Shown: positions 1-64,000 of the stretch, in pieces | How positions within the stretch are numbered: position 1 is the stretch's first letter | Layout of the letters: each line of letters begins with the position of its first letter | DNA from: Acidobacteriota bacterium | GTDB lineage: Bacteria; Acidobacteriota; Terriglobia; Terriglobales; Acidobacteriaceae | NCBI GenBank assembly: GCA_021780075.1 | Contig: JAJXZL010000050.1 | Coordinates: 1-64,000, forward strand | Direction: 5' to 3' | DNA: 64,000 nt | The notes under the pieces: model-generated | Database searches by the model: none | Seen by the model: only the letters and a program-made list of their open reading frames with translations | Told to the model about the DNA's origin: nothing | Translations under genes and position numbers: made by a program

Positions 1-225
1 GAAGACGAGACCGATCTGGCGCAGTACCACTCGTCGGGCAAGCCCTTCAAGCTGTACTGGGTGGGCGCGGGCAAGTACGACATCGCCCTGCAGAACTCGA
101 ACGCAACCGTGGCGCTGCTGAACAAGTCTGGGATCAAGACCGAGGTCCACGAGTCCGGCGGCTTCCATGCATGGAACAACTGGCGCGATTACCTGAACCA
201 ATTCGCGGCAAAAATCTTTCAGTAG
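1..225 (+). CDS. C-terminal end of a putative esterase (esterase D / enterochelin esterase family)
   Basis: The window opens inside this gene; frame 1 is open to a TAG at 223-225 and gives the last 74 residues. The end (GFHAWNNWRDYLNQF) resembles the C-terminus of PF00756-type putative esterases, where a His just before a Trp-rich helix completes the Ser-Asp-His triad, and the preceding KLYWVGAGKYD strand fits the same fold. Nucleophile and acid residues lie upstream of the window. Family assignment rests on this tail only, so substrate is unknown; many acidobacterial members are secreted or fused to carbohydrate-binding domains. Confidence 0.65.
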   Translation, partial: EDETDLAQYHSSGKPFKLYWVGAGKYDIALQNSNATVALLNKSGIKTEVHESGGFHAWNNWRDYLNQFAAKIFQ

Positions 226-381
226 CCTCATTGTTTGTTTGGACCTGGGCGATGAAGAGCCCTCGTGCGGCTTACTACCCAAATCAACACCCGGGACGGT
301 GGAGATCGGTGCGCGGTCGCTGTCCCGCTGCGGCTTTATTCATATCGCTCTTCGAACTCAAGAGCGGCCCGTGAGCGTATT

Positions 382-484
382 ACCGCCTAACCGGAAGTTT
401 CCCAGAGCTGGCACGCAGGGGCTGAAGCCCGCGTATGCTGATGTGGCGTTTCTCGGCACGGCTGAGGTCGTGGCCTGACACAAG
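382..484. repeat. Dispersed intergenic repeat, copy A
   Basis: About 100 bp starting ACCGCCTAACCGGAAGT and continuing through GGCACGCAGGGGCTGAAGCC to CGGCACGGCTGAGGTCGTG. It aligns almost base for base with 1552-1659 in the same orientation. The last part is a degenerate palindrome of the GGCACGACT-GA-AGTCGTGCC type, which is intact at 1770-1789. Spurious peptides with a HDLSRAEK-like string result when this repeat is translated on the minus strand. Confidence 0.75.
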
Positions 485-510
485 ACAGCGCTGCGGGGAG
501 TTCGTGGGAG

Positions 511-537
511 CCCAGGTCTCAGAGGCGAGACCTAGGG
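511..537. repeat. Inverted repeat (hairpin) in intergenic region
   Basis: CCCAGGTCTC and GAGACCTAGGG form near-complementary arms around AGAGGC. It is followed by GC-rich CCCGGCGGGCTGCCCGGG, itself able to fold. There is no U-run, so it does not look like an intrinsic terminator for the esterase. A related palindrome with CCCAGGTCC/GGACCTGGG arms lies at 56387-56414. Confidence 0.55.
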
Positions 538-586
538 CACCCGGCGGGCTGCCCGGGTGGTTAGCCCGATTCAAACTAGGGAAGTG

Positions 587-1381
587 CTATTTCAAGGTCA
601 GCACATCTGTTGCTGTTTCAGTCTTGTATGTGAGTCCCTTGCCTATCTCAAAACCGTTGAATCCCTTTGGAGCATTAACCACCCATAGCTTCTTATCGAG
701 CATTCCCCGATTCGATATCCCGCGAATTAGGTACACGTAAATCTCGTCCCCGACCCAAGCGGCGAGGTAGTTTTTTGAAGAGTCTTCACGGATGTGCCCA
801 GCGGCAATTTGCTTGACTCTCGAAAACTCAAAAGAGCTGCAATCATGGTCCTTCGAAGGCAATTTCACGCCACGCATGTCAATGATCGCTGGAGTGCCGC
901 TCCGGTGATCCATGTGAAAGAACGAGTCGTAAATCACGAATCCATTCATGCCATTTGTCGACGCGGCTTCGAGAACAGTTTCTGGAGTGGCCGTTCCGCC
1001 TGAGACCTCAAAGTCTACTGCCATCCCCAAATTGTGTGAATCGAGGTAATCGCCGGACACTTTTTCTAGCGGACCTGGTGCAAGTCCTTCTGGCACTCTT
1101 TTCACCTTGAGGTCAGAACTGATCTTGTAGATCAAAATAGGAGCAGACTGGCGATAGTGCGGATAAAACAGGACAACGATTTCCCGGGACCCATCATTGT
1201 CGATGTCCGTATCGAGCACACCTTCGATGCGTGTTTTGTAGTGATCTTTCCCAAACACCTCTGGGTAGTCGCTCTCGAGGATGTATTTCTTAAGGGCTTC
1301 CAGACGCAAGCCGTCTTGTTGACCGAACGCGCATCCGAGAAGTATGAATACAGCGAACAGAAGCGCCAGGGTACGCCTCAT
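587..1381 (-). CDS. Putative lipoprotein with a calcium-loop-like (FG-GAP-like) repeat
   Basis: A 264-residue protein of unknown function. The start at 1381 is chosen over an upstream ATG (1495) because a GGAAGAGG ribosome binding site precedes it and because it begins a clear export signal: MRRTL, a hydrophobic stretch, then LLGC, a plausible lipobox. Cleavage by signal peptidase I after AFG is the alternative. Near residue 57 the mature part has DTDIDNDGSREIVV, the Asp/Asn/Gly pattern seen in FG-GAP/VCBS calcium loops, so a single blade-like repeat is possible. It stands alone between two repeat-rich spacers, and no partner is evident. Confidence 0.6.
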   Translation of the reverse strand: MRRTLALLFAVFILLGCAFGQQDGLRLEALKKYILESDYPEVFGKDHYKTRIEGVLDTDIDNDGSREIVVLFYPHYRQSAPILIYKISSDLKVKRVPEGLAPGPLEKVSGDYLDSHNLGMAVDFEVSGGTATPETVLEAASTNGMNGFVIYDSFFHMDHRSGTPAIIDMRGVKLPSKDHDCSSFEFSRVKQIAAGHIREDSSKNYLAAWVGDEIYVYLIRGISNRGMLDKKLWVVNAPKGFNGFEIGKGLTYKTETATDVLTLK

Positions 1382-1551
1382 GCAAAACCTCTTCCAGTTC
1401 ATTTGAAGGACTGACCAGTTTAGCCCGTCACCCCCCCCTTCGTGCACAAGAACTCCGTCAATGCCTTTTGAAATCGAATGAAGAATCATTCCCATTCACC
1501 CAGGCGCTGACCGACTTTCGGGACTTCAAAATTCCGAATTCCGGTTGTGTC

Positions 1552-1659
1552 ACCGCCTAACCGGAAGTCTCCCAAAGTTGGCACGCAGGGGCTGAAGCCT
1601 GTGAATGCTGATCCGGCATTTGTCGGCACGACTGAAGTCGTGCACTGATGCTAGGCCAA
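1552..1659. repeat. Dispersed intergenic repeat, copy B
   Basis: Second copy of the element at 382-484, same orientation, with scattered substitutions (CGGAAGTCTCCCAAAGTTGG against CGGAAGTTTCCCAGAGCTGG). It includes the palindromic CGGCACGACTGAAGTCGTGC at 1624-1643. The two copies flank the lipoprotein gene. Confidence 0.75.
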
Positions 1660-1662
1660 GGT

Positions 1663-1889
1663 GCGGACGGTTGATCGGCTCGTCGAAGAGGGACGAAAAG
1701 CAACCGCAGATCTTTCGACTCCGCTGCGCTGCGCTCAAGATGACAGGTTTTTGGGGGAGGGTGGTTTTCGGCACGACTGAAGTCGTGCCCTTTCACAAAG
1801 CGCTATGGGGGTCGGTTGAGCGGTTCGCTGAAGAGGACGAAGAACAACCGCAGATCTTTCGACTGCGCTTCGCTTCGCTCAAGATGACA
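1663..1889. repeat. Two copies of an ~85-bp direct repeat
   Basis: Copies at about 1663-1745 and 1808-1889 share GGTTGA-CGG, GAAGAG-GACGAA and then a near-identical core, AACCGCAGATCTTTCGACT, followed by a GCGCT/TCGCTTCGCTC tract ending in AAGATGACA. Their spacing is about 145 bp. Between them lies the palindrome at 1770-1789. This looks like a repeat family of acidobacterial intergenic DNA rather than a mobile gene. Confidence 0.7.
1770..1789. repeat. Perfect palindrome GGCACGACT-GA-AGTCGTGCC
   Basis: Nine-base arms around GA. The same unit occurs in repeat copy B (1624-1643) and in a degraded form in copy A. It may form a stem-loop in RNA, but no U-run follows. Confidence 0.7.
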
Positions 1890-1987
1890 AGGGTTTGGGG
1901 TATGGTCGCGGCTTGCGTCCGTGCTGAAGACAGGAACGCCACGCGACCGGGTTGGCTGCGCGGCGTTGTTGTGTGGCGTAACCGGGT

Positions 1988-3124
1988 TTATGCCCGCTCT
2001 GCAACCGGGACCCAGTGGGTGGGGTAGGTGGGCCCGATGTATTCGGCGCGGGGGCGGATGAGGCGGTTGTCGTCGAGCTGCTCAATGACGTGGGCGGCCC
2101 ATCCGGCGATGCGGCTGATGGCGAAGATGGGCGTGTAGAGGTCGATGTCGATGCCGAGCATGGCGTAGGTGGAGGCGGAGTAGAAATCGACGTTGGCGTT
2201 GAGCTTCTTTTCAGCCTTGACGTAGAGCTCGATGGCGCGGGACATCTCAAACCACTTGGACTGATTGGCGTCCTTGCCGAGCTGCTCGCTCATGCGGCGG
2301 AGGTGGGTGGCGCGGGGATCTTCAGTCTTGTAGACGCGGTGGCCGAAGCCGGAGACCTTCTGTTTGGCGGCGAGCATGTTTTTGACGTACTCGACGGGGT
2401 CGGCGCCGGCCTTGTCGATGGCCAGGAGCATGCGCATCACTGCTTCATTGGCGCCGCCGTGGAGCGGGCCCTTGAGCGCGCCGATGGCGCCGGTGACGGC
2501 AGAGTGAATGTCAGAGAGCGTGGCGGCGATGACGCGGGCGGCGAAGGTGGAGGCGTTGAGCTCGTGGTCGGCGTGGAGGATGAGGGCGATGTCGAGCGTG
2601 CGCGTGGCCGTCTCGGAGGGCTTGTTGCCGGTCAGCATCCACAGGAAGTTGGCGGCATGGCTGAGCGAGCGGTCGGGAGGGATGATCTCGAGGCCCTTGC
2701 GGATGCGGTCGTAGATGGCCACGATCATGGCGATCTGCGAGGTGAGGTTGTAGCTCTTGCGGACGTTGGCGTCGTGGGAGTTGTCCTTCTCGTCCGCGTC
2801 GTAGAAGCTGAGGGCGGAGACGGCGGTGCGGAGCACTTCCATGGGCGAAGCGCTGGCGGGAAAGCTGCGGAGCATGTCGATGACGCGCTGGTCCATCTGG
2901 CGCGAGAGAGCCAGCTGGGACTGGAACTCGCGCAGCGCGAGCTGGTTGGGCAGGCGTCCGTTCCAGAGCAGATAGGTTGTTTCCTCGAAGGTCGAATTCA
3001 CCGCGAGCTCGTGAACGTCAATACCCCGATAGGCCAGTACACCCGCTTCTCCATCAATCCAGCAGACTCCGGAGTTCGCGGCAACGATTCCTTCCAATCC
3101 TTTTCCAATGACTGCAGTGGACAT
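1988..3124 (-). CDS. gltA: Citrate synthase
   Basis: Condenses acetyl-CoA and oxaloacetate to citrate, the entry step of the TCA cycle, in the cytoplasm. The protein is 378 residues from the start at 3124, which has AAAGGGAG upstream; an earlier in-frame ATG at 3208 only adds a non-conserved tail. Family residues are visible: His222 in GPLHGGANE, His262 in GFGHRVYKTEDPRA and Asp313 in VDFYSASTY, the catalytic trio. The length is that of the short, dimeric CitZ-type enzymes rather than the longer NADH-regulated E. coli type. 2-methylcitrate synthase is a close relative and cannot be excluded from sequence alone. The gene stands by itself, and a promoter candidate lies about 100 bp upstream. 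Confidence 0.95.
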   Translation of the reverse strand: MSTAVIGKGLEGIVAANSGVCWIDGEAGVLAYRGIDVHELAVNSTFEETTYLLWNGRLPNQLALREFQSQLALSRQMDQRVIDMLRSFPASASPMEVLRTAVSALSFYDADEKDNSHDANVRKSYNLTSQIAMIVAIYDRIRKGLEIIPPDRSLSHAANFLWMLTGNKPSETATRTLDIALILHADHELNASTFAARVIAATLSDIHSAVTGAIGALKGPLHGGANEAVMRMLLAIDKAGADPVEYVKNMLAAKQKVSGFGHRVYKTEDPRATHLRRMSEQLGKDANQSKWFEMSRAIELYVKAEKKLNANVDFYSASTYAMLGIDIDLYTPIFAISRIAGWAAHVIEQLDDNRLIRPRAEYIGPTYPTHWVPVAERA

Positions 3125-3224
3125 AAACGTTGAATCTCCCTTTATTATGGCTGTGCTTTTTGGCGATTTTGACCGTGTATAAGCCCCGGGAAAAGGCTCG
3201 GAGCGCAAAAAAGCAGTAATGCTC

Positions 3225-3254
3225 TTTATAGCGTAGCGATTCGATGGTTGTCAC
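3225..3254 (-). promoter_or_regulatory. Possible sigma-70 promoter for citrate synthase
   Basis: On the minus strand GTGACA and TATAAA are separated by 18 bp. Transcription would begin near 3218 and give a leader of about 95 nt before the start at 3124. This is a pattern match only. Confidence 0.4.
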
Positions 3255-3543
3255 TGCGCGGGGGAAAGGGATTCAATGAAATGGTCTTCCGGAGGCAGTC
3301 CGGGAGGCGCGAAAAGATACAGTTTTTCGCATTCAAGCCCATTTCGTTCTATATTCTTGAGCATCCCCGGAAAGCGCGGGGCGTGCGGTTTTTTTGTAAT
3401 GCTGTTCAGTCCCTCGGTCTTGCCTGGTGAAATGGGAGATTTAACGAGGAAGGCAGGAACGTCGTCCAAACAGGATAGGATTTTGCCATAAGGCAAGAAG
3501 CGGTTCGCGCAGCGGGCTGCTATGGAGAAGGAAGGCAAATCGC
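3255..3543. other. Divergent intergenic region, no gene recognised
   Basis: Spacer between the citrate synthase promoter and the membrane protein at 3544. Short frames on both strands lack ribosome binding sites. A small GC stem (CCCCG/CGGGG, about 3365-3381) followed at a distance by seven Ts at about 3391 is the only structure noted, and it is weak. AGAAGGAAGG at the right end is the ribosome binding site of the next gene. Confidence 0.5.
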
Positions 3544-4371
3544 ATGAGTGAACTTGAGAATCCTCCCCGAACTTATTCGGGCGCACTGCTGGTCGTGATC
3601 GCAGTAGCATTGCTGAGCGCAGTCGGAGGGCTGATCTGGACGTATGCACTGAGCAGCCGCTTGTCTCACCAGGAAGCAGCGCTGGCCGCCGCGAACCAGC
3701 AGAACGCGACTTTGGCGGCACAGATGCGCGAGACCAACGCGCGGCTTACAGTGGCCACAGATGAGCTGGGCAAGTCTCTGGGGCTGACCCAGAAGCAGCT
3801 TGACGCCCGCGCACAGGCAATCATCCAGCGCGAGCAGGCCGACAGCAAGCGGCTTGAGGCAGCACAGCAGCAGACCGCGCAACAGGTGAGCAGCGTCTCC
3901 AGCGAAGTGTCCAATGTGAAGACGGACGTGGGCGGCGTGAAGACCGATGTGGCGAAGACGCAGACCGATCTGGCGGGTGCGATGTCGCAGTTGCAGTCGA
4001 TGAAGGGCGATATGGGCGGGCAAAGCACGCTGATCGCGCGGAACCACGACGAACTGGAACTGCTGAAGCACCGGGGCGACCGGAACTATTACGAGTTCAC
4101 CCTGACCAAGAACAAGCGGCAGCCCGTGGGAACCGTGAGCCTGGAACTGAAGAAGGCGGACATGAAGCGGAGCCGGTTCACTGTTCTGGTGTATGCCGAC
4201 GACAGGCGCTACGAAAAGAAGGACAGAAACGTGGACGAGCCACTGCAGTTCTACAGCGGGAAGGAACCGGCGCTGTATGAGATTGTGGTGAACAATATCC
4301 GCTCAAAGAACCAGGTGTCTGGGTATCTCTCGACGCCCAAGAGCGCGGCCGCTCCGGCTAGCGCTCAATAA
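3544..4371 (+). CDS. Membrane-anchored coiled-coil protein of unknown function
   Basis: 275 residues. One transmembrane segment lies at about residues 12-34 with a short cytoplasmic N-terminus. Residues 40-170 are rich in Ala, Gln, Lys and Glu with heptad spacing, including degenerate repeats such as VKTDVGGVKTDVAKTQTD, so a long coiled coil is expected. The C-terminal 100 residues (from NYYEFTLTKNKRQPVGTVSLEL) look like a beta-rich globular domain. The start has AGAAGGAAGG upstream. The gene ends 14 bp inside the 3' end of the convergent gene at 4358. The architecture suggests a periplasmic spacer or scaffold, but I cannot name a family. Confidence 0.7.
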   Translation: MSELENPPRTYSGALLVVIAVALLSAVGGLIWTYALSSRLSHQEAALAAANQQNATLAAQMRETNARLTVATDELGKSLGLTQKQLDARAQAIIQREQADSKRLEAAQQQTAQQVSSVSSEVSNVKTDVGGVKTDVAKTQTDLAGAMSQLQSMKGDMGGQSTLIARNHDELELLKHRGDRNYYEFTLTKNKRQPVGTVSLELKKADMKRSRFTVLVYADDRRYEKKDRNVDEPLQFYSGKEPALYEIVVNNIRSKNQVSGYLSTPKSAAAPASAQ

Positions 4372-4978
4372 CCGCGCCCTGCGCCTTCAGCGTCAGGCTT
4401 GGCAGGTAGCGAAAGCCGAAGGTGAAGTCGAGGTTCTTGCGCGCGTCCCATTGCTGTTTGGTCAGGCGGAAGGAGGAGACGAAAGTTCCCTCCACCGTCT
4501 GGCCGGGTTCGATGGTCGTCTCTGGTGAGAGTGGCGTCGAGTGCCACTGCGCCAGCTCGGGATAGGCCAGGAATGCGCGGTCGTACTGGGAGGTTGCCGC
4601 GGCATAGCTTGCGTGAATGCCATCGTCCAGCGTGGCATTGGTGAGAATCTGATGCAGAAAGATCGGCTGCTTGCCCTGGTTGTGCAGGCGTGCGCGCGCA
4701 AAGACGAGGACCAGGTCAAAGCTTTCCTGCGGGATGGCCGCGCCGTTGGCGTCGAAGCCGGATGATTGGGTGTGCATGGGGTGTGCCCACACCTCCAGAA
4801 TCTGGCCCGTCGCGGCCGGCGGCTTTTCACCGGCAATCACGTAGATGGCGATGGCCGCACTGACCAGGATGGCAGCCGCAACACTGGCCCAGATGACATG
4901 ACTGGATCCCTTGGTAAATGATTCGCCGCGGGCGGCGTCATCCTGGTCTTGCGGAGATTCCTGATGCAGCAGACTCAT
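4358..4978 (-). CDS. Single-pass membrane protein with a beta-rich extracytoplasmic domain, unknown function
   Basis: 206 residues: a polar N-terminus of about 28 residues, one transmembrane segment (ASVAAAILVSAAIAIYVIA), then an exported domain. Phrases such as LVFARARLHNQGKQPIFLHQI and EPGQTVEGTFVSSF suggest an immunoglobulin-like sandwich of the kind used to compare two states of a protein surface. No catalytic motif is visible. It converges on, and overlaps by 14 bp, the coiled-coil protein gene; no terminator hairpin separates them. It is not recognised as a named family. Confidence 0.65.
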   Translation of the reverse strand: MSLLHQESPQDQDDAARGESFTKGSSHVIWASVAAAILVSAAIAIYVIAGEKPPAATGQILEVWAHPMHTQSSGFDANGAAIPQESFDLVLVFARARLHNQGKQPIFLHQILTNATLDDGIHASYAAATSQYDRAFLAYPELAQWHSTPLSPETTIEPGQTVEGTFVSSFRLTKQQWDARKNLDFTFGFRYLPSLTLKAQGAVIER

Positions 4979-5086
4979 AGCGCCCTTATCTTATCTCCGC
5001 GAGCGCGCGGTAGGGGAAGAAATCCGCGGGTCCGCAGCAAAAACCTGTTTCCAGTTTTGCTGCCTTGACGGGGATTCGGACGAGGG

Positions 5087-6829
5087 TCATGGGCGTGGCC
5101 TGAGAGCGGCCAGAAATTTCTTCGTGCCGAGTGTGTTGAGCACGTTCTCTGGCGCGAGCCATGCCCGCCGCAACTGGCGTACGCCGTACTCGATTTTTGC
5201 CAGATGCCGTGTGTCGTGCGCGTCGGTGCTGATGACGATGTTGCAGCCCAGCTCCTTGGCCAGGCGCAGGTCGCGGTCGCACAGGTCGAGCCGCTCGGGA
5301 GCGGCATTCTGCTCCACGGCTACGCGCAGCTCGGCGGCCCGGCGCAGCACCGCAGCCATGTCGAGGGCAAAGGGTTCGCGGCGCAGGAGCAGCCTGCCCG
5401 TGGGGTGGCCGAGAATGCGCGTGCAGGGGTTTTCCATGGCGCGCATCACACGCGCCGTCATGTCGTCGCGGCTCATTTCAAAGCGCGTGTGGACGCTGGC
5501 GATGACGATATCCATCTGGGCCAGGACTTCGTCGTCCAGGTCGAGTTTTCCGTCGGCGAGGATATCCACTTCAATCCCGGTAAAGACGCGGATGCGGCCC
5601 TCCATCCGCTTATCCACCTCATGGATGCGGCGGATCTGTTCGAGCGCGCGCTTCTCGTCGAGGCCGTTGGTCATGGCCATGTTTTTGGAGTGATCGGTGA
5701 TGGCGATGTACTGGTAGCCGCGCTCCAGAGCGGCCTCGGCCATCTCGTGGATGGAGTTGCGTCCGTCGGTGGCGGTGGTGTGCATGTGCAGGTCGCCGCG
5801 CAGGTCAGCCAGCTCAATGATGCGGGGCAGCTTGTGGTGTGCGGCCGCTTCAATTTCGCCGAGGTTTTCGCGCATTTCGGGGGGCATCCAGTCCATGCGC
5901 AGGGCCTTGTAGATCTCTTCTTCAGTAGCGGCCGCGACGGTGGAGCCGTCATCAAGCCGCGCCAGCGCCCACTCGCTGAGCGTGTAACCCATCTTGAGGG
6001 CCCGCTGGCGCAGCGCGACGTTGTGGGCCTTGGAGCCGGTAAAGTATTGCAGCGCGGCGCCGTAGGACTCTGGGGGAAGCAGACGCACGTCCACCTGCAA
6101 ACTATTTGCGAGGTGAAAGCTGACCTTGTTTTCGCCTTGCGCGATGATGTCGTGGATATCGGGGAAGGCGGCCACGTACGCGACTGCGGCCGCAGTGTGC
6201 TCTGGCAGGCAGGCCGGGCCGGTGACCAGCAGATCGAGATCGCCGACGGTCTCGCGGCCACGGCGCAGCGAGCCGGCGGGTGACACTTTGTGAATGCCGT
6301 CGAATTTCAGCAGATATTTGCTGAGCTTCGCGGCGGCTTCCTCAGCGATGTCGATGCGAAAGCGCCCTACGCTGCGGCGGTAGTCCTCGATGCCCTTGCG
6401 GAGCTTTTCGATCTGCTTGTCGCCCATGCGCGGCAGGCCTGCAAGCTGTTTTTTCTCAATGGCATGGGCAAGCTGGTCGATGCTGGCAATTTTGGCTGCG
6501 TCCCAGAGCAGGGCCACGGTTTTGGGGCCCATGCCGGGCAGCTTGAGCAGGTCCAGCACGCTGGCGCCGTACTTGGCCAACAGCTCCTCGCGGAGGGGCA
6601 TTGTGCCGGTGGCGGCGATTGCCTGCAGGTGCGCGGCCATGCCCTTGCCGATGCCGGGAATCTCAAGCAACTGCGCCGTGTCCGTGGCAATGGCGGCCAG
6701 GTCCACCGTGGTCTGCTCTACGGACTCGGCGGCCCGCCTGTAACTTCGGATACGGAAGCTGTCTCCGCCGTCGATCTCCAGCAGGTCAGCGGTTTCAGCC
6801 AGCAGGCGGGCGATGGTGGGGTTGTCCAC
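5087..6829 (-). CDS. polX: DNA polymerase/3'-5' exonuclease PolX
   Basis: Family X DNA polymerase for gap filling in base-excision or end-joining repair, with a C-terminal PHP exonuclease. It has 580 residues, the normal bacterial length. An N-terminal helix-hairpin-helix region includes LLEIPGIGKGMA and LPGMGPKTVALLW. The nucleotidyltransferase motif GSLRRGRETVGDLDLLV carries the metal-binding Asp pair, and the PHP domain starts with DLHMHTTATDGRNS and ends with ISTDAHD. GTG at 6829 is chosen as start because GGAGG lies 8 bases upstream. No operon partner is evident. Confidence 0.95.
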   Translation of the reverse strand: MDNPTIARLLAETADLLEIDGGDSFRIRSYRRAAESVEQTTVDLAAIATDTAQLLEIPGIGKGMAAHLQAIAATGTMPLREELLAKYGASVLDLLKLPGMGPKTVALLWDAAKIASIDQLAHAIEKKQLAGLPRMGDKQIEKLRKGIEDYRRSVGRFRIDIAEEAAAKLSKYLLKFDGIHKVSPAGSLRRGRETVGDLDLLVTGPACLPEHTAAAVAYVAAFPDIHDIIAQGENKVSFHLANSLQVDVRLLPPESYGAALQYFTGSKAHNVALRQRALKMGYTLSEWALARLDDGSTVAAATEEEIYKALRMDWMPPEMRENLGEIEAAAHHKLPRIIELADLRGDLHMHTTATDGRNSIHEMAEAALERGYQYIAITDHSKNMAMTNGLDEKRALEQIRRIHEVDKRMEGRIRVFTGIEVDILADGKLDLDDEVLAQMDIVIASVHTRFEMSRDDMTARVMRAMENPCTRILGHPTGRLLLRREPFALDMAAVLRRAAELRVAVEQNAAPERLDLCDRDLRLAKELGCNIVISTDAHDTRHLAKIEYGVRQLRRAWLAPENVLNTLGTKKFLAALRPRP

Positions 6830-7071
6830 GGCAAGAGCCTCCGCGAACAGTATGTGCGATTGGCGGGAGGAAAACGAGCGGGCAGGGAGGAACTGGGAGA
6901 TTTTTCAGGTGTCTGGAGATTCTTGCCGCTGGGAAAGCAGGTTGCCGCGCGAACTCGCAGAACACGTGTGCGGTACCCGTACCGCATGACGGACCGGAGC
7001 CCGCGCGCAGGCGCAATGGACATGCGCCGCGGTTGGTGGGCTATACCGACTACGAGCAGCTACAAGCGCAG

Positions 7072-7302
7072 CTAGGCCGCGGTATGTGCGGCGTCCTTGA
7101 GCCGGAGAACTGCATCGGCCTGGGGACCCTTCTGGCCCTGGACGATGTCGAACTCCACATCATCGCCCTCTTTCAGGGTTTTGTAGCCATCCAACTGGAT
7201 TGCCGAGTAATGGACGAACACATCCGGGCCATCTTCACGTCCGATGAATCCGTAGCCCTTGGCGTTATTGAACCATTTGACTTTACCTTTGTACTGAGCC
7301 AC
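7072..7302 (-). CDS. Cold-shock-domain protein (CspA family)
   Basis: Single OB-fold RNA/DNA-binding protein of 76 residues that melts RNA structure, usually abundant. RNP1 (KGYGFIGRE) and RNP2 (VFVHYSAI) are both present after [11 protein letters not shown] longer frame opens at 7365, but its extra residues are not conserved in the family. The start is placed at GTG 7302, which has AAGGAAGG nine bases upstream. This start leaves a long 5' leader, as is typical for cold-shock genes. It is monocistronic between PolX and the Nudix gene. Confidence 0.93.
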
Positions 7303-7514
7303 AGGGGTCTGCCTTCCTTGCGTCTTGATGTATATGCGGCGAGAGCAGCGTATAGGAACGCACACCGATAAAAGCTATGACGCCAAAAACGCGCGAAAGG
7401 TTGATTCAGAATTTTCAAAAAGAAATTCAAAAAGTGGGACGGGCCGAACCGCGCGGCGACCGCCCGACGTGGAAAACGGGGCATTAATTTAGCCGCGCGG
7501 ACGGGCGGGGCGTC

Positions 7515-8189
7515 TCACTTTTTGTGCTTTTTCTCCAGTTGCCGGGCATAGAGGAGCACGCTGGTGAGGGTTTTGCCGTCCAGAATGGCACCCTTTTCAA
7601 TCATCTTGAGGACATCCGACAGCTTGACGAGGCGCAGCTCAATCTCTTCGTCGTCTTCGGGATGGGGATGGCCGGGCGTGAGTCCTTCGGCGATAAAGAC
7701 CTTCATTGATTCGCCCAGAAAGCCTGGGCTGGCGTAGTACTCCACAAAGGGCTTCCACTTTTTTGCGCGATAGCCGGTTTCCTCTTCCAGTTCCCGCTGT
7801 GCGCCGGCCAGGGGGTCTTCGCCGGGGTCCAGCTTGCCGGCGGGCAGTTCCCACAGGAACTGATTGGCGGCGTGGCGATACTGGCGCTCGACGACGATCC
7901 AGGGATTGGACTTGCTTTTGGATCTGTCGATGGCGAGGACAACGACACTGCCATTGTGGCGGATGACGTCGCGCTCACTGCGTTTGCCGCCGGGCTCGAT
8001 CATCTTGTCGTGCAGCACCCGGAAGAGCGGTCCCTCATAGACCACTTTGGAGCTGAGCAGTCGCGCCTTTTCCTGAGGAGCGGGCTTGGGCGCACGGGTC
8101 TTGCTTTTGGCGGCTTTGGGCGTTTTTGCCTTGGCGTTCTTTGGCTTCGCGGGCTTGACGAGCTTGACGGGTTTCACTTTTGTGGGCAT
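7515..8189 (-). CDS. Nudix hydrolase, probably ADP-ribose pyrophosphatase type
   Basis: Hydrolyses a nucleoside diphosphate linked to another moiety; ADP-ribose or related sugars are usual for this subgroup. The complete Nudix box is GKLDPGEDPLAGAQRELEEE followed by TGY. The N-terminal VVYEGPLFRV and central VERQYRHAANQFLWELPAG are typical of the NudF/YqkG group. It has 224 residues from ATG 8189, preceded by AGGAGAGGGGG. The first 45 residues are Lys/Pro/Ala-rich (KPVKLVKPAKPKNAKAK) and disordered, an unusual extension that could bind nucleic acid or nothing at all. Confidence 0.88.
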   Translation of the reverse strand: MPTKVKPVKLVKPAKPKNAKAKTPKAAKSKTRAPKPAPQEKARLLSSKVVYEGPLFRVLHDKMIEPGGKRSERDVIRHNGSVVVLAIDRSKSKSNPWIVVERQYRHAANQFLWELPAGKLDPGEDPLAGAQRELEEETGYRAKKWKPFVEYYASPGFLGESMKVFIAEGLTPGHPHPEDDEEIELRLVKLSDVLKMIEKGAILDGKTLTSVLLYARQLEKKHKK

Positions 8190-8358
8190 CGCGGACCCCC
8201 TCTCCTGATTTCGCAATCAAAAGAAAAGTATACGCATGCGCAAGGGGCGATGTGTGCATCGATTACGCCCGGCGTGGCATCCTTTACACAGCCGAATTAT
8301 CCCTGAGCCTCATTGCACAGGAATCCCTACCAAGGCGTGTGTACCGGAAGAGAACGAG

Positions 8359-9966
8359 TTGACGAGCGCAGACTGTCATCCCATTACCGTGGCACCGGGT
8401 TTGACCCGGCTGTTTCTGGACTACAGTGCCGGCGAAGAGGCGGTGCGATCCTATTACGCAGCAGCGTCGTTTGACACTGGTTGGCAGACGCGTCCGCAGG
8501 TCCCGGCGCACTGGCCAGAGCTGGTAGCGGAGCTGGCCGCACAGAATTCCACCGCTGCTGCCCGCGCTGCGCTGGATGCGATGCAGTCGGGCGGCGGGGT
8601 GGTGGTGACGGGCCAGCAGGTAGGGCTGTTTGGCGGGCCGCTATTAACGCTTTTCAAGGCGGCCACTGCGCTTGCGCGGGCGCGGGAGGCTACGCAGGCA
8701 GGCCGTCCCCACGTTGCCATTTTCTGGCTGGCGAGTGAAGACCACGATTTTGCGGAGATCAATCACGTTGTTTTTCCCGGCCGCCGCGCGTTGCACAAGC
8801 TGGTGTATGCGGCAACGCCGAATGCGGCTGTGCCGGTGGGCCCGGTGTTGCTCGATGACTCCATTGTGCCGCTGGTGGAGCAGGCATGGGAGCTGCTGGG
8901 CTACTCGGATGCCATGGAGGCGCTGGAAGCTGCGTACAAGCCCGGCCGCAGCTTTGCCCAGGCGTTTGCGGAGTTCTACTCGAAGGTCTTTGCGGCGCAG
9001 GGTCTGCTGGTGCTGGATGCGGGCAGCCGCGCATTCCATCGCATGGGCGCGCCTGTGCTGCGTGCCGCTCTTGAGCGCGCCGACGAACTGCACGCCGCGC
9101 TGCTCGAGCGCAATCGAGAGCTGGAAATCGCCGGGTATCACGCGCAGGTGGCCGTGGGTCCGCAGTCGAGCCTGCTGTTTCTCATCGACGAGAAAAGCGG
9201 CGCGCGGCTGGCGCTGAAGCGTATGCCGCCCAGCGCGGCTGAGCCGAACGGAACGTGGCAGGCGGGGCGGCAGAGCTATTCGACCGCCGATCTGGTGGCG
9301 ATTCTGGAAGCCGAGCCGGAGCGCATTTCTCCTTCGGCGCTGCTGCGGCCGGTCTTTCAGGATCTTCTGCTTTCGACCTCGCTGACCATTGGCGGGCCGG
9401 CGGAGGTGGCTTACTTTGCGCAGTCGGCGGTGCTCTTCGAACGCATTCTGGGACGCCTGACGCCCGCGCAGCCGCGATTTTTCGGTACGCTCGTGGAGCC
9501 GGCTATTGGCGAGCTGCTGCGCAAACACGAGTTGACGCTGGAGAGGGTTTTAGCCGAGAGCCAGGACTCGCTGACGCAGTTGCTGGCCGCGCGCGCCATG
9601 CCCGTCGAAGGCAAGCGGAAGATGGCTGCCGCGGGCAATGCGCTGGATGAGGAACTAACTCCGCTGCTTGAATGGATGCAGATGTTGGATGCGGGGCTGG
9701 GCCGCTCGGCCGAGACGGCGGCAAGCAAGATGCGCTACCAGATGAACCGGCTGCGCAGGCTGGCGGCCAACTTCCAACTACAGCAGGAGGCCTCGCTCGC
9801 GCGCCACGCTGAAGCCGTGAGCCAGGCCTTGTATCCCGCAGGCGTATTGCAGGAGCGCGTGCATGGCGCGGCCTTTTACGTTGCGCGCTACGGACTGGAA
9901 CTGGCTGAACGAGTGACGGCGCAGGCTGACGATTGCCGCACTGGGCACACGGCACTCTGGCTCTAG
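8359..9966 (+). CDS. bshC: Putative cysteine ligase BshC (bacillithiol biosynthesis)
   Basis: BshC is assigned the last step of bacillithiol synthesis, joining cysteine to glucosaminyl malate. The two family signatures are clear: TGQQVGLFGGPLLTLFKA and FWLASEDHDFAEINHV. The start is placed at TTG 8359 (GGAAGAG six bases upstream), which gives 535 residues, the usual family length; the longer frame from 8236 adds a non-conserved tail. The C-terminal third is helical and coiled-coil-like, as in the family. Glycosyltransferase and deacetylase partners BshA and BshB are not in the window, so bacillithiol production is inferred. Confidence 0.9.
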   Translation: MTSADCHPITVAPGLTRLFLDYSAGEEAVRSYYAAASFDTGWQTRPQVPAHWPELVAELAAQNSTAAARAALDAMQSGGGVVVTGQQVGLFGGPLLTLFKAATALARAREATQAGRPHVAIFWLASEDHDFAEINHVVFPGRRALHKLVYAATPNAAVPVGPVLLDDSIVPLVEQAWELLGYSDAMEALEAAYKPGRSFAQAFAEFYSKVFAAQGLLVLDAGSRAFHRMGAPVLRAALERADELHAALLERNRELEIAGYHAQVAVGPQSSLLFLIDEKSGARLALKRMPPSAAEPNGTWQAGRQSYSTADLVAILEAEPERISPSALLRPVFQDLLLSTSLTIGGPAEVAYFAQSAVLFERILGRLTPAQPRFFGTLVEPAIGELLRKHELTLERVLAESQDSLTQLLAARAMPVEGKRKMAAAGNALDEELTPLLEWMQMLDAGLGRSAETAASKMRYQMNRLRRLAANFQLQQEASLARHAEAVSQALYPAGVLQERVHGAAFYVARYGLELAERVTAQADDCRTGHTALWL

Positions 9967-10028
9967 CGTTGCGCGCGAACCTGCCTGTCCAGCCGTATAA
10001 TCGGCGCGAGCAGGGGGTGAGCTTTCCA

Positions 10029-10961
10029 GTGAGACGTTTCGGTTTTGTATTGGCTTTTGGGTTGGCATTCTGCGCAGGGGCGCTGGCACAGCAGGATCCT
10101 TGCTCAACTGCGGGCCAGGACAATGCATTTCTTGGCATTCAAACCATACGGCTGTGGGCGGGGGATGCTCCGCAGGCAAAGGGCAGTGCCTGCGAAGATG
10201 TGCCGACGCTGACGGTCTTTGCACCGCAGAAAGGCCAAGAGAACGGCTCCGCGGTCGTGATTTTTCCAGGTGGCGCCTATGCGCACCTGGCCGCCAACCT
10301 TGAGGGCCGTCAGGTGGCGGACTGGTTCACCGCACGCGGATTCCGCGCCTTTGTGCTGCAATACCGGCTCAGCTCTAACGGTTATCTGCTCCCGGTTCCC
10401 CTGCTCGACGCGCGTCGCGCGATCCAGACGGTGCGCGCCCATGCGAAGGACTACTCCATTGCGCCCGACCGTATTGTGGTGATTGGCTTTTCTGCGGGAG
10501 GCCATCTGGCGGCGCTGGCCTCCACGCAGTTTGTTCCCGGCGATGCGGCCGCTGCTGATCCCATTGAGCGCGTGTCGAGCCGCCCGGATTACGTGGTGCT
10601 GGGCTATCCGTGGATTGGCGCGATCTCGAGGGACACCTCGCACCTGAGCTACTGCAAGCTGTTCAACGTGATGGACCGCTGCGAAGAGCTGCGCAAGGCG
10701 TATTCGCCTGATCTGTTCGTAACCAAAGACACACCGCCGACGTTCTGGTATCACACGTTCAATGACCGGACCGTTCCCGTGGAACAGGGACTGCGGTACT
10801 ATGAGGCGCTGGTGAAGGCAGGCGTGCCTGCCGAGGCGCACATTTTTGCCAACGGTCCCCACGGCACGGGATTGGGCAGGGGCGACGCCGCACTGGATCA
10901 ATGGCCCGGCCTGCTGGAGACGTGGCTCCGTGCGCAGGGCCTGCTCAAGGTGGACAAATAG
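10029..10961 (+). CDS. Secreted alpha/beta hydrolase (BD-FAE / acetyl-xylan-esterase-like)
   Basis: Exported serine esterase of 310 residues. A signal peptide (MRRFGFVLAFGLAFCAGALAQ) follows a GTG start at 10029, with GGGGGTGAG seven bases upstream. Fold landmarks are the oxyanion segment VIFPGGAY, the nucleophile elbow GFSAGGH, the acid in NDRTVP and the His in GPHGTGLG. This set is typical of the carbohydrate-esterase-like group often annotated as xylanase or endoglucanase by mistake. Substrate is unknown; plant-polymer deacetylation is plausible. It lies 68 bp after bshC and 93 bp before the S10 peptidase on the same strand. Confidence 0.82.
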   Translation: MRRFGFVLAFGLAFCAGALAQQDPCSTAGQDNAFLGIQTIRLWAGDAPQAKGSACEDVPTLTVFAPQKGQENGSAVVIFPGGAYAHLAANLEGRQVADWFTARGFRAFVLQYRLSSNGYLLPVPLLDARRAIQTVRAHAKDYSIAPDRIVVIGFSAGGHLAALASTQFVPGDAAAADPIERVSSRPDYVVLGYPWIGAISRDTSHLSYCKLFNVMDRCEELRKAYSPDLFVTKDTPPTFWYHTFNDRTVPVEQGLRYYEALVKAGVPAEAHIFANGPHGTGLGRGDAALDQWPGLLETWLRAQGLLKVDK

Positions 10962-11054
10962 GTCGCTGCGCCGAGGCCTGCGCGGATCAAGGAACGCGGG
11001 CCGCAGGCTTGCAATTGTCTCAGGTTGTGTTGAATTTTTTGGAGGATGCAGTTG

Positions 11055-12629
11055 ATGAATACGCCGAAAAGTCTTGCTGGTTGTTTGTTTGTTGTACTGG
11101 CCGCTCTGTCTCTTAACCTGACTGCGCCTGCGCAGGCGCCCACGGCGGGCGCGGAGGCGCAGAAGGAAAGCTCCAAAGATAGCGCAAAGGAGAACGCGCC
11201 CGTCCCGCCGGAAAAGCCGGTGGCGACGCATCATGAAATCACGCTTGGCGGCAAAGTGCTGAAGTACACGGCGACGGCCGGCAACCTGATTCTTCGCGAT
11301 GAAGAGGACAAGCCCTACGGCAGCATCTTCTACGTGGCGTACACGCTGGATGGGGCCGAACCGGGCACGCGCCCGGTGAGTTTTCTGTACAACGGCGGCC
11401 CGGGTTCGGCCACGCTGTGGCTGCACATGGGCTCGTTCTCGCCGGTGCGCATTGTGACGGACAGCCCGAAGGCCACCGCAGGACCGCCCTTCAAGCTGGT
11501 TCCCAACGAGTATTCGCTGCTGGACAAGAGCGACCTGGTTTTTATCGATGCGCCGCTTACGGGCTACTCGCGCGCCGTGGGCAAGGGAACGGCCAAGGAC
11601 TTTGCGGGCGTGGACCAGGATTTGCGCGCTTTTGACCGCTTCATCATCCGCTATCTGACGGTGAACCAGCGGTGGAATTCACCGAAGTTTCTGATTGGCG
11701 AATCGTATGGTACAACGCGCTCGGCGGCGCTGGCCGACATGCTGGGCAACGACGGCGTGCAACTGAACGGAGTGGTGCTGATTTCATCCATTCTGAACTA
11801 CGCCGTTCACGCTGGCGGCTACGACAACCTTTACATCTTCAACCTGCCCAGCTACGCTGCCGCGGCATGGTATTTTGACAAGATTCCCAACAAGCCCGCG
11901 GATGTGGCGGCGTGGGTGCAGCAGGCACGCGAGTTTGCTGCCGGTCCGTACGCGCAGGCGCTGTTTGCGGGGGACAACCTGCCCGCCGCGCAGTTGGACG
12001 AGGTGGCCAAACAGGTAAGCCACTTCACTGGCCTCAGCGTGGACTACATCAAAGAGGCTAACTTGCGCATTTCGCCGGTTCGCTTCCGCAAGGAAGTGCT
12101 GCGCGACGACCGCAAGACGCTTGGCCGTTATGACATGCGCTTTGAGGGCGTGGACGTGGACGCGGCCGGAGAAATGCCCAGCTATGACGCTTCAGACACG
12201 GGCATCACGGGCGCCTTTGTGGCCGCGCTCGAGGACTACATGGAGCGGGAGCTGAAGTACGAGAGCACCGATGCCTACCGGCCCAGCGCCAACAGCATTG
12301 GCCAGTGGGACTGGAAGCACAAGCCCACCAGCGGCGGCCCCGGCTTTGGCGGCCGCGAGCAAGCCGAGCCCTACGTGGCTGCGGACCTGGCGAGCGCCAT
12401 CCGCAAGAATCCGCATCTGCATGTCTTCTCGGCCAATGGCTACTTTGATCTGGCCACGCCGTTCTTTGCCACCGAGTATGACCTGGACCATATGAATCTG
12501 GATCCGGCGCTGCGCGGCAACGTGCAGTTTGGCTACTACCCCTCGGGGCACATGATTTATCTGAACGTCGAGGCCCTGCACAAGCTCAGGGATGATCTGG
12601 CCGCATTCATCACGAGTTCGACAAAATAA
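11055..12629 (+). CDS. Secreted serine carboxypeptidase, family S10
   Basis: Removes C-terminal residues from peptides in the periplasm. A signal peptide spans about residues 1-31. The S10 motifs are NGGPGSATLWLHMG (oxyanion hole), GESYGTTRSAALA (nucleophile Ser), the Asp in NGYFDLATP and the His in YPSGHMIYL. The start is ATG 11055 with GGAGG nine bases upstream, rather than the ATG at 11046, which overlaps that site. The 524-residue length is normal. A hairpin at 12629-12648 follows. Acidobacteria often carry several S10 paralogues of unknown substrate. Confidence 0.9.
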   Translation: MNTPKSLAGCLFVVLAALSLNLTAPAQAPTAGAEAQKESSKDSAKENAPVPPEKPVATHHEITLGGKVLKYTATAGNLILRDEEDKPYGSIFYVAYTLDGAEPGTRPVSFLYNGGPGSATLWLHMGSFSPVRIVTDSPKATAGPPFKLVPNEYSLLDKSDLVFIDAPLTGYSRAVGKGTAKDFAGVDQDLRAFDRFIIRYLTVNQRWNSPKFLIGESYGTTRSAALADMLGNDGVQLNGVVLISSILNYAVHAGGYDNLYIFNLPSYAAAAWYFDKIPNKPADVAAWVQQAREFAAGPYAQALFAGDNLPAAQLDEVAKQVSHFTGLSVDYIKEANLRISPVRFRKEVLRDDRKTLGRYDMRFEGVDVDAAGEMPSYDASDTGITGAFVAALEDYMERELKYESTDAYRPSANSIGQWDWKHKPTSGGPGFGGREQAEPYVAADLASAIRKNPHLHVFSANGYFDLATPFFATEYDLDHMNLDPALRGNVQFGYYPSGHMIYLNVEALHKLRDDLAAFITSSTK

Positions 12630-12648
12630 GGGGGCATATTCGCCCCCT
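12629..12648 (-). terminator. Intrinsic terminator of the Spy-like gene
   Basis: AGGGGGC and GCCCCCT arms around a 6-base loop. Read on the minus strand it is followed by TTATTTTG, so it fits a terminator for the leftward gene at 12663. The S10 peptidase gene stops exactly at its left edge, so the stem may also protect that mRNA's 3' end. Confidence 0.7.
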
Positions 12649-12662
12649 CGTGTGATGAGCCG

Positions 12663-13100
12663 CTACTGCTGCGGCTGGGTTGAGCTATCCGGCGGTGGCG
12701 GAGGCGGGCCTGCCGGGCCGCCGCGCCGCCGCTGCTGCATGGCCTCAAACTCCTGCTTTTGCTGGTCGTTGAGGACGGCGACGATGCGGGCGTGGATATC
12801 CGCGGCGACGGCCCGGGCCTGTGCGCGGCGATCTTCAGGGGAGAGATTCTGGTCCGCAAAAAGCGCCTGTATCTTGTTCCGGCGTTCTTCCAGCAGGGGT
12901 TTAATCTGCTTCTGCTGGTCGCCGGTCAGATTGAGTTGCCGGGTCAGGTGCCGGAGCTGGCGTTCGGGATTCATGCGCCGCGGAGGTGGGACCGGTTGCC
13001 CCTGTTGCGGGGGCGGGGGTGGATTGTCCTGGGCGATGGCGGCGCCGGTGCCGAGCGTGAGCAGGCCGCCAAGAGCGAGTGTAAACAGTTTGCTGCGCAT
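12663..13100 (-). CDS. Small periplasmic Spy/LTXXQ-like protein
   Basis: 145 residues: signal peptide (MRSKLFTLALGGLLTLGTGA), a proline-rich linker, a helical core, and a second Pro/Gln-rich tail. The core begins LTRQLNLTGDQQKQIKPLLE, the pattern of LTXXQ proteins related to Spy/CpxP, which are periplasmic chaperones or envelope-stress sensors. The start is ATG 13100, with GGAGG ten bases upstream. The poly-Pro flanks are an acidobacterial feature of this group. The upstream region carries a possible attenuator or small RNA. Function is inferred from the helical repeat only. Confidence 0.7.
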   Translation of the reverse strand: MRSKLFTLALGGLLTLGTGAAIAQDNPPPPPQQGQPVPPPRRMNPERQLRHLTRQLNLTGDQQKQIKPLLEERRNKIQALFADQNLSPEDRRAQARAVAADIHARIVAVLNDQQKQEFEAMQQRRRGGPAGPPPPPPDSSTQPQQ

Positions 13101-13249
13101 AGGTTGATGATCCTCCAATTGTCCCGGGAGCCTGTCGGATGCAGGCGGACCAAGGCTGGGCGCCTGATCTTGCTGCGAGCGACGAACGGCTGCGCCGGGA
13201 TTGCCTTCATAGAAGTAGACGGGATTCTGTCTTCGAGGATGAGGGGGCT

Positions 13250-13337
13250 AAAAAATAGAGGCGGGCTGCCAGCTTCGGGAGTGGAAAGACTTCCCGAAAC
13301 CGGCTGCCCGCTGGACCCTGAACCGGGTCTGGGTGGT
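13250..13337 (-). ncRNA. Candidate small RNA or leader attenuator with intrinsic terminator
   Basis: On the minus strand, from a predicted start near 13337, there is a 5-bp hairpin (GACCC/GGGTC, 13314-13329). It is followed by a long two-part stem: outer arms 13302-13311 with 13261-13270 (10 bp, one A-A mismatch) and inner arms 13292-13298 with 13274-13280 (TTCGGGA/TCCCGAA). Six Us at 13250-13255 come after it. This is a complete terminator of a roughly 88-nt RNA. The Spy-like gene starts 150 nt further on, so the element could be an independent sRNA or an attenuator of that gene. No Rfam class is recognised. Confidence 0.5.
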
Positions 13338-13343
13338 ATCTTT

Positions 13344-13371
13344 AGTCTAGGCTTGTTATGAAGAAAATCAA
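13344..13371 (-). promoter_or_regulatory. Possible promoter for the leftward RNA / Spy-like gene
   Basis: TTGATT and TAGACT with 16-bp spacing on the minus strand, placing a start near 13337, immediately before the structured segment. The only support is the match and its position. Confidence 0.45.
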
Positions 13372-13399
13372 GCGTTATTTGGGGAGAAATTCCCCGTTC

Positions 13400-13427
13400 G
13401 TGACCGCAGTCACCGCACTGTGGTGAC
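13400..13427. promoter_or_regulatory. CRP/FNR-type palindrome between divergent promoters
   Basis: GTGAC-CGCA-GTCAC (13400-13413) has the GTGA-N6-TCAC core of CRP/FNR-superfamily sites. An overlapping second pair, GTCACC-N7-GGTGAC, reaches 13427. The first site is centred at about -71.5 from the predicted ATP operon start and about -69.5 from the leftward start, a position used by class I activators. Related sites lie at 20332-20349 and 30280-30293. Confidence 0.5.
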
Positions 13428-13442
13428 ATGGCTCTGTTTGCG

Positions 13443-13471
13443 TTGACTTGCGGCATTTCCCCTGATACAAA
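13443..13471 (+). promoter_or_regulatory. Sigma-70-like promoter of the ATP synthase operon
   Basis: TTGACT and TACAAA separated by exactly 17 bp. The start would be near 13478, giving a leader of about 50 nt before the first subunit gene at 13528. This is the best promoter match in the window. Confidence 0.65.
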
Positions 13472-13527
13472 AAAGTGTTCCACCCGCGACAGAAATCACA
13501 CTGACCGCCTGGATTACCGGTACCGGA

Positions 13528-13986
13528 ATGCAAGAAATCATTCAACAAATCGGGGCCTTGCTGCTCGGCTCTGTGCCTACTTCCCTGCTGTTTATCGTGC
13601 TGGTGGTGGCCTACCAGTTTCTGGTGCAGAAGCCTTTGACCGCCACGCTGAAGGAGCGCCGCGCCCGCACGGAAGGTGCGGTTGAGGACGCGCATAACGC
13701 CATCGGCCGGGCTGAGGCGAGGGCTGCGGAGTACGCTGCCAGGCTGCGGCAGGCGCGCGCGGAGATTTACAGGGCGCGCGAGCAGCGCATCAAGCAGTGG
13801 ACCGCCGAGCGCGATGCGGCTCTGGATGCTGCGCGCAAGGCCGCAGGGCTGAGGGTGGGCCAGGCCAAGGCCGAACTGGAGACAGAGGCTGCCCATGCAC
13901 GGCAGGCGATTCAGGGCTCTGTCGCGGAACTGGCTGGTCAGGTGGTCAGGGCAGTTCTGCCGCTGGCTGCCGGGGGTTCCCGTTGA
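13528..13986 (+). CDS. atpF: F-type ATP synthase subunit b (first of two b-type genes)
   Basis: Peripheral-stalk subunit linking the membrane a subunit to F1 and delta. 152 residues with one N-terminal transmembrane helix (about 11-32, VPTSLLFIVLVVAYQFLVQ) and then an unbroken charged, Ala-rich helix typical of b or b'. It heads the operon, and its stop codon overlaps the start of the second b gene. The pair probably forms a b/b' heterodimer, as in photosynthetic bacteria and many others; which is b and which is b' cannot be decided from length. The ribosome binding site is weak. Confidence 0.85.
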   Translation: MQEIIQQIGALLLGSVPTSLLFIVLVVAYQFLVQKPLTATLKERRARTEGAVEDAHNAIGRAEARAAEYAARLRQARAEIYRAREQRIKQWTAERDAALDAARKAAGLRVGQAKAELETEAAHARQAIQGSVAELAGQVVRAVLPLAAGGSR

Positions 13987-14726
13987 GAGATTTGATTGTG
14001 CGTTCGCTTGTTTTCAAAAGAGTTCTCTGGTTCGTTTGCTTCGTGGTTTTGGCGGCCGGGGTCATGGTTCTGCCTGTCCGTACTGGGGCACAGGAGGCGG
14101 CAGCGGCGCCCGCCGCAACCACTTCCGCGCCGGCAACAGGCGGCGCTGCCAGCGCAGAGAAGGCCGGGAAGTCCGAGCAGGCGGAGATGGATGTCTACCG
14201 GCATGCTCCCGTGGTGCAGACGATCGCCAGAATGATTCACCTGCCGCTGGAGACCACGGCGCGGCTCTTTGAACTGATCAACTTCGCCATCATTGCGCTG
14301 GCCATCCTGATTCCCCTGGTGAAGATTCTGCCCAGGGTTCTCCATAACCGTTCGAGGACGCTGAACCAGAACCTTGCTTCGGCGCGCAAGATGACCGAGG
14401 ATGCCAACTCGCGGTTGAGCGCGGTCGAGGCTCAAATGGCGAAGCTGGACGAGGAGATTGCCGCGATTCGCGCCCGCGTGGAAGAGGAAAGCAAGCAGGA
14501 CGAAGTGCGGATCAAGGCTGCGATTGAAGAAGAGAGTGCCCGCATCATCTCCGCCTCGGAGCAGGAGATTACCGCGGCCGCGGCGCATGCGAAGCGCGGG
14601 ATCAGGCACTTTGCCGCCGATCTGGCGATCGAGCAGGCCGCCAAGCAACTGGTGCTTACGGCGGAGGCCGACAGCGCCCTGATTGCCGACTTTGTACGCG
14701 AGACGGCCAAGGGAGGGCAGAACTAA
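13983..14726 (+). CDS. atpF: F-type ATP synthase subunit b with N-terminal extension (second b-type gene)
   Basis: 247 residues from TTG 13983, which overlaps the previous stop (TTGA) and has GGGGG upstream; GTG 13998 is an alternative. The first 35 residues are hydrophobic and signal-peptide-like (VLWFVCFVVLAAGVMVLPV, then AQE). An Ala/Thr/Gly-rich linker follows, then the usual b-subunit membrane helix (LFELINFAIIALAILIPLVKI) and a long charged helix. Most b subunits are about 155-170 residues, so the extra N-terminal hydrophobic segment is unusual. It may be cleaved or form a second membrane helix. Confidence 0.83.
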   Translation: MRDLIVRSLVFKRVLWFVCFVVLAAGVMVLPVRTGAQEAAAAPAATTSAPATGGAASAEKAGKSEQAEMDVYRHAPVVQTIARMIHLPLETTARLFELINFAIIALAILIPLVKILPRVLHNRSRTLNQNLASARKMTEDANSRLSAVEAQMAKLDEEIAAIRARVEEESKQDEVRIKAAIEEESARIISASEQEITAAAAHAKRGIRHFAADLAIEQAAKQLVLTAEADSALIADFVRETAKGGQN

Positions 14727-15266
14727 ATGGCCGCATTCGTTTCCCGCTACGCGCAGGCTTTTATCGACGTGATTACAGACGCCGGGCTGGATACAGCCGC
14801 CATCGACCGGCAATTGAATGACTTTCTTGGCACATGGGATGGCAGCGCAGAGTTGCGCGATCTGTTTGCAAACCCGGCCGTGGCCGCCGCGCAAAAGGTG
14901 GCCATTCTGGATAAGCTCAATGCCAAGCTCGGGCTGCAGAAGGAACTGCGCAACCTGCTGGCCGTGCTCATCAACAACGACCGCATTGGCCAGGTGCATG
15001 AGGTGGCAGCGGCCTATCGCGCGGCTCTGCAGGAGCGGCAAGGCATCCGGCAGGCGGAGATTGTGACGGCGCGGGAACTGAGCGAGTCGGAACGCAGCGC
15101 GCTGCTGGAGAGCGTGGGCAAACTGGCCGGAACAAAGGTTGAAGCAAGTTTCAAGCTCGACACGGCGATCCTGGGCGGCACGGTGGTGCGCATCGGCTCC
15201 ACGGTGTTCGATGGCTCGGTGCGCGGGCGGCTGGAGCGGCTGAAGGAAACATTGATCGCCGGGTAG
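14727..15266 (+). CDS. atpH: F-type ATP synthase subunit delta
   Basis: Connects the b stalk to the top of the alpha3beta3 head. 179 residues, normal length: a six-helix N-terminal domain (SRYAQAFIDVI, RDLFANPAVAAAQKVAILDKL) and a C-terminal domain with the family strand LDTAILGGTVVRIGSTVFDGSVRGRL, mentioned here by its key residues GG and DGSVRG. It begins directly after the upstream stop codon and has GGGAGGG as ribosome binding site, so it is translationally coupled. Confidence 0.93.
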   Translation: MAAFVSRYAQAFIDVITDAGLDTAAIDRQLNDFLGTWDGSAELRDLFANPAVAAAQKVAILDKLNAKLGLQKELRNLLAVLINNDRIGQVHEVAAAYRAALQERQGIRQAEIVTARELSESERSALLESVGKLAGTKVEASFKLDTAILGGTVVRIGSTVFDGSVRGRLERLKETLIAG

Positions 15267-15318
15267 TTTTTCCGGCAAAGGATTTACCTCAAGGTTCTAA
15301 AGGATAGGAAGAGCAGAG

Positions 15319-16854
<1,536 letters not shown>

Positions 16855-17010
16855 AGAGGGTTCAGGTTTCAGGGATCTTCAAGACCGATTGCAGAAGGAA
16901 CACTAAGAAACGAGGGATCAGGAATCAGAGAGCAGTGAACAAAGGAAACTGGATACGCAATCATGCGGGTATCCGACCCTGAACTCTGATCCCTGACACT
17001 GGAAAGACTT
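16855..17010. repeat. Intra-operon spacer with inverted GATCCCTGA-type repeats
   Basis: The 156 bp between atpA and atpG contain several related words: GGTTCAGG, TCAGGGATC and GAGGGATCAGG on the left, and CCCTGAACTCTGATCCCTGA on the right (about 16975-16997). Left and right words are complementary, so the mRNA can fold into a large hairpin. The words resemble short tandem intergenic repeats scattered in acidobacterial genomes. No gene fits here. Confidence 0.6.
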
Positions 17011-19541
<2,531 letters not shown>

Positions 19542-19578
19542 CCAAGCTGACAGCAGTAAGCTATCCTGAAAGGAGCGC

Positions 19579-20001
19579 ATGGCAGAGGAAACAAATCAAC
19601 TGCGGGTCCGGCTGGTCACTCCGGCGCGTGTGCTCTTCGAGCACATGGCGAGCTCCGTCGAATTGCCGTCGAAGTCGGGATACCTCGAGGTGCTTTATGG
19701 ACATGCGCCGCTGGTGGCCGAACTGGGCGCTGGCGACGTGACCCTGCACGACGGGCCGGAGGGCGACGAGCGCTACAACGTGAACTGGGGCTTTGTGGAG
19801 GTGCTGCCGGATCGGGTGACGATTCTGGCCTCCGACGCGCTGAAGCCGGAAGAGATCGACGTGGCCCGCGCCGAGCAGCAACTGGACCGCGGCCTGCAAC
19901 TTTGGAAAGAAGCCGGCGAGAGCGAAGAAAAATACAATGAAGCTCTGCGCGTGATTGCCGAAGGCGAAGCGAAGATTGCATCGGCAGCGGAGAAGCACTG
20001 A
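19579..20001 (+). CDS. atpC: F-type ATP synthase subunit epsilon
   Basis: Rotor subunit that docks on gamma and can inhibit ATP hydrolysis. 140 residues: an N-terminal beta sandwich with the family segment LEVLYGHAPLVAELGAGDV and VNWGFVEVLPDRVTILA, then a C-terminal helical hairpin (EIDVARAEQQLDRGLQLW). The ribosome binding site is AAAGGAG. It is the last gene of the operon; a strong hairpin follows at 20032. Subunits a and c are not found in the window. Confidence 0.95.
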   Translation: MAEETNQLRVRLVTPARVLFEHMASSVELPSKSGYLEVLYGHAPLVAELGAGDVTLHDGPEGDERYNVNWGFVEVLPDRVTILASDALKPEEIDVARAEQQLDRGLQLWKEAGESEEKYNEALRVIAEGEAKIASAAEKH

Positions 20002-20031
20002 CGCAGTCACTCCATCCGTTTTTCAAAACCC

Positions 20032-20067
20032 AAGGCCCTGCTTCTGTGAGCGGGGCCTTTGATTTTG
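20032..20067 (+). terminator. Intrinsic terminator of the ATP synthase operon
   Basis: AAGGCCC and GGGCCTT arms with a further GCTT/GAGC extension inside, followed by TTTGATTTT on the plus strand. It lies 30 bp after the atpC stop and faces the small minus-strand gene ending at 20089. Confidence 0.8.
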
Positions 20068-20088
20068 GTATTGAAACGCTGGGGATTC

Positions 20089-20277
20089 TTAGTGGCTGTC
20101 GCCGTCGTGGTCAACATCGGCGGAATGAACGGCCTGTTGCCCGGCGGGACTGATGGTTGCTGTGTCCTGTGCGGTGGCGCGGCTGGTTGCGGCAGAGGCT
20201 GCGGGGGCAGACGCCGGGGAGGGTGTTGCAGCGGCTGGGGTGGTTGCCGCCACGTTGGCTGAGATTGCTGTCAACAT
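20089..20277 (-). CDS. Small Ala/Thr/Ser-rich protein, unknown function
   Basis: 62 residues, low complexity (LTAISANVAATTPAAATPSP onward), ending in an acidic His/Asp tail (VDHDGDSH). A very good ribosome binding site, AAAGGAGAA, lies ten bases before the ATG, and a CRP/FNR-type palindrome lies about 63 bp upstream (20332-20349), which argues that this short frame is a real gene. There is no signal peptide and no membrane segment. The DxDGD end could bind a divalent metal weakly. It is a small orphan between the ATP operon terminator and the zinc-ribbon gene. Confidence 0.5.
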   Translation of the reverse strand: MLTAISANVAATTPAAATPSPASAPAASAATSRATAQDTATISPAGQQAVHSADVDHDGDSH

Positions 20278-20331
20278 GGTTGTGTGGTTCTCCTTTGAAC
20301 CGTATTCCCCTTATCGGCACCAATTCGCTGA

Positions 20332-20349
20332 ACGTGATTTGGATCACGT
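20332..20349. promoter_or_regulatory. CRP/FNR-type palindrome ACGTGAT-TTGG-ATCACGT
   Basis: A perfect palindrome with 7-bp arms and a 4-bp centre, with the GTGA-N6-TCAC core. It lies 55 bp from the start of the small gene to the left and 106 bp from the gene at 20455 to the right. The inner 14 bases are identical to the site upstream of phosphofructokinase (30280-30293, reverse orientation). Confidence 0.6.
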
Positions 20350-20454
20350 CGCGATGGATGTCTGGATATTTCAGCGCAGGGTACATTTCCGCAACCGGAT
20401 CGAGGCGCAGGTGGGAAAGCGCTCGCGATGGCATACAATCTCTGAGGGAACGCC

Positions 20455-20763
20455 ATGTCCAAATCGAAGGAAACCACGTTTGAGGTAGCCTGTCCGGATT
20501 GCGGGGCGATGATCAAGGTCGATGCGACCACGGGTCTGGTGGTGACCCATACGCCGGCTCCGCGCAAGCGGCTGTTCGAGGATCTTGAGTCCGCGGCCCA
20601 GCACATGCGCGACCAGGACGATCGCAAGGAATCGATTTTCCGGCAGTCGGTTGAGGCGGAAAAGAACAAGACCGACCTGCTTGAGAAGAAATTTGCGGAG
20701 GCTCTGCGCAAGGCCAAGGATGCGCCCGAGGGCAGGCCGCTGCGCGATTTTGACCTGGAATAG
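20455..20763 (+). CDS. Small protein with a half zinc-ribbon and helical tail, unknown function
   Basis: 102 residues. The N-terminus has a single CPDCG knuckle in a beta-hairpin context (FEVACPDCGAMIKVDATTG), which may need a second copy for a full four-Cys zinc site. A charged helix follows (FEDLESAAQHMRDQDDRKESIF through AEKNKTDLLEKKFAEALRKA, given in part), so a coiled-coil dimer sharing one zinc is a reasonable model. The sequence recalls FmdB-like or rubredoxin-like small proteins, but I cannot name the family. Confidence 0.7.
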   Translation: MSKSKETTFEVACPDCGAMIKVDATTGLVVTHTPAPRKRLFEDLESAAQHMRDQDDRKESIFRQSVEAEKNKTDLLEKKFAEALRKAKDAPEGRPLRDFDLE

Positions 20764-20889
20764 CGCAGTTTACTGGATGAGCCAGAGCGCATTGAGCAAG
20801 GATTGTGATGATTGCGCCGAGTATTTAGTTTGTGCTACACCAAAGCTTCCATAACCGCGGTAGAGATGATGAATACAAAAGGAGGGAGC

Positions 20890-21264
20890 ATGTTGGCGAC
20901 AGCTCGCAGAGAACGGGGAACTGCTCCAACCAGGCTGCAGGGTGATTCGACGGATTGGATCAAGGTTGCAGCGGGTGCATCGCTGATTGCGGGAGGTCTG
21001 CTGCTGCTGACCGGCAAGCGCCGGGCAGGAATGGCCGCTGCCGCCACAGGCACAACCCTGGCCCTGCTTGACCAGCAGGATCTGCTGCGTACCTGGTGGG
21101 GTCAATTGCCCGGTTATGTGGACCATATCCAGAACATGATTGGCCAGGTGCAGAGCACGGTGGAGGACTTCACGGCAAAGCGCGAGTCTCTGCGGCAGGT
21201 GCTGACGAAGGATGAAGCAGATGTGGTCACAGAGGCCGAAGCCAAGGCGGAAGCCGAGTCCTAA
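20890..21264 (+). CDS. Small membrane protein, unknown function
   Basis: 124 residues from ATG 20890, which has a near-perfect ribosome binding site (AAAGGAGG) and is preferred over an in-frame start at 20812. One hydrophobic hairpin or long segment lies at about 27-62 (WIKVAAGASLIAGGLLLLTG, then MAAAATGTTLALL), followed by an amphipathic helical tail ending in KAEAES. The layout is like DUF-type envelope proteins with a glycine-zipper membrane part. Its stop codon overlaps by four bases the stop of the convergent MIP18-family gene. Confidence 0.65.
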   Translation: MLATARRERGTAPTRLQGDSTDWIKVAAGASLIAGGLLLLTGKRRAGMAAAATGTTLALLDQQDLLRTWWGQLPGYVDHIQNMIGQVQSTVEDFTAKRESLRQVLTKDEADVVTEAEAKAEAES

Positions 21265-21587
21265 AGCGCCAACTGCCTGCGCCCTGCTTCGCTGATGCGG
21301 TGGGGCGTCCACCTGGGTTCCCACACCAGGTCCACCTCGACCTTGCTGATGTCTGGAATGCCCGCGAGGCGGTTATTAACCTGTTCAAAGATGAGGCCGC
21401 TGGCGGGGCATTGCGGGGTGGTCAGGGTCATGGTCACCTTGACCCACTGGCGCGGCCAGGCCGGGGTTGAGTCCGGATCGGGGCCGGTGGCGACGTCATA
21501 AATGAGTCCCAGATCGACAAGGTTCAGTTTGACCTCTGGGTCGAAGCAGTCGCGCAGTGCGTTCACAATGTCGGATTCAGACAACAT
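21261..21587 (-). CDS. MIP18 / SufT-like iron-sulfur assembly factor (DUF59)
   Basis: 108-residue single-domain protein of the MIP18 family, which assists Fe-S cluster maturation (SufT, PaaD and the N-terminus of Mrp-type carriers are relatives). Visible marks are DCFDPEVKLNLVDLGLIYDV and the reactive Cys in TLTTPQCPASG. It starts 3 bp after the ispA stop, so it is the last gene of a leftward operon. PaaD is less likely because no phenylacetate genes are nearby. Confidence 0.87.
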   Translation of the reverse strand: MLSESDIVNALRDCFDPEVKLNLVDLGLIYDVATGPDPDSTPAWPRQWVKVTMTLTTPQCPASGLIFEQVNNRLAGIPDISKVEVDLVWEPRWTPHRISEAGRRQLAL

Positions 21588-21590
21588 ACC

Positions 21591-22490
21591 CTAATTTTTC
21601 CGCTCGACGAGGTAGCGCGCGACGGATTTGAGTCCATCCGCCCGGCCGCCGTAGGGAGCGAGCGCGGCAAAGGCCTCGTCAATGAGGCTTGCGGCGTCGC
21701 GCTGGCTCTGTTCAATGCCGAAGACGGCTGGCCAGGTGGCCTTTTGAGTGGCCTGATCCTTGCCTGCGGTCTTGCCCAGATGGGCGGAGTCCACGGTCAT
21801 ATCGAGCACATCGTCGACGATCTGAAAGGCCAGGCCGGCCTTGCGGCCGAAGGTGTCAAGGCGGGCCACATCGTCCGGGGTGGCTCCGGCGTAGACTCCT
21901 CCGGCGACGACGCTGACACGAATGAGGGCGCCGGTCTTGGCGCGGTGAATGGCTTCCACCAGTTCCGGTGTGGGCTTGAGGTGCTCACTCTCGAGATCCA
22001 GCACCTGGCCGCCAATCATGCCCTCCACGGTGCCGACGGCGTTGGCGACGAGCCCGATAATCTGCACGGTGGCGGCGGGCGGTAATTCCAGGCCAGCCAG
22101 CACCTCAAAAGCGCGCGTCTGCAGCGCGTCGCCAGCAAGGATGGCGATGGCTTCGCCAAAGGCGACGTGGCAGGTGGGCTTGCCGCGGCGCAGGTCGTCG
22201 TTGTCCAGGGCGGGCAGGTCGTCGTGGATGAGCGAGTAGGTGTGGAGCATTTCGAGAGCCGCCCCCAGCTTCTCGATGCCCTTGGGCGGTGCGCCTGCAA
22301 TGGTGACTGCGGCCTGCATGGCCAGCACCGGCCTGAGGCGCTTGCCTCCGGCAAAGGTGGAGTGGCGCATGGCGCCGTGAATCGACGCAGGGACGGTTTC
22401 GACGCTGGGGATGAGCGCCTCAAGCGCCCTGTCGGTCAGCTCCGCGCCTTCCTGAATCAGCGATTTCACGTCGGTTGACATGGACATCAT
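21591..22490 (-). CDS. ispA: Short-chain polyprenyl synthase (farnesyl diphosphate synthase)
   Basis: Builds C15 (possibly C20) prenyl diphosphates from isopentenyl and dimethylallyl diphosphate. 299 residues. The first Asp-rich motif is LIHDDLPALDNDDLRRGKPT, with the DDxxxxD spacing typical of IspA-type enzymes, and the second is FQIVDDVLDMT. The start is placed at ATG 22490, whose ATGA overlaps the upstream stop; further ATGs at 22487 and 22481 are possible because no clear ribosome binding site is seen. It supplies precursors for the long-chain synthase (38418) and UppS (32928). Confidence 0.92.
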   Translation of the reverse strand: MMSMSTDVKSLIQEGAELTDRALEALIPSVETVPASIHGAMRHSTFAGGKRLRPVLAMQAAVTIAGAPPKGIEKLGAALEMLHTYSLIHDDLPALDNDDLRRGKPTCHVAFGEAIAILAGDALQTRAFEVLAGLELPPAATVQIIGLVANAVGTVEGMIGGQVLDLESEHLKPTPELVEAIHRAKTGALIRVSVVAGGVYAGATPDDVARLDTFGRKAGLAFQIVDDVLDMTVDSAHLGKTAGKDQATQKATWPAVFGIEQSQRDAASLIDEAFAALAPYGGRADGLKSVARYLVERKN

Positions 22491-24271
22491 GATAAATGAG
22501 GCGAGGGGGACTTTCGCTCCAGCCAGAACAGGGTAGCCAGCAGAGCGAGTCCCAGCAGGCTCAGCCACCGCCCCAGGATGACATCGCCGGTGGTGGTCCA
22601 GTCCACGGCCAGCTTGACAGTCCCTTGCGGGACGGGCACGGCGATCAGGCCGTCTTCGCGCTCGGGCAGGGAGTGGAGAATCTGTCCGTTGAGGCGGACG
22701 CTCCATGCGGGATAGGCGCGCAAACGCAGAATGAGATAACCGGCGTGGCCTGTGACGGCATTGATGCGCAGGTGCTCTGGTGATTGCTTGCCGGGGCTCG
22801 GTGCAGCGTTCAATGAGGTGTCGCAAGTGCCCTGCGAGGAAGACCAGTCCAGCGTTGTATCGTCTCCGATCTCGCCGAGCACCGTGGTGGGAGATGCAGA
22901 GAGGCAGGCGTCGGGCAGGTCCATTGCCAGCAGCTCGTTCGTGGCGCGGGGTGGCGCGTACTCATCCTCGCCCTCGAACCCCGTGCCGGCGTGATACGTG
23001 TTCAGCATCGCCACGACGGCGTCTTCATCGTCGCATTGCTGGAAGAAAAAGAGGCCATCGGCGGTCGCAATCGACAGGAACAGAGCCGTGCCCGCGCAGG
23101 CAACGAGGACGGCTGTGCGCCAATGCCTGCTGATTGTCCAGACAGCGGCGGCAAAAAAGATGGCGAGCGGCGCCTCGGTGACCACGAGCCAGCGCCAGGG
23201 GAATTGGAGGAAGCGCAGCTTGGGCAGCACATTCCAGACCGGCAGGGAGATGGGCAGGAGGAGAAACAGCACGGCGAGCGGAATGAGCGCCAGGGCGATC
23301 CAGGTGCGTCGCTCACGCGGGATGCCGCCACGGATCCAACTGACCGCCAGACCCGCCACGGCCAAGGCAATCATGGAGAGCGCGATGTACGACGCTTTGA
23401 GTAATTCCACGTCGTGCAGCATGAGGGCGGGGTCAGCGTGGTGGCCGAAGAGCCAACTGTTTTCAATCAGCATGCCGGGCTCGTCCGTGGCCTCGCGGAC
23501 TGCCACCCAGCGCTGCTCCACGGCGGCTGGCACCAGGAAAAAGGCAGCCAGGCCCAATCCCACGGCGAAGCTTGCAGATGCGCGCAGCACAGGAGCCAGT
23601 GAGCGCCGCAGCAAGGCCACAGCGAGAGCAAAAGCAGCGAGCAGGTAGCTGGCCATTACGCCCAGCGGCACATCACTGAGCCACACGCCCGCCGCCATCA
23701 GCGCCAGCAGCGCGGCGGAGCCGTCGAAGGCCCTCTGGCGCGCATTGCCCGCGGCGTTGCGGTCGCGCAAAACCAGCAGAAGGAGCAGGGGGATCCAGAA
23801 GCCGCCGGTCAGTTCGCCAAAGGCCGAGCGCTCGTACGCAACGAACAGCGTATAGCCGGAGAAGATCGCTACGCATCCGGCCAGCGTTGCCGGGCCATCG
23901 CTGAGCAGATAGCGGGCAAGCGCGCGCGTGGCCAGGCCGATGCCGGCCAGCAGCAGAAAGGTCAGGATGGTTGGAACGGCCTTCCACGGGAATACGGCAC
24001 CCAGCGCAGCGCCCAGCATCCATGTCAGCGGCGGATAGAAGACGAAGCGCGGTTCGCCGGCACCGTAGTTGGCGCTCGGCGCCCAGTGCGGATAGAGAAT
24101 CCCCTGCTGCCAACTGTGCAGGGCGTCAAGCCAGGAGACGAGGTGGAAGTCGAAGTCGTGGCCGCAGGAGGCGCCGCGCAGCAGTTGCGGCGCAGTGGCA
24201 AGCGCCGCGGCAATCAGGACGATGATCGTGCCGGCAAAGCGGGCGGGCAGAGCCGGGGCAGGCAGCCTCAT
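22487..24271 (-). CDS. Large polytopic membrane protein (YfhO / glycosyltransferase-like family)
   Basis: 594 residues with roughly 10-12 transmembrane segments in the first 420 and a C-terminal beta-rich extracytoplasmic part near residues 420-570, followed by one last membrane helix. The opening GHDFDFHLVSWLDALHSW with YPHWAPSANYGAGEPRFVFY resembles the first periplasmic loop of GT-C-like membrane proteins often annotated as 6-pyruvoyl-tetrahydropterin-synthase-related. A donor lipid-sugar transferase is plausible but unproven. The start (24271) overlaps the acylase stop as ATGA, and its own stop overlaps ispA in the same way. Confidence 0.72.
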   Translation of the reverse strand: MRLPAPALPARFAGTIIVLIAAALATAPQLLRGASCGHDFDFHLVSWLDALHSWQQGILYPHWAPSANYGAGEPRFVFYPPLTWMLGAALGAVFPWKAVPTILTFLLLAGIGLATRALARYLLSDGPATLAGCVAIFSGYTLFVAYERSAFGELTGGFWIPLLLLLVLRDRNAAGNARQRAFDGSAALLALMAAGVWLSDVPLGVMASYLLAAFALAVALLRRSLAPVLRASASFAVGLGLAAFFLVPAAVEQRWVAVREATDEPGMLIENSWLFGHHADPALMLHDVELLKASYIALSMIALAVAGLAVSWIRGGIPRERRTWIALALIPLAVLFLLLPISLPVWNVLPKLRFLQFPWRWLVVTEAPLAIFFAAAVWTISRHWRTAVLVACAGTALFLSIATADGLFFFQQCDDEDAVVAMLNTYHAGTGFEGEDEYAPPRATNELLAMDLPDACLSASPTTVLGEIGDDTTLDWSSSQGTCDTSLNAAPSPGKQSPEHLRINAVTGHAGYLILRLRAYPAWSVRLNGQILHSLPEREDGLIAVPVPQGTVKLAVDWTTTGDVILGRWLSLLGLALLATLFWLERKSPSPHLS

Positions 24272-26778
24272 GGCAGCAGGCGCAGCGTATGCCGCGTTTG
24301 GGCAGCGACGGCCGCCGGGGTGAAGGGAAGCGCGAAGGTCGTTCCACCGTACCAGTCGTTCCACTGGTCGCGGAAATAAGGGCTGAACGGGTTGCCGCTC
24401 TCGCCGAGCACGATGTTCTCCGTGGAGCCGTCGATGTTGCTCCAGTCCATGGTGAAGCGCTGCGAGGGTCCAAAGTCGCGGCCCACCTGCTTGACCGTGG
24501 TGGTGTCACCGCTCATGGGCTGCGGCCCGGTGCCCGCAATGCGGCCGACAAGCGGCAAAAAGCCTGCCAGCGGATGCTCGATATCGATGGTATGCCAATT
24601 GCCGTAGGCCCACGCGCCGAGGTTGGCGGGCGCCTTGCCCTGCTCGATGCCGCGACGGACGGCCTCGGTCAGCAGGTCATCCCAGTTTGCAAAGCCCGGT
24701 GGCAGCCAGTCTGGATTGGCGTGCATCACGATTTCTTCTTCAGCAAAGTTCGACTCGGACCAGACGTATTCTTGAGCGTCCTTGCCGAGTTTCGGCTCAA
24801 GGATCAGCGGCCAGAGCGCCTTGCGTGTCTGCGTCACCAGCGAGGCGGCGGGTGAGTCGATGGTGAGCCGTCCATCCCAACTGCGCATGAGGTCGGCGGC
24901 GTTGCGCAGGCGGTCGTCGGCTCGGGAAGCGTGGTCAATGGCGTAGGCGAACCGTTGCGCCATTTCCTGATCCACTTCGCTGTAAATGTCGGTCTGAACG
25001 GCGATCATGTCCTGCGGCTTGAGCTGGTCGCGTACCTGAAGAGCTTTGTAGATGCGCTGGGCGCGGTAGGGGTCGGCCCACTCCAGCGACAGCGGGTTGG
25101 GCGAATTGTCGGTGGTGACGCGTGAGTTGGCAGTGGCGAGAAAACCGGAAGGTGGATCGACCGCGCTGGGCAGGGCGTCAAAGGGAATGTAGCCTTGCCA
25201 CTCATGCGCGAGATCCTGAATCGGCACACCCGCCAGTCCACCGGGCCGCTGCGGAATGCGGCCGACGGCGTGGTAGGCGATGTGTCCCTGGTCGTCGGAG
25301 TAGACCACATTCTGTGTTGGCCAGCACCATTGCGCCAGAGCCGCGGAGAACTCCGTCCAGTTCGATGCCACATTCATGGGATAGAGCGGGAGCGTGTTGA
25401 GCGTGGTGTCATAGAGCGTCCACTTGAGGGCGAGGGGCCGGGTTTCATTTTTGAAGAGCGGGTTCAGCAGCGGGCCATGGTCGGTGGACAGCACATCCAC
25501 CGTGACGTCCCGGCCGCCGCGTACATGAATGACCTCGTGGCCCACTGCGAGCGGCTTCCAACTGCCGGGCAAGGTTCCAATGCCTGCCTGGTAGTAGTTG
25601 CGCTTTCCATCGAGCTTCTCCACGTAGAGGTCCTGCACGTCGGCGTAGAGCGCGGTAAAGCCCCATGCGACGTGCTCGTTGTGGCCTGCGACGACAAACG
25701 GCATTCCGGGCAGCGTAACCCCGGCGGCATGATAGCCGGGCGCGCGCAGGTCGGCGATGAACCAGATGCCGGGCTCGCTGAAGGCGAGGTGCATGTCATT
25801 GGAGAGCAGCGGCTTGCCGCTGGCGGTGTGCAGGCCTGCAATGACCCAGTTATTTGATCCTGGCGTGCAGCCAGCGCAGGTGGGCAGTCCCAACAGAGCG
25901 TGCAAGGCGCGCACGTCTTCATGCGCCAGCGGGTTGCGCTGCGGCGCGGCCAGTGTCTGGGTGCGATCGTCGTCTTCGTCGTCGCTGGATGCGGGCGGCT
26001 CGGGGTGCGGCTGGCTCAGGTCCAGCAGCACTCCGGTGGGCGGATGATCGCGCCACGAGCCGACGGGATACAGATCGGCCTCTAGTTTGGGGTTGTGCAG
26101 GTCTTCAGCGATGCGCTCCCGCGCCAGCTTGACGTCCCAGTGGGTGTCCAGTATCTGCACCATCATCATGCCGATGCTCAGGGAGTCGGTGCCGCTCCAG
26201 GGCTGGGGGCGGTAGTGCAGGAGCTTGAACTCCGGCGGGAGAGTGTCCTGATGCTGGCTGATGTAGAGGTTCACGCCGCGCGCGTAGTCGTCGAGGTATG
26301 CGCGCTCTCCGGCAGGCAGATTGGCATAGACGCGCCGCGCCGTATTGCGAAATTGCAGGACGCGCTGCGCCCTGTCGTGCTTCACAAGCGAGGGGCCGAG
26401 AATCTCAGCCAGCTCACCGTTGGCGTTGCGGCGAAAGATGTCCATCTGCCACAAGCGTTCCTGCGCGGTGAGGTAGCCCTGAGCAGTAAAAAGGTCGTCC
26501 TGCGTCGCTGCGTCCAGGTGGGGTACGCCGTGGGCGTCGCGGCGCACCGTTACGGGCGCAGAGAGCCCGGCGACGTGCAGATCACCATCCAAGACGGCCA
26601 GGCTGTTTTTGGTGACAGCGCGCAGCCACAAGAGGCCCGCGCCGGCCGCCAGCAGCAGAAAAGCGGACATGCCGCTGATGAACCAGAGCATCCTGCGCAC
26701 CCAGCAGCGTTTGCGGCTGCGCGGTTTGGAGATCGGAATGCACTTGCTGTCTTGAGTTGTGGGGTCAGGGTTGGCCAT
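24268..26778 (-). CDS. Penicillin acylase family protein (Ntn hydrolase)
   Basis: Self-processing amidase of the peptidase S45 type, 836 residues with one N-terminal membrane anchor or signal (about 30-52). The precursor should be cut before the catalytic Ser in TPGSNNWVIAG, near residue 315, giving alpha and beta chains. Conserved downstream pieces include LLSNDMHL, AGHNEHVAWGFT and the C-terminal GNPFSPYFRDQW. Known members cleave beta-lactam side chains, acyl-homoserine lactones or acyl-peptides; the substrate here is open. An Asp/Glu-rich spacer (SSDDEDDDRTQT) precedes the processing site. Confidence 0.88.
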   Translation of the reverse strand: MANPDPTTQDSKCIPISKPRSRKRCWVRRMLWFISGMSAFLLLAAGAGLLWLRAVTKNSLAVLDGDLHVAGLSAPVTVRRDAHGVPHLDAATQDDLFTAQGYLTAQERLWQMDIFRRNANGELAEILGPSLVKHDRAQRVLQFRNTARRVYANLPAGERAYLDDYARGVNLYISQHQDTLPPEFKLLHYRPQPWSGTDSLSIGMMMVQILDTHWDVKLARERIAEDLHNPKLEADLYPVGSWRDHPPTGVLLDLSQPHPEPPASSDDEDDDRTQTLAAPQRNPLAHEDVRALHALLGLPTCAGCTPGSNNWVIAGLHTASGKPLLSNDMHLAFSEPGIWFIADLRAPGYHAAGVTLPGMPFVVAGHNEHVAWGFTALYADVQDLYVEKLDGKRNYYQAGIGTLPGSWKPLAVGHEVIHVRGGRDVTVDVLSTDHGPLLNPLFKNETRPLALKWTLYDTTLNTLPLYPMNVASNWTEFSAALAQWCWPTQNVVYSDDQGHIAYHAVGRIPQRPGGLAGVPIQDLAHEWQGYIPFDALPSAVDPPSGFLATANSRVTTDNSPNPLSLEWADPYRAQRIYKALQVRDQLKPQDMIAVQTDIYSEVDQEMAQRFAYAIDHASRADDRLRNAADLMRSWDGRLTIDSPAASLVTQTRKALWPLILEPKLGKDAQEYVWSESNFAEEEIVMHANPDWLPPGFANWDDLLTEAVRRGIEQGKAPANLGAWAYGNWHTIDIEHPLAGFLPLVGRIAGTGPQPMSGDTTTVKQVGRDFGPSQRFTMDWSNIDGSTENIVLGESGNPFSPYFRDQWNDWYGGTTFALPFTPAAVAAQTRHTLRLLP

Positions 26779-26858
26779 GGGTCAGGAACAGGATACCGCC
26801 GCACCTGATTCATCACCATGCACGGCGGGTAGCGCGATCAAGGAAAAACAACTGTTGC

Positions 26859-28034
26859 TCATTCTTTGGTGACCATTGCAGGCGCGGAAAGGCCGGGCTG
26901 CGCGGCGTTTCTGCGGCCATAGATCACAAGGAGCACGACAAGCAGCAGGAGAATGACGGGCAGGACCAGAATGCTGCCTTCAGGGCCGTCGGCGCCGCCG
27001 CTCCACAGCGCCTGACCGGCCGGGCTGGTGGTGAGATAGTGTCCGGCGGCGACATTGCCGCTGTCCGCGGTGCCGAAGAAGAAAGTCTCCGCCCAGTCCC
27101 AGGCCGCGTGGCAGCCGATAGCCCACCAGGCCGAGCCGGTGACCCACACGCTGACGCAGAAGACAAAGCCGATGACCGCGGCGGCGAAGATGCCGATCCA
27201 GTTTTCGCCGTTGTTGCCGGTGTGTACGAATCCGAAGAGAGTGGAACTGACCCAGGCGGCTTGCCAGAAGCCGGAACTGGCGGCTTTGCTCTGATGCAGC
27301 AGCCAGCAGGGAACCAGGCCGAGCAGCGCCATGCAATACACGCCCCATACGCCATTGCCCTTGCCGATGAAGAGCAGAATCACGCAGAGCAGGGCCTCAA
27401 TGCCCAGCGCCCACCAGAAATTAATGCCGCGCGTGAGGGTGAATTGCAGGTAGCAGCGAAACATGCCCTCCTCCACGCAGCCCACCAGCAGAAAAGCGAC
27501 GGCCCACAGCACGCCAAACTTGAGAATGGCAGCCCCGGAGAGCGCGGTTGGCCCAAAATGCAACCAATGTCCCCAGTTCAGGGCGCCGACGAGGGCTGCG
27601 AGCGCGATGAATCCGGCTGCCAGGCCGCTGATGAAGCGCGCCAGAGGGTGCGGGCCGGTGAGGTTGTAGTCCAGGATGCGGCGGCGCTCGATGAAGGCCA
27701 CAATCGTGATGGCGCCGATCATGCCCAGGAACGGGGCGAGTTCAGCGAACAGCGCCGAGTTAGGCGTGAAGCTGTTCCTGGGGCCGATGAGGTGAGCCTT
27801 TGAAAAGGCCATACCGACAAGCGCTGAAAACAGGATCATCAGCAGGGTAAAGAGCGGTACCGACCAGCCGGTACGCAGGCCATGAGGTCCGAAAAAGGCC
27901 CAGCGCAGGCCACGATATTCCTGTTCGTGCGGTGCGGGGGCGGAGGGAGTCGAAGAATCGAGCCGCTGCTGCCCATCGACTGCGATGGTGAGCGGCGCAG
28001 TCTCCGGCGTCGGGGTCTGGTGTTCTGGCTCCAT
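26859..28034 (-). CDS. CPBP family intramembrane metalloprotease (CAAX/Abi type)
   Basis: Membrane protease or amidase of 391 residues with about eight membrane helices. The motif set is complete: EEGMFRCYL (EExxxR), FGFVHTGN (FxxxH) and a last His in CHAAWDWAE. The start is ATG 28034 with AAAGGAG six bases upstream. A 60-residue polar N-terminus precedes the first helix. It is the first gene before the acylase, 80 bp away on the same strand, so it may share that operon. Family functions range from prenyl-protein processing to bacteriocin immunity. Confidence 0.85.
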   Translation of the reverse strand: MEPEHQTPTPETAPLTIAVDGQQRLDSSTPSAPAPHEQEYRGLRWAFFGPHGLRTGWSVPLFTLLMILFSALVGMAFSKAHLIGPRNSFTPNSALFAELAPFLGMIGAITIVAFIERRRILDYNLTGPHPLARFISGLAAGFIALAALVGALNWGHWLHFGPTALSGAAILKFGVLWAVAFLLVGCVEEGMFRCYLQFTLTRGINFWWALGIEALLCVILLFIGKGNGVWGVYCMALLGLVPCWLLHQSKAASSGFWQAAWVSSTLFGFVHTGNNGENWIGIFAAAVIGFVFCVSVWVTGSAWWAIGCHAAWDWAETFFFGTADSGNVAAGHYLTTSPAGQALWSGGADGPEGSILVLPVILLLLVVLLVIYGRRNAAQPGLSAPAMVTKE

Positions 28035-28232
28035 GAAAACTCCTTTGATTTCTTGCGAATTTCCGGCGTGAAGAATTCTACTCAAGAATTGCTACGGCAG
28101 GGGGCTCGATATAGTTCCCGGGCAGAATTCATCCCATTTCCCCGACCGGAAAGCGCCTTGACACAATCGGCCCAGCCCTTGATGCTTAACATTCCGGCTT
28201 TTTTCGAACTTTATCAAAGGGAGTAGCGGGTT

Positions 28233-29222
28233 TTGCGGGTTCGCGTCTTTTATCACGACAAATGTTTTGACGGAGCCTGCTCGGCCTCGCTATTTACGCG
28301 ATTCCACCGCGAATGCATTGCTGCGGGCGCCAGCTATGAGTATCACGGGCTGGTGCATCGCGCGGGCGCGCTTTTTGACGAGGGCGAGTTTACAGGGGAC
28401 GAGAATGCGATTGTCGACTTCAAATACTCGGCTTCGCCCAGAATTACCTGGTGGTTCGATCATCATCAATCGGCATTCCTGACGCCGCAGGACCATGCGC
28501 ACTTTCTGGCCTGCCAGCGCGACCCGGGGTGCGCCGCGCGCAAGTTCTTTGATCCCAAATACACTTCGTGCACCAGCTTTCTGGCGCATATTGGCTCAAC
28601 GCGCTTCGGGTTTGATACTGCGCCCGTGGCCGAGATGATTCACTGGGCCAACATCGTGGATGGCGCACTGTACGAGAGCCCTGAGGCGGCGGTTGCGATG
28701 GCCGCACCCGCGATGAAACTGACGCTCATCATCGAGTCCACGCAGGATCCGGAGTTCATTCCGCGCCTCATCCCACTGCTGACGGAGATGCCGCTGGCCG
28801 AGGTGCTTGCCCAGCCCTTTGTTGCCAGCCTGTTGCCGCCGCTGATGGAGCGGCACGAGCAGGCCATTGAGCTGATTCGCGAGCGCAGCGAAGAGCGCGA
28901 CGGCACAATCTTCTTTGACATCACCGACCACCTGCTCGAAGGCTTCAACAAGTTCATCCCGTACTATCTGCATCCGAACGCCACGTACTCGATTGGCTTG
29001 TCGAAGTCGAGCTTCCGCACGAAGGTGGCTGTGGGCTCAAATCCCTGGACCAAGGCCGACCCGGCGAAGATGGTGAACCTGGCCCAGGTGTGCGAGCGCT
29101 ACGGCGGCGGCGGTCACGCGCGCGTCGGCGCCATCAGCTTCCCGCCCGATCAAGCGGACAAGGCTCGCGTGGCGGCGGCAGAGATTGTGGCGGAACTCAG
29201 GGCAAAGAATCCGCTGCCCTGA
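28233..29222 (+). CDS. DHH-type phosphoesterase domain protein
   Basis: 329 residues. The N-terminus has HDKCFDGACSASLF, a variant of the HxDxDG metal motif, followed by DFKYSASPRITWWFDHHQSA with the diagnostic DHH. The C-terminus has the DHHA1 nucleotide-binding loop ERYGGGGHARVGAISF. Relatives are RecJ, nanoRNase NrnA and cyclic-dinucleotide phosphodiesterases. Length and single-unit architecture match the uncharacterised oligoribonuclease-like branch. The start is a TTG with AAAGGGAG nine bases before it. It converges on the phosphofructokinase gene. Confidence 0.85.
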   Translation: MRVRVFYHDKCFDGACSASLFTRFHRECIAAGASYEYHGLVHRAGALFDEGEFTGDENAIVDFKYSASPRITWWFDHHQSAFLTPQDHAHFLACQRDPGCAARKFFDPKYTSCTSFLAHIGSTRFGFDTAPVAEMIHWANIVDGALYESPEAAVAMAAPAMKLTLIIESTQDPEFIPRLIPLLTEMPLAEVLAQPFVASLLPPLMERHEQAIELIRERSEERDGTIFFDITDHLLEGFNKFIPYYLHPNATYSIGLSKSSFRTKVAVGSNPWTKADPAKMVNLAQVCERYGGGGHARVGAISFPPDQADKARVAAAEIVAELRAKNPLP

Positions 29223-29252
29223 GGCCATTTCCCAGCGACAAGTCAGGCTGCT

Positions 29253-30224
29253 TCAGCGGGCCAGCATTTCCGCGGCTTTCAGAAACCATGCCGGCAGCGG
29301 CTTTTTGCCTTCTACGACTACATCGAGCGGGGTTGTGACAAGTTGGCCTTTGGATGTGCCCACGAGCACCCCCGCGTTGCCCGCAATGATTTCTTCAGCG
29401 GCTGCCGAGCCCAGCCAGGTGCCCAGCAGCCGGTCTGAGCAGGTGGGCGCTGCGCCACGCTGCACATAGCCCAGCACGGTGGAACGAAATTCAAATCCCA
29501 CCAGCAGGCCGTGCTCCCTGAAGTACTGGCACAGCCCTTCGGCGTTGTAGCGGGCACCCTCAGCCACGACAACGATGGCGTGCGGCTTGCCGCGCTGATA
29601 GCTGTCCTGGATGCGCTCCGCAATCGCCTCGGGGGCTACCTCCACTTCAGGCAGAGCGATGGCTTCGGCTCCGCCCGCGATGCCCGCCATCAGCGCCAGG
29701 TAGCCGCACTTTCTGCCCATGACCTCGACCAGCAGTGCGCGTCGATGCGAGGAGGCGGTCACTTTCAGGTTGTCGATTGCGTTCAAGGCCACATTGAGGG
29801 CGGTATCCACTCCGATGGTGATATCCGAGCCATAGAGATCGTTGTCAATGGTTGAGGCCACCCCCACCACGGGAAATCCCATCCTGTACAGGGCCTCGGC
29901 TCCGGTCTGCGAACCGTTGCCTCCAATCACGATCAGGCCGTCGATGCCCGCGCCGTGCAGTCTGCGGATGGCCAGTTCGCGGCCTTCCTCCGTCTGAAAC
30001 TCGGGACATCTTGCGGAGCCCAGCACGGTGCCGCCACGCTGGATGATGCTGCCCATGTCGCGCGCGCCGAGCCGCTTGAAGTTTCCTTCAATGAGTCCCG
30101 AGTACCCCTGGTAGACGCCCCACACGTTGAGCCCATGCGAAAGCCCGGTTCTTACGGCGGCGCGAATCGCCGCGTTCATGCCGGGAGCATCCCCGCCACT
30201 TGTCAAGACAGCCAAATTTCTCAT
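29253..30224 (-). CDS. pfkA: 6-phosphofructokinase, ATP type
   Basis: Phosphorylates fructose 6-phosphate, the committed step of glycolysis. 323 residues. Visible motifs are LTSGGDAPGMNAAIRA (ATP loop), VIGGNGSQTGA, the catalytic TIDNDLYGSD and MGRKCGYLAL (substrate). Gly after GGN indicates ATP rather than pyrophosphate as donor. The position that is Asp103 in E. coli (GGDGS) is Asn here. The start is 30224 with AAAGGA upstream; the open frame extends to 30293 but without conservation. A CRP/FNR-type palindrome (30280-30293) is centred 62 bp before the start. Confidence 0.93.
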   Translation of the reverse strand: MRNLAVLTSGGDAPGMNAAIRAAVRTGLSHGLNVWGVYQGYSGLIEGNFKRLGARDMGSIIQRGGTVLGSARCPEFQTEEGRELAIRRLHGAGIDGLIVIGGNGSQTGAEALYRMGFPVVGVASTIDNDLYGSDITIGVDTALNVALNAIDNLKVTASSHRRALLVEVMGRKCGYLALMAGIAGGAEAIALPEVEVAPEAIAERIQDSYQRGKPHAIVVVAEGARYNAEGLCQYFREHGLLVGFEFRSTVLGYVQRGAAPTCSDRLLGTWLGSAAAEEIIAGNAGVLVGTSKGQLVTTPLDVVVEGKKPLPAWFLKAAEMLAR

Positions 30225-30279
30225 GCATTGTCCTTTGGGCCGATCTAATGAAGAACTTCGGAGCGAGGCGTTGGTGGAG

Positions 30280-30293
30280 GTGATCCAAATCAC
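30280..30293. promoter_or_regulatory. CRP/FNR-type palindrome upstream of phosphofructokinase
   Basis: GTGAT-CCAA-ATCAC, core GTGA-N6-TCAC. It is the reverse complement of the inner 14 bases of the site at 20332-20349. Its position, between the enoyl-CoA hydratase stop and the pfkA start, is intergenic and suits control of pfkA. Confidence 0.55.
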
Positions 30294-30403
30294 AAACTGA
30301 GCGCGCTGCCCACTCCTTGCTGATCACATAGATGGAGCGCAGGCGCGGTGGGTTGGCCTGGCTTGTCGGCACAGGCGCAGCAGTGGGCTTTGAGGAGCAG
30401 GAA

Positions 30404-31201
30404 TCAGGCTTTTGTGCGCGTGCTTGGCCAGTCAGCGCGGCGGCGATGCAGAAACGCCTGCACACCTTCCTTGAAGTCCTCAGTGGAGCGCTGCTGGGCG
30501 TTGGCTTCAATGGCGTCTGCAATCTCTTCGTCCAGCCGGCGGCTCGCGTGCCGGGCCAGGAGGCGCTTCACGGACTGCATGGCTTGCGGACTGTTCAGCA
30601 GCAGCGACTGGGCGAGGGCCTGCGCGGTCCTCATCAGCTCCTCTTTGGCGACAACCTGGGTTACCAGGCCCAGCTGATGCGCCTCCTGTGCCTGGAGGAG
30701 CCGGCCGGTGAGCAGCAGGTCGCGGGTATGCTTTTCGCCCACCTGGCGCAGCAGGAACGAAGCCACAATGGCGGGCACAAAGCCCACGCGCACCTCGGTG
30801 TAACCGAACTTGGCCTCAGGAACCGCCAGGGTGAAATCGGGGATGGTGGCCAGGGCCATGCCTGCGGCCATAGCCGGACCGTTGACCGCGGCGATGACCG
30901 GCTTGGGGAAGTCATAGAGCGCACGCAGCACCCGCGCCATGTTCTCTGAGTCACGACGGCTTTCTTCGGCAGTATGTGCGGTCATTGTTTCCAGATGTTC
31001 GAGGTCGAGGCCGGCGCAGAAGGCTGGTCCCGCACCCGTGAGAATGACCACGCCGCAACTGCAGGATTCCGCCTCGTGCAGGGCCAATGTGAGCTCCTGG
31101 ATGAGCGAGGGCGTGAGCGCATTCCGCTTGTCGGGACGGTTGAGGGTAATCGTCATAACGCCGTTGGCCGACTCGGCGAGGATGTAGTTGAAGCGGCTCA
31201 T
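30404..31201 (-). CDS. Enoyl-CoA hydratase/isomerase family protein
   Basis: Crotonase-fold enzyme of 265 residues acting on acyl-CoA. Oxyanion-hole segments are GPAFCAGLDLEHLE and VNGPAMAAGMALATIPDF; an acidic residue equivalent to the hydratase Glu lies in TEVRVGFVPA. The start is ATG 31201 with GAGG upstream. Neighbours give no pathway: no other beta-oxidation genes are near, so hydratase, isomerase or a thioesterase-like activity on a specialised substrate cannot be told apart. Confidence 0.87.
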   Translation of the reverse strand: MSRFNYILAESANGVMTITLNRPDKRNALTPSLIQELTLALHEAESCSCGVVILTGAGPAFCAGLDLEHLETMTAHTAEESRRDSENMARVLRALYDFPKPVIAAVNGPAMAAGMALATIPDFTLAVPEAKFGYTEVRVGFVPAIVASFLLRQVGEKHTRDLLLTGRLLQAQEAHQLGLVTQVVAKEELMRTAQALAQSLLLNSPQAMQSVKRLLARHASRRLDEEIADAIEANAQQRSTEDFKEGVQAFLHRRRADWPSTRTKA

Positions 31202-31314
31202 GTGCACCTCACGCAGCAATCGCGCGGCATGCTGCGAAAGCGGCGGAACTGCCTATCGTAGCGCAAAACGCCCCTGGTCTGGCGCGGGATGGTGCATGGG
31301 GGCTGCCGCACGCG

Positions 31315-31929
31315 CTAAAGCCCGAGCATTGCTGACCGTTTCTTCATCGCCTCAAGGCAGAAGGCAATGTGTGCGTCGAGGTCAACGCCGAGCTCGGCAG
31401 CGCCCTGGATCACATCCTCCCGGTTGACGCCTCGCGCAAAGGCTTTGTCTTTCATCTTTTTGCGCACGCCGGGCACTTCGACATCGGCGATGGCTTTGGT
31501 GGGTTTGACCAGGGCGCATGCGGTGAGGAAGCCGGCGAGTTCGTCGCAGGCAAAGAGCGCCTTGGCAAGATGCGTGACGCGCGGCACTCCCGAATATTGC
31601 GCATGGCCGAGGATGGCGGTGCGCAGCTCCGCAGGCCAGCCGAGCCGCTCCAGCTCGCGCACGCCTACAAAGGGGTGCTCCTCTGCGGAGGGATGCCGCT
31701 CGTAATCGAAGTCGTGCAGCAGGGCCGTGGTGGCGTAGAGCTCAACGAAGGCTGCGCGTTCGTCGCCGGCGATCGCCAGCCTGTCCGCCTCGGCCTCTCC
31801 GCAGGCCGTCACGCAGGCCTCGACGGCGAGCGCGTGCTTGCGCAGGTTCTCGCTCTGGGTCCACTCAATGAGCAAATGCCAAGCCTCCGCGCGCCCGAAT
31901 TTTGTCGCGCCGTGCGTACCGGAACTCAT
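31315..31929 (-). CDS. HD domain protein (putative metal-dependent phosphohydrolase)
   Basis: 204 residues. The HD pattern is readable as the His in RKHALAVE, the His-Asp in ALLHDFDYERHPS, a third His in ILGHAQYS and the Asp in FACDELAG. The single-domain layout resembles HDIG-type proteins of unknown substrate that are widespread in acidobacteria and firmicutes. The ribosome binding site AGGGAGG is eight bases before the ATG. It is divergent from the XRE regulator, and the 187 bp between them contain the 31995-32020 palindrome, so shared control is likely. Confidence 0.83.
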   Translation of the reverse strand: MSSGTHGATKFGRAEAWHLLIEWTQSENLRKHALAVEACVTACGEAEADRLAIAGDERAAFVELYATTALLHDFDYERHPSAEEHPFVGVRELERLGWPAELRTAILGHAQYSGVPRVTHLAKALFACDELAGFLTACALVKPTKAIADVEVPGVRKKMKDKAFARGVNREDVIQGAAELGVDLDAHIAFCLEAMKKRSAMLGL

Positions 31930-31968
31930 TCTTTCAGCCTCCCTGTTGCTGCATATGGTTCGTGATTC

Positions 31969-32020
31969 TTAGGGTTTTTCAGGGTATGATAGGAGAAATT
32001 TAGGGTTGACCCTAAGTTTC
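31969..32020. promoter_or_regulatory. Palindromic operator candidate with an extra half-site
   Basis: GAAATTTAGGGT-TG-ACCCTAAGTTTC (31995-32020) is a palindrome with one mismatch in 12 pairs. A third TTAGGGT half-site lies at 31969-31975. TATGAT at 31985-31990 could be a -10 element between them. The layout is that of an autoregulated repressor operator serving the XRE gene at 32117 and possibly the HD gene at 31929. Confidence 0.6.
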
Positions 32021-32116
32021 TACTTGACAATTATGGTTCATTCCCCCGACAGTAGCATATATCGTGGTGCGAAGAAGCACCCCGGAGGCCCCGCTCTGGC
32101 ACTCCGCACACAGACC

Positions 32117-32653
32117 ATGGCGACCACTCTCGTAAGTGTGGAAACCCGTGAGGTAGTACGCTGCGACTATTGCAGCCTGGTGCAATATCGGACCAGCAAC
32201 TCCCTCTGCAGAAAGTGTCACAGGCCCCTGGACGTTGAGGAGCCTGCTCATCAAGTTCCTCAACTGGTGGCAGCACAGCCTGCGGCGGCCTCGGCCGAGG
32301 CGGGTTTGCAGGTGGCCGGACAGGTGCGTGAGATTCGTCGCTCGCGCCACCTGAGCCAGCGCCAACTTGCCAGCCGGATGCAGGTGCCCCGCACATACAT
32401 TTCCAAGATTGAGAACGGCAAGGCGATTCCGACACTGGGATCACTTGAGAGGCTTGCCTCAGCTCTTGAAGTGGAATTGTGCCAGCTTGTGCGGGACTCG
32501 CGCAGCCGTCGCGATGAAGAGGTGGCTGCGATTCTGGCGGATCCTTTTCTGGCCGAGATCGCGGCGATTCTGCCGCATCTTGACTCGCTACATCGCACAC
32601 TGATTTATGGTTCGTTGCGCGATATGGCGACGGGTCGCCGCCGCACCGCATAG
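32117..32653 (+). CDS. XRE-family transcriptional regulator with N-terminal zinc ribbon
   Basis: 178 residues from ATG 32117, the last start before the conserved part; an upstream in-frame ATG at 32006 lies inside the palindrome and is unlikely. Cys16, Cys19, Cys31 and Cys34 (CDYC ... CRKC) form a treble-clef or ribbon zinc site. The HTH spans about 68-125: VREIRRSRHLSQRQLASRMQ and YISKIENGKAIPTLGSLERL. A helical C-terminus may mediate dimers. It probably binds the palindrome just upstream; the zinc site could sense metal or redox state. Confidence 0.83.
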   Translation: MATTLVSVETREVVRCDYCSLVQYRTSNSLCRKCHRPLDVEEPAHQVPQLVAAQPAAASAEAGLQVAGQVREIRRSRHLSQRQLASRMQVPRTYISKIENGKAIPTLGSLERLASALEVELCQLVRDSRSRRDEEVAAILADPFLAEIAAILPHLDSLHRTLIYGSLRDMATGRRRTA

Positions 32654-32927
32654 GGGTTTTTGGGGCAGCGCCGGTTCCCTTGCAGGGGTGCTGCCGCAGG
32701 TCTCACACTTCTGTGCTCTGCAAAGGCTTTGGAGCATTTGCGGCGCATGGGCGCTTGTGCTAGGTTCGATGTTGCCGCAAATTATCTTCGGCCGCCGCGG
32801 CCGGGTGCTTTGCGCGAGGAATTAACAGGCCTTCCATCGGGACCGGGGGCAAGACTGCCGGGCTGCAACTGCCGATGCTTCCCGCGCGCCGGCCTGGAAG
32901 CCGCACAAGGATTGTCGAGGCCATCCA
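32654..32927. other. Intergenic region before the envelope operon, no gene
   Basis: I see no gene, terminator hairpin with U-run or convincing promoter in these 274 bp. The open frame that crosses it has no ribosome binding site and a Cys/Arg/Gly-rich composition typical of non-coding GC-rich DNA. The uppS promoter should lie here. Confidence 0.5.
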
Positions 32928-33761
32928 TTGCATTCATCTGGCACGCTGCGCATTCATGAACTGACTGCCGAGGAGCGCGCCGTCTATGCAACCCTGAAGC
33001 CCGAGCGTCTTCCTGAGCATGTGGCGATCATCATGGATGGCAACGGCCGCTGGGCCGGTCGCCGTTCTCTCAAGCGCTTCCTGGGCCACCAGCAGGGAGC
33101 AAAGAGCGTGCAGTTGGTTACGGAGACGGCCTCTCGCATTGGCCTACCCTGGCTTACGCTCTATGCTTTTTCACTTGAAAACAAGCTGCGTCGCCCGCGC
33201 GCCGAAGTCAACTTTCTCATGCGCCTGCTCAAGAGTTACCTGGAGACCAATGTGCAGCGGATGATGGACAACAATGTGCGCATGCGCTACATCGGGCGAA
33301 CGTTTGAGCTGCCGCCCGAGGTGCAGGACAAGATGCGCTGGGCCGAGGAAACCACGGCGGGCAACACCGGCACCACGCTGACGCTGGCGTTGAACTATGG
33401 CGCTCGCTCCGAGATGGTGGATGCTTTTCGCGCGCTGGCGGCGGAGATGCAGCGCAAGCATTTGAACCCCGACCACATCGACGAAGAAGACATTCGCCGC
33501 CATCTCTACACGGCGCACATGCCGGATCCCGATCTGCTGATTCGCACGTCAGGAGAGATGCGCATCTCAAATTTTCTTCTGTGGCAGATTGCGTACGCCG
33601 AGATCTTTGTGACCGAGCGCCTGTGGCCCGATTTTCGTGGAGTTCACCTGCTGGAGGCGATTGCCAATTTTCAATGCCGCGAACGCCGCTACGGCGGACT
33701 GGGCGAGAGTTGCGGCGCAGTGGAAGAAGACCCCGAGCGGATCAAGATCGCCGCGGGGTAA
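32928..33761 (+). CDS. uppS: Isoprenyl transferase (undecaprenyl diphosphate synthase)
   Basis: cis-Prenyltransferase that extends farnesyl diphosphate to the C55 carrier lipid for peptidoglycan and other envelope polymers. 277 residues. The catalytic Asp lies in HVAIIMDGNGRWA, then LPWLTLYAFSLEN and the C-terminal signature LLIRTSGEMRISNFLLWQ with AYAEIFVT. A TTG start at 32928 has CGAGG upstream. It heads a rightward operon uppS-cdsA-dxr-rseP-ybgC, the classic bacterial cluster for lipid carrier and envelope precursor supply. Confidence 0.95.
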   Translation: MHSSGTLRIHELTAEERAVYATLKPERLPEHVAIIMDGNGRWAGRRSLKRFLGHQQGAKSVQLVTETASRIGLPWLTLYAFSLENKLRRPRAEVNFLMRLLKSYLETNVQRMMDNNVRMRYIGRTFELPPEVQDKMRWAEETTAGNTGTTLTLALNYGARSEMVDAFRALAAEMQRKHLNPDHIDEEDIRRHLYTAHMPDPDLLIRTSGEMRISNFLLWQIAYAEIFVTERLWPDFRGVHLLEAIANFQCRERRYGGLGESCGAVEEDPERIKIAAG

Positions 33762-33820
33762 ATTGCCGCCGTTCCGGCATCTGACATTGACCTACTTTGA
33801 CGGTGTATTCTCATCCCTGA

Positions 33821-34639
33821 ATGAAACGTGTAGTGACCGCTCTGATTCTGGCGCCTGTGGTGCTGGCCCTGGTGTTTCTGGGGCCCAAGTGGCTGATCGC
33901 ATCGGCGGTCGCTTCGGTGGCAGTGCTGGCCGGCTGGGAGTTTGTCGGGCTGGCTGAACGGTGTGCCGCAAAGCCTCCGCGCGTGGCCATGGTGGTGGCC
34001 ATCGTGGCGCTTTTTGTGGGCAACTTTCAGTGGCCGGATCAGACCGCCTCCATTTTCGGCTTTCTCTGTCTGGGCCTGCTGGTCTATTGCACGTTCAACT
34101 CCCCGCTTGAGCGCATGCTTGCCGATGCCGCGTCGGCCATCTTCGGCTTTTTCTATGTGGCCCTTACACTGCTGTCGCTGCCCATGCTTCGCGAGCAGGC
34201 GAATGGAGCAACGCTGGTGGTCTTTCTGTTCTGCGTCGTGTGGTCCGGCGACATTGCGGCCATGTACGTGGGGCGTGCGTGGGGCAGGCGCAAACTGGCT
34301 CCGCATCTCAGCCCTAACAAGACGTGGGAAGGCGCGGTTGGTTCGGTGGCCGGCAGTCTGCTTGTTACCGGAGTTCTGCTCTGGCTGGGCTCTCAGCTTT
34401 CGCAATGGAACTATGCCAAGCTCTCGTTCTCTGACGGAGTGTGGTGGTACTGGCTGCTCCTTGCGGTGGTGGTGAATGTGTCCGCCCAGGTAGGCGACCT
34501 GGCGGAGTCGGCATTGAAGCGTTCGGCGGGAGTGAAGGACTCAGGAACGCTGTTGCCGGGTCACGGCGGCGTGCTGGACCGCATCGACGCCCTGCTGCTT
34601 GCCGCGCCGGTGCTGTGGTACGCTCAATTTATCCGCTAG
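33821..34639 (+). CDS. cdsA: Phosphatidate cytidylyltransferase
   Basis: Makes CDP-diacylglycerol from phosphatidic acid and CTP, the branch point to all phospholipids. 272 residues, about seven membrane helices, with the family signature near the C-terminus: SAQVGDLAESALKRSAGVKD then LLPGHGGVLDRIDA. It sits 59 bp after uppS, in the usual order. Confidence 0.95.
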   Translation: MKRVVTALILAPVVLALVFLGPKWLIASAVASVAVLAGWEFVGLAERCAAKPPRVAMVVAIVALFVGNFQWPDQTASIFGFLCLGLLVYCTFNSPLERMLADAASAIFGFFYVALTLLSLPMLREQANGATLVVFLFCVVWSGDIAAMYVGRAWGRRKLAPHLSPNKTWEGAVGSVAGSLLVTGVLLWLGSQLSQWNYAKLSFSDGVWWYWLLLAVVVNVSAQVGDLAESALKRSAGVKDSGTLLPGHGGVLDRIDALLLAAPVLWYAQFIR

Positions 34640-34709
34640 CGTCTCCTAACGACTTGTTTACACGGCTTTTAACGCGGGTTCAGTTGAGGCCCCGGACTTT
34701 GCAGACACC

Positions 34710-35864
34710 TTGAAACGACTTGCCATTCTCGGTTCCACGGGCTCCATCGGGCAGAGCACTCTTTCCATTGTCGAGCAGTTTCCTGAGCGCTACTCGGTTG
34801 CTTCGCTGGCAGCCGGGCGCAACCTCGAGGAGGCATTGGCTCAGACGGTGCGCTGGCGGCCCAGGATGGTCTCACTGGCCACGGAAGAGCTGGCCGGGGA
34901 GCTGAGCAAGCGTCTGCGCCAGGCCGGAGTGGCGGGCGTTGACGTGGTGTACGGAACCGAAGGCACGGTGGCCTGCTCCACGCTCGACGATGCGGATTTT
35001 GTTGTTTCGGCGATCGTGGGGGTATCGGGACTTGAAGCCACCCATGCCGCCATTCTTGCGGGCAAACCTGTTGGATTGGCCAACAAGGAGTGTATGGTCG
35101 CCGCCGGGGAAATCCTCACCCGTGCCGCGCGCGAACGCAACGTGCCCATTCTGCCCATCGACAGCGAGCATAATGCGGTGCACCAGTGCATGAGGGTGGG
35201 TGCGCACGCTGAGGTGAAAACCATCTGGCTGACGGCCTCGGGCGGCCCGTTCCGGCAGCTTCCGCTAGATCAGTTTGCCAGCATTACCCCGGAGCAGGCA
35301 CTGAAGCATCCCACGTGGGTGATGGGCCGCCGGATCACCATCGATTCGGCCACCATGTTGAACAAAGGGCTGGAGATCATCGAGGCGTGCCGCCTCTTTG
35401 ATGTGCCGCCGAGCCAGGTGCGGGTTACGGTCCACCCGCAGTCCACGGTGCACTCGCTGGTGGAGTTTGTGGACGGGTCAATTCTGGCGCAGATTTCCGT
35501 CACGGACATGCGGCTGCCGATCTTGTATGCGCTTGCCTATCCGGAGCGGCCCGCCTCGAAGCTTACGTTTGACCTTGGCGCGCTGCGCCACCTGGACTTC
35601 GAACAGCCCGATTTTGAACGCTTTCCCTGCCTGCGGCTGGCTTATGAGGCGGCGGAAAAGGGCGGGGCACACGCCATTGCGCTGAACGCGGCGGACGAGG
35701 TAGCCGTGGAGGCATTCCTCGAACGTAGCATTCCTTTCACGGGAATCCCGCGTACAATTGAAGCAGTACTCGCATCGACGCCCGAGGCGCATCCTGCCAC
35801 GATTGCGGAGGTGCTCGCGGCGGACCAGTTGGCGCGTCAAATGGCCAGGGCATTTGTGGCCTGA
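34710..35864 (+). CDS. dxr: 1-deoxy-D-xylulose 5-phosphate reductoisomerase
   Basis: Second step of the MEP isoprenoid pathway, NADPH- and metal-dependent. 384 residues. The nucleotide loop LAILGSTGSIGQSTL lies at the very N-terminus, metal-site PIDSEHNAVHQCM in the middle, then ASGGPFRQ and HPTWVMGRRITIDSATMLNK. The start is TTG 34710, supported by the conserved first residues. Its presence shows that the MEP route feeds the three prenyl synthases in this window. Confidence 0.95.
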   Translation: MKRLAILGSTGSIGQSTLSIVEQFPERYSVASLAAGRNLEEALAQTVRWRPRMVSLATEELAGELSKRLRQAGVAGVDVVYGTEGTVACSTLDDADFVVSAIVGVSGLEATHAAILAGKPVGLANKECMVAAGEILTRAARERNVPILPIDSEHNAVHQCMRVGAHAEVKTIWLTASGGPFRQLPLDQFASITPEQALKHPTWVMGRRITIDSATMLNKGLEIIEACRLFDVPPSQVRVTVHPQSTVHSLVEFVDGSILAQISVTDMRLPILYALAYPERPASKLTFDLGALRHLDFEQPDFERFPCLRLAYEAAEKGGAHAIALNAADEVAVEAFLERSIPFTGIPRTIEAVLASTPEAHPATIAEVLAADQLARQMARAFVA

Positions 35865-35921
35865 GTTGGCGTTGAGGCTGCTCGGCGCGGATTGCTTGAC
35901 CGAGGGTTAGACTGCAGATCT

Positions 35922-37262
35922 ATGCATGATTTTTTAGTTTCCACCATCGCCTTTATCATCCTGATCGGGATAATGGTTGTGGTTCACGAGTTTGGGCACT
36001 TTGCGGTGGCCAAGCTCTGCGGCGTTCGTGTCGAGGCATTCTCCATCGGCTTTGGACCGCGTCTGTTCGGCATCAAGCGCGGCGACACGGATTACAAGGT
36101 CTGCCTGCTGCCCCTGGGCGGCTATGTGAAGATGACCGGCGAAAATCCCGGCGAAGTGCAGCCGGTGGAAGACCCTGCTGCATTTTCGTCTCATCCTCGT
36201 TGGCAGCGAATCCTGATTGGTCTGGCGGGTCCGGCGGCGAATTTTGTCCTGGCCTTTGCCGCGATGGCAATCTATTTCGGCTGGATCAATGAGGTTCCGG
36301 CTCACGATGTGAAGACCACGACCATCGAGTGGGTTGTGCCTGGATCCTCCGCGGCGCAGGCAGGATTCTTGCCCGGCGACGTGATCGGCCGCTTTGACAA
36401 CCTGGACAATCCCTCCTGGGAACAGGTGTTTTCCACCATTGCGCTGGACCCGAACCAGATCGTTCCCGTGACGGTTGAGCGCGGCGGCAAGACGGTGCAA
36501 CTGTCGATGCGCGTGCCCAGCAAACTGGATGACGATGATCTGGCGGGCATCCTGCCGCAGTACCTGTCCGGCCCCATCGGCATTCAGGCCATATCGCCGG
36601 GGACTCCGGCTGAACAGGCAGGCTTGCGCGCCGGCGACTCGATTGTTTCGGTCGATGGCCACCCCTTCCACACGGTCAGCTCGCTGCTGGCTTATATGCA
36701 GGCTGGGCAGGGTAAGCCTATTTCGCTGATTGTGTCGCGTGGCGGCGCAACGCTGGACCCCATCGTGGCCCGGCCCGCGAAACTCGACAATGGCTGGAAG
36801 CTCGGTTTCATGGCCGTTCCGCCCCCCATACGCAATGCGCCTATGCCCATGAACAAGGCATTGGCCAAATCGGCACAATTCTGTGTGGATAACTCCACGT
36901 TGATTGTGCAGATGGTGGAGCGGATTGCGGCCCGCAGGGTTCCCGCCAACCAACTTGCAGGTCCCGTGGGCATTGCCCGGATGGCCGGTGATGCGGCGGA
37001 GACAAAGAGCTGGTATGCCAAGTTTTATCTGGGTGGGGTGATCAGCCTCAATCTGGCCATTCTGAATCTGATGCCGTTTCCGATTCTCGATGGCGGCCTG
37101 ATTATGCTGCTGCTGATTGAGAGCGCAATGCGCCACGATATCAGCATTAACGTGAAGGAACGCATCTACCAGGCAGCCTTTGTGGTGCTGATTATGTTTT
37201 CCGTTTTCGTCATCTTCAACGACGTGACCAAGCTGCCGATCTTTACCAAATTGAAGCCCTAG
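35922..37262 (+). CDS. rseP: Site-2 intramembrane zinc metalloprotease RseP
   Basis: Cuts transmembrane helices in the bilayer, typically anti-sigma factors and signal-peptide remnants. 446 residues from ATG 35922. HEFGH is in the first helix (His22, Glu23, His26); the second metal motif region is NLMPFPILDGGL near the end. Two PDZ-like domains lie between (around VPGSSAAQAGFLPGDV and SPGTPAEQAGLRAGD), as in E. coli RseP. The gene belongs to the uppS-cdsA-dxr operon. No anti-sigma substrate is in the window. Confidence 0.93.
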   Translation: MHDFLVSTIAFIILIGIMVVVHEFGHFAVAKLCGVRVEAFSIGFGPRLFGIKRGDTDYKVCLLPLGGYVKMTGENPGEVQPVEDPAAFSSHPRWQRILIGLAGPAANFVLAFAAMAIYFGWINEVPAHDVKTTTIEWVVPGSSAAQAGFLPGDVIGRFDNLDNPSWEQVFSTIALDPNQIVPVTVERGGKTVQLSMRVPSKLDDDDLAGILPQYLSGPIGIQAISPGTPAEQAGLRAGDSIVSVDGHPFHTVSSLLAYMQAGQGKPISLIVSRGGATLDPIVARPAKLDNGWKLGFMAVPPPIRNAPMPMNKALAKSAQFCVDNSTLIVQMVERIAARRVPANQLAGPVGIARMAGDAAETKSWYAKFYLGGVISLNLAILNLMPFPILDGGLIMLLLIESAMRHDISINVKERIYQAAFVVLIMFSVFVIFNDVTKLPIFTKLKP

Positions 37263-37289
37263 ATCTTCAGCATTAAGAGAGTCTGCCGG

Positions 37290-37718
37290 ATGCCAGTCAA
37301 CACGTACCAGGTAAGGGTGCGTTACGCCGAAACCGACCAGATGGGCATCGTCTACTATGCCAACTACCTGGTCTGGTTTGAACTGGGGCGCGTGGAACTG
37401 CTGCGCTCCCTGGGCCTTGCGTACAGCCAGCTGGAGAAAGAGCACGAGTGCATTCTGCCGGTGGTGGAAGCCACCTGCCGCTATCGTGCTCCCGCGCGCT
37501 ACGACGATGAGATTCTGATCGAGACGCGACCGGCCATGCTGCGCGGATCCGTGCTGAAGTTCGCATACCGGATTTTGCGCAAGGCTCCTGAGGGCGAGAA
37601 ACACCAGCTCTTAGCGGAAGGCGAGACGGTACACGTGGTCTGCGACGACCAATTGTGCAAGAAGCCCCTGCCGGAGCACTATGCCGAAGCGTTGCGCGCG
37701 TTGATGGTTGAGCCATAA
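37290..37718 (+). CDS. ybgC: Acyl-CoA thioesterase, YbgC/4HBT family
   Basis: Hot-dog-fold thioesterase of 142 residues. The family motif RVRYAETDQMGIVYYANYLV (in part) contains the active-site Asp, followed by WFELGRVELLRSLGL. Substrates range from 4-hydroxybenzoyl-CoA to short acyl-CoA or acyl-ACP. It begins 27 bp after rseP and is probably the last gene of that operon; it converges on the O-methyltransferase gene with 15 bp between stops. Confidence 0.88.
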   Translation: MPVNTYQVRVRYAETDQMGIVYYANYLVWFELGRVELLRSLGLAYSQLEKEHECILPVVEATCRYRAPARYDDEILIETRPAMLRGSVLKFAYRILRKAPEGEKHQLLAEGETVHVVCDDQLCKKPLPEHYAEALRALMVEP

Positions 37719-37733
37719 AAGGCTGCAAGATAG

Positions 37734-38417
37734 TCAGCCAAGCACCACCGCCACCGCAAAGCCGTCATGTCCCTTGATCCCGACCGTCTGCAGCACCGTT
37801 GCGCGCAGGCTCGGTTCGCTTGCCAGCTTCTCTGTGAAGCGCCTTACGCCCTGCACGTCGGGGTCGGTGCTGCCTGCCTGAATCACCTTTCCATTGCGCA
37901 CCACGTTGTCAGCGACGATGACCGTGCCGGGGCGCGCCAGCTTCAGCGCCCAATCCAGGTATTCGGGATAGCCTGATTTATCCGCATCAATGAAGATCAT
38001 GTCGAAGGGCTCGACTCCGGCCGCGAGCAGCGCGGCCAGGCTGTCCATTGCGCGGCCCACCCGCAGGTCTACCCGCTCCAGCACTCCAGCCTTGCGCAGG
38101 TTGGCGCGAGCCACTTTGGCATGGCGCGGGTTCAGTTCCAGTGAGACGACCTGCCCGCCCTCGGGCAGCGCGCGGGCCAGCCAGATGGTGCTATAGCCGC
38201 CGAGAGTGCCGATTTCGAGAATGCGCCGCGCCGCGGCAATGCGTGCCAGGACTTCAAGAAATCTGCCCAGCAGCGGGGAGACGTCAATGGCGGGCAGCCC
38301 GGCATCCTGATTGTGCTGGAGGGCAGCATCGAGTCCCTCGTCGTGCCGGGCCAGTTGATCGCTGAAATAGTCATCCACCGCGATCCACTGCCTGGTTCCC
38401 GAGCCGCGTGGAGGCAT
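37734..38417 (-). CDS. O-methyltransferase (Methyltransf_3, catechol/caffeoyl-CoA type)
   Basis: SAM-dependent methyltransferase of 227 residues. SAM-binding segments are ILEIGTLGGYSTIWLA, VVSLELNPRHAKVA and FDMIFIDADKSGYPEYL, with IVADNVVRNG following; the Asp-Asp-Asn type metal site is consistent with catechol-like substrates. It starts directly after the TAA of the polyprenyl synthase gene (no gap), so the two are coupled. Methylation of a quinone or a phenolic product is possible, but the enzyme is too general to assign. Confidence 0.85.
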   Translation of the reverse strand: MPPRGSGTRQWIAVDDYFSDQLARHDEGLDAALQHNQDAGLPAIDVSPLLGRFLEVLARIAAARRILEIGTLGGYSTIWLARALPEGGQVVSLELNPRHAKVARANLRKAGVLERVDLRVGRAMDSLAALLAAGVEPFDMIFIDADKSGYPEYLDWALKLARPGTVIVADNVVRNGKVIQAGSTDPDVQGVRRFTEKLASEPSLRATVLQTVGIKGHDGFAVAVVLG

Positions 38418-39407
38418 TTACTTTTCCCGCGCCACCACGAAATCCGGCACCCAGAGCAGGGCACGCTTGAAGTCGGAGTCAGGGAAGTGGGCAAGAGCCT
38501 GACGGCCCTGCTCGGCGTAGCGATCGGCGAGGGCCATGGCGTACTCGACGGAGCCGTTGCGGACCAGAATTTCCTGAATTTCGCTGCGGCTCACGTGCTC
38601 AAAGCTGCGGTCGTCGAGCACCCGCTGAATAGCCTGCCGATCACGGGCAGTGCCGTGGTCAATGGAGTGGATGACGGCGAGGGTGGCCTTGCCTTCGCGC
38701 AGGTCACTGGCAACCGGCTTGCCCAGCACCTCTTCCGTGGCGGTCAGGTCCAGCACGTCGTCGACAATCTGGAACGCGAGGCCAACGGCGCGGCCGTAGG
38801 TAGCCAGGCTATCCTCCTGCGCTTCGCTGGCACCGGCGAGCACCGCACCGAGCCGCATGGAAACCGAGAACAGGCAGGCTGTTTTGCGGAAGATCAGGTC
38901 GTAGTACTCGGCTTCAGAGACGGCTTTGCCCAGTTTTTGAATCTGCAGGAGCTCGCCTTCGACCATCTGCTGGGTGAGGCCGATGAGCAGCTCAAGCACG
39001 CGCAGGTTCTTCTCTTCAAGCGCGACGCGGAAGGCCTGCATGTAGAGCCAGTCGCCAGCGAGCACACACTTCTCATTGCCCCAGGTGGTGTTGGGCGAAG
39101 GACGCCCGCGGCGCATGTCGGCGCCGTCGATGATGTCGTCATGGACGAGGGTGGCGGTGTGAACCATCTCCACGACCGCACCGAGCCGGACGGCGCCCTG
39201 GCCGGAGTAGCCCAGCAGGTGCGCAGCAAGCAGAAGCAGCGAGGGGCGGATGCGCTTGCCGCCTCCCTCGCGGAGGTACTCGGCAATCTCAGTGATGGTG
39301 CTTACGCTGGAGGCGGCATCGCGGCCCAGCTCCTGCTCGATCGCCACGAGATCTTCCCGCAGCAGATCGAAAACTTCTCTCGCTGTCGCTATTGCCAAGG
39401 TGCTCAA
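38418..39407 (-). CDS. Long-chain polyprenyl diphosphate synthase
   Basis: trans-Prenyltransferase likely making the side chain of a respiratory quinone (IspB/HepT-like). 329 residues. The first Asp motif is LVHDDIIDGADMRRGRPS (DDxxD spacing, unlike the IspA-type at 21591) and the second is FQIVDDVLDLTA. The start is TTG 39407 with GGAGA upstream. The gene precedes an O-methyltransferase without a gap. Chain length (C30-C40) cannot be read with certainty from the sequence. Confidence 0.9.
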   Translation of the reverse strand: MSTLAIATAREVFDLLREDLVAIEQELGRDAASSVSTITEIAEYLREGGGKRIRPSLLLLAAHLLGYSGQGAVRLGAVVEMVHTATLVHDDIIDGADMRRGRPSPNTTWGNEKCVLAGDWLYMQAFRVALEEKNLRVLELLIGLTQQMVEGELLQIQKLGKAVSEAEYYDLIFRKTACLFSVSMRLGAVLAGASEAQEDSLATYGRAVGLAFQIVDDVLDLTATEEVLGKPVASDLREGKATLAVIHSIDHGTARDRQAIQRVLDDRSFEHVSRSEIQEILVRNGSVEYAMALADRYAEQGRQALAHFPDSDFKRALLWVPDFVVAREK

Positions 39408-39496
39408 TGGTCTCCGCTGCCCGCTCTTTCTGTTCCCTGACGGACTGGATTGTCCGACGTCCCATCTTGGATGCGCCTGTGCTCTCCAGGCAATCT

Positions 39497-39997
39497 TTAA
39501 TTTGTGCGGTAGTTCGTAAACTGCAAATCGACGCCCAGATCTTTTCCCCGCAACAAAGCGATAATCGCCTGCAGTTCGTCACGATCTTTGCTGGACACTC
39601 TCACAGTATCGCCCTGAATGCTGGCTTGCGCCTTCTTTTTTGAGTCCTTGACCAGGCGGACAATCTCTTTGGCCTTGTCCGTGGGGATTCCCTGCTGCAG
39701 GCTGATCTTCTGGCGAACGCTCTGGCCGGCGGCCGGTTCCAGCTTGCCATAGGTCAGGTTCTTCAGCGAAACGCCGCGCTTGACAAGCTTCTGGCCAAGG
39801 ATTTCCTTGACGGCCTCCAGCTTGTACTCGCCCGCCGAGGCAAGTTGAATGGTTTCATCGCCTTCCAGGGTAATCTCCGAGTGCGAATCCTTCAGGTCAA
39901 AGCGCTGGCGAATCTCCTTCAGCGCCTGATCAATGGCGTTGCGGACCTCCTGGATATCCACTTTGCTGACAATGTCGAATGAATTTTCCTGAGCCAT
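39497..39997 (-). CDS. yajQ: YajQ family nucleotide-binding protein
   Basis: 166 residues, two interlocked ferredoxin-like domains. N-terminal SFDIVSKVDIQEVRNAIDQA and the C-terminal KDRDELQAIIALLRGKDLG are diagnostic. Some members bind cyclic di-GMP and act with transcription factors; others bind nucleic acid or nucleotides, so the precise role here is open. GGGGAAG precedes the ATG. It lies between the TatD gene and the polyprenyl synthase on the same strand. Confidence 0.92.
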   Translation of the reverse strand: MAQENSFDIVSKVDIQEVRNAIDQALKEIRQRFDLKDSHSEITLEGDETIQLASAGEYKLEAVKEILGQKLVKRGVSLKNLTYGKLEPAAGQSVRQKISLQQGIPTDKAKEIVRLVKDSKKKAQASIQGDTVRVSSKDRDELQAIIALLRGKDLGVDLQFTNYRTN

Positions 39998-40036
39998 ATC
40001 TTCCCCAATGCGCCGGCCAGGCGGCCGGGCTTCACA

Positions 40037-40867
40037 TTACCAGTTTCCCATGCCGGGCTGCACATGAAACAGCCGTGCGAAGTTTTTCGTGGTGGCCTCG
40101 GCGATTTTCTCTGCATCCTCCCCCAAAAGCCCGGCCAGCGTCTGAGCCGTGCGGGTGACCCAGGCGGACTCATTGCGTTTGCCGCGATCTGGCACAGGAG
40201 CCAGCCAGGGGGCGTCGGTCTCCACCAGCACGCCATCCAGCGGCATGCGGGCGGCAACATCGCGGAGCGGCTGCGCCTTGGGATAGGTGATATTGCCCGC
40301 AAAGGAGACCAGAAAACCAAGGTCAAGCGAGCGCCGCGCCTGCTCCCATCCGCCGCCGAAGCAGTGCATGATGCCGCCGAGACCGGTGTGCCGCCAATAG
40401 GTATCGAGGGTCAGGAAGAGGTGATCCCAGGCGTCCGTTTCTCCGTCTTTGGGGCGGCAATGGATAAGAATGGGCCGCTTGCGCGCGGCGGCCACTTCAA
40501 GCTGGCGGATGAGTCCCGCGCGCTGCACGTCATGCGGGGCGCCCTCGTGGTAGTAGTCGAGGCCGATTTCGCCGCAGGCGATGACTTCGGGTTCGGCCAG
40601 CAGGGCGTCGAGGCGGGTAATGACGGTGTCGTCGATCTCGGGCGTCGTGTGCGGGTAGACTCCGGCGCTTGCGAAGAGGCGCGGCATGCCGGGCTGGCCG
40701 TTGAACTGGCGGCAGAGGTCGAGGGCCTGGTGCATCTCCGAGGGACCTTCGCCGATGCCGATGGAGAGCACCGCGCCCACGCCTGCGTCAAAAGTGCGGC
40801 GGAGCATGGCCTCGCGGTCGTCGGCGTAGCGCGGGCTGTCCAGGTGGGCGTGGGAGTCGATCAGCAA
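40037..40867 (-). CDS. tatD: TatD family metal-dependent DNase
   Basis: Amidohydrolase-fold 3'-5' exonuclease of 276 residues. The metal-binding start is MLIDSHAHLDSPRYADDR; other ligands are the Glu in IACGEIGLDYYHEGAP, the His in PILIHCRPKD, the His in GIMHCFGGG and the Asp in VLVETDAPWLAP. TTG at 40867 is the start, with GAGG about eight bases upstream. It is 40 bp upstream of yajQ on the same strand. Confidence 0.92.
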   Translation of the reverse strand: MLIDSHAHLDSPRYADDREAMLRRTFDAGVGAVLSIGIGEGPSEMHQALDLCRQFNGQPGMPRLFASAGVYPHTTPEIDDTVITRLDALLAEPEVIACGEIGLDYYHEGAPHDVQRAGLIRQLEVAAARKRPILIHCRPKDGETDAWDHLFLTLDTYWRHTGLGGIMHCFGGGWEQARRSLDLGFLVSFAGNITYPKAQPLRDVAARMPLDGVLVETDAPWLAPVPDRGKRNESAWVTRTAQTLAGLLGEDAEKIAEATTKNFARLFHVQPGMGNW

Positions 40868-40930
40868 TGTTCAACCTCGAACTGGGGATGTCATACTGCA
40901 CCAATGAGAAGGTCTGAAGTGGAATGCTTG

Positions 40931-41347
40931 CTAACGCCAAACTTCAAGACGCCTTACGTCTTCCAACTCACCGCTGAACATTCCCATGTGTCCATGCCTG
41001 TTCGCTACAAATCGAGCGGTGCAGATCACATACCGGTCGTTAACAGCTTTGATTTGGGCCGGAGAGATGTCTTTTGGAAGGTTGATCCAAATAGAGTTCT
41101 CATAGATCGCATGTTCGAAGTCATCACTGTGAAAATAGATCGCGTTTCCTTCGAACTGAAGGTTCAGGTAACCAATTACGCGCACAAGCTTATGGTCATA
41201 GGACTGCGGATTCGCGATGAGCTGTACCAAGCTGACTTGCTGCGCTTCGTCCGGGCCATTGCTCGAATGGTAGCCAGCTTGCTGTGCTAGAGCTGCTGGC
41301 ATTATGGTGAAAACGGCGCAGAGCAGACCTATCACAAATCGTTGCAT
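40931..41347 (-). CDS. Small secreted protein, unknown function
   Basis: 138 residues: signal peptide (MQRFVIGLLCAVFTIMPAALA), then a domain beginning SLVQLIANPQSYDHKLVRVIGYLNL. The phrase about a region where something is bound (QSYDHKLVRVIGYL, then IYFHSDDFEHAIYENSIWIN) is typical of a widespread OB-like family annotated as hypothetical. The ribosome binding site is GGAGG. It stands alone between tatD and metG; no catalytic residues are evident. Confidence 0.7.
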   Translation of the reverse strand: MQRFVIGLLCAVFTIMPAALAQQAGYHSSNGPDEAQQVSLVQLIANPQSYDHKLVRVIGYLNLQFEGNAIYFHSDDFEHAIYENSIWINLPKDISPAQIKAVNDRYVICTARFVANRHGHMGMFSGELEDVRRLEVWR

Positions 41348-41394
41348 AATTTAGCCTCCACTTGTCACGAGACCTTAGCTCTTGGCGGTCACGT

Positions 41395-43563
41395 TTACTT
41401 CAGCCGCGCGCCGAGCGGGACTTCTTCGAGGAATCCGGCGAGCACGGGTGCTCCGTCCGGCAGGGAAGCGGCGAGCAGCATGCCGTTGGACTCGAGGCCA
41501 CGCATCTTGCGCGGGGCGAGATTGGCGACGATGACGATCTTGCGGCCGATGAGCTTTTCCGGCTCGTAGTATTGCGCGATTCCAGCGAGGATTTGCCGCT
41601 TCTCATAGCCGAGGTCGACTTCAAGACGCAGCAGCTTGTCTGCCTTGGGGATGCGCTCGGCGACGAGCACCTGCGCGACGCGCAGCTCCACCTTGGCGAA
41701 GTCGTCGATTGTGATGTGCTGCGGTGAGGCCCCCTGCGGTGGGACTGACTCTTGCGCCGCCGGCGCAGCCTGAACAGGTGCGGCGGCAGCGGGCTCGGCG
41801 GCTGGTTCCGGTGCGGGTGTGGGCTTGGTCTCTTCCATCGGTCTCTTTTCTGCCTTCTTCTTCGATTCGGGTACTTGCGGCGTGGCTGGCTGCGCCTTGG
41901 GCGTGGGCTGCTCGGGAGCTGCGACGCCACCGGCGGCTTCGATTACAGATTTGCTGTTCTCTTCTTCGATTTTCACCATGCGCTCGACGGCGTCTTTTTC
42001 CGCGCGGGGAAAGAGCGGCGCGGGCTCAAGGAACTTTGTCCCGGGTGTCAAACCGCCCCACGCGAGATGCGTAAGAAATCCCTGCTTCGCGGCATCGGCA
42101 ATCTCGCCCTGCCCCAGTTGCCGCCACACCTTTGCGGCGGACTCGGGGAGGATGGGATACGCGAGCGCGGTGATGATGCGAATGGCTTCGGCGGCTGTGG
42201 CCAGTACGCGCGCCTGGAGCGCGGTGTGGTCGGCGTCTGAGCGGTCTGCGGGCTTTTTCCAGGGCGCGTTGGCAGTGAGGTAGCCGTCGGTTTCGGCAAC
42301 GAGCGACCAGAGGCTCTTAAGCGCATCGGAGAAATTGAGCGCGTCAAACTCTTTGCTGAATGCGGAGATGGCTGTTTCGGCACTTGCGTGCAGAGTTGCC
42401 TCGGCGGGCGTTTGCGTGCCGCACTCCGGCACGACGCCGCCGAAGTACTTGTGCACCATGTTGACCACGCGGCTGACGAGGTTGCCGTAGCCGTTGGCGA
42501 GGTCGCCGTTATAGCGCTGCACGAGCGCATCGAAGCTGAAGTTGCCGTCCTGGCCGAAGGGAATCTCGCGCAGCAGGAAGTAGCGCAGAGCATCGGCGCC
42601 GAGCACCTCATGCACGGTTTCAGCGCGCACGATGTTGCCGCGGGACTTGGACATCTTGCCCTGGTCAAAGAGCAGCCAGCCGTTGGCCTTGACGGAGCGC
42701 GGCAGCGGAATGCCCGCGGCCATGAGAAATGCAGGCCAGTAGACGCAGTGGAAACGGCTGATTTCCTTGCCGATGAGGTGCATGTCCGCGGGCCAGAATT
42801 TTGCGAAGCGCGCCTGGTCGGCGGGATCGTCTGATCCATACCCCAGCGCAGTGATGTAGTTGGCCAGCGCGTCGAGCCAGACGTAGACGACGTGCTTCTC
42901 GTCGCCGGGAACCGGGATGCCCCAGGAGAAACTGGTGCGGCTGACGGACAAGTCCTTCAGTCCGCCGCGCACAAAGGAGATGACCTCGCGGCGCGTGGAC
43001 TCCGGGCCCATGAAGTCGGGGTTGGCCTCGTAGAACTCCAGGAGTTTGCGCTCAAAGGCCGAGAGCTTGAAGAAGTAGTTTTCCTCGCTCACCGTTTCAG
43101 TAACGCGGCCGCAGTCGGGGCAGGGCGTTCCTGGAGGGCCGTCCACGTAGAGTTCGTCGAAGACGCAATACTGGCCGGAGTAGGAGCCCTTGTAGATGTA
43201 GCCGCGGTCTCGCAGCGTGGCGAAGAGATGCTGCACGCCGCGCTTGTGGCGGTCTTCCGTGGTGCGGATGAAGTCGTCGTAGGTGAGGTCGAGCCGGTCC
43301 CAAAGGCCGCGAAACTCAGCGGCGATGGCGGTGGCGAACTCATGGGGCGTGCGCCCGGCCAGTTTGGCGGAGCGCTCAATCTTCTGCCCGTGCTCGTCGG
43401 TGCCGGTGAGGAACCAGGTGTCAATGCCCAGCGCCCGCTTGCGGCGCGCAATGGCGTCGCAGACGATGGTGGAGTAAGCGTGGCCGAGGTGCGGGCGCGC
43501 ATTTACGTAGTAGATGGGCGTGGTGAGGTAATAGCGCTCAGGGCTGTTGGCAGAATTGGTCAT
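41395..43563 (-). CDS. metG: Methionyl-tRNA synthetase with C-terminal tRNA-binding domain
   Basis: Charges tRNA-Met. 722 residues from ATG 43563. The HIGH motif is HLGH (ARPHLGHAYS), KMSKS is KMSKSRG, and WLDALANYITALGY lies in the active site. The zinc-knuckle region has one complete CPDC pair, but the first pair reads C-V-F-D rather than C-x-x-C. A Pro/Ala-rich linker (about 555-615) joins the EMAPII-like domain (FAKVELRVAQVLVAERIPKA) at the C-terminus. The gene is divergent from argS. Confidence 0.96.
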   Translation of the reverse strand: MTNSANSPERYYLTTPIYYVNARPHLGHAYSTIVCDAIARRKRALGIDTWFLTGTDEHGQKIERSAKLAGRTPHEFATAIAAEFRGLWDRLDLTYDDFIRTTEDRHKRGVQHLFATLRDRGYIYKGSYSGQYCVFDELYVDGPPGTPCPDCGRVTETVSEENYFFKLSAFERKLLEFYEANPDFMGPESTRREVISFVRGGLKDLSVSRTSFSWGIPVPGDEKHVVYVWLDALANYITALGYGSDDPADQARFAKFWPADMHLIGKEISRFHCVYWPAFLMAAGIPLPRSVKANGWLLFDQGKMSKSRGNIVRAETVHEVLGADALRYFLLREIPFGQDGNFSFDALVQRYNGDLANGYGNLVSRVVNMVHKYFGGVVPECGTQTPAEATLHASAETAISAFSKEFDALNFSDALKSLWSLVAETDGYLTANAPWKKPADRSDADHTALQARVLATAAEAIRIITALAYPILPESAAKVWRQLGQGEIADAAKQGFLTHLAWGGLTPGTKFLEPAPLFPRAEKDAVERMVKIEEENSKSVIEAAGGVAAPEQPTPKAQPATPQVPESKKKAEKRPMEETKPTPAPEPAAEPAAAAPVQAAPAAQESVPPQGASPQHITIDDFAKVELRVAQVLVAERIPKADKLLRLEVDLGYEKRQILAGIAQYYEPEKLIGRKIVIVANLAPRKMRGLESNGMLLAASLPDGAPVLAGFLEEVPLGARLK

Positions 43564-43780
43564 GACGTGTACGCGCAGGTCGATCGCCCTGTTCCGTAAA
43601 GCAGAACGCAAACTGCTGTCACGCTCTATCTTACGGCATCGTCGCGCATGCACTTTCAAAAGTTGGCCGGCGCGCGAGATGAGCGCCAACACCTGTCCAG
43701 CGCAGGCGGTCTGTTAGAATCGCCCTTGAAAATCAAGGATTTTACGGCGTTTTCAAGAAGCGCCAGCGAGGCTCTGCGAC

Positions 43781-45763
43781 GTGGTTCTGGAAATGAAGAA
43801 GCGGCTTGAGGCGCACCTGCGGGGCGTGTTGCAGGCCAAGTACGAGATTCAACCCGAGAGTATTCCCATGGAGACGCCGCCCGACCTACGCATGGGCGAG
43901 CTGGCGACGCCGATTGCATTTGAACTTGCGCGCAAGCTGCGCAAGGCACCGAAGATGATTGCGCAGGAGATTGTGGCCGCGCTGGGCTCGCTCGAAGGGT
44001 TTGCGTCGTTTGAAGTTGCAGGTGCGGGTTACATCAACGCGCGGCTGGACCGTGCGGCCGGCGTGCGCATGGCCGCCAGCGGCGAAAGTCTGGCGGTGAC
44101 CGCCAGCGGCCTGCATTCTCTCGTCGAGCACACCAGCATCAATCCCAACAAGGCCGCGCACATCGGCCATCTGCGCAATGCGATTCTGGGCGACACGTTT
44201 GTGCGTCTTCTGCGCGCCGCGGGGCAGAAGGTGGATGTGCAGAACTACATCGACAACACCGGCGTGCAGGTGGCGGATGTGGTGGTGGGCTTTCTGCATG
44301 TGGAAGGGAAGTCGGCGGGCGATGTGCGGGCGTTGCTTGAGGAGTTGAAGAGCAAGGGCGAGCGCATCGATTTTTACTGCTGGGATCTCTATGCGAAGAC
44401 GTCGCAGTGGTACACCAGCGGGACGGATACGGAGAATGAAGCGCGCAAGAAGCTGCGCTATGCGACGCTGCACGAGATTGAGCACGGCGGCAATGAGACT
44501 GCCGAAATCGCCGAGGTGATTTCGACGGTGGTGCTGCGGCGGCATCTGGAGACGATGTTGCGGCTGGGCATCGAGTACGATTTTCTTCCGCGCGAAAGCG
44601 AAATTCTTCATCTCAAGTTTTGGGAGGCCGCTTTTGAGCAGTTGAAGAAGAGCGGTGTTCTGTACTTTGAGAACGAGGGCAAGAACAAGGGCTGCTGGGT
44701 GATGACGCGGCCCGGCGCGGAGACGGCGGATGGCGTGACGGATGAGGATGCCAAGGTGATTGTCCGTTCCAACGGCACGGTGACCTATGTGGGCAAGGAC
44801 ATCGCGTATCACCTGTGGAAGTTTGGCCTGCTGGGGCGCGACTTTGGCTATAAGCCATTCTTCAAATATCCGGGTCATGCATGTTGGATTTCGGCGGAGA
44901 AGGGCGAGGAGCCGCATCCGCACTTTGGCGGGGCACAGGCGATTTACAACGTCATTGACGCGCGGCAGAGCGATCCGCAGGCCAACGTGATTCAGGCGCT
45001 GCGCGGCATGGGCCACACGGAGCAGGCGGACCGCTATACGCACTTCAGTTATGAGATGGTCGCGCTCACTCCGCGCTGTGCGGTCGAGCTGGGCTATGAG
45101 GTTTCGCCGGAGGATTTGAATCGGCCTTACATTGAAGTGAGCGGGCGCAAGGGCTTTGGCGTGAAGGCCGATGACCTGATCGACAAGCTCATTGCCGCCA
45201 CGCGCGCCGAGGTGGATGCGCGCCAGACCGGCCGCGATGAAGCCGAGCGCCAGCGCATTGCAGAGCAGATTGCCATCGGCGCGCTGCGCTACTTCATGCT
45301 GAAGTACACGCGCAACTCGGTTATCGCGTTCGACTTCAAGGATGCGCTGAGCTTTGAGGGTGAGACGGGGCCCTACATTCAATATGCCGTGGTGCGCATC
45401 CGCAACATCTTCCGCAAGGGAGAGACGAGCCCCGATGCGGTCCTTGCGGAGTTTGCGAAGCTGGCGGAGTTGGGTACGTATCTGTCCGGCGCGGAGAACG
45501 AAGACATCTGGGCGCTGTGGCTACGCGCCGGGCGTCGCACGATGGTGCTGGAGCAGTGCATTGCGACATCCGAACCTGCGCATCTGGCCAAGCATGCTTT
45601 CCAGCTTGCGCAGGAGTTCAACAACTTCTACCACAAGCACCACATCCTCACCGAGGAGGATCCGGCGCGGAAGACGTTCTTGCTGGCCACGGCGGCGGTG
45701 GCGCTGCGGGAACTGGTGGAAGCGCTGGCCTGGCTGGGCATCGAGAGCCCTGAAGCCATGTAG
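43781..45763 (+). CDS. argS: Arginyl-tRNA synthetase
   Basis: Charges tRNA-Arg; needs the tRNA for amino acid activation. 660 residues from GTG 43781 (GCGAGG nine bases upstream); ATG at 43793 is an alternative. The class I HIGH motif is HIGH in INPNKAAHIGHLRNAILGD, followed by VQNYIDNTGVQVADV. The N-terminal ADD1 domain and a C-terminal anticodon-binding domain (RYFMLKYTRNSVIAFDF onward) are present. It is about 80-100 residues longer than E. coli ArgS. It ends at the shared terminator with pepA. Confidence 0.95.
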   Translation: MVLEMKKRLEAHLRGVLQAKYEIQPESIPMETPPDLRMGELATPIAFELARKLRKAPKMIAQEIVAALGSLEGFASFEVAGAGYINARLDRAAGVRMAASGESLAVTASGLHSLVEHTSINPNKAAHIGHLRNAILGDTFVRLLRAAGQKVDVQNYIDNTGVQVADVVVGFLHVEGKSAGDVRALLEELKSKGERIDFYCWDLYAKTSQWYTSGTDTENEARKKLRYATLHEIEHGGNETAEIAEVISTVVLRRHLETMLRLGIEYDFLPRESEILHLKFWEAAFEQLKKSGVLYFENEGKNKGCWVMTRPGAETADGVTDEDAKVIVRSNGTVTYVGKDIAYHLWKFGLLGRDFGYKPFFKYPGHACWISAEKGEEPHPHFGGAQAIYNVIDARQSDPQANVIQALRGMGHTEQADRYTHFSYEMVALTPRCAVELGYEVSPEDLNRPYIEVSGRKGFGVKADDLIDKLIAATRAEVDARQTGRDEAERQRIAEQIAIGALRYFMLKYTRNSVIAFDFKDALSFEGETGPYIQYAVVRIRNIFRKGETSPDAVLAEFAKLAELGTYLSGAENEDIWALWLRAGRRTMVLEQCIATSEPAHLAKHAFQLAQEFNNFYHKHHILTEEDPARKTFLLATAAVALRELVEALAWLGIESPEAM

Positions 45764-45785
45764 GGAGCGATGTGACGCGCGCAAA

Positions 45786-45820
45786 AAAAGGGGATGACGG
45801 CAGCGCCGCCATCCCCTTTT
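45786..45820. terminator. Bidirectional intrinsic terminator between argS and pepA
   Basis: AAAAGGGGATG and CATCCCCTTTT arms, with a further CGGC/GCCG stem inside. A runs on the left (45783-45789) and T runs on the right give U tracts in both directions. It sits midway between the two convergent genes. Confidence 0.88.
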
Positions 45821-45832
45821 ATCTGACCGGAA

Positions 45833-47425
45833 TCAGAAGGTGCGCACCCACTCCACAACGGACCGTACGGCAATGCCGCTGGGGCCTTTAGCGATGTAGG
45901 GCTTGTTCTCTTCCATCCATGCCACGCCGGCAATGTCGAGGTGAATCCACGGCGTGTCTTCGGCAAAGGTGTGCAGGAACTCGGCGGCGGTGATGGCTCC
46001 GCCCCAGCGTCCGCCGGTGTTCTTGATGTCGCCGATGTCGGACTTGATCATGTCCACGTACTCCTCGCCGAGCGGCAGCCGCCAGAATTTCTCCCCAGAT
46101 GTGGCGAGGGCAGCGTTGAACCTCTCATAGGCTGCGTCGTCGTTTGAAAAGACTCCGGCGTTGACCATTCCCAGGGCCACGACACAGGCGCCGGTGAGGG
46201 TGGCTGCGTCAATCAGGTGGGTTGCGCCCAACTGCTTTGCGTAGGCAAGGCCGTCGGCCAGCACCAGGCGGCCCTCGGCATCGGTATTAATAATCTCGAT
46301 GGTCTTGCCGGACATGGCGGTCTGCACGTCGCCGGGCTTTTGCGCCTTGCCGTCGGGCATGTTCTCGGCGGCGCAGACGATGGCGATGACACGCACCTTG
46401 GGCTTGAGCAGGGCGATAGCGCGCATGGCACCGAGCATGGCTGCCCCACCGGCCATGTCGTACTTCATTTTCTCCATGTTGTCGGCGGGCTTGATGGAGA
46501 TGCCGCCCGTGTCGAATGTAATGCCCTTGCCGACCAGGCCCAGCACGGGGCCGTCCTTGACGCCCTCGGGCTCATAGCGCAGGACAATGAGCGCGGGTGG
46601 CTCCGGCGAGCCCTGGGAGACGCTCCAGAAGGCTCCCATCTTGAGCTCGTGCAGCTTGTCGGTGGAGTAGACGCCCCAGCCGAGGCCTACTTCCTGTGCC
46701 ATCTGAGCGGCACGCTGGCCGAGGATCGTGGGGGTAAGCTTGTTGCCGGGCTCATTGACCAGGGAGCGGGCAAAGTTCTGGCTTTCGCCGATAATCACGC
46801 CTTCGGCAAAGGCTGCGCGGATGGCGCGCTCATCGACCGGCTCCGCTGCGGGCTGGGATTCCGGCCTGCTCGCGCTGGTCTCATAGCCGAATGGCTCGGT
46901 TGATTCTTCCTCGTTGGCTGGCGGCCTGGTGGCCACGATAGCCGTAAACGACTGAATGCTCAGGTCTTTGCGGTCGCTTCTGTAGGTGTCGGGGTCAAAG
47001 TCGCCCACAAAGGCACCCTCGACAGCCGCGCGTGCGCACGGCGCGGTGGGCAGAGATTCCGACTCGGGCAGCGCGAAGACCATTTCGCGGATGCCGCGCG
47101 GCTTGGCGAAGCGTGCGGCTGTTCCGGCGGCGTTGCGCACGCTGTTTACGGTGGCCTTGGCCTGCTTGCCGAGGCCCACAATCAGCAGGCGCCTGGCTGC
47201 CAGACCCGCCGGGGCGTGCAGCAGCAGGGTCTCATTGGCGCCGGCCTTGTATTCTCCGCTGGAAAGCACGGCGGCAGCGGCGGTCTTGACGGCCTCGTCC
47301 GCGGTCAGCAGTACGGGATAGGGTTTGGCCTCGGGGCCTTTAGCGGTTTGGGCGTCAACGGCCAGCACGGCCAGCAAATCCGTCTCGGTGCTGGCGAGAT
47401 TCGCGAAAGACAGCTGAGTCTTCAT
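45833..47425 (-). CDS. pepA: Leucyl aminopeptidase (M17)
   Basis: Di-metal aminopeptidase, 530 residues from ATG 47425 (GAGGAAACC upstream). The C-terminal catalytic domain has the motif NTDAEGRLVLADG with metal Asp and Glu, and preceding KGITFDTGGISIKPA. GDIKNTGGRWGGAITAAEFL completes the site (cited in part). The N-terminal macro-like domain carries an extra acidic/Pro stretch (RPPANEEESTEPFGYET) not seen in E. coli PepA. It lies 34 bp after smpB, probably cotranscribed. Confidence 0.95.
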   Translation of the reverse strand: MKTQLSFANLASTETDLLAVLAVDAQTAKGPEAKPYPVLLTADEAVKTAAAAVLSSGEYKAGANETLLLHAPAGLAARRLLIVGLGKQAKATVNSVRNAAGTAARFAKPRGIREMVFALPESESLPTAPCARAAVEGAFVGDFDPDTYRSDRKDLSIQSFTAIVATRPPANEEESTEPFGYETSASRPESQPAAEPVDERAIRAAFAEGVIIGESQNFARSLVNEPGNKLTPTILGQRAAQMAQEVGLGWGVYSTDKLHELKMGAFWSVSQGSPEPPALIVLRYEPEGVKDGPVLGLVGKGITFDTGGISIKPADNMEKMKYDMAGGAAMLGAMRAIALLKPKVRVIAIVCAAENMPDGKAQKPGDVQTAMSGKTIEIINTDAEGRLVLADGLAYAKQLGATHLIDAATLTGACVVALGMVNAGVFSNDDAAYERFNAALATSGEKFWRLPLGEEYVDMIKSDIGDIKNTGGRWGGAITAAEFLHTFAEDTPWIHLDIAGVAWMEENKPYIAKGPSGIAVRSVVEWVRTF

Positions 47426-47459
47426 GGTTTCCTCGTTCGTGCCTGGTTTTCTGTGGCCG

Positions 47460-48011
47460 TCAGCGTCCCGTGCGATGCTTGCTGGCATTGACGGCAGCGC
47501 GAGCTTCGCGGTCGGCCTCGCGCCGCCGCTCGGTTTCGCGCTTGTCCCAGTCCTGTTTACCTTTGGCCAGAGCCAGTTCGCACTTGACCCGTCCATTTCG
47601 AAAGTAAAGGCGTGTGGGGATGAGCGTGTGGCCTTTGATCTGCGTCTTGGAGAGTAGCTTGCGAACTTCATCGCGGTGCATCAGCAGTTTGCGCGTGCGC
47701 AAGGCGTCGTGATTGGCTATATTCCCATGCGAGTAAGGCCCGATATGAGCGTTGAGCAAATACGCCTCGCCGTCCTTGATGAGGCCATAGGAGTCTTTCA
47801 GGTTGGCTTTGCCCTCGCGGATCGATTTCACCTCAGTTCCGCGCAGGGCCACGCCTGCCTCGAACTTCTCCAGGAGGAAGTAGTTATGGCTGGCGGCGCG
47901 GTTTTGCGTGGCATCCCGCTCGCCACTGGCCACGGGGTCGCGCGGCCGGGCGGGCTTCTGGGGTCCGGAACGGTCGGGCTGAACGATAACGTGGCTGGTC
48001 TGACGAGCCAT
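47460..48011 (-). CDS. smpB: SsrA-binding protein SmpB
   Basis: Binds tmRNA and brings it to stalled ribosomes. 183 residues from ATG 48011, chosen because AAGGAAA is at a proper distance; an ATG at 48035 has none. Core motifs are NYFLLEKFEAGVALRGTEVK, SIREGKANLKDSYG and the C-terminal positively charged tail (KRETERRREADREARAAV). A 36-residue basic/Pro N-terminal extension is longer than in E. coli. The ssrA gene itself is not seen in the window. Confidence 0.93.
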   Translation of the reverse strand: MARQTSHVIVQPDRSGPQKPARPRDPVASGERDATQNRAASHNYFLLEKFEAGVALRGTEVKSIREGKANLKDSYGLIKDGEAYLLNAHIGPYSHGNIANHDALRTRKLLMHRDEVRKLLSKTQIKGHTLIPTRLYFRNGRVKCELALAKGKQDWDKRETERRREADREARAAVNASKHRTGR

Positions 48012-48256
48012 AGGGGAGTTTCCTTGAGTCTTCATCGTAGCATCGGTGCTGGTTGGGCCGCCTGCACAAACCGCACCGATGCCATGGGGGTGGACGTTAC
48101 GAAAGGCCCTCCAGAATACTGTTGCAACAGGGCTTTGCTAAAATGAGGCATCGTTGGATGGGAAGCGCCAGAAAAAGAGATTGCGTCATGGGCGGCCAAG
48201 GCAGCCCGCAGGAGCCCGGAGCGGAAACCGGTCCGGCGAAGACGCATGGGAGTACG
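48012..48256. other. Divergent intergenic region smpB / secretin, no gene
   Basis: Shared upstream region of smpB (leftward) and the secretin-cohesin gene (rightward). In-frame ATGs at 48053 and 48188 extend the secretin frame but would only add non-conserved residues before the signal peptide. No palindrome or clear promoter is visible to me. Confidence 0.4.
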
Positions 48257-50659
48257 ATGAACCACCGTGCCGGCACTCCGGCTGCCACCAGATTCGTATT
48301 CTGGGTAGCATTTTTTGCTGTTCTGGCCGTGCTGGGTCCCGGCTCAGTGGCTTTGCACGCGGATGCGGGCAGCTCCTACTACAAGCGCGGGCAGGCCGCT
48401 GAGGCGAGCGAGGACTACGATGCCGCGTATTTGAATTACCAGAGAGCTTATGCGGCGGCTCCCAAAAATCTGCACTACCGCGCTTCTCTTTACCGTGTGC
48501 GGCTTTCGGCCTCTGCCCTGCATGTGACGAAAGGGCGCAAGCTGATGAACGCCGGCGACGAACAGGGCGCGCTGGTGGAATTTCTGCGCGCGTCGGAAAT
48601 CGATCCTGGGAATGAGGCCGCACAGCAGGAAATAGCCAAAGTACGTAACCGGTACGCGCAGCAGGCTCAGGTTCAGGCGTCCGGAGCGAATTTATCCGCA
48701 ACACCAGGGCAGCAGTCGGGGATCGACACCATTGCCTCGCCAACCGATCTCAGACCCATGTCCAGCGAACCCCTGACGCTCCACATGGTGGAGGACAGCA
48801 AGGTTGTGTACCAGGCGGTGGGCAAGGCCGCAGGCGTGAATGTGCTGTTCGATCCGGACTACATCGGCAAGCGCATTCAGGTGGATCTGAACAACGTGTC
48901 TCTGCTGGATGCGCTGCGCATCGTGGGCACCCTTTCCAACACATTCTGGCGGCCGGTGACCAGCAACACGATTTTTGTTGCAGCGAACACGCGCGCGAAG
49001 CGTACGGAGATGGAGGAGCAGGCTGTACAGACCTTCTACCTTACAAACGCCTGGCAAGCAAACGACATGAATGAAGTGCAGACCGCCCTGCGCAATGTGC
49101 TGCCCAGCGCCAAGGTGTACGGCGTGGCCAGCCAGAACGCCATCGTGATGCGGGCGACGCCGGATGAACTGCTGCTGGCGCAGAAGCTTATCAACGATCT
49201 GGACAAGGCCCGGCCCGAAGTGGTGGTTGACATCTCGGTGCTGGAAGTGGCCAAGAACTGGGAGCAGACGCTGGGCATCGCCTGGCCGCAGAGCATTGGT
49301 GTGACGCTTCAATCTTCCACCGCGAACACGTCAACCTCCACGAGCACAACCACCACCGGCACGACAACGACGACGACGCCGACGGTGTATGACCTGGCGC
49401 ATTTGAAGGCGTCTGATTTTGCGGTGACCATTGGCTCGGCGACAGCCAACATGCTGCTGACCGATTCCAATACAAAGATTCTGCAGAATCCGCGCATCCG
49501 GTCCACGGACGCGCAAAAGGCGACGCTGAAGATTGGCCAGCGCATCCCGATTGCCACCGGATCGTTCCAGTCGGGCGTTGGCGTGGCGGCTGCGATCAGC
49601 CCGATGGCGGAAACGCAGTTCCAGTACATCGACGTGGGCGTGAATATCGATATGACGCCGACGGTGCACTACGACGGCGATGTGACCCTGAAGATGAAGA
49701 TTGATGTCAGCTCACAGAGCGGCAATGTCACCATCAGCGGTGTCACGGAGCCCATCATCGCGCAGAAGACCAGTGAGCAGACCATCCGTCTGCGCGAGGG
49801 CGAGGCCAGCATTCTGGGCGGCATTCTCGACCAGCAGGAGCAGGAGAGCTGGACGGGCATTCCAGGGCTGAGCTCAATTCCGATTCTCAAGTACCTTTTT
49901 GGATCAAAAGATCACACGAAGACTGACGATGAGATCGTCTTTCTGCTGGTGCCGCACATTGTCAGGTCGCCCGTGCTGACGCCGGCAAACCTGCGCTCCA
50001 TTGATACGGGCGTGGGACAGGCAATTGAGTTGCGCCATGTTTCCGACCAGGGTGCCGGCGCCATGCCCGTGACTCCGATTCCGCTCGCGCGTCCGTCTGC
50101 CGCGGCGTCTGACAGCGGGATAGTTCCCGGCCAGACGGCGGAAGCGGCCGGTCCTGCAGCGCTCGCCCAGTTGCGCGCCGCAGCTCAAGGGACCGGGAGC
50201 GCCACGGCCCAGGCCGCACAGCCGCCGCCCGCTCCTCCGCCTGCCGCGCATTTGAGCTACTCGTTTGTTGCGCCGCACGCGCCGGTTGTCAGCGGGTCGA
50301 CCTTCCAGGTTCCGGTGGTGATCGCAGGCGCAGTGGATATTTCGGCGGTTCCGTTGCAGATTCAGTACGATCCGGCAAAGCTGTCGCTGGTGAATGTGGA
50401 TAACGGAGATTTTCTGGGCCGCAGCGGGCAGGCCGTGGCGCTGGTGCATCGCGACGACGGACCGGGGAACATCACGCTCAACGCGTCACTGCCGCCGGGA
50501 ACGCCTGGCGTGAACGGTGCGGGCGTGGTCTGCATGTTGACGTTCCAGGCGAAAGCGCCGGGGGATGCCGCGATTTCCATTACTCGCCCCGGAGCGATGA
50601 CCAGCGCCCAGAAGTCTGTGCAAGCCCAGGGAGCGCAGATTACCGTGGCGGTGAAGTAG
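48257..50659 (+). CDS. Secretin with N-terminal TPR region and C-terminal cohesin domain
   Basis: 800 residues from ATG 48257. A signal peptide ends near 37 (ALHADAG). TPR-like repeats follow (SYYKRGQAAEASEDYDAAYL; about 40-135), then secretin N-domains (LHMVEDSKVVYQAVGKAAGV, AIVMRATPDELLLAQKLI) and the outer-membrane secretin core, about 335-590, with ASILGGILDQQEQESWTG and VFLLVPHIVR. A Ser/Thr run (TSTSTSTTTTGTTTTTT) interrupts the N-domains/core join. The last 135 residues (666-800) read as a cohesin domain: VSGSTFQVPVVIAGA, LQIQYDPAKLSLVNV, GVVCMLTFQAKAPG. Type II secretion or type IV pilus gates normally lack this. Two pseudopilin genes follow directly. Confidence 0.88.
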   Translation: MNHRAGTPAATRFVFWVAFFAVLAVLGPGSVALHADAGSSYYKRGQAAEASEDYDAAYLNYQRAYAAAPKNLHYRASLYRVRLSASALHVTKGRKLMNAGDEQGALVEFLRASEIDPGNEAAQQEIAKVRNRYAQQAQVQASGANLSATPGQQSGIDTIASPTDLRPMSSEPLTLHMVEDSKVVYQAVGKAAGVNVLFDPDYIGKRIQVDLNNVSLLDALRIVGTLSNTFWRPVTSNTIFVAANTRAKRTEMEEQAVQTFYLTNAWQANDMNEVQTALRNVLPSAKVYGVASQNAIVMRATPDELLLAQKLINDLDKARPEVVVDISVLEVAKNWEQTLGIAWPQSIGVTLQSSTANTSTSTSTTTTGTTTTTTPTVYDLAHLKASDFAVTIGSATANMLLTDSNTKILQNPRIRSTDAQKATLKIGQRIPIATGSFQSGVGVAAAISPMAETQFQYIDVGVNIDMTPTVHYDGDVTLKMKIDVSSQSGNVTISGVTEPIIAQKTSEQTIRLREGEASILGGILDQQEQESWTGIPGLSSIPILKYLFGSKDHTKTDDEIVFLLVPHIVRSPVLTPANLRSIDTGVGQAIELRHVSDQGAGAMPVTPIPLARPSAAASDSGIVPGQTAEAAGPAALAQLRAAAQGTGSATAQAAQPPPAPPPAAHLSYSFVAPHAPVVSGSTFQVPVVIAGAVDISAVPLQIQYDPAKLSLVNVDNGDFLGRSGQAVALVHRDDGPGNITLNASLPPGTPGVNGAGVVCMLTFQAKAPGDAAISITRPGAMTSAQKSVQAQGAQITVAVK

Positions 50660-50671
50660 GATGCAGATCCG

Positions 50672-51142
50672 GTGAACAGGAACAGGCCAATCCGGAGACG
50701 CACGGAGCGCGGCCTAACGCTGGTCGAACTGATTGTGACCGTGGCCATTCTAGGCATTCTGGCTTCGGCGGCGGTTCCGATTGCCCGCTTTAAGGTCAAG
50801 CGGGAAAAGGAGCGGGAACTGCGCCGCGACCTGTGGGAGATGCGCGACGCCATCGATCACTACAAGGATGCCGCCGACAAGGGAGCTTTCCAGACCAAGG
50901 TGGACAGCCAGAACTATCCGCCCGACCTGGAGACGCTGGTTAACGGCGTGGACGTGCAGGGCAAGAAAGTGAAGTTTCTGCGCCGCATTCCGGTGGACCC
51001 CATGACGGGCAAGGCCGAGTGGGGGATGCACTCCATGCAGGACGATCCGACATCGGACTCCTTTGGCGGGCAGAGCGTCTTCGATGTGTACTCAAAGTCC
51101 CAGGGCACGGCCCTGGACGGCACCAAATATTCTGACTGGTAG
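50672..51142 (+). CDS. Pseudopilin, GspG-like (first of two)
   Basis: 156 residues from GTG 50672. The prepilin peptidase site is RG/LTLVELIVTVAILGILA (cut after Gly14, Glu at +5), then one long amphipathic helix and a short globular domain with FLRRIPVDPMTGKAEW, the calcium-loop/beta-hairpin pattern of major pseudopilins. It follows the secretin gene by 12 bp and precedes another pseudopilin by 7 bp, so the three form a type II secretion or type IV pilus-like unit. ATPase and platform genes are not in the window. Confidence 0.87.
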   Translation: MNRNRPIRRRTERGLTLVELIVTVAILGILASAAVPIARFKVKREKERELRRDLWEMRDAIDHYKDAADKGAFQTKVDSQNYPPDLETLVNGVDVQGKKVKFLRRIPVDPMTGKAEWGMHSMQDDPTSDSFGGQSVFDVYSKSQGTALDGTKYSDW

Positions 51143-51149
51143 AGACTTC

Positions 51150-51551
51150 ATGCGCGGGATTCGCAAACAGGACGCGGGCTTTACGCTGATGGAACTGATG
51201 ATCGTGATGGCCATCATCAGCGTGCTGGCGACGCTGGCGGTGCCCAGTTTTATCGGCGCCATCAAGTCAGCCAGGGAAGCTGTGCTGAAGGAAGATCTGC
51301 ACGTGATGCGGGCGGCTATTGATTCCTATACGATGGATAAACAGAAAGCCCCGCAGTCGCTCGACGACCTTATCCAGGACGGCTATCTGCGGAGCATCCC
51401 CGACGATCCGATGACCAAGAGCAAGGACACCTGGGTGACCGATACCAGCGATGCGTTGTATTCTCTTGACCAGACTGAGCCCGGCATTGCAGACGTTCAC
51501 TCCGGCTCGGATGAAATCGGCTCGGACGGGCAACCCTACTCCGCCTGGTAG
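51150..51551 (+). CDS. Pseudopilin, GspG-like (second of two)
   Basis: 133 residues from ATG 51150. The processing site is AG/FTLMELMIVMAIISVLATLA (cut after Gly10, Glu at +5). The globular part again has YLRSIPDDPMTKSKDTW and ends QPYSAW, parallel to KYSDW at the end of the first pseudopilin. The two are diverged tandem paralogues. The ribosome binding site is weak, so translation is probably coupled to the preceding gene. Confidence 0.87.
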   Translation: MRGIRKQDAGFTLMELMIVMAIISVLATLAVPSFIGAIKSAREAVLKEDLHVMRAAIDSYTMDKQKAPQSLDDLIQDGYLRSIPDDPMTKSKDTWVTDTSDALYSLDQTEPGIADVHSGSDEIGSDGQPYSAW

Positions 51552-51565
51552 ACGAAGAGGAGAAT

Positions 51566-52045
51566 ATGGTTCGACGTGCTTATCGCGGACTTGTGCTGCC
51601 GGTGTTGATCGTCGCGCTTGGCGGCTTTCTGCACGCGCAAATCGGCAAGAAGATCACGATCCGGGTCGTCGATGGCAGGACGGGAGAGGCCATCCAGCCC
51701 TCGAACGTTCAGGTCAGCCTTGACCGCAGGGAGTCCTCGCAGAATGAGTGGGTGCGGCAGAATGACGATGGGACGGCGGACCTCACGGTTCCAGCGGGCA
51801 CGGCGGAGATTTCGGTTCACGCCACCTACGATAACTCCACGGAATATTACATCAATTGCGATTCCGCGAAGCTGAAGAATACCTCAATACCACACTGGTA
51901 CGCGGTGTCAGAGATATTGACCGCAGGCGTTGTGACGCCGAATGGCTGCGCCAAGCCGAAGGATGTCGAGAAGCTCAAGCTTGATCCCAAGCCCGGCGAG
52001 TTTGTTCTGTTTGTCAGAAAGCGCAACTGGCGCGAACAAAACTAG
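51566..52045 (+). CDS. Small secreted protein with carboxypeptidase-regulatory-like domain
   Basis: 159 residues. A signal peptide (VRRAYRGLVLPVLIVALGGF, then LHAQ) precedes a beta-sandwich whose opening KKITIRVVDGRTGEAIQPSNV matches the CarboxypepD_reg pattern. GTADLTVPAGTAEISVHATY continues it. Two Cys (NCD and GCAKP) may form a disulfide. GAGGAG is the ribosome binding site. It follows the second pseudopilin by 14 bp, so it may be a substrate or accessory of the secretion unit. Confidence 0.68.
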   Translation: MVRRAYRGLVLPVLIVALGGFLHAQIGKKITIRVVDGRTGEAIQPSNVQVSLDRRESSQNEWVRQNDDGTADLTVPAGTAEISVHATYDNSTEYYINCDSAKLKNTSIPHWYAVSEILTAGVVTPNGCAKPKDVEKLKLDPKPGEFVLFVRKRNWREQN

Positions 52046-52102
52046 AAGCACGCCACACGCCGCACCCCCGGCGGCAGACTGGACTGCGGAGACAACTCTT
52101 TC

Positions 52103-52927
52103 TTGGCGCTCGATCCCATATCCTCGACCGCATTCGACTTTATTGCCCAGGTAGAGAAAGCCTACGCAGGCCTGATGAAGGCTGGGTACACAGGGCATTG
52201 TGCCGCTGCCAGCGAGGAGCCTGGCCTTGGAGGCAAGCTCCTTTATGCGGGTGGACTCGACGCGGCGCGCAGTGCGCTGGTGGTGGCGGGGAACGTTGCC
52301 GGAGCGGCCTCACTGGCCGCAACCGCCGACCCGACCGCACAAAAGCAGGCCATTCGCGATGGCGTGGTGGACTTCCTTGTGACCTCGCTCGACGAGGCCC
52401 TGCGCATCCTGAAGAACGAGATTCGCAAGCGCGAGACCGTGAGCGTTTGCGTCGGCGCGGCGTGCGAGGCCGTGGAACGAGAGATGCTGGAGCGCGGCGT
52501 ATTGCCCGACCTGCTGGCGTCGGGTACAGAACACAATCCGGCTTATGCAGAGTGGCTGCGCCAGGGAGCGCATGGCGTGGAGTTCGACAGCGCTGAGGGG
52601 AGTGCCGTCCTGGTTGCCTGGCGGGTTGCCGCCGCACAGGCACTGTGGCTGCCGAGGCTGGATGCCATTGCTCTCGACTGCATTGAACCGGATGCGTACG
52701 CTGCCCGCCGCTGGTTGCGCCTGGCGCCGCGTTATCTGGGAAGGCTGGCGCAGGGCGTGCGCCTGCTGCGCTGCGACGAAACGCTGGCGACGAGACTGCT
52801 GGAACTGGTACGGGAGCGGGTTGCGCACGGGGAGATTGCGGTTCCGGTGGAGATACAGATCAGCAGCCGGGGCGAGTCGCAATTGCATTTGCTTTCGCCG
52901 CCAGGAAGCGCGGTGGGCCGCGGCTGA
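52103..52927 (+). CDS. Urocanase-like protein (Rossmann part only)
   Basis: 274 residues from TTG 52103 (GCGGAGA upstream; the exact start is uncertain). Several stretches parallel the NAD-binding part of urocanate hydratase: GGKLLYAGGLDAARSALVVA for the glycine-rich loop region, TSLDEALRILKNE, VSVCVGAACEAVEREMLERG then VLPDLLASGTEHNP, matching the helices and the RGV-x-PD-x-x-T element of HutU. HutU is about 550 residues, so half the enzyme, including parts of the active site, is missing. It lies after the secretion genes and may be an unrelated function. Family call is moderate. Confidence 0.55.
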   Translation: MALDPISSTAFDFIAQVEKAYAGLMKAGYTGHCAAASEEPGLGGKLLYAGGLDAARSALVVAGNVAGAASLAATADPTAQKQAIRDGVVDFLVTSLDEALRILKNEIRKRETVSVCVGAACEAVEREMLERGVLPDLLASGTEHNPAYAEWLRQGAHGVEFDSAEGSAVLVAWRVAAAQALWLPRLDAIALDCIEPDAYAARRWLRLAPRYLGRLAQGVRLLRCDETLATRLLELVRERVAHGEIAVPVEIQISSRGESQLHLLSPPGSAVGRG

Positions 52928-52935
52928 CTGCGGGC

Positions 52936-53523
52936 TTATTCGGCTCCAGCGGCCTCAATGCGTGCCCAGAGTTCCTTCACGCCGTAGCCGGTTTTGGAAG
53001 AGACCGGCAGAACCTCGTCCAACTGGAGGCCTTTCTTCAGGGCCAGGAGGTTGCGGGTGCGCGCGTTGCCACTGAGGCGGTCTATTTTTGTGGCCACAAC
53101 GGCAAAGTCGCGTCCGGCGTGGCGGAGCCAGTCGATGAGCTGCCGATCACTCTGTTGAGGGGGCACATTCGAGTCCACCAGGCAGATGCACAGGCCAAGC
53201 GTCGCGCGTTCAGCCAGGTATGGCTCAATAAACGCAGGCCATCCTGCCGAAATGGACTTTGAGATCTTGGCGTAGCCGTAGCCGGGCAGATCGGCAAAGA
53301 CGAGCCTGTGCCGCTGGCTCTGATCGAGAAGTGCAAAGAAGTTGATGGCGCGCGTGCGGCCCGGCGTTTGCGAGACTTTGGCCGCCTTTTCGCCCACGAG
53401 CGCGTTCAGGAGGCTGGACTTGCCGACGTTGGAGCGGCCCAGAAAGGCAATCTCAGGCACGCCGGGCGCGGGAAACTGCGCCGCCGCCAGGGCTGAAAGC
53501 AGAAATTGTGTCGTATAGCGCAT
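52936..53523 (-). CDS. engB: Ribosome biogenesis GTPase EngB/YsxC
   Basis: Small essential GTPase for large-subunit assembly. 195 residues. G1 is GRSNVGKSSLLNAL, G2 the Thr of TPGRTRAINFF, G3 DLPGYGYAK, G4 TKID and G5 VSSKTGYGV. It is the downstream neighbour of lon on the same strand, a common pairing. Its ribosome binding site is weak. It converges on the urocanase-like gene with 8 bp between stops. Confidence 0.95.
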   Translation of the reverse strand: MRYTTQFLLSALAAAQFPAPGVPEIAFLGRSNVGKSSLLNALVGEKAAKVSQTPGRTRAINFFALLDQSQRHRLVFADLPGYGYAKISKSISAGWPAFIEPYLAERATLGLCICLVDSNVPPQQSDRQLIDWLRHAGRDFAVVATKIDRLSGNARTRNLLALKKGLQLDEVLPVSSKTGYGVKELWARIEAAGAE

Positions 53524-53622
53524 GGAATGTTGAGGATAGCGAGTCAGCAGGCCAGCGAGTCAGCGCATGAGCGGGCAAACCATCTGACCCAAGGATACAG
53601 GACTTGGGCATTCGCTGCTGAA

Positions 53623-53675
53623 ACGGGTGCCCTACCTTCGCCGCGAAGAAACTGCGTCGAATGTCGGGCACCCGT
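53623..53675. repeat. Inverted repeat in the engB-lon spacer
   Basis: ACGGGTGCCC (53623-53632) and GGGCACCCGT (53666-53675) are perfect 10-bp arms around 33 bp that can pair further (TTCGCCGCGAA). No U-run on the minus strand. The sequence looks like another acidobacterial intergenic palindrome; it could also stabilise or terminate the lon transcript. Confidence 0.6.
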
Positions 53676-53698
53676 CTTTGCTGCTTTTCCAGTGATTA

Positions 53699-56110
53699 TC
53701 ACTGACGCGCGGGCAGATTGCTGCCCATCTCCGCAGGCTGGACGGCGGCCAGCACCTCAGTCTCTGGCGGCACGGGCTTGGGCAACGGGCTTTCAAGAGC
53801 GAGCGCTAGCACCTCGTCCATTGTGTCCACAAAGTGCAGCTTCATGGAGTTCTTGATGTTGTCCGGCAGCTCGGCGATGTCCTTCTCATTGGCGCGGGGC
53901 AGGATGGTCTCAAAGATGCCCGCGCGCAGGGCGGCGAGCAGCTTTTCCTTCAGTCCGCCGATGGCCAGCACCTTGCCGCGCAGCGTGATTTCGCCGGTCA
54001 TGGCGATGTCGCGGCGTACGGGAATCTTCGCCAGGGCGCTGGCCAGCGCGGTGGCGATGGTGATGCCCGCCGAGGGCCCGTCCTTGGGAATGGCGCCCTC
54101 GGGCACGTGCAGGTGGATGTCCACGTTGCGATAGAACTCCCGGCTGAGCCCCAGCGACTGCGCCTTGCCGCGGATGTAGCTGAGCGCTGCCTGAGCCGAC
54201 TCCTGCATCACGTCGCCCAACTGGCCGGTGATGGTGAGCTTGCCCTTGCCGTCGAGCACCTGCACCTCAGTGGTGAGAATGCTGCCGCCCACTTCAGTCC
54301 ATGCCAGCCCGGTTACCAGGCCGACCTCGCTCTTTTCATGTACCTCGGAGTCGCGGAAGCGGGGCACGCCGAGAAACTCATTGATATTAGCGGCAGTGAT
54401 TTCTTCCTTGTGCTGCGCACCCTTCTTGACCACGCGGCGGGCCACCTTGCGGCAGACGTTGCCGAGCTCGCGCTCGAGGTTGCGGACGCCGGCTTCGCGC
54501 GTGTAATAGCGGATGATTTCCAGGATGGCGTCGTCCTGGAAGGTGATGTTCTTTTCGCTCAAGCCGGTCTGCTCGCGTTGTTTTTTGACGAGATATTGGC
54601 GGGCGATTTCAAGCTTTTCCTGCTCAGTGTAGCCCTGGAGCCGCAGCACTTCCATGCGGTCCTGCAGCGCTGCCGGGATGGTGTGCATCACGTTCGCCGT
54701 GGCTACGAACAGCACCTGCGACAGGTCATAATCCACGTCAAGATAGTGGTCCTGGAAGGTGGTGTTCTGCTCGGGATCGAGGACTTCGAGCAGGGCCGAG
54801 GCGGGGTCGCCGCGGAAGTCCGACGCCATCTTGTCCACTTCGTCCAGCAGGAAGACCGGGTTCTTGGTTCCGGCGCGCTTCATGTGCTGGATAATCTGGC
54901 CCGGCATGGCTCCGATATACGTCCGCCGGTGTCCGCGAATCTCGGCCTCATCGCGCACGCCGCCGAGAGAGAGGCGCACGAACTTGCGGCCAGTGGCCTT
55001 GGCGATGGACATGCCAAGCGAAGTCTTGCCCACGCCCGGAGGCCCGACAAAGCACAAAATTGAGCCCTTGGGATTCTTTACAAGCTGGCGGACGGCGAGA
55101 AACTCAAGGATGCGCTCCTTGATTTTCTCCAGGCCGTAGTGGTCTTCGTTGAGCACCTTTTCCGCGTAGTCGATGGAGCGGGTTTCCTTGGAGCGCTTCT
55201 TCCACGGCACGGCCAGCAGCCAGTCAATGTAGTTGCGGCTGACCGTAGACTCGGCGGACATGGGCGGCATGGCCTCAAGCTTCTTGAGCTCCTGGATCGC
55301 CTTGTCCAGCACATCCTTTGGCATACCGGCCGACTCGATCTTCTTGCGCAGTTCGTCGAACTCGCTTTTCTCGCCGCGGCCGAGTTCCTTCTGGATGGCT
55401 TTGATCTTTTCGTTGAGGTAGTACTCCTTCTGGGCGCGCTCCATCTGCCGCTTGACGCGCGACTGGATGTTGCGGTCCAGGTCCAGCTTCTCAATCTCAA
55501 TGTCCAGCACATCGGCAATGCGTGCCAGCCGCGCCGCGGGGTCAAAGATGGCCAGCAGCTCCTGCTTTTCTTCAATGCCCATTTGCAGATTGGCGGCAAT
55601 GGTGTCAGACAGCTTGGCCGGCTCGTCCATGCGCGCTGAAGCGATGATCGTTTCGTAGTTCAGCGACTGCTGGAGCTTTACGTACTGCTCAAAGAGGCCG
55701 GTGACGCGCTGCATGAGCTGCTCCACCGCAGCGGTCATCTCAAACTCCGCCTTGCCGGTCCGCACCGTGGCCACAAAAAAGCCGTCCCGATCTGTCACCT
55801 CGGTGGACTTGGCGCGCTCGACGCCCTCCACCAGAACTTTGATGTTGCCGTCGGGCATCTTTACGCTCTGCACAATGTTGCAGATGCACCCTACCTGATA
55901 GATTTCTTTGGCTTTAGGCTCGTCGATGGAGGCGTCATGCTGGGTTGCCAGAAAGATCTTGCGGTCGCCATTCAGCGCCTCTTCCAGAGCGCGTACGCTC
56001 GACAGGCGACCCACCACAAAGGGCGTCATCATATAGGGAAAAATCACCATGTCCCGAATGGGCATCATGGGCAGTTTCACAGGCGCTGTCTTTTCGCGGG
56101 GAACAGTCAT
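53699..56110 (-). CDS. lon: ATP-dependent protease Lon
   Basis: AAA+ protease that degrades misfolded and regulatory proteins. 803 residues from ATG 56110 (AAAGGT upstream). The N-terminal substrate domain opens [19 protein letters not shown]. Walker A is [13 protein letters not shown], sensor region [13 protein letters not shown], and the Ser-Lys dyad lies in [15 protein letters not shown] and [13 protein letters not shown]. The gene is followed by engB. No CIRCE or HspR-type operator was seen upstream. Confidence 0.97.
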
Positions 56111-56386
56111 AGGAATACCTTTACAGATTAGACGCGCCAATTCCCCTCCGGCTTCAGAGCAGATTGGGCAGGTCTTTTAGGGATTGTACAGCGGAACAGG
56201 TCTCAGAACGGGATTTTTGGGAGCGGGCGCGACTCCACAGAGATGTAGAGAGCGAACTGGAACGCCGCATGGGTGATGGAGGAAGCGCGGAAATAGCTCA
56301 CCGTGGATATGGAAATCCCGGGGCAGCGATGAGCCTGCGTTCAGAATGGGGTGTCGGAGACGAGGTTCTGGCGTGGCTCCTCACTT
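56111..56386. other. Upstream region of lon, no gene
   Basis: No convincing coding region, tRNA or heat-shock operator is visible. The 176-residue frame crossing it has no ribosome binding site. The lon promoter must lie at its left end. Confidence 0.45.
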
Positions 56387-56429
56387 GCCCAGGTCCGGGG
56401 ATTCGGACCTGGGCCCCGGGCGATTTTTT
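56387..56429 (+). terminator. Palindrome GCCCAGGTCC/GGACCTGGGC with downstream T-run
   Basis: Perfect 10-bp arms around GGGGATTC. On the plus strand six Ts follow ten bases after the stem, which is far for a terminator. No plus-strand gene is known upstream. The palindrome is related to that at 511-537, so it may be a repeat element next to the 3' end of the YqjD-like gene. Confidence 0.4.
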
Positions 56430-56436
56430 GATGCGC

Positions 56437-56709
56437 TTAACGACGGCAGCGCAACCCAATCCAAGTGAACAGGCCTCCGGACAGGACTCCAGCGGCGAAG
56501 GCGATGCCCAGAGACTCGAACGGCTTCTGCCTGACGGTGTGCTTCACATCGTGGATTGCGTCCTCGGCGGCATGGCGCGTTTGCCGGATGGCCTGGTTTG
56601 CCGAACGCACGCCATCTTCCACCGCGTCGCTGACCGCAGTCTTCATTTTGGATACGGTCCGATACGCATCCTCAAGTGCTGGCGCTTTTTCTAACACGTT
56701 TGCCGGCAT
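56437..56709 (-). CDS. YqjD/ElaB-like (DUF883-type) membrane-anchored protein
   Basis: 90 residues from ATG 56709, with AAGGGGGACG upstream. A helical, charged part (about 1-60, DAYRTVSKMKTAVSDAVEDG, RQTRHAAEDAIHDVKHTVRQ) is followed by a C-terminal glycine-containing membrane helix, KPFESLGIAFAAGVLSGGLF. This layout, including the [QE]-x-P-[WF]-x-S-[VL]-G pattern before the helix, matches E. coli ElaB/YqjD, some of which bind stationary-phase ribosomes at the membrane. Function here is inferred from that. Confidence 0.72.
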   Translation of the reverse strand: MPANVLEKAPALEDAYRTVSKMKTAVSDAVEDGVRSANQAIRQTRHAAEDAIHDVKHTVRQKPFESLGIAFAAGVLSGGLFTWIGLRCRR

Positions 56710-57008
56710 GGCTTCGTCCCCCTTGCCTGCAAGCATGGCCTGAATTTGGGTTGCAGTGCAGTGATGCAGGGCCTACTGAGATGTGATCGAATTCACGATT
56801 GTGCGGGTGGATGTGCCTTTTAGGACAGCCGCAGAGCTGTGCAGAGCGGGCGGAGAGTTTGCGCATGCGCCGGGAGTTACGGGAAAGCGGGACGGCGCCC
56901 ACCCACTTTCCCATTCTGAATCAGCAATCGAGCTGGGGCCCTTTCTGTGTTTTTTGCGGGAGGGGTGGACACCGAGCAGGGTGGTCTCGATGTCCACTCC
57001 GCAAGCTG
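56710..57008. other. Intergenic region, no recognised feature
   Basis: 299 bp between the YqjD-like gene and the endonuclease/phosphatase gene. Open frames on both strands (for example 56773-56997) lack ribosome binding sites and look like GC-rich noise. I see no hairpin with U-run. Confidence 0.45.
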
Positions 57009-58094
57009 TTATTGCCTTCCGACCTGGAGGAGTGCTCGGAGTCCGGCATGGTCAGAGGGCCACATGCCATCAACTTTGTCTTGCTTGTCGTCTCCTGCCA
57101 GGCGCGCCGTGCGGGCATTGACGAGGCCGCGGTAAAAGACGAAGTCGATGCGCTGGGATGCGGTGTCCAGGTTGGTTGCATTATCGAGCGGCCAGGTGAG
57201 TCCGGGGCGCGGCGGATTGCGGTCAAGCCAGGCGTCACCGAAGCCCAGATTCAGCATCTCCTGATAGGTCGTGTTGGACGGGTCGGTGAGCTCGTTCGCG
57301 ATGGCGTTGAAGTCTCCCACAAGGATGACGGGAAGAGATGTGTTGGCCGGAACGTCGCTGAGTTCTTTGGCCTGTGCCTGCTGTATCAAGTAAGTCGCAG
57401 GAATCTGCGGGATGGGGTTCTCAAGGTGCGTGATGATAAAGCGGAAGGACTGGCCATGGAATTGAGCGTCCACGGAACTCCACCCGCGGGTGATGGTCAA
57501 CGGGCCAAGAAGGGTAGGAAGCTGGAGCAACACGCTGAAATTGGCTTTCTGCGGGTTGGAAAGCTGGAGGTCGAGTTCATCGGAGCGGGCCAGCAGGACA
57601 TTCCTGCCGCTTGCGCGGAGGTAATTCACGAGGTCGGGCAGAGGGCCCTGAAGCTCGTACTCGTCCTCCACCACGACAGCGGAGTAGTGCTGGCCCTCCG
57701 CATTGAGCGCGTCGAGCAACTCCTGGAGGGGGTCATACAAAACCGTTGTCGGGTTCGGTCCCGGGCCTTTGCGCCATAACGTGGCCTCCTGCAATCCGAC
57801 CAGGTCGGGCGCGGTGATTGCGATCTGATGGGCGATGGCCTGCATGCGCGCGGGCAGATTGCTGGCGATAACGTCGTCGAGTGTGGCCTGGGTAGCCGCC
57901 AGAAACTGCAACGGCGACTGAGCGGAAAGCACCTCGGTGAAGTCCGTGCCCTGGAAAAGGTTGTAGGTCATCACCTTGACGGTGGACACGGACGCATCCG
58001 GGGCGCCCTGTGAATGTGCCATTGGGAATGCAAGGAGCGCGGCGAACAGAGCGGTGGAACTGAACGTGAAGAGCTTCTTGAGAGACTTCAGCAT
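57009..58094 (-). CDS. Secreted endonuclease/exonuclease/phosphatase family protein
   Basis: 361 residues with a signal peptide (SSTALFAALLAFPMAHSQG). EEP-fold landmarks: MTYNLFQGT, VGLQEATLW (metal Glu), THLENP (His), VGDFNAIA (Asp/Asn), QRIDFVFY and the terminal SDHAGL (Asp-His). This set covers sphingomyelinases, inositol phosphatases and nucleases. Export suggests extracellular phosphorus scavenging or lipid attack. GGGGAGG precedes the start. There is no partner gene next to it. Confidence 0.86.
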   Translation of the reverse strand: MLKSLKKLFTFSSTALFAALLAFPMAHSQGAPDASVSTVKVMTYNLFQGTDFTEVLSAQSPLQFLAATQATLDDVIASNLPARMQAIAHQIAITAPDLVGLQEATLWRKGPGPNPTTVLYDPLQELLDALNAEGQHYSAVVVEDEYELQGPLPDLVNYLRASGRNVLLARSDELDLQLSNPQKANFSVLLQLPTLLGPLTITRGWSSVDAQFHGQSFRFIITHLENPIPQIPATYLIQQAQAKELSDVPANTSLPVILVGDFNAIANELTDPSNTTYQEMLNLGFGDAWLDRNPPRPGLTWPLDNATNLDTASQRIDFVFYRGLVNARTARLAGDDKQDKVDGMWPSDHAGLRALLQVGRQ

Positions 58095-58300
58095 AGCTTC
58101 CTCCCCTTCGAAATGGTGAGGGTGCTATCGGAATGCATAGGAGAAACTGCGCTGGTTGCGATTCATGCCCCGTGGAGACAGCACTCATCACCAAGGGCCG
58201 AAGTGTGCGACTGCGCGCGATGCTTGTCTGTACCCAGGATCACTTATTGCTGTGACGCGATCGCAGGCCATGCCTGGCGGGTGGGTTGGGCGGGGCGCAT

Positions 58301-58335
58301 AAAAAATCCTGCGTGACTTTGCGTCACGCAGGATT
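58301..58335 (-). terminator. Intrinsic terminator of the clpX transcript
   Basis: AATCCTGCGTGAC and GTCACGCAGGATT form 13 perfect pairs with a 5-base loop; on the minus strand the stem is followed by TTTT (AAAAAA at 58301-58306 on the plus strand). It lies 26 bp after the clpX stop. Confidence 0.9.
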
Positions 58336-58360
58336 GTGTACAGTCCAGATGCCGTTTGGC

Positions 58361-59638
58361 TTAGCCGGCTTTTTCGAGCAGGCAGAGCGACAGGTCGCGG
58401 CGCTCGACCATTTCGCGGGTGATTTCGAGGTCGCGGACGCGCTTGTTGGAGGGCAGGTGGTACATGAGGTCGAGCATGAGCTCCTCGAGGATCATGCGCA
58501 GGCCGCGCGCGCCGACCTTGCGTGCAAGGGCTTCGCGGGCGACGGCGCTGACGGCCTCCTGCGTGAAGTGCAGGCGAACGTTCTCGTATTCGAGGAGGCG
58601 CTGGTACTGCTTCATGATGGCGTTGCGCGGCTTGGTGAGGATTTCGATGAGCGCGGCTTCGTCCAACTCGTCGAGGATGCCCATGACGGGCAGGCGACCG
58701 ACGAACTCGGGGATGAGGCCGTACTTGATGAGGTCCTGGGGCTCGGTTTTGCGAAGCAGTTCGGTATCGCGGTGCGAGCGGACGGTTGCTGCATCGGCTT
58801 CAGCCTCATTTGCCTTGAATCCAAGGGCCTTTTTGCCGATGCGGCGGCCGACAACGCGCTCAAGACCGACGAAGGCGCCACCGCAGATGAAGAGGATGTT
58901 GGTGGTATCGACGGCGGTGAACTCTTGGTGCGGGTGCTTGCGTCCGCCCTGCGGGGGAACATTGGCCACGGTGCCTTCGAGAATCTTCAAGAGCGCCTGC
59001 TGCACGCCCTCGCCGGAGACATCGCGTGTGATGGAGGGGTTCTCGTCCTTGCGGCCAATCTTGTCGATTTCGTCGATGTAGATGATGCCTTGCTGTGCGC
59101 GGGTCACGTCGCCGTCGGCGGCCTGGAGCAGCTTGAGGATGATGTTCTCGACATCCTCGCCCACATAGCCGGCCTCAGTGAGCGTGGTGGCGTCGACGAT
59201 GGCGAAGGGCACGTCGAGCATCTTGGCCAGGGTGTGCGCGAGGAGAGTTTTGCCGGAGCCGGTGGGGCCGATGAGCAGGATGTTGGACTTGGCCAGCTCA
59301 ACCTCATTGTTGCGCATGCGGTTCATCTGGATGCGCTTGTAGTGGTTGTAGACGGCAACGGCGAGCTTTTTCTTGGTCTGATCCTGTCCGATGACGAAGT
59401 CGTCCAGGAAGCTTTTGACTTCCTGCGGCTTGGGCAAGTGTCCGGCGGCAGCGGCTGGATGGGCGGCGTCGCCGCCACGGTCGTCCTCGAGGATCGAGTT
59501 ACAGACAGCAACGCACTCGTCGCAGATGTATGCGCGAGGATAGTCGCTGGGCGACGAGATCAACTTGGCCACGGCGTCCTGCGACTTGTGGCAGAACGAA
59601 CAGCGTAGCGCTTCTTCGGGTCCCGTGCGCGTTTTCAT
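58361..59638 (-). CDS. clpX: ATP-dependent Clp protease ATP-binding subunit ClpX
   Basis: Unfoldase that feeds ClpP. 425 residues. The N-terminal zinc-binding domain has Cys pairs CSFCHKS and CDECVAVC. Walker A is [14 protein letters not shown], Walker [10 protein letters not shown], and the ClpP-contact loop region and [11 protein letters not shown]-like sensor segments ([20 protein letters not shown]) are normal. GGGAGC precedes the ATG. It is the last gene of tig-clpP-clpX, in the common order, and ends at a strong terminator. Confidence 0.97.
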
Positions 59639-59695
59639 TTCGTTGCTCCCTTTGGACGAGCCTGATACATGGTACCGCTGGTTTTGGACCGGCCG

Positions 59696-60286
59696 CTAGG
59701 TGCGGGGCCGGTCAATGATTTCGTCTATGATGCCGTATTCCTTTGCCTGTTGCGAGTTCATGATGAAGTCGCGCTCGACGTCGCGTTCGATGCGGTCGAG
59801 GGGTTGGCCGGTGTGTTTGGCCATCAGATTGTTCGTAATTTCGCGGATGCGGAGGATTTCGCGGGCATGAATATCGATGTCCGTGGCCTGGCCGCTGAGA
59901 CCGCCCATGGAGGGCTGATGAATGAGAATGCGCGAGTTGGGCAGTGCGAAGCGCTTGCCCTTGGTGCCGGCGAGGAGGAGGAACGCTCCCATGCTGGCGG
60001 CCTGACCGATGCAGTAGGTGACGACGTTGTTCTTGATGAACTGCATGGTGTCGTAGATGGCGAGGCCCGCGGTGATGGAGCCGCCGGGCGAGTTGATGTA
60101 GAGCTGGACGTCCTTCTCAGGGTCTTCGCCGGAGAGGAAGAGCATCTGCGCAACGATGAGATTGGCCACCTGATCGTCAATGGGCGTGCCAAGAAAGATG
60201 ATGTTGTCGCGTAGCAGACGGGAGTAAATGTCGTAGGCGCGCTCGCCCCGGCTCGTCTGCTCAACCACCATGGGAACCAATGCCAT
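59696..60286 (-). CDS. clpP: ATP-dependent Clp protease proteolytic subunit
   Basis: Serine peptidase forming the double-heptamer chamber. 196 residues. Catalytic Ser is in [11 protein letters not shown], His in [10 protein letters not shown] and Asp in [10 protein letters not shown]. The IGF/hydrophobic pocket region for ClpX docking and the N-terminal [17 protein letters not shown] are as usual. It lies 57 bp upstream of clpX and 118 bp downstream of tig on the same strand. Confidence 0.97.
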
Positions 60287-60404
60287 TGAGTGCTCTTCTC
60301 GCTCTTACTTCGTGAATGGTCTTGCCATTTTATCTGATGGCTACGCGGGCCGGTATGGTGCAAAAACCGGTCCGCGCGCCATATATTCGCCGCGTCAAAG
60401 ACAG

Positions 60405-61787
60405 TTACGCGGGCAGCCTTTCGTACAGCAGATTCGCGGTCTTTTCGCGCTTCATTTGTTCACGGATTCTAGCTAGCCCGCCGTCCTCAGTCAAACGCTG
60501 GCGGAGGGTGTCAACGGGCTCACGGGATTGGAGGGCGGCGAGATGGACCTCACGGTCCACTTCTTCGTCGCTTACGGTGATGCCTTCAGCCTCGGCAATG
60601 CGGTCCATGAGGATGTAGGCCTTGACTTCTGCAATGGCACCGTCGCGCTGGGCTGTGCGCAGGCGGGCGAAGTCCAGCTTGCGCATCTGCTCGGTGTCCA
60701 TGCCCTGGGCTGCAAGTGCGCGCAGTCCGCGGTCGAGCCTTGTGTCGATCTGGTCCTGAACCAGCGATTCAGGGACAGGGAAGGAGTAACGCTCAGTGAG
60801 TGCGGCGAAGAGCTTGTCCTTGGTTTCGGCTTCGACGCTGCGGCGCTTGCGATTGGCCATGTGCTCGCGGACGCGGTTCTTGAGCTCGTCCAGGCTTTCG
60901 TAGTGGCCCATTTCCTTGGCGAAGTCGTCGTTCAGCTCGGGAACTGTGCGCTTTTTGATGGCCTTGACGGTGACATCGTAGGCAACGGTTTTGCCGGCCA
61001 GCTTGGCGTCAGGGTACTCGGCGGGATAGCTGACCTCGGCTTTCAACTCCTGGCCGGGTTTGGCGCCGCGCAGAACGGAGGTGAAGGCTTCGACGGTGTC
61101 CTTGCCGCCGATTTCGACAAGCGTGTCCTCGCCAGCAACGGGGGAGGCTTCGGGCTCCTCGGTAATCAGGCCGGCGTAGGAGATCTGCGCCCAGTCGCCA
61201 TCGACCAGGGCGCGGTCTTCCTCGACGGGCTCGATGGTGGCGCGTGACTCGCGCAGCTCCTCCATTTCGTGCTGGAACTCGTCGTCGGTGATTTCGACGG
61301 AGGGCTTTTCGACGGTCACATCCTTGTAGCCCTCGATGGAGAAGTCGGCAATGTATTCAAAGACTGCCTTGACGTGGAGCGGCTGGCCGTCTTCAATGTT
61401 CAGCTCAGTCACCTGCGGCTGCCCGACGGGCTTGATGCCGAGATCGCGGACTCCCTGGTTGAAGCGCTCGGGGAGCAGGCCATCAATGACTTCCTTGCGA
61501 ATCTCTGTGGCATAGCGGCGGCGTATGACCGACTCCGGGACTTTGCCGGGGCGGAAGCCGGGGATGCGCGCGTATTTCTGATAATTGCGGACGACGGTGC
61601 GGAAGGCCTTGGAGACTTCGTCGGCAGGAACGTCCAGCACCAGTTCACGGGTGCACTCGGGGTTCAGAACCGGGCCGTGGTGATGCTCGTGCGCGTGCTC
61701 ATGTTCGTGGCCTTCGTGGGCGTGTTCATGCGCGCTATCGGCTGCTTGCGGTTGGGGGTTGTTTTCGAGGGTGTCGGTAGAACTCAA
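60405..61787 (-). CDS. tig: Trigger factor with histidine-rich N-terminal extension
   Basis: Ribosome-bound chaperone and prolyl isomerase. 460 residues from TTG 61787 (GGAAGG seven bases upstream). The ribosome-docking loop is GFRPGKVPE, the FKBP-type domain has DWAQISYAGLI and the C-terminal arms are helical. Unlike most trigger factors it has about 42 residues before the core, including EHAHEGHEHEHAHEHHHG, with ten His in 18 residues. This could bind Ni, Zn or Cu, as the His-rich tails of SlyD or CooJ do. Downstream are clpP and clpX. Confidence 0.95.
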   Translation of the reverse strand: MSSTDTLENNPQPQAADSAHEHAHEGHEHEHAHEHHHGPVLNPECTRELVLDVPADEVSKAFRTVVRNYQKYARIPGFRPGKVPESVIRRRYATEIRKEVIDGLLPERFNQGVRDLGIKPVGQPQVTELNIEDGQPLHVKAVFEYIADFSIEGYKDVTVEKPSVEITDDEFQHEMEELRESRATIEPVEEDRALVDGDWAQISYAGLITEEPEASPVAGEDTLVEIGGKDTVEAFTSVLRGAKPGQELKAEVSYPAEYPDAKLAGKTVAYDVTVKAIKKRTVPELNDDFAKEMGHYESLDELKNRVREHMANRKRRSVEAETKDKLFAALTERYSFPVPESLVQDQIDTRLDRGLRALAAQGMDTEQMRKLDFARLRTAQRDGAIAEVKAYILMDRIAEAEGITVSDEEVDREVHLAALQSREPVDTLRQRLTEDGGLARIREQMKREKTANLLYERLPA

Positions 61788-62049
61788 CGTTTTGCCTTCC
61801 AGGCGCGACGGGCGCCAAACAAACTGCCAAAGCTAGCTGCCGCTCCTGGCGGAGCGGTGCCCTGTGGCGGGGGAATACCTATTTCATGGTAAGAGGGATT
61901 GCGGGCATGGTCAAACTGGCGGGGGGCCGGAAAGGGCATGTCGCACCGTGGAAGGCACGTGACTGCCCAGTGACCCCCGGGGCGTGCTAACCGGGTTTGG
62001 ACCCAGCATGGGAGGAGCGCGCAGGAGAATGCGCGCCGTGCGCAGGTTT
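61788..62049. other. Intergenic region upstream of tig, no gene
   Basis: 262 bp that must hold the tig promoter and the 3' end of the barrel protein transcript. I see no terminator hairpin with U-run and no palindrome of note. Confidence 0.4.
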
Positions 62050-62592
62050 CTAGAAGCGGAAGACGAGGCCAGTGGTAAAGCGGGCATGCGTGCCGTTCCC
62101 TGGCGACTGCGTGGGTGCGGAGATGCGGTCACCCTGGATGCGCCATGCGAAGAAGGGTGCAATGGGGATGTCAGCGCCTGCGCCGAGGGCGTAGGCGAAT
62201 GTACCGCCGGAGATCCTTACCGGGCCGCTGCTGTTGGCAGAGTGCTCGCCGCCGATGAGTCCGTGCGCGAAGAGCTTGAAACCCAGAGCGCCGACGGTGA
62301 CGCGGGGTCCGAGGAGGATGGTGGTAGTGCGCGGGACGACGGAACTGGCTCCCATACCGTAGTGGGCCACGTCGCCCTCAAACCCGATGAAAGGCCTGAC
62401 CTTGAAATGTGCTGTGGCTTCCCAGCCATTGAGGCCACCTACGTTGGGATAAAAGGCGTCTGAGCCGAGGCGGCTGTACCCGAAAAAGAGGTCGCCTTTG
62501 GGTATCTGGGCAAGGGCGGAAGCGCAGGAGAGCAATAGGACGACGGACACAAATATGGAGAAGACGCGCGAAAGCCTTTGGGGGGTCGGCAT
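62050..62592 (-). CDS. Outer-membrane beta-barrel protein (OmpW/OmpX-like size), unknown function
   Basis: 180 residues: signal peptide (VFSIFVSVVLLLSCASALA), then alternating strands (DLFFGYSRLG, WEATAHFKVRPFIGFEGDVAHYG given in part, PFFAWRIQGDRISA), ending ARFTTGLVFRF with the terminal Phe typical of barrel insertion signals. About eight strands fit the length. It belongs to the broad 'outer membrane beta-barrel' class common in acidobacteria; no ligand is suggested. It is next to, but not obviously cotranscribed with, tig. Confidence 0.75.
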   Translation of the reverse strand: MPTPQRLSRVFSIFVSVVLLLSCASALAQIPKGDLFFGYSRLGSDAFYPNVGGLNGWEATAHFKVRPFIGFEGDVAHYGMGASSVVPRTTTILLGPRVTVGALGFKLFAHGLIGGEHSANSSGPVRISGGTFAYALGAGADIPIAPFFAWRIQGDRISAPTQSPGNGTHARFTTGLVFRF

Positions 62593-62750
62593 GGAGGAGT
62601 ATTCCCTTCTGACCGCGCATTGAACGGTCTTTGGATAACTGATGGTGGCATAATGCAGGCCGGTTGCCTCGCGGTTGATGGATGGGGAACCCTGAAGATT
62701 ACGTTCCTTTGGTCAGCGTAGTATGGTGGCCAAGGAGGCCGCTGAGCAAA

Positions 62751-63890
62751 ATGCGCCAATTCAATCTTTGTTTCTCTTCCCGCCTGAGCTGCATGTTGTT
62801 GGTGGGATTTCTTGTAGCCCTGCCTGGAGTGGCGTGGTCCCAGGCTGCGACTGCGCCGCTACGCGTAGGCATTGTGGGCCTGGTTCACGGGCATGTCGAG
62901 GGCTTTCTGGGGCAGTTGCCCCAGCATCACGATGTCGAACTGGTGGGCATCGCGGAGGCGGACCCCGCGCTGGTGGCCCGGTACGGGAAGAAGTACGCGC
63001 TGCCGGCGAACCTCTTCTATAAGGACACGGCGAGCCTGATCGCGGCGCAGCACCCGCAGGCCGTGCTGGTCTATACGGCAATCGAGGACCACAGGAAGGT
63101 GATTGAGATTGCGGCGGCGGATGGGGTTTCAGTGATGGTGGAGAAGCCGTTGACCATCTCGCTGGACGATGCTCTGGCCATTCGCAAGGTGGCGCGGGAG
63201 CACCACATTCAAGTGTTGGTGAACTATGAGACGACCTGGTATGCGAGCAATTGGGCAGCCTATGAGGAGTTGGCGGCAGGGCGGCTGGGGCCTGTGCGGC
63301 GGGTGGTGGTGCATGACGGGCACGAGGGTCCGAAGGAGATTGGGGTTCAGCCGGAGTTTCTGGGCTGGTTGACGGACCCGGCGCAGAATGGTGCGGGCGC
63401 GCTGTATGACTTTGGCTGTTATGGCGTGGACCTGATGACGTGGCTGATGCACGGGGAGACTCCGCTGACCGTGACGGCGGTGGTGACGCACGACAAGCCG
63501 GCGATCTATCCCAAGGTGGATGATGACTCGACGATTGTGCTGACGTATCCGCATGCGCAGGCGGTGATTATGGGTTCGTGGAACTGGCCTTTTTCGCGGA
63601 AGGATATGGAGGTCTACGGGGCTACCGGCTATGCGATTACCGTGGCCGCGGACCATATGCGCGTGCGGCATGCGCATGATGCGAATGAGCGGCTGGTGAC
63701 GCCTGCGCCGCTGACGGGGCCGGAGAATAACTCTCTAAGCTACCTTGCGGCGGTGCTGCGAGGGCAACTGAAGCCGAAGGGCGACCTGACGGCGCTGGAT
63801 ACGAACGTGATTGTGATGCAGATTCTGGATGCGGCGCGGGAGTCGGCGCGGACGGGGAAGACGGTGCGGTTGACGAAGCTTGAGCAGTAG
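62751..63890 (+). CDS. Exported Gfo/Idh/MocA family protein
   Basis: 379 residues from ATG 62751 (AAGGAGG upstream). The first 29 residues form a Sec-like signal (MLLVGFLVALPGVAWSQ), without a clear twin-arginine motif. The Rossmann start is LRVGIVGLVHGHVEGF, a variant without the usual GxGxxG, then MVEKPLTISLDDAL with the EKP motif and YDFGCYGVDLMTWLM for the alpha/beta domain. NAD(P) or sugar binding is the family norm. Export of a Rossmann enzyme is unusual, and it may act as a sugar-binding or -modifying protein in the periplasm. It is alone on this strand. Confidence 0.82.
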   Translation: MRQFNLCFSSRLSCMLLVGFLVALPGVAWSQAATAPLRVGIVGLVHGHVEGFLGQLPQHHDVELVGIAEADPALVARYGKKYALPANLFYKDTASLIAAQHPQAVLVYTAIEDHRKVIEIAAADGVSVMVEKPLTISLDDALAIRKVAREHHIQVLVNYETTWYASNWAAYEELAAGRLGPVRRVVVHDGHEGPKEIGVQPEFLGWLTDPAQNGAGALYDFGCYGVDLMTWLMHGETPLTVTAVVTHDKPAIYPKVDDDSTIVLTYPHAQAVIMGSWNWPFSRKDMEVYGATGYAITVAADHMRVRHAHDANERLVTPAPLTGPENNSLSYLAAVLRGQLKPKGDLTALDTNVIVMQILDAARESARTGKTVRLTKLEQ

Positions 63891-63896
63891 GGATTG

Positions 63897-63925
63897 CGGC
63901 GGCCTGGTTTGGAATCAGGCCGCCG
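63897..63925. terminator. Convergent hairpin between the last two genes
   Basis: CGGCGGCCTG and CAGGCCGCCG are perfect 10-bp arms with a 9-base loop, 6 bp after the stop of the Gfo/Idh/MocA gene. No U-run follows on either strand, so termination efficiency is uncertain. Confidence 0.5.
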
Positions 63926-63937
63926 AGCTGGGACGAT

Positions 63938-64000
63938 TTACGGGACGAAGACGCGCAGGCGGACGTTCCATTTGGTGCTCTGTCCGGGCTGGAGCGTGAC
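63938..64000 (-). CDS. C-terminal end of an unidentified protein (partial)
   Basis: The last 20 residues and TAA stop of a minus-strand gene continuing beyond the window (VTLQPGQSTKWNVRLRVFVP). The PGQS-x-x-W-x-V-R-L pattern is that of a last beta-hairpin of aldose-1-epimerase-like or similar sugar mutarotase folds, but 20 residues do not decide it. Confidence 0.4.
   Translation of the reverse strand, partial: VTLQPGQSTKWNVRLRVFVP

Follow-up and report, generated by a model that had tools for sequence, protein, structure and literature searches.

A conserved, probable CRP/FNR-type operator between the predicted divergent promoters of the ATP synthase operon and a structured small RNA in Acidobacteriaceae

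The Acidobacteriota genome studied here is predicted to place its F-type ATP synthase (atp) operon and an 88-nt small RNA (sRNA) under a common CRP/FNR-type operator. The locus lies in a 64,000-nucleotide stretch of DNA (the window), and it was compared within a genus of the Acidobacteriaceae around Terracidiphilus and Occallatibacter. This comparison establishes a conserved operator, predicted divergent promoters on its two sides, helical phasing between operator and promoters, and a structured, single-copy sRNA. We consider it likely that a CRP/FNR-family dimer, predicted to bind GTGAC-N4-GTCAC, takes a class I position on both sides (around -70), where it would aid RNA polymerase at a divergent pair of promoters of the sigma-70 type, those of the atp operon and the sRNA. 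Probably one regulator, perhaps reporting oxygen or redox state, controls both transcripts, and it would do so by activating both promoters.

The operator, GTGACCGCAGTCAC (13400-13413, no strand assigned; dyad GTGA-N6-TCAC, centre 13406.5), is not significant by counts as a lone motif: 13 exact GTGAC-N4-GTCAC sites occur genome-wide versus nine for the reversed control pattern, and with one mismatch allowed the palindrome is found twice in the window versus 1.6 expected. The relatives search yielded this region in 29 genomes, the one studied here among them, and genus-wide pattern searches together with fetched stretches gave 72 distinct loci. In 66 of these the same pair of divergent promoters flanks a GTGA-N6-TCAC (consensus tCGTGACngCAGTCACAG); resampling those spacers with a first-order Markov model gives an expectation of about 0.0006 (0.06%) per locus, and this conservation rules out a chance motif. 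The operator was not found in six of the 72 loci. Named strains differ naturally in this respect: Occallatibacter savannae AB23 has the operator, and Terracidiphilus gabretensis S55 is without it. A preliminary description of the window had read GTGAC-CGCA-GTCAC as a CRP/FNR-type operator at class I distances between divergent promoters of the atp operon and a structured RNA, a reading that would fail if the palindrome were not conserved upstream of atp in relatives. Its coordinates are exact, and conservation within the genus supports the reading.

That description had also called for an alignment with related genomes, and here the outcome depends on the taxonomic range. The operator is kept within the genus, and GTGA-N6-TCAC is missing from the same place in all 20 sRNA loci examined from other genera, the stretch covered reaching about 600 bp from the centre of each locus. 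The predicted operator control is thus specific to the genus, among the genera of the family examined. In other genera of the family, atpF adjoins 15 of the 20 sRNA copies that were read, and none of those 20 loci has the operator; so either the sRNA-atp pair predates the operator, or the site has been lost elsewhere.

Both predicted promoters are conserved in the alignment of relatives. The atp promoter, TTGACT-N17-TACAAA (13443-13471, plus strand), consists of TTGACT at 13443-13448 and TACAAA at 13466-13471, separated by 17 bp, with an extended -10 TG at 13463-13464. The sRNA promoter, TTGATT-N16-TAGACT (13344-13371, minus strand), has TTGATT at 13371-13366 and TAGACT at 13349-13344, separated by 16 bp. 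A generic promoter scanner listed no promoter between atp and the sRNA, and the support for both comes from alignment conservation. With transcription starts predicted 7 nt beyond each -10 box (13478 for atp and about 13337 for the sRNA), the operator centre falls at -71.5 and -69.5, respectively, the same distances as first described.

The site of class I CRP promoters lies no closer to the start than -61.5 (PMC2859248). Among the genus loci, the operator centre is 69.5 or 70.5 from the predicted leftward start in 59 loci, 68.5 in two, 72.5 in one and 90.5-92.5 in four, and from the predicted rightward start it is 70.5-73.5 in 61 loci, 60.5 in two, and 82.5, 91.5 and 110.5 in one each; the values cluster at 69.5/70.5 leftward and 70.5-72.5 rightward. 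Measured from these predicted starts, the operator centre keeps to the helix face expected of class I sites (near -61, -71, -82 or -92), with two exceptions: one right-hand shift (110.5) is out of phase, and G075 has an odd left distance. Where the spacing departs from its usual value, it mostly does so by whole helical turns (-61, -82, -91), on each side independently. By a hand count there were about seven shifts, and six of them come within 0.15 of a whole number of turns (rough binomial P 0.004). Since both distances are fixed together in most loci, they are not independent evidence, and this gives some weight to a reading in which the operator serves one promoter only and the constant distance to the other is merely conserved spacing. 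We regard that reading as unlikely, because the left distance alone has moved by two turns in G084, G086 and G089 and the right distance alone by one turn in G020 and G030, with phase kept in each case (in G008 both sides are shifted). Given these whole-turn shifts on either side independently, the simplest reading of the distances is one class I CRP/FNR activator site common to both promoters. Counted against activation is the atp promoter itself, which appears strong enough to work without an activator.

The leftward transcript is a putative sRNA of about 88 nt (13250-13337, minus strand). Read from 13337 to 13250, it comprises ACCACCCA, a first hairpin GACCC-GGUUCA-GGGUC with an invariant stem (13314-13329, minus strand), a long terminator-like second hairpin with the C-rich loop UUUCCACUCC (13261-13311, minus strand), and a U run. 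The first hairpin is recognised by fold and alignment, and the second by fold and covarying pairs. The folding energy is -48.2 kcal/mol (z -6.1), and 10 of 21 pairs have changed on both sides among 55 aligned sequences, with 45 double-change cells versus 11 in shuffles and far fewer in every slid control. Of 80 genus genomes, 69 contain a single copy of the sRNA core pattern. Thus the element has its own predicted promoter, a terminator-like end, a conserved structure and independence from its flanking gene, as expected of a small regulatory RNA.

No Rfam covariance model matched the sRNA. Two structured RNAs described from Acidobacteria, Acido-1 (RF01686) and Acido-Lenti-1 (RF01687) (PMC2864571), resemble it in being structured RNAs of this phylum, but neither model matches the locus even at E up to 5. 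A search of 349 genomes from the class with a covariance model of the sRNA itself gave matches in 34; apart from one weak match (E 0.007), the matches are spread across ten genera of the same family. None was found on plasmids. In the literature searched, which left most subscription journals out of reach, we found no earlier account of such a small RNA in Acidobacteriaceae, and within that coverage the sRNA appears to represent a family not described before.

The constant neighbour of the sRNA is the ATP synthase operon. Its first gene, for a b-type subunit (PF00430; 13528-13986, plus strand), stands beside the sRNA in all 72 genus loci, and atpF is divergent from the sRNA in each of them. 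In the operon (13528-20001 of the window), where genes for b-type subunits come first, we noticed none for subunits a or c, so these may be located elsewhere. The preliminary description had named a small RNA or a Spy-like gene as the leftward target, and of the two the small RNA, with its own terminator-like end, is retained. The structured element could instead be the 5' leader of the Spy-like gene, in which case the regulator would control a periplasmic chaperone-like protein, and in the window that gene does follow on the same strand about 130 bp downstream. We consider this very improbable, given that the Spy-like gene adjoins the RNA in only six of 72 loci, that its place near the sRNA is taken in L002 and L003, both close relatives, by the end of a peptidase gene, and that the RNA closes with a long hairpin and a U-rich run. 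The Spy-like gene was excluded as the leftward target on its presence in those six loci only.

The sRNA carries C-rich unpaired stretches, ACCACCU and UUCCACUCC, and sister genera often have ACCUCCRCUCCC in the loop. These resemble anti-Shine-Dalgarno seeds, and the loop suggests pairing to Shine-Dalgarno sites; the sRNA would probably act in trans through them. A conserved GTGTTCCACC is found in the alignment at the beginning of the atp leader (13475-13484, plus strand), with conservation nearly equal to that of the promoter, and UUCCAC is common to this element and the sRNA loop. Pairing of the sRNA with the atp leader was looked for and gave no consistent signal, leaving that mode of action unsupported. 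We tentatively hypothesize, as a possibility less probable than its negation, that the family-wide sRNA, usually divergent from ATP synthase, is the post-transcriptional arm of oxygen or energy control, that a single FNR-like protein of the Terracidiphilus-like genus switches on ATP synthase and the sRNA together, and that the sRNA then blocks the Shine-Dalgarno sites of competing mRNAs.

The genome has eight cNMP-binding-domain matches, four of which are full CRP/FNR-type proteins with a helix-turn-helix. All four have an RE..R recognition helix, which we take, by the helix logic of CRP, to read GTGA. None is a CRP equivalog, the best scoring 76.5 against a cut-off of 266 bits, and the regulator is thus not predicted to be a classical cAMP-CRP. 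Another type of regulator with similar half-sites might occupy the operator, chiefly the redox repressor Rex (TTGTGA-N6-TCACAA), which would repress rather than activate. Rex operators have GTGA-like half-sites and Rex commonly controls energy genes, both of which speak for it, but the distances on both sides are those of a class I activator, and the Rex N-terminal domain PF06971 had no match in this 99.5% complete genome, with control genomes giving matches. Rex itself was rejected on the absence of that domain, and we give a regulator of this sort very little credence.

For the preferred CRP/FNR-type regulator, the best candidates are two proteins, tf45 (G000:C18:60390), encoded beside proteins that we judge from their sequences to be of the universal-stress type, and tf47 (G000:C33:200038), a second cysteine-bearing FNR-like regulator; either could be the binder. 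Both have an N-terminal CX2CX8C and a further cysteine at about residue 70, and these cysteines do not vary among the 21 tf45 and 30 tf47 sequences compared. These cysteines recall the iron-sulfur ligands of FNR, but their spacing is unlike that of E. coli FNR, and for this reason oxygen sensing is a lead rather than a result. The genes are present in 68 (tf45) and 73 (tf47) of 80 genus genomes, and both are missing from G005 and G021, in which the operator is absent, and from G075, which has the odd left distance. These three genomes share a leader and look like one clade, so the joint loss may be one event; Fisher tests gave 0.033 and 0.063, values uncorrected for kinship. At the thresholds used, G092 and G100 keep the operator without either protein, and G093 keeps it without tf47 and with a diverged tf45. 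Given these three genomes, co-occurrence is not decisive and neither candidate is proven. A conserved GTGAGSCCCRTCAC palindrome 70-240 bp before the tf47 gene in orthologues (L103-L106, L095, L097) suggests that tf47 may be autoregulated.

A further regulator, tf44 (G000:C20), was set aside. The operator carriers G003, G006, G007, G008, G014 and G019 have no tf44 at the threshold used, G021, which is without the operator, has it, and the conserved upstream site of tf44 itself, GTGACYWAAGTCgC, also disfavours it. That site lies about 34 bp before the matched tf44 gene start in many orthologues (L044:1365-1378; L053-L062) and suggests putative autoregulation of tf44 through a different centre. 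Exact sites were also observed elsewhere in the genome: GTGACAGTTGTCAC upstream of hoxE/hoxF-like bidirectional hydrogenase genes (L031:1501-1514; G000:C7:43199), a possible further target, and GTGACTCGAGTCAC between a fructose-bisphosphate aldolase/phosphatase gene and feoA/feoB-like genes (L032:1501-1514; G000:C7:57172).

In the related Acidobacterium capsulatum, declining oxygen brings a steady fall in atp transcripts together with a rise in those of universal stress genes (PMC11636273), which makes oxygen-linked control of atp plausible; these data are compatible with the model but are not evidence for it. In the literature searched we found no described regulator of the ATP synthase genes of Acidobacteriaceae, which are abundant soil bacteria, and the locus offers a candidate regulator site together with an sRNA.

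Parts of this arrangement are familiar from other bacteria. FnrS of Escherichia coli is an sRNA whose gene is under the CRP/FNR-family regulator FNR, as is predicted here for the Acidobacteriaceae sRNA, but the sequences are unrelated, the present sRNA has no Rfam match, and its operator is common to the sRNA and ATP synthase. The classical FNR regulon uses a TTGAT-N4-ATCAA site, in contrast to GTGAC-N4-GTCAC here. The form GTGA-N6-TCAC is shared with class I CRP promoters of E. coli, whereas here one site faces two divergent promoters and the regulator and effector are predictions. The closest parallel for atp is the CRP-type protein GlxR, which activates atpBEFHAGDC in Corynebacterium glutamicum (PMC7026483). 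With this precedent, CRP-family control of atp would not be new in kind, and the operator may join an already known mode of regulation. GlxR likewise is a CRP-family protein on an ATP synthase operon, but it binds cAMP, whereas in the Acidobacteriaceae genome there is no CRP equivalog, the candidates bear FNR-like cysteines, and the site also faces an sRNA gene.
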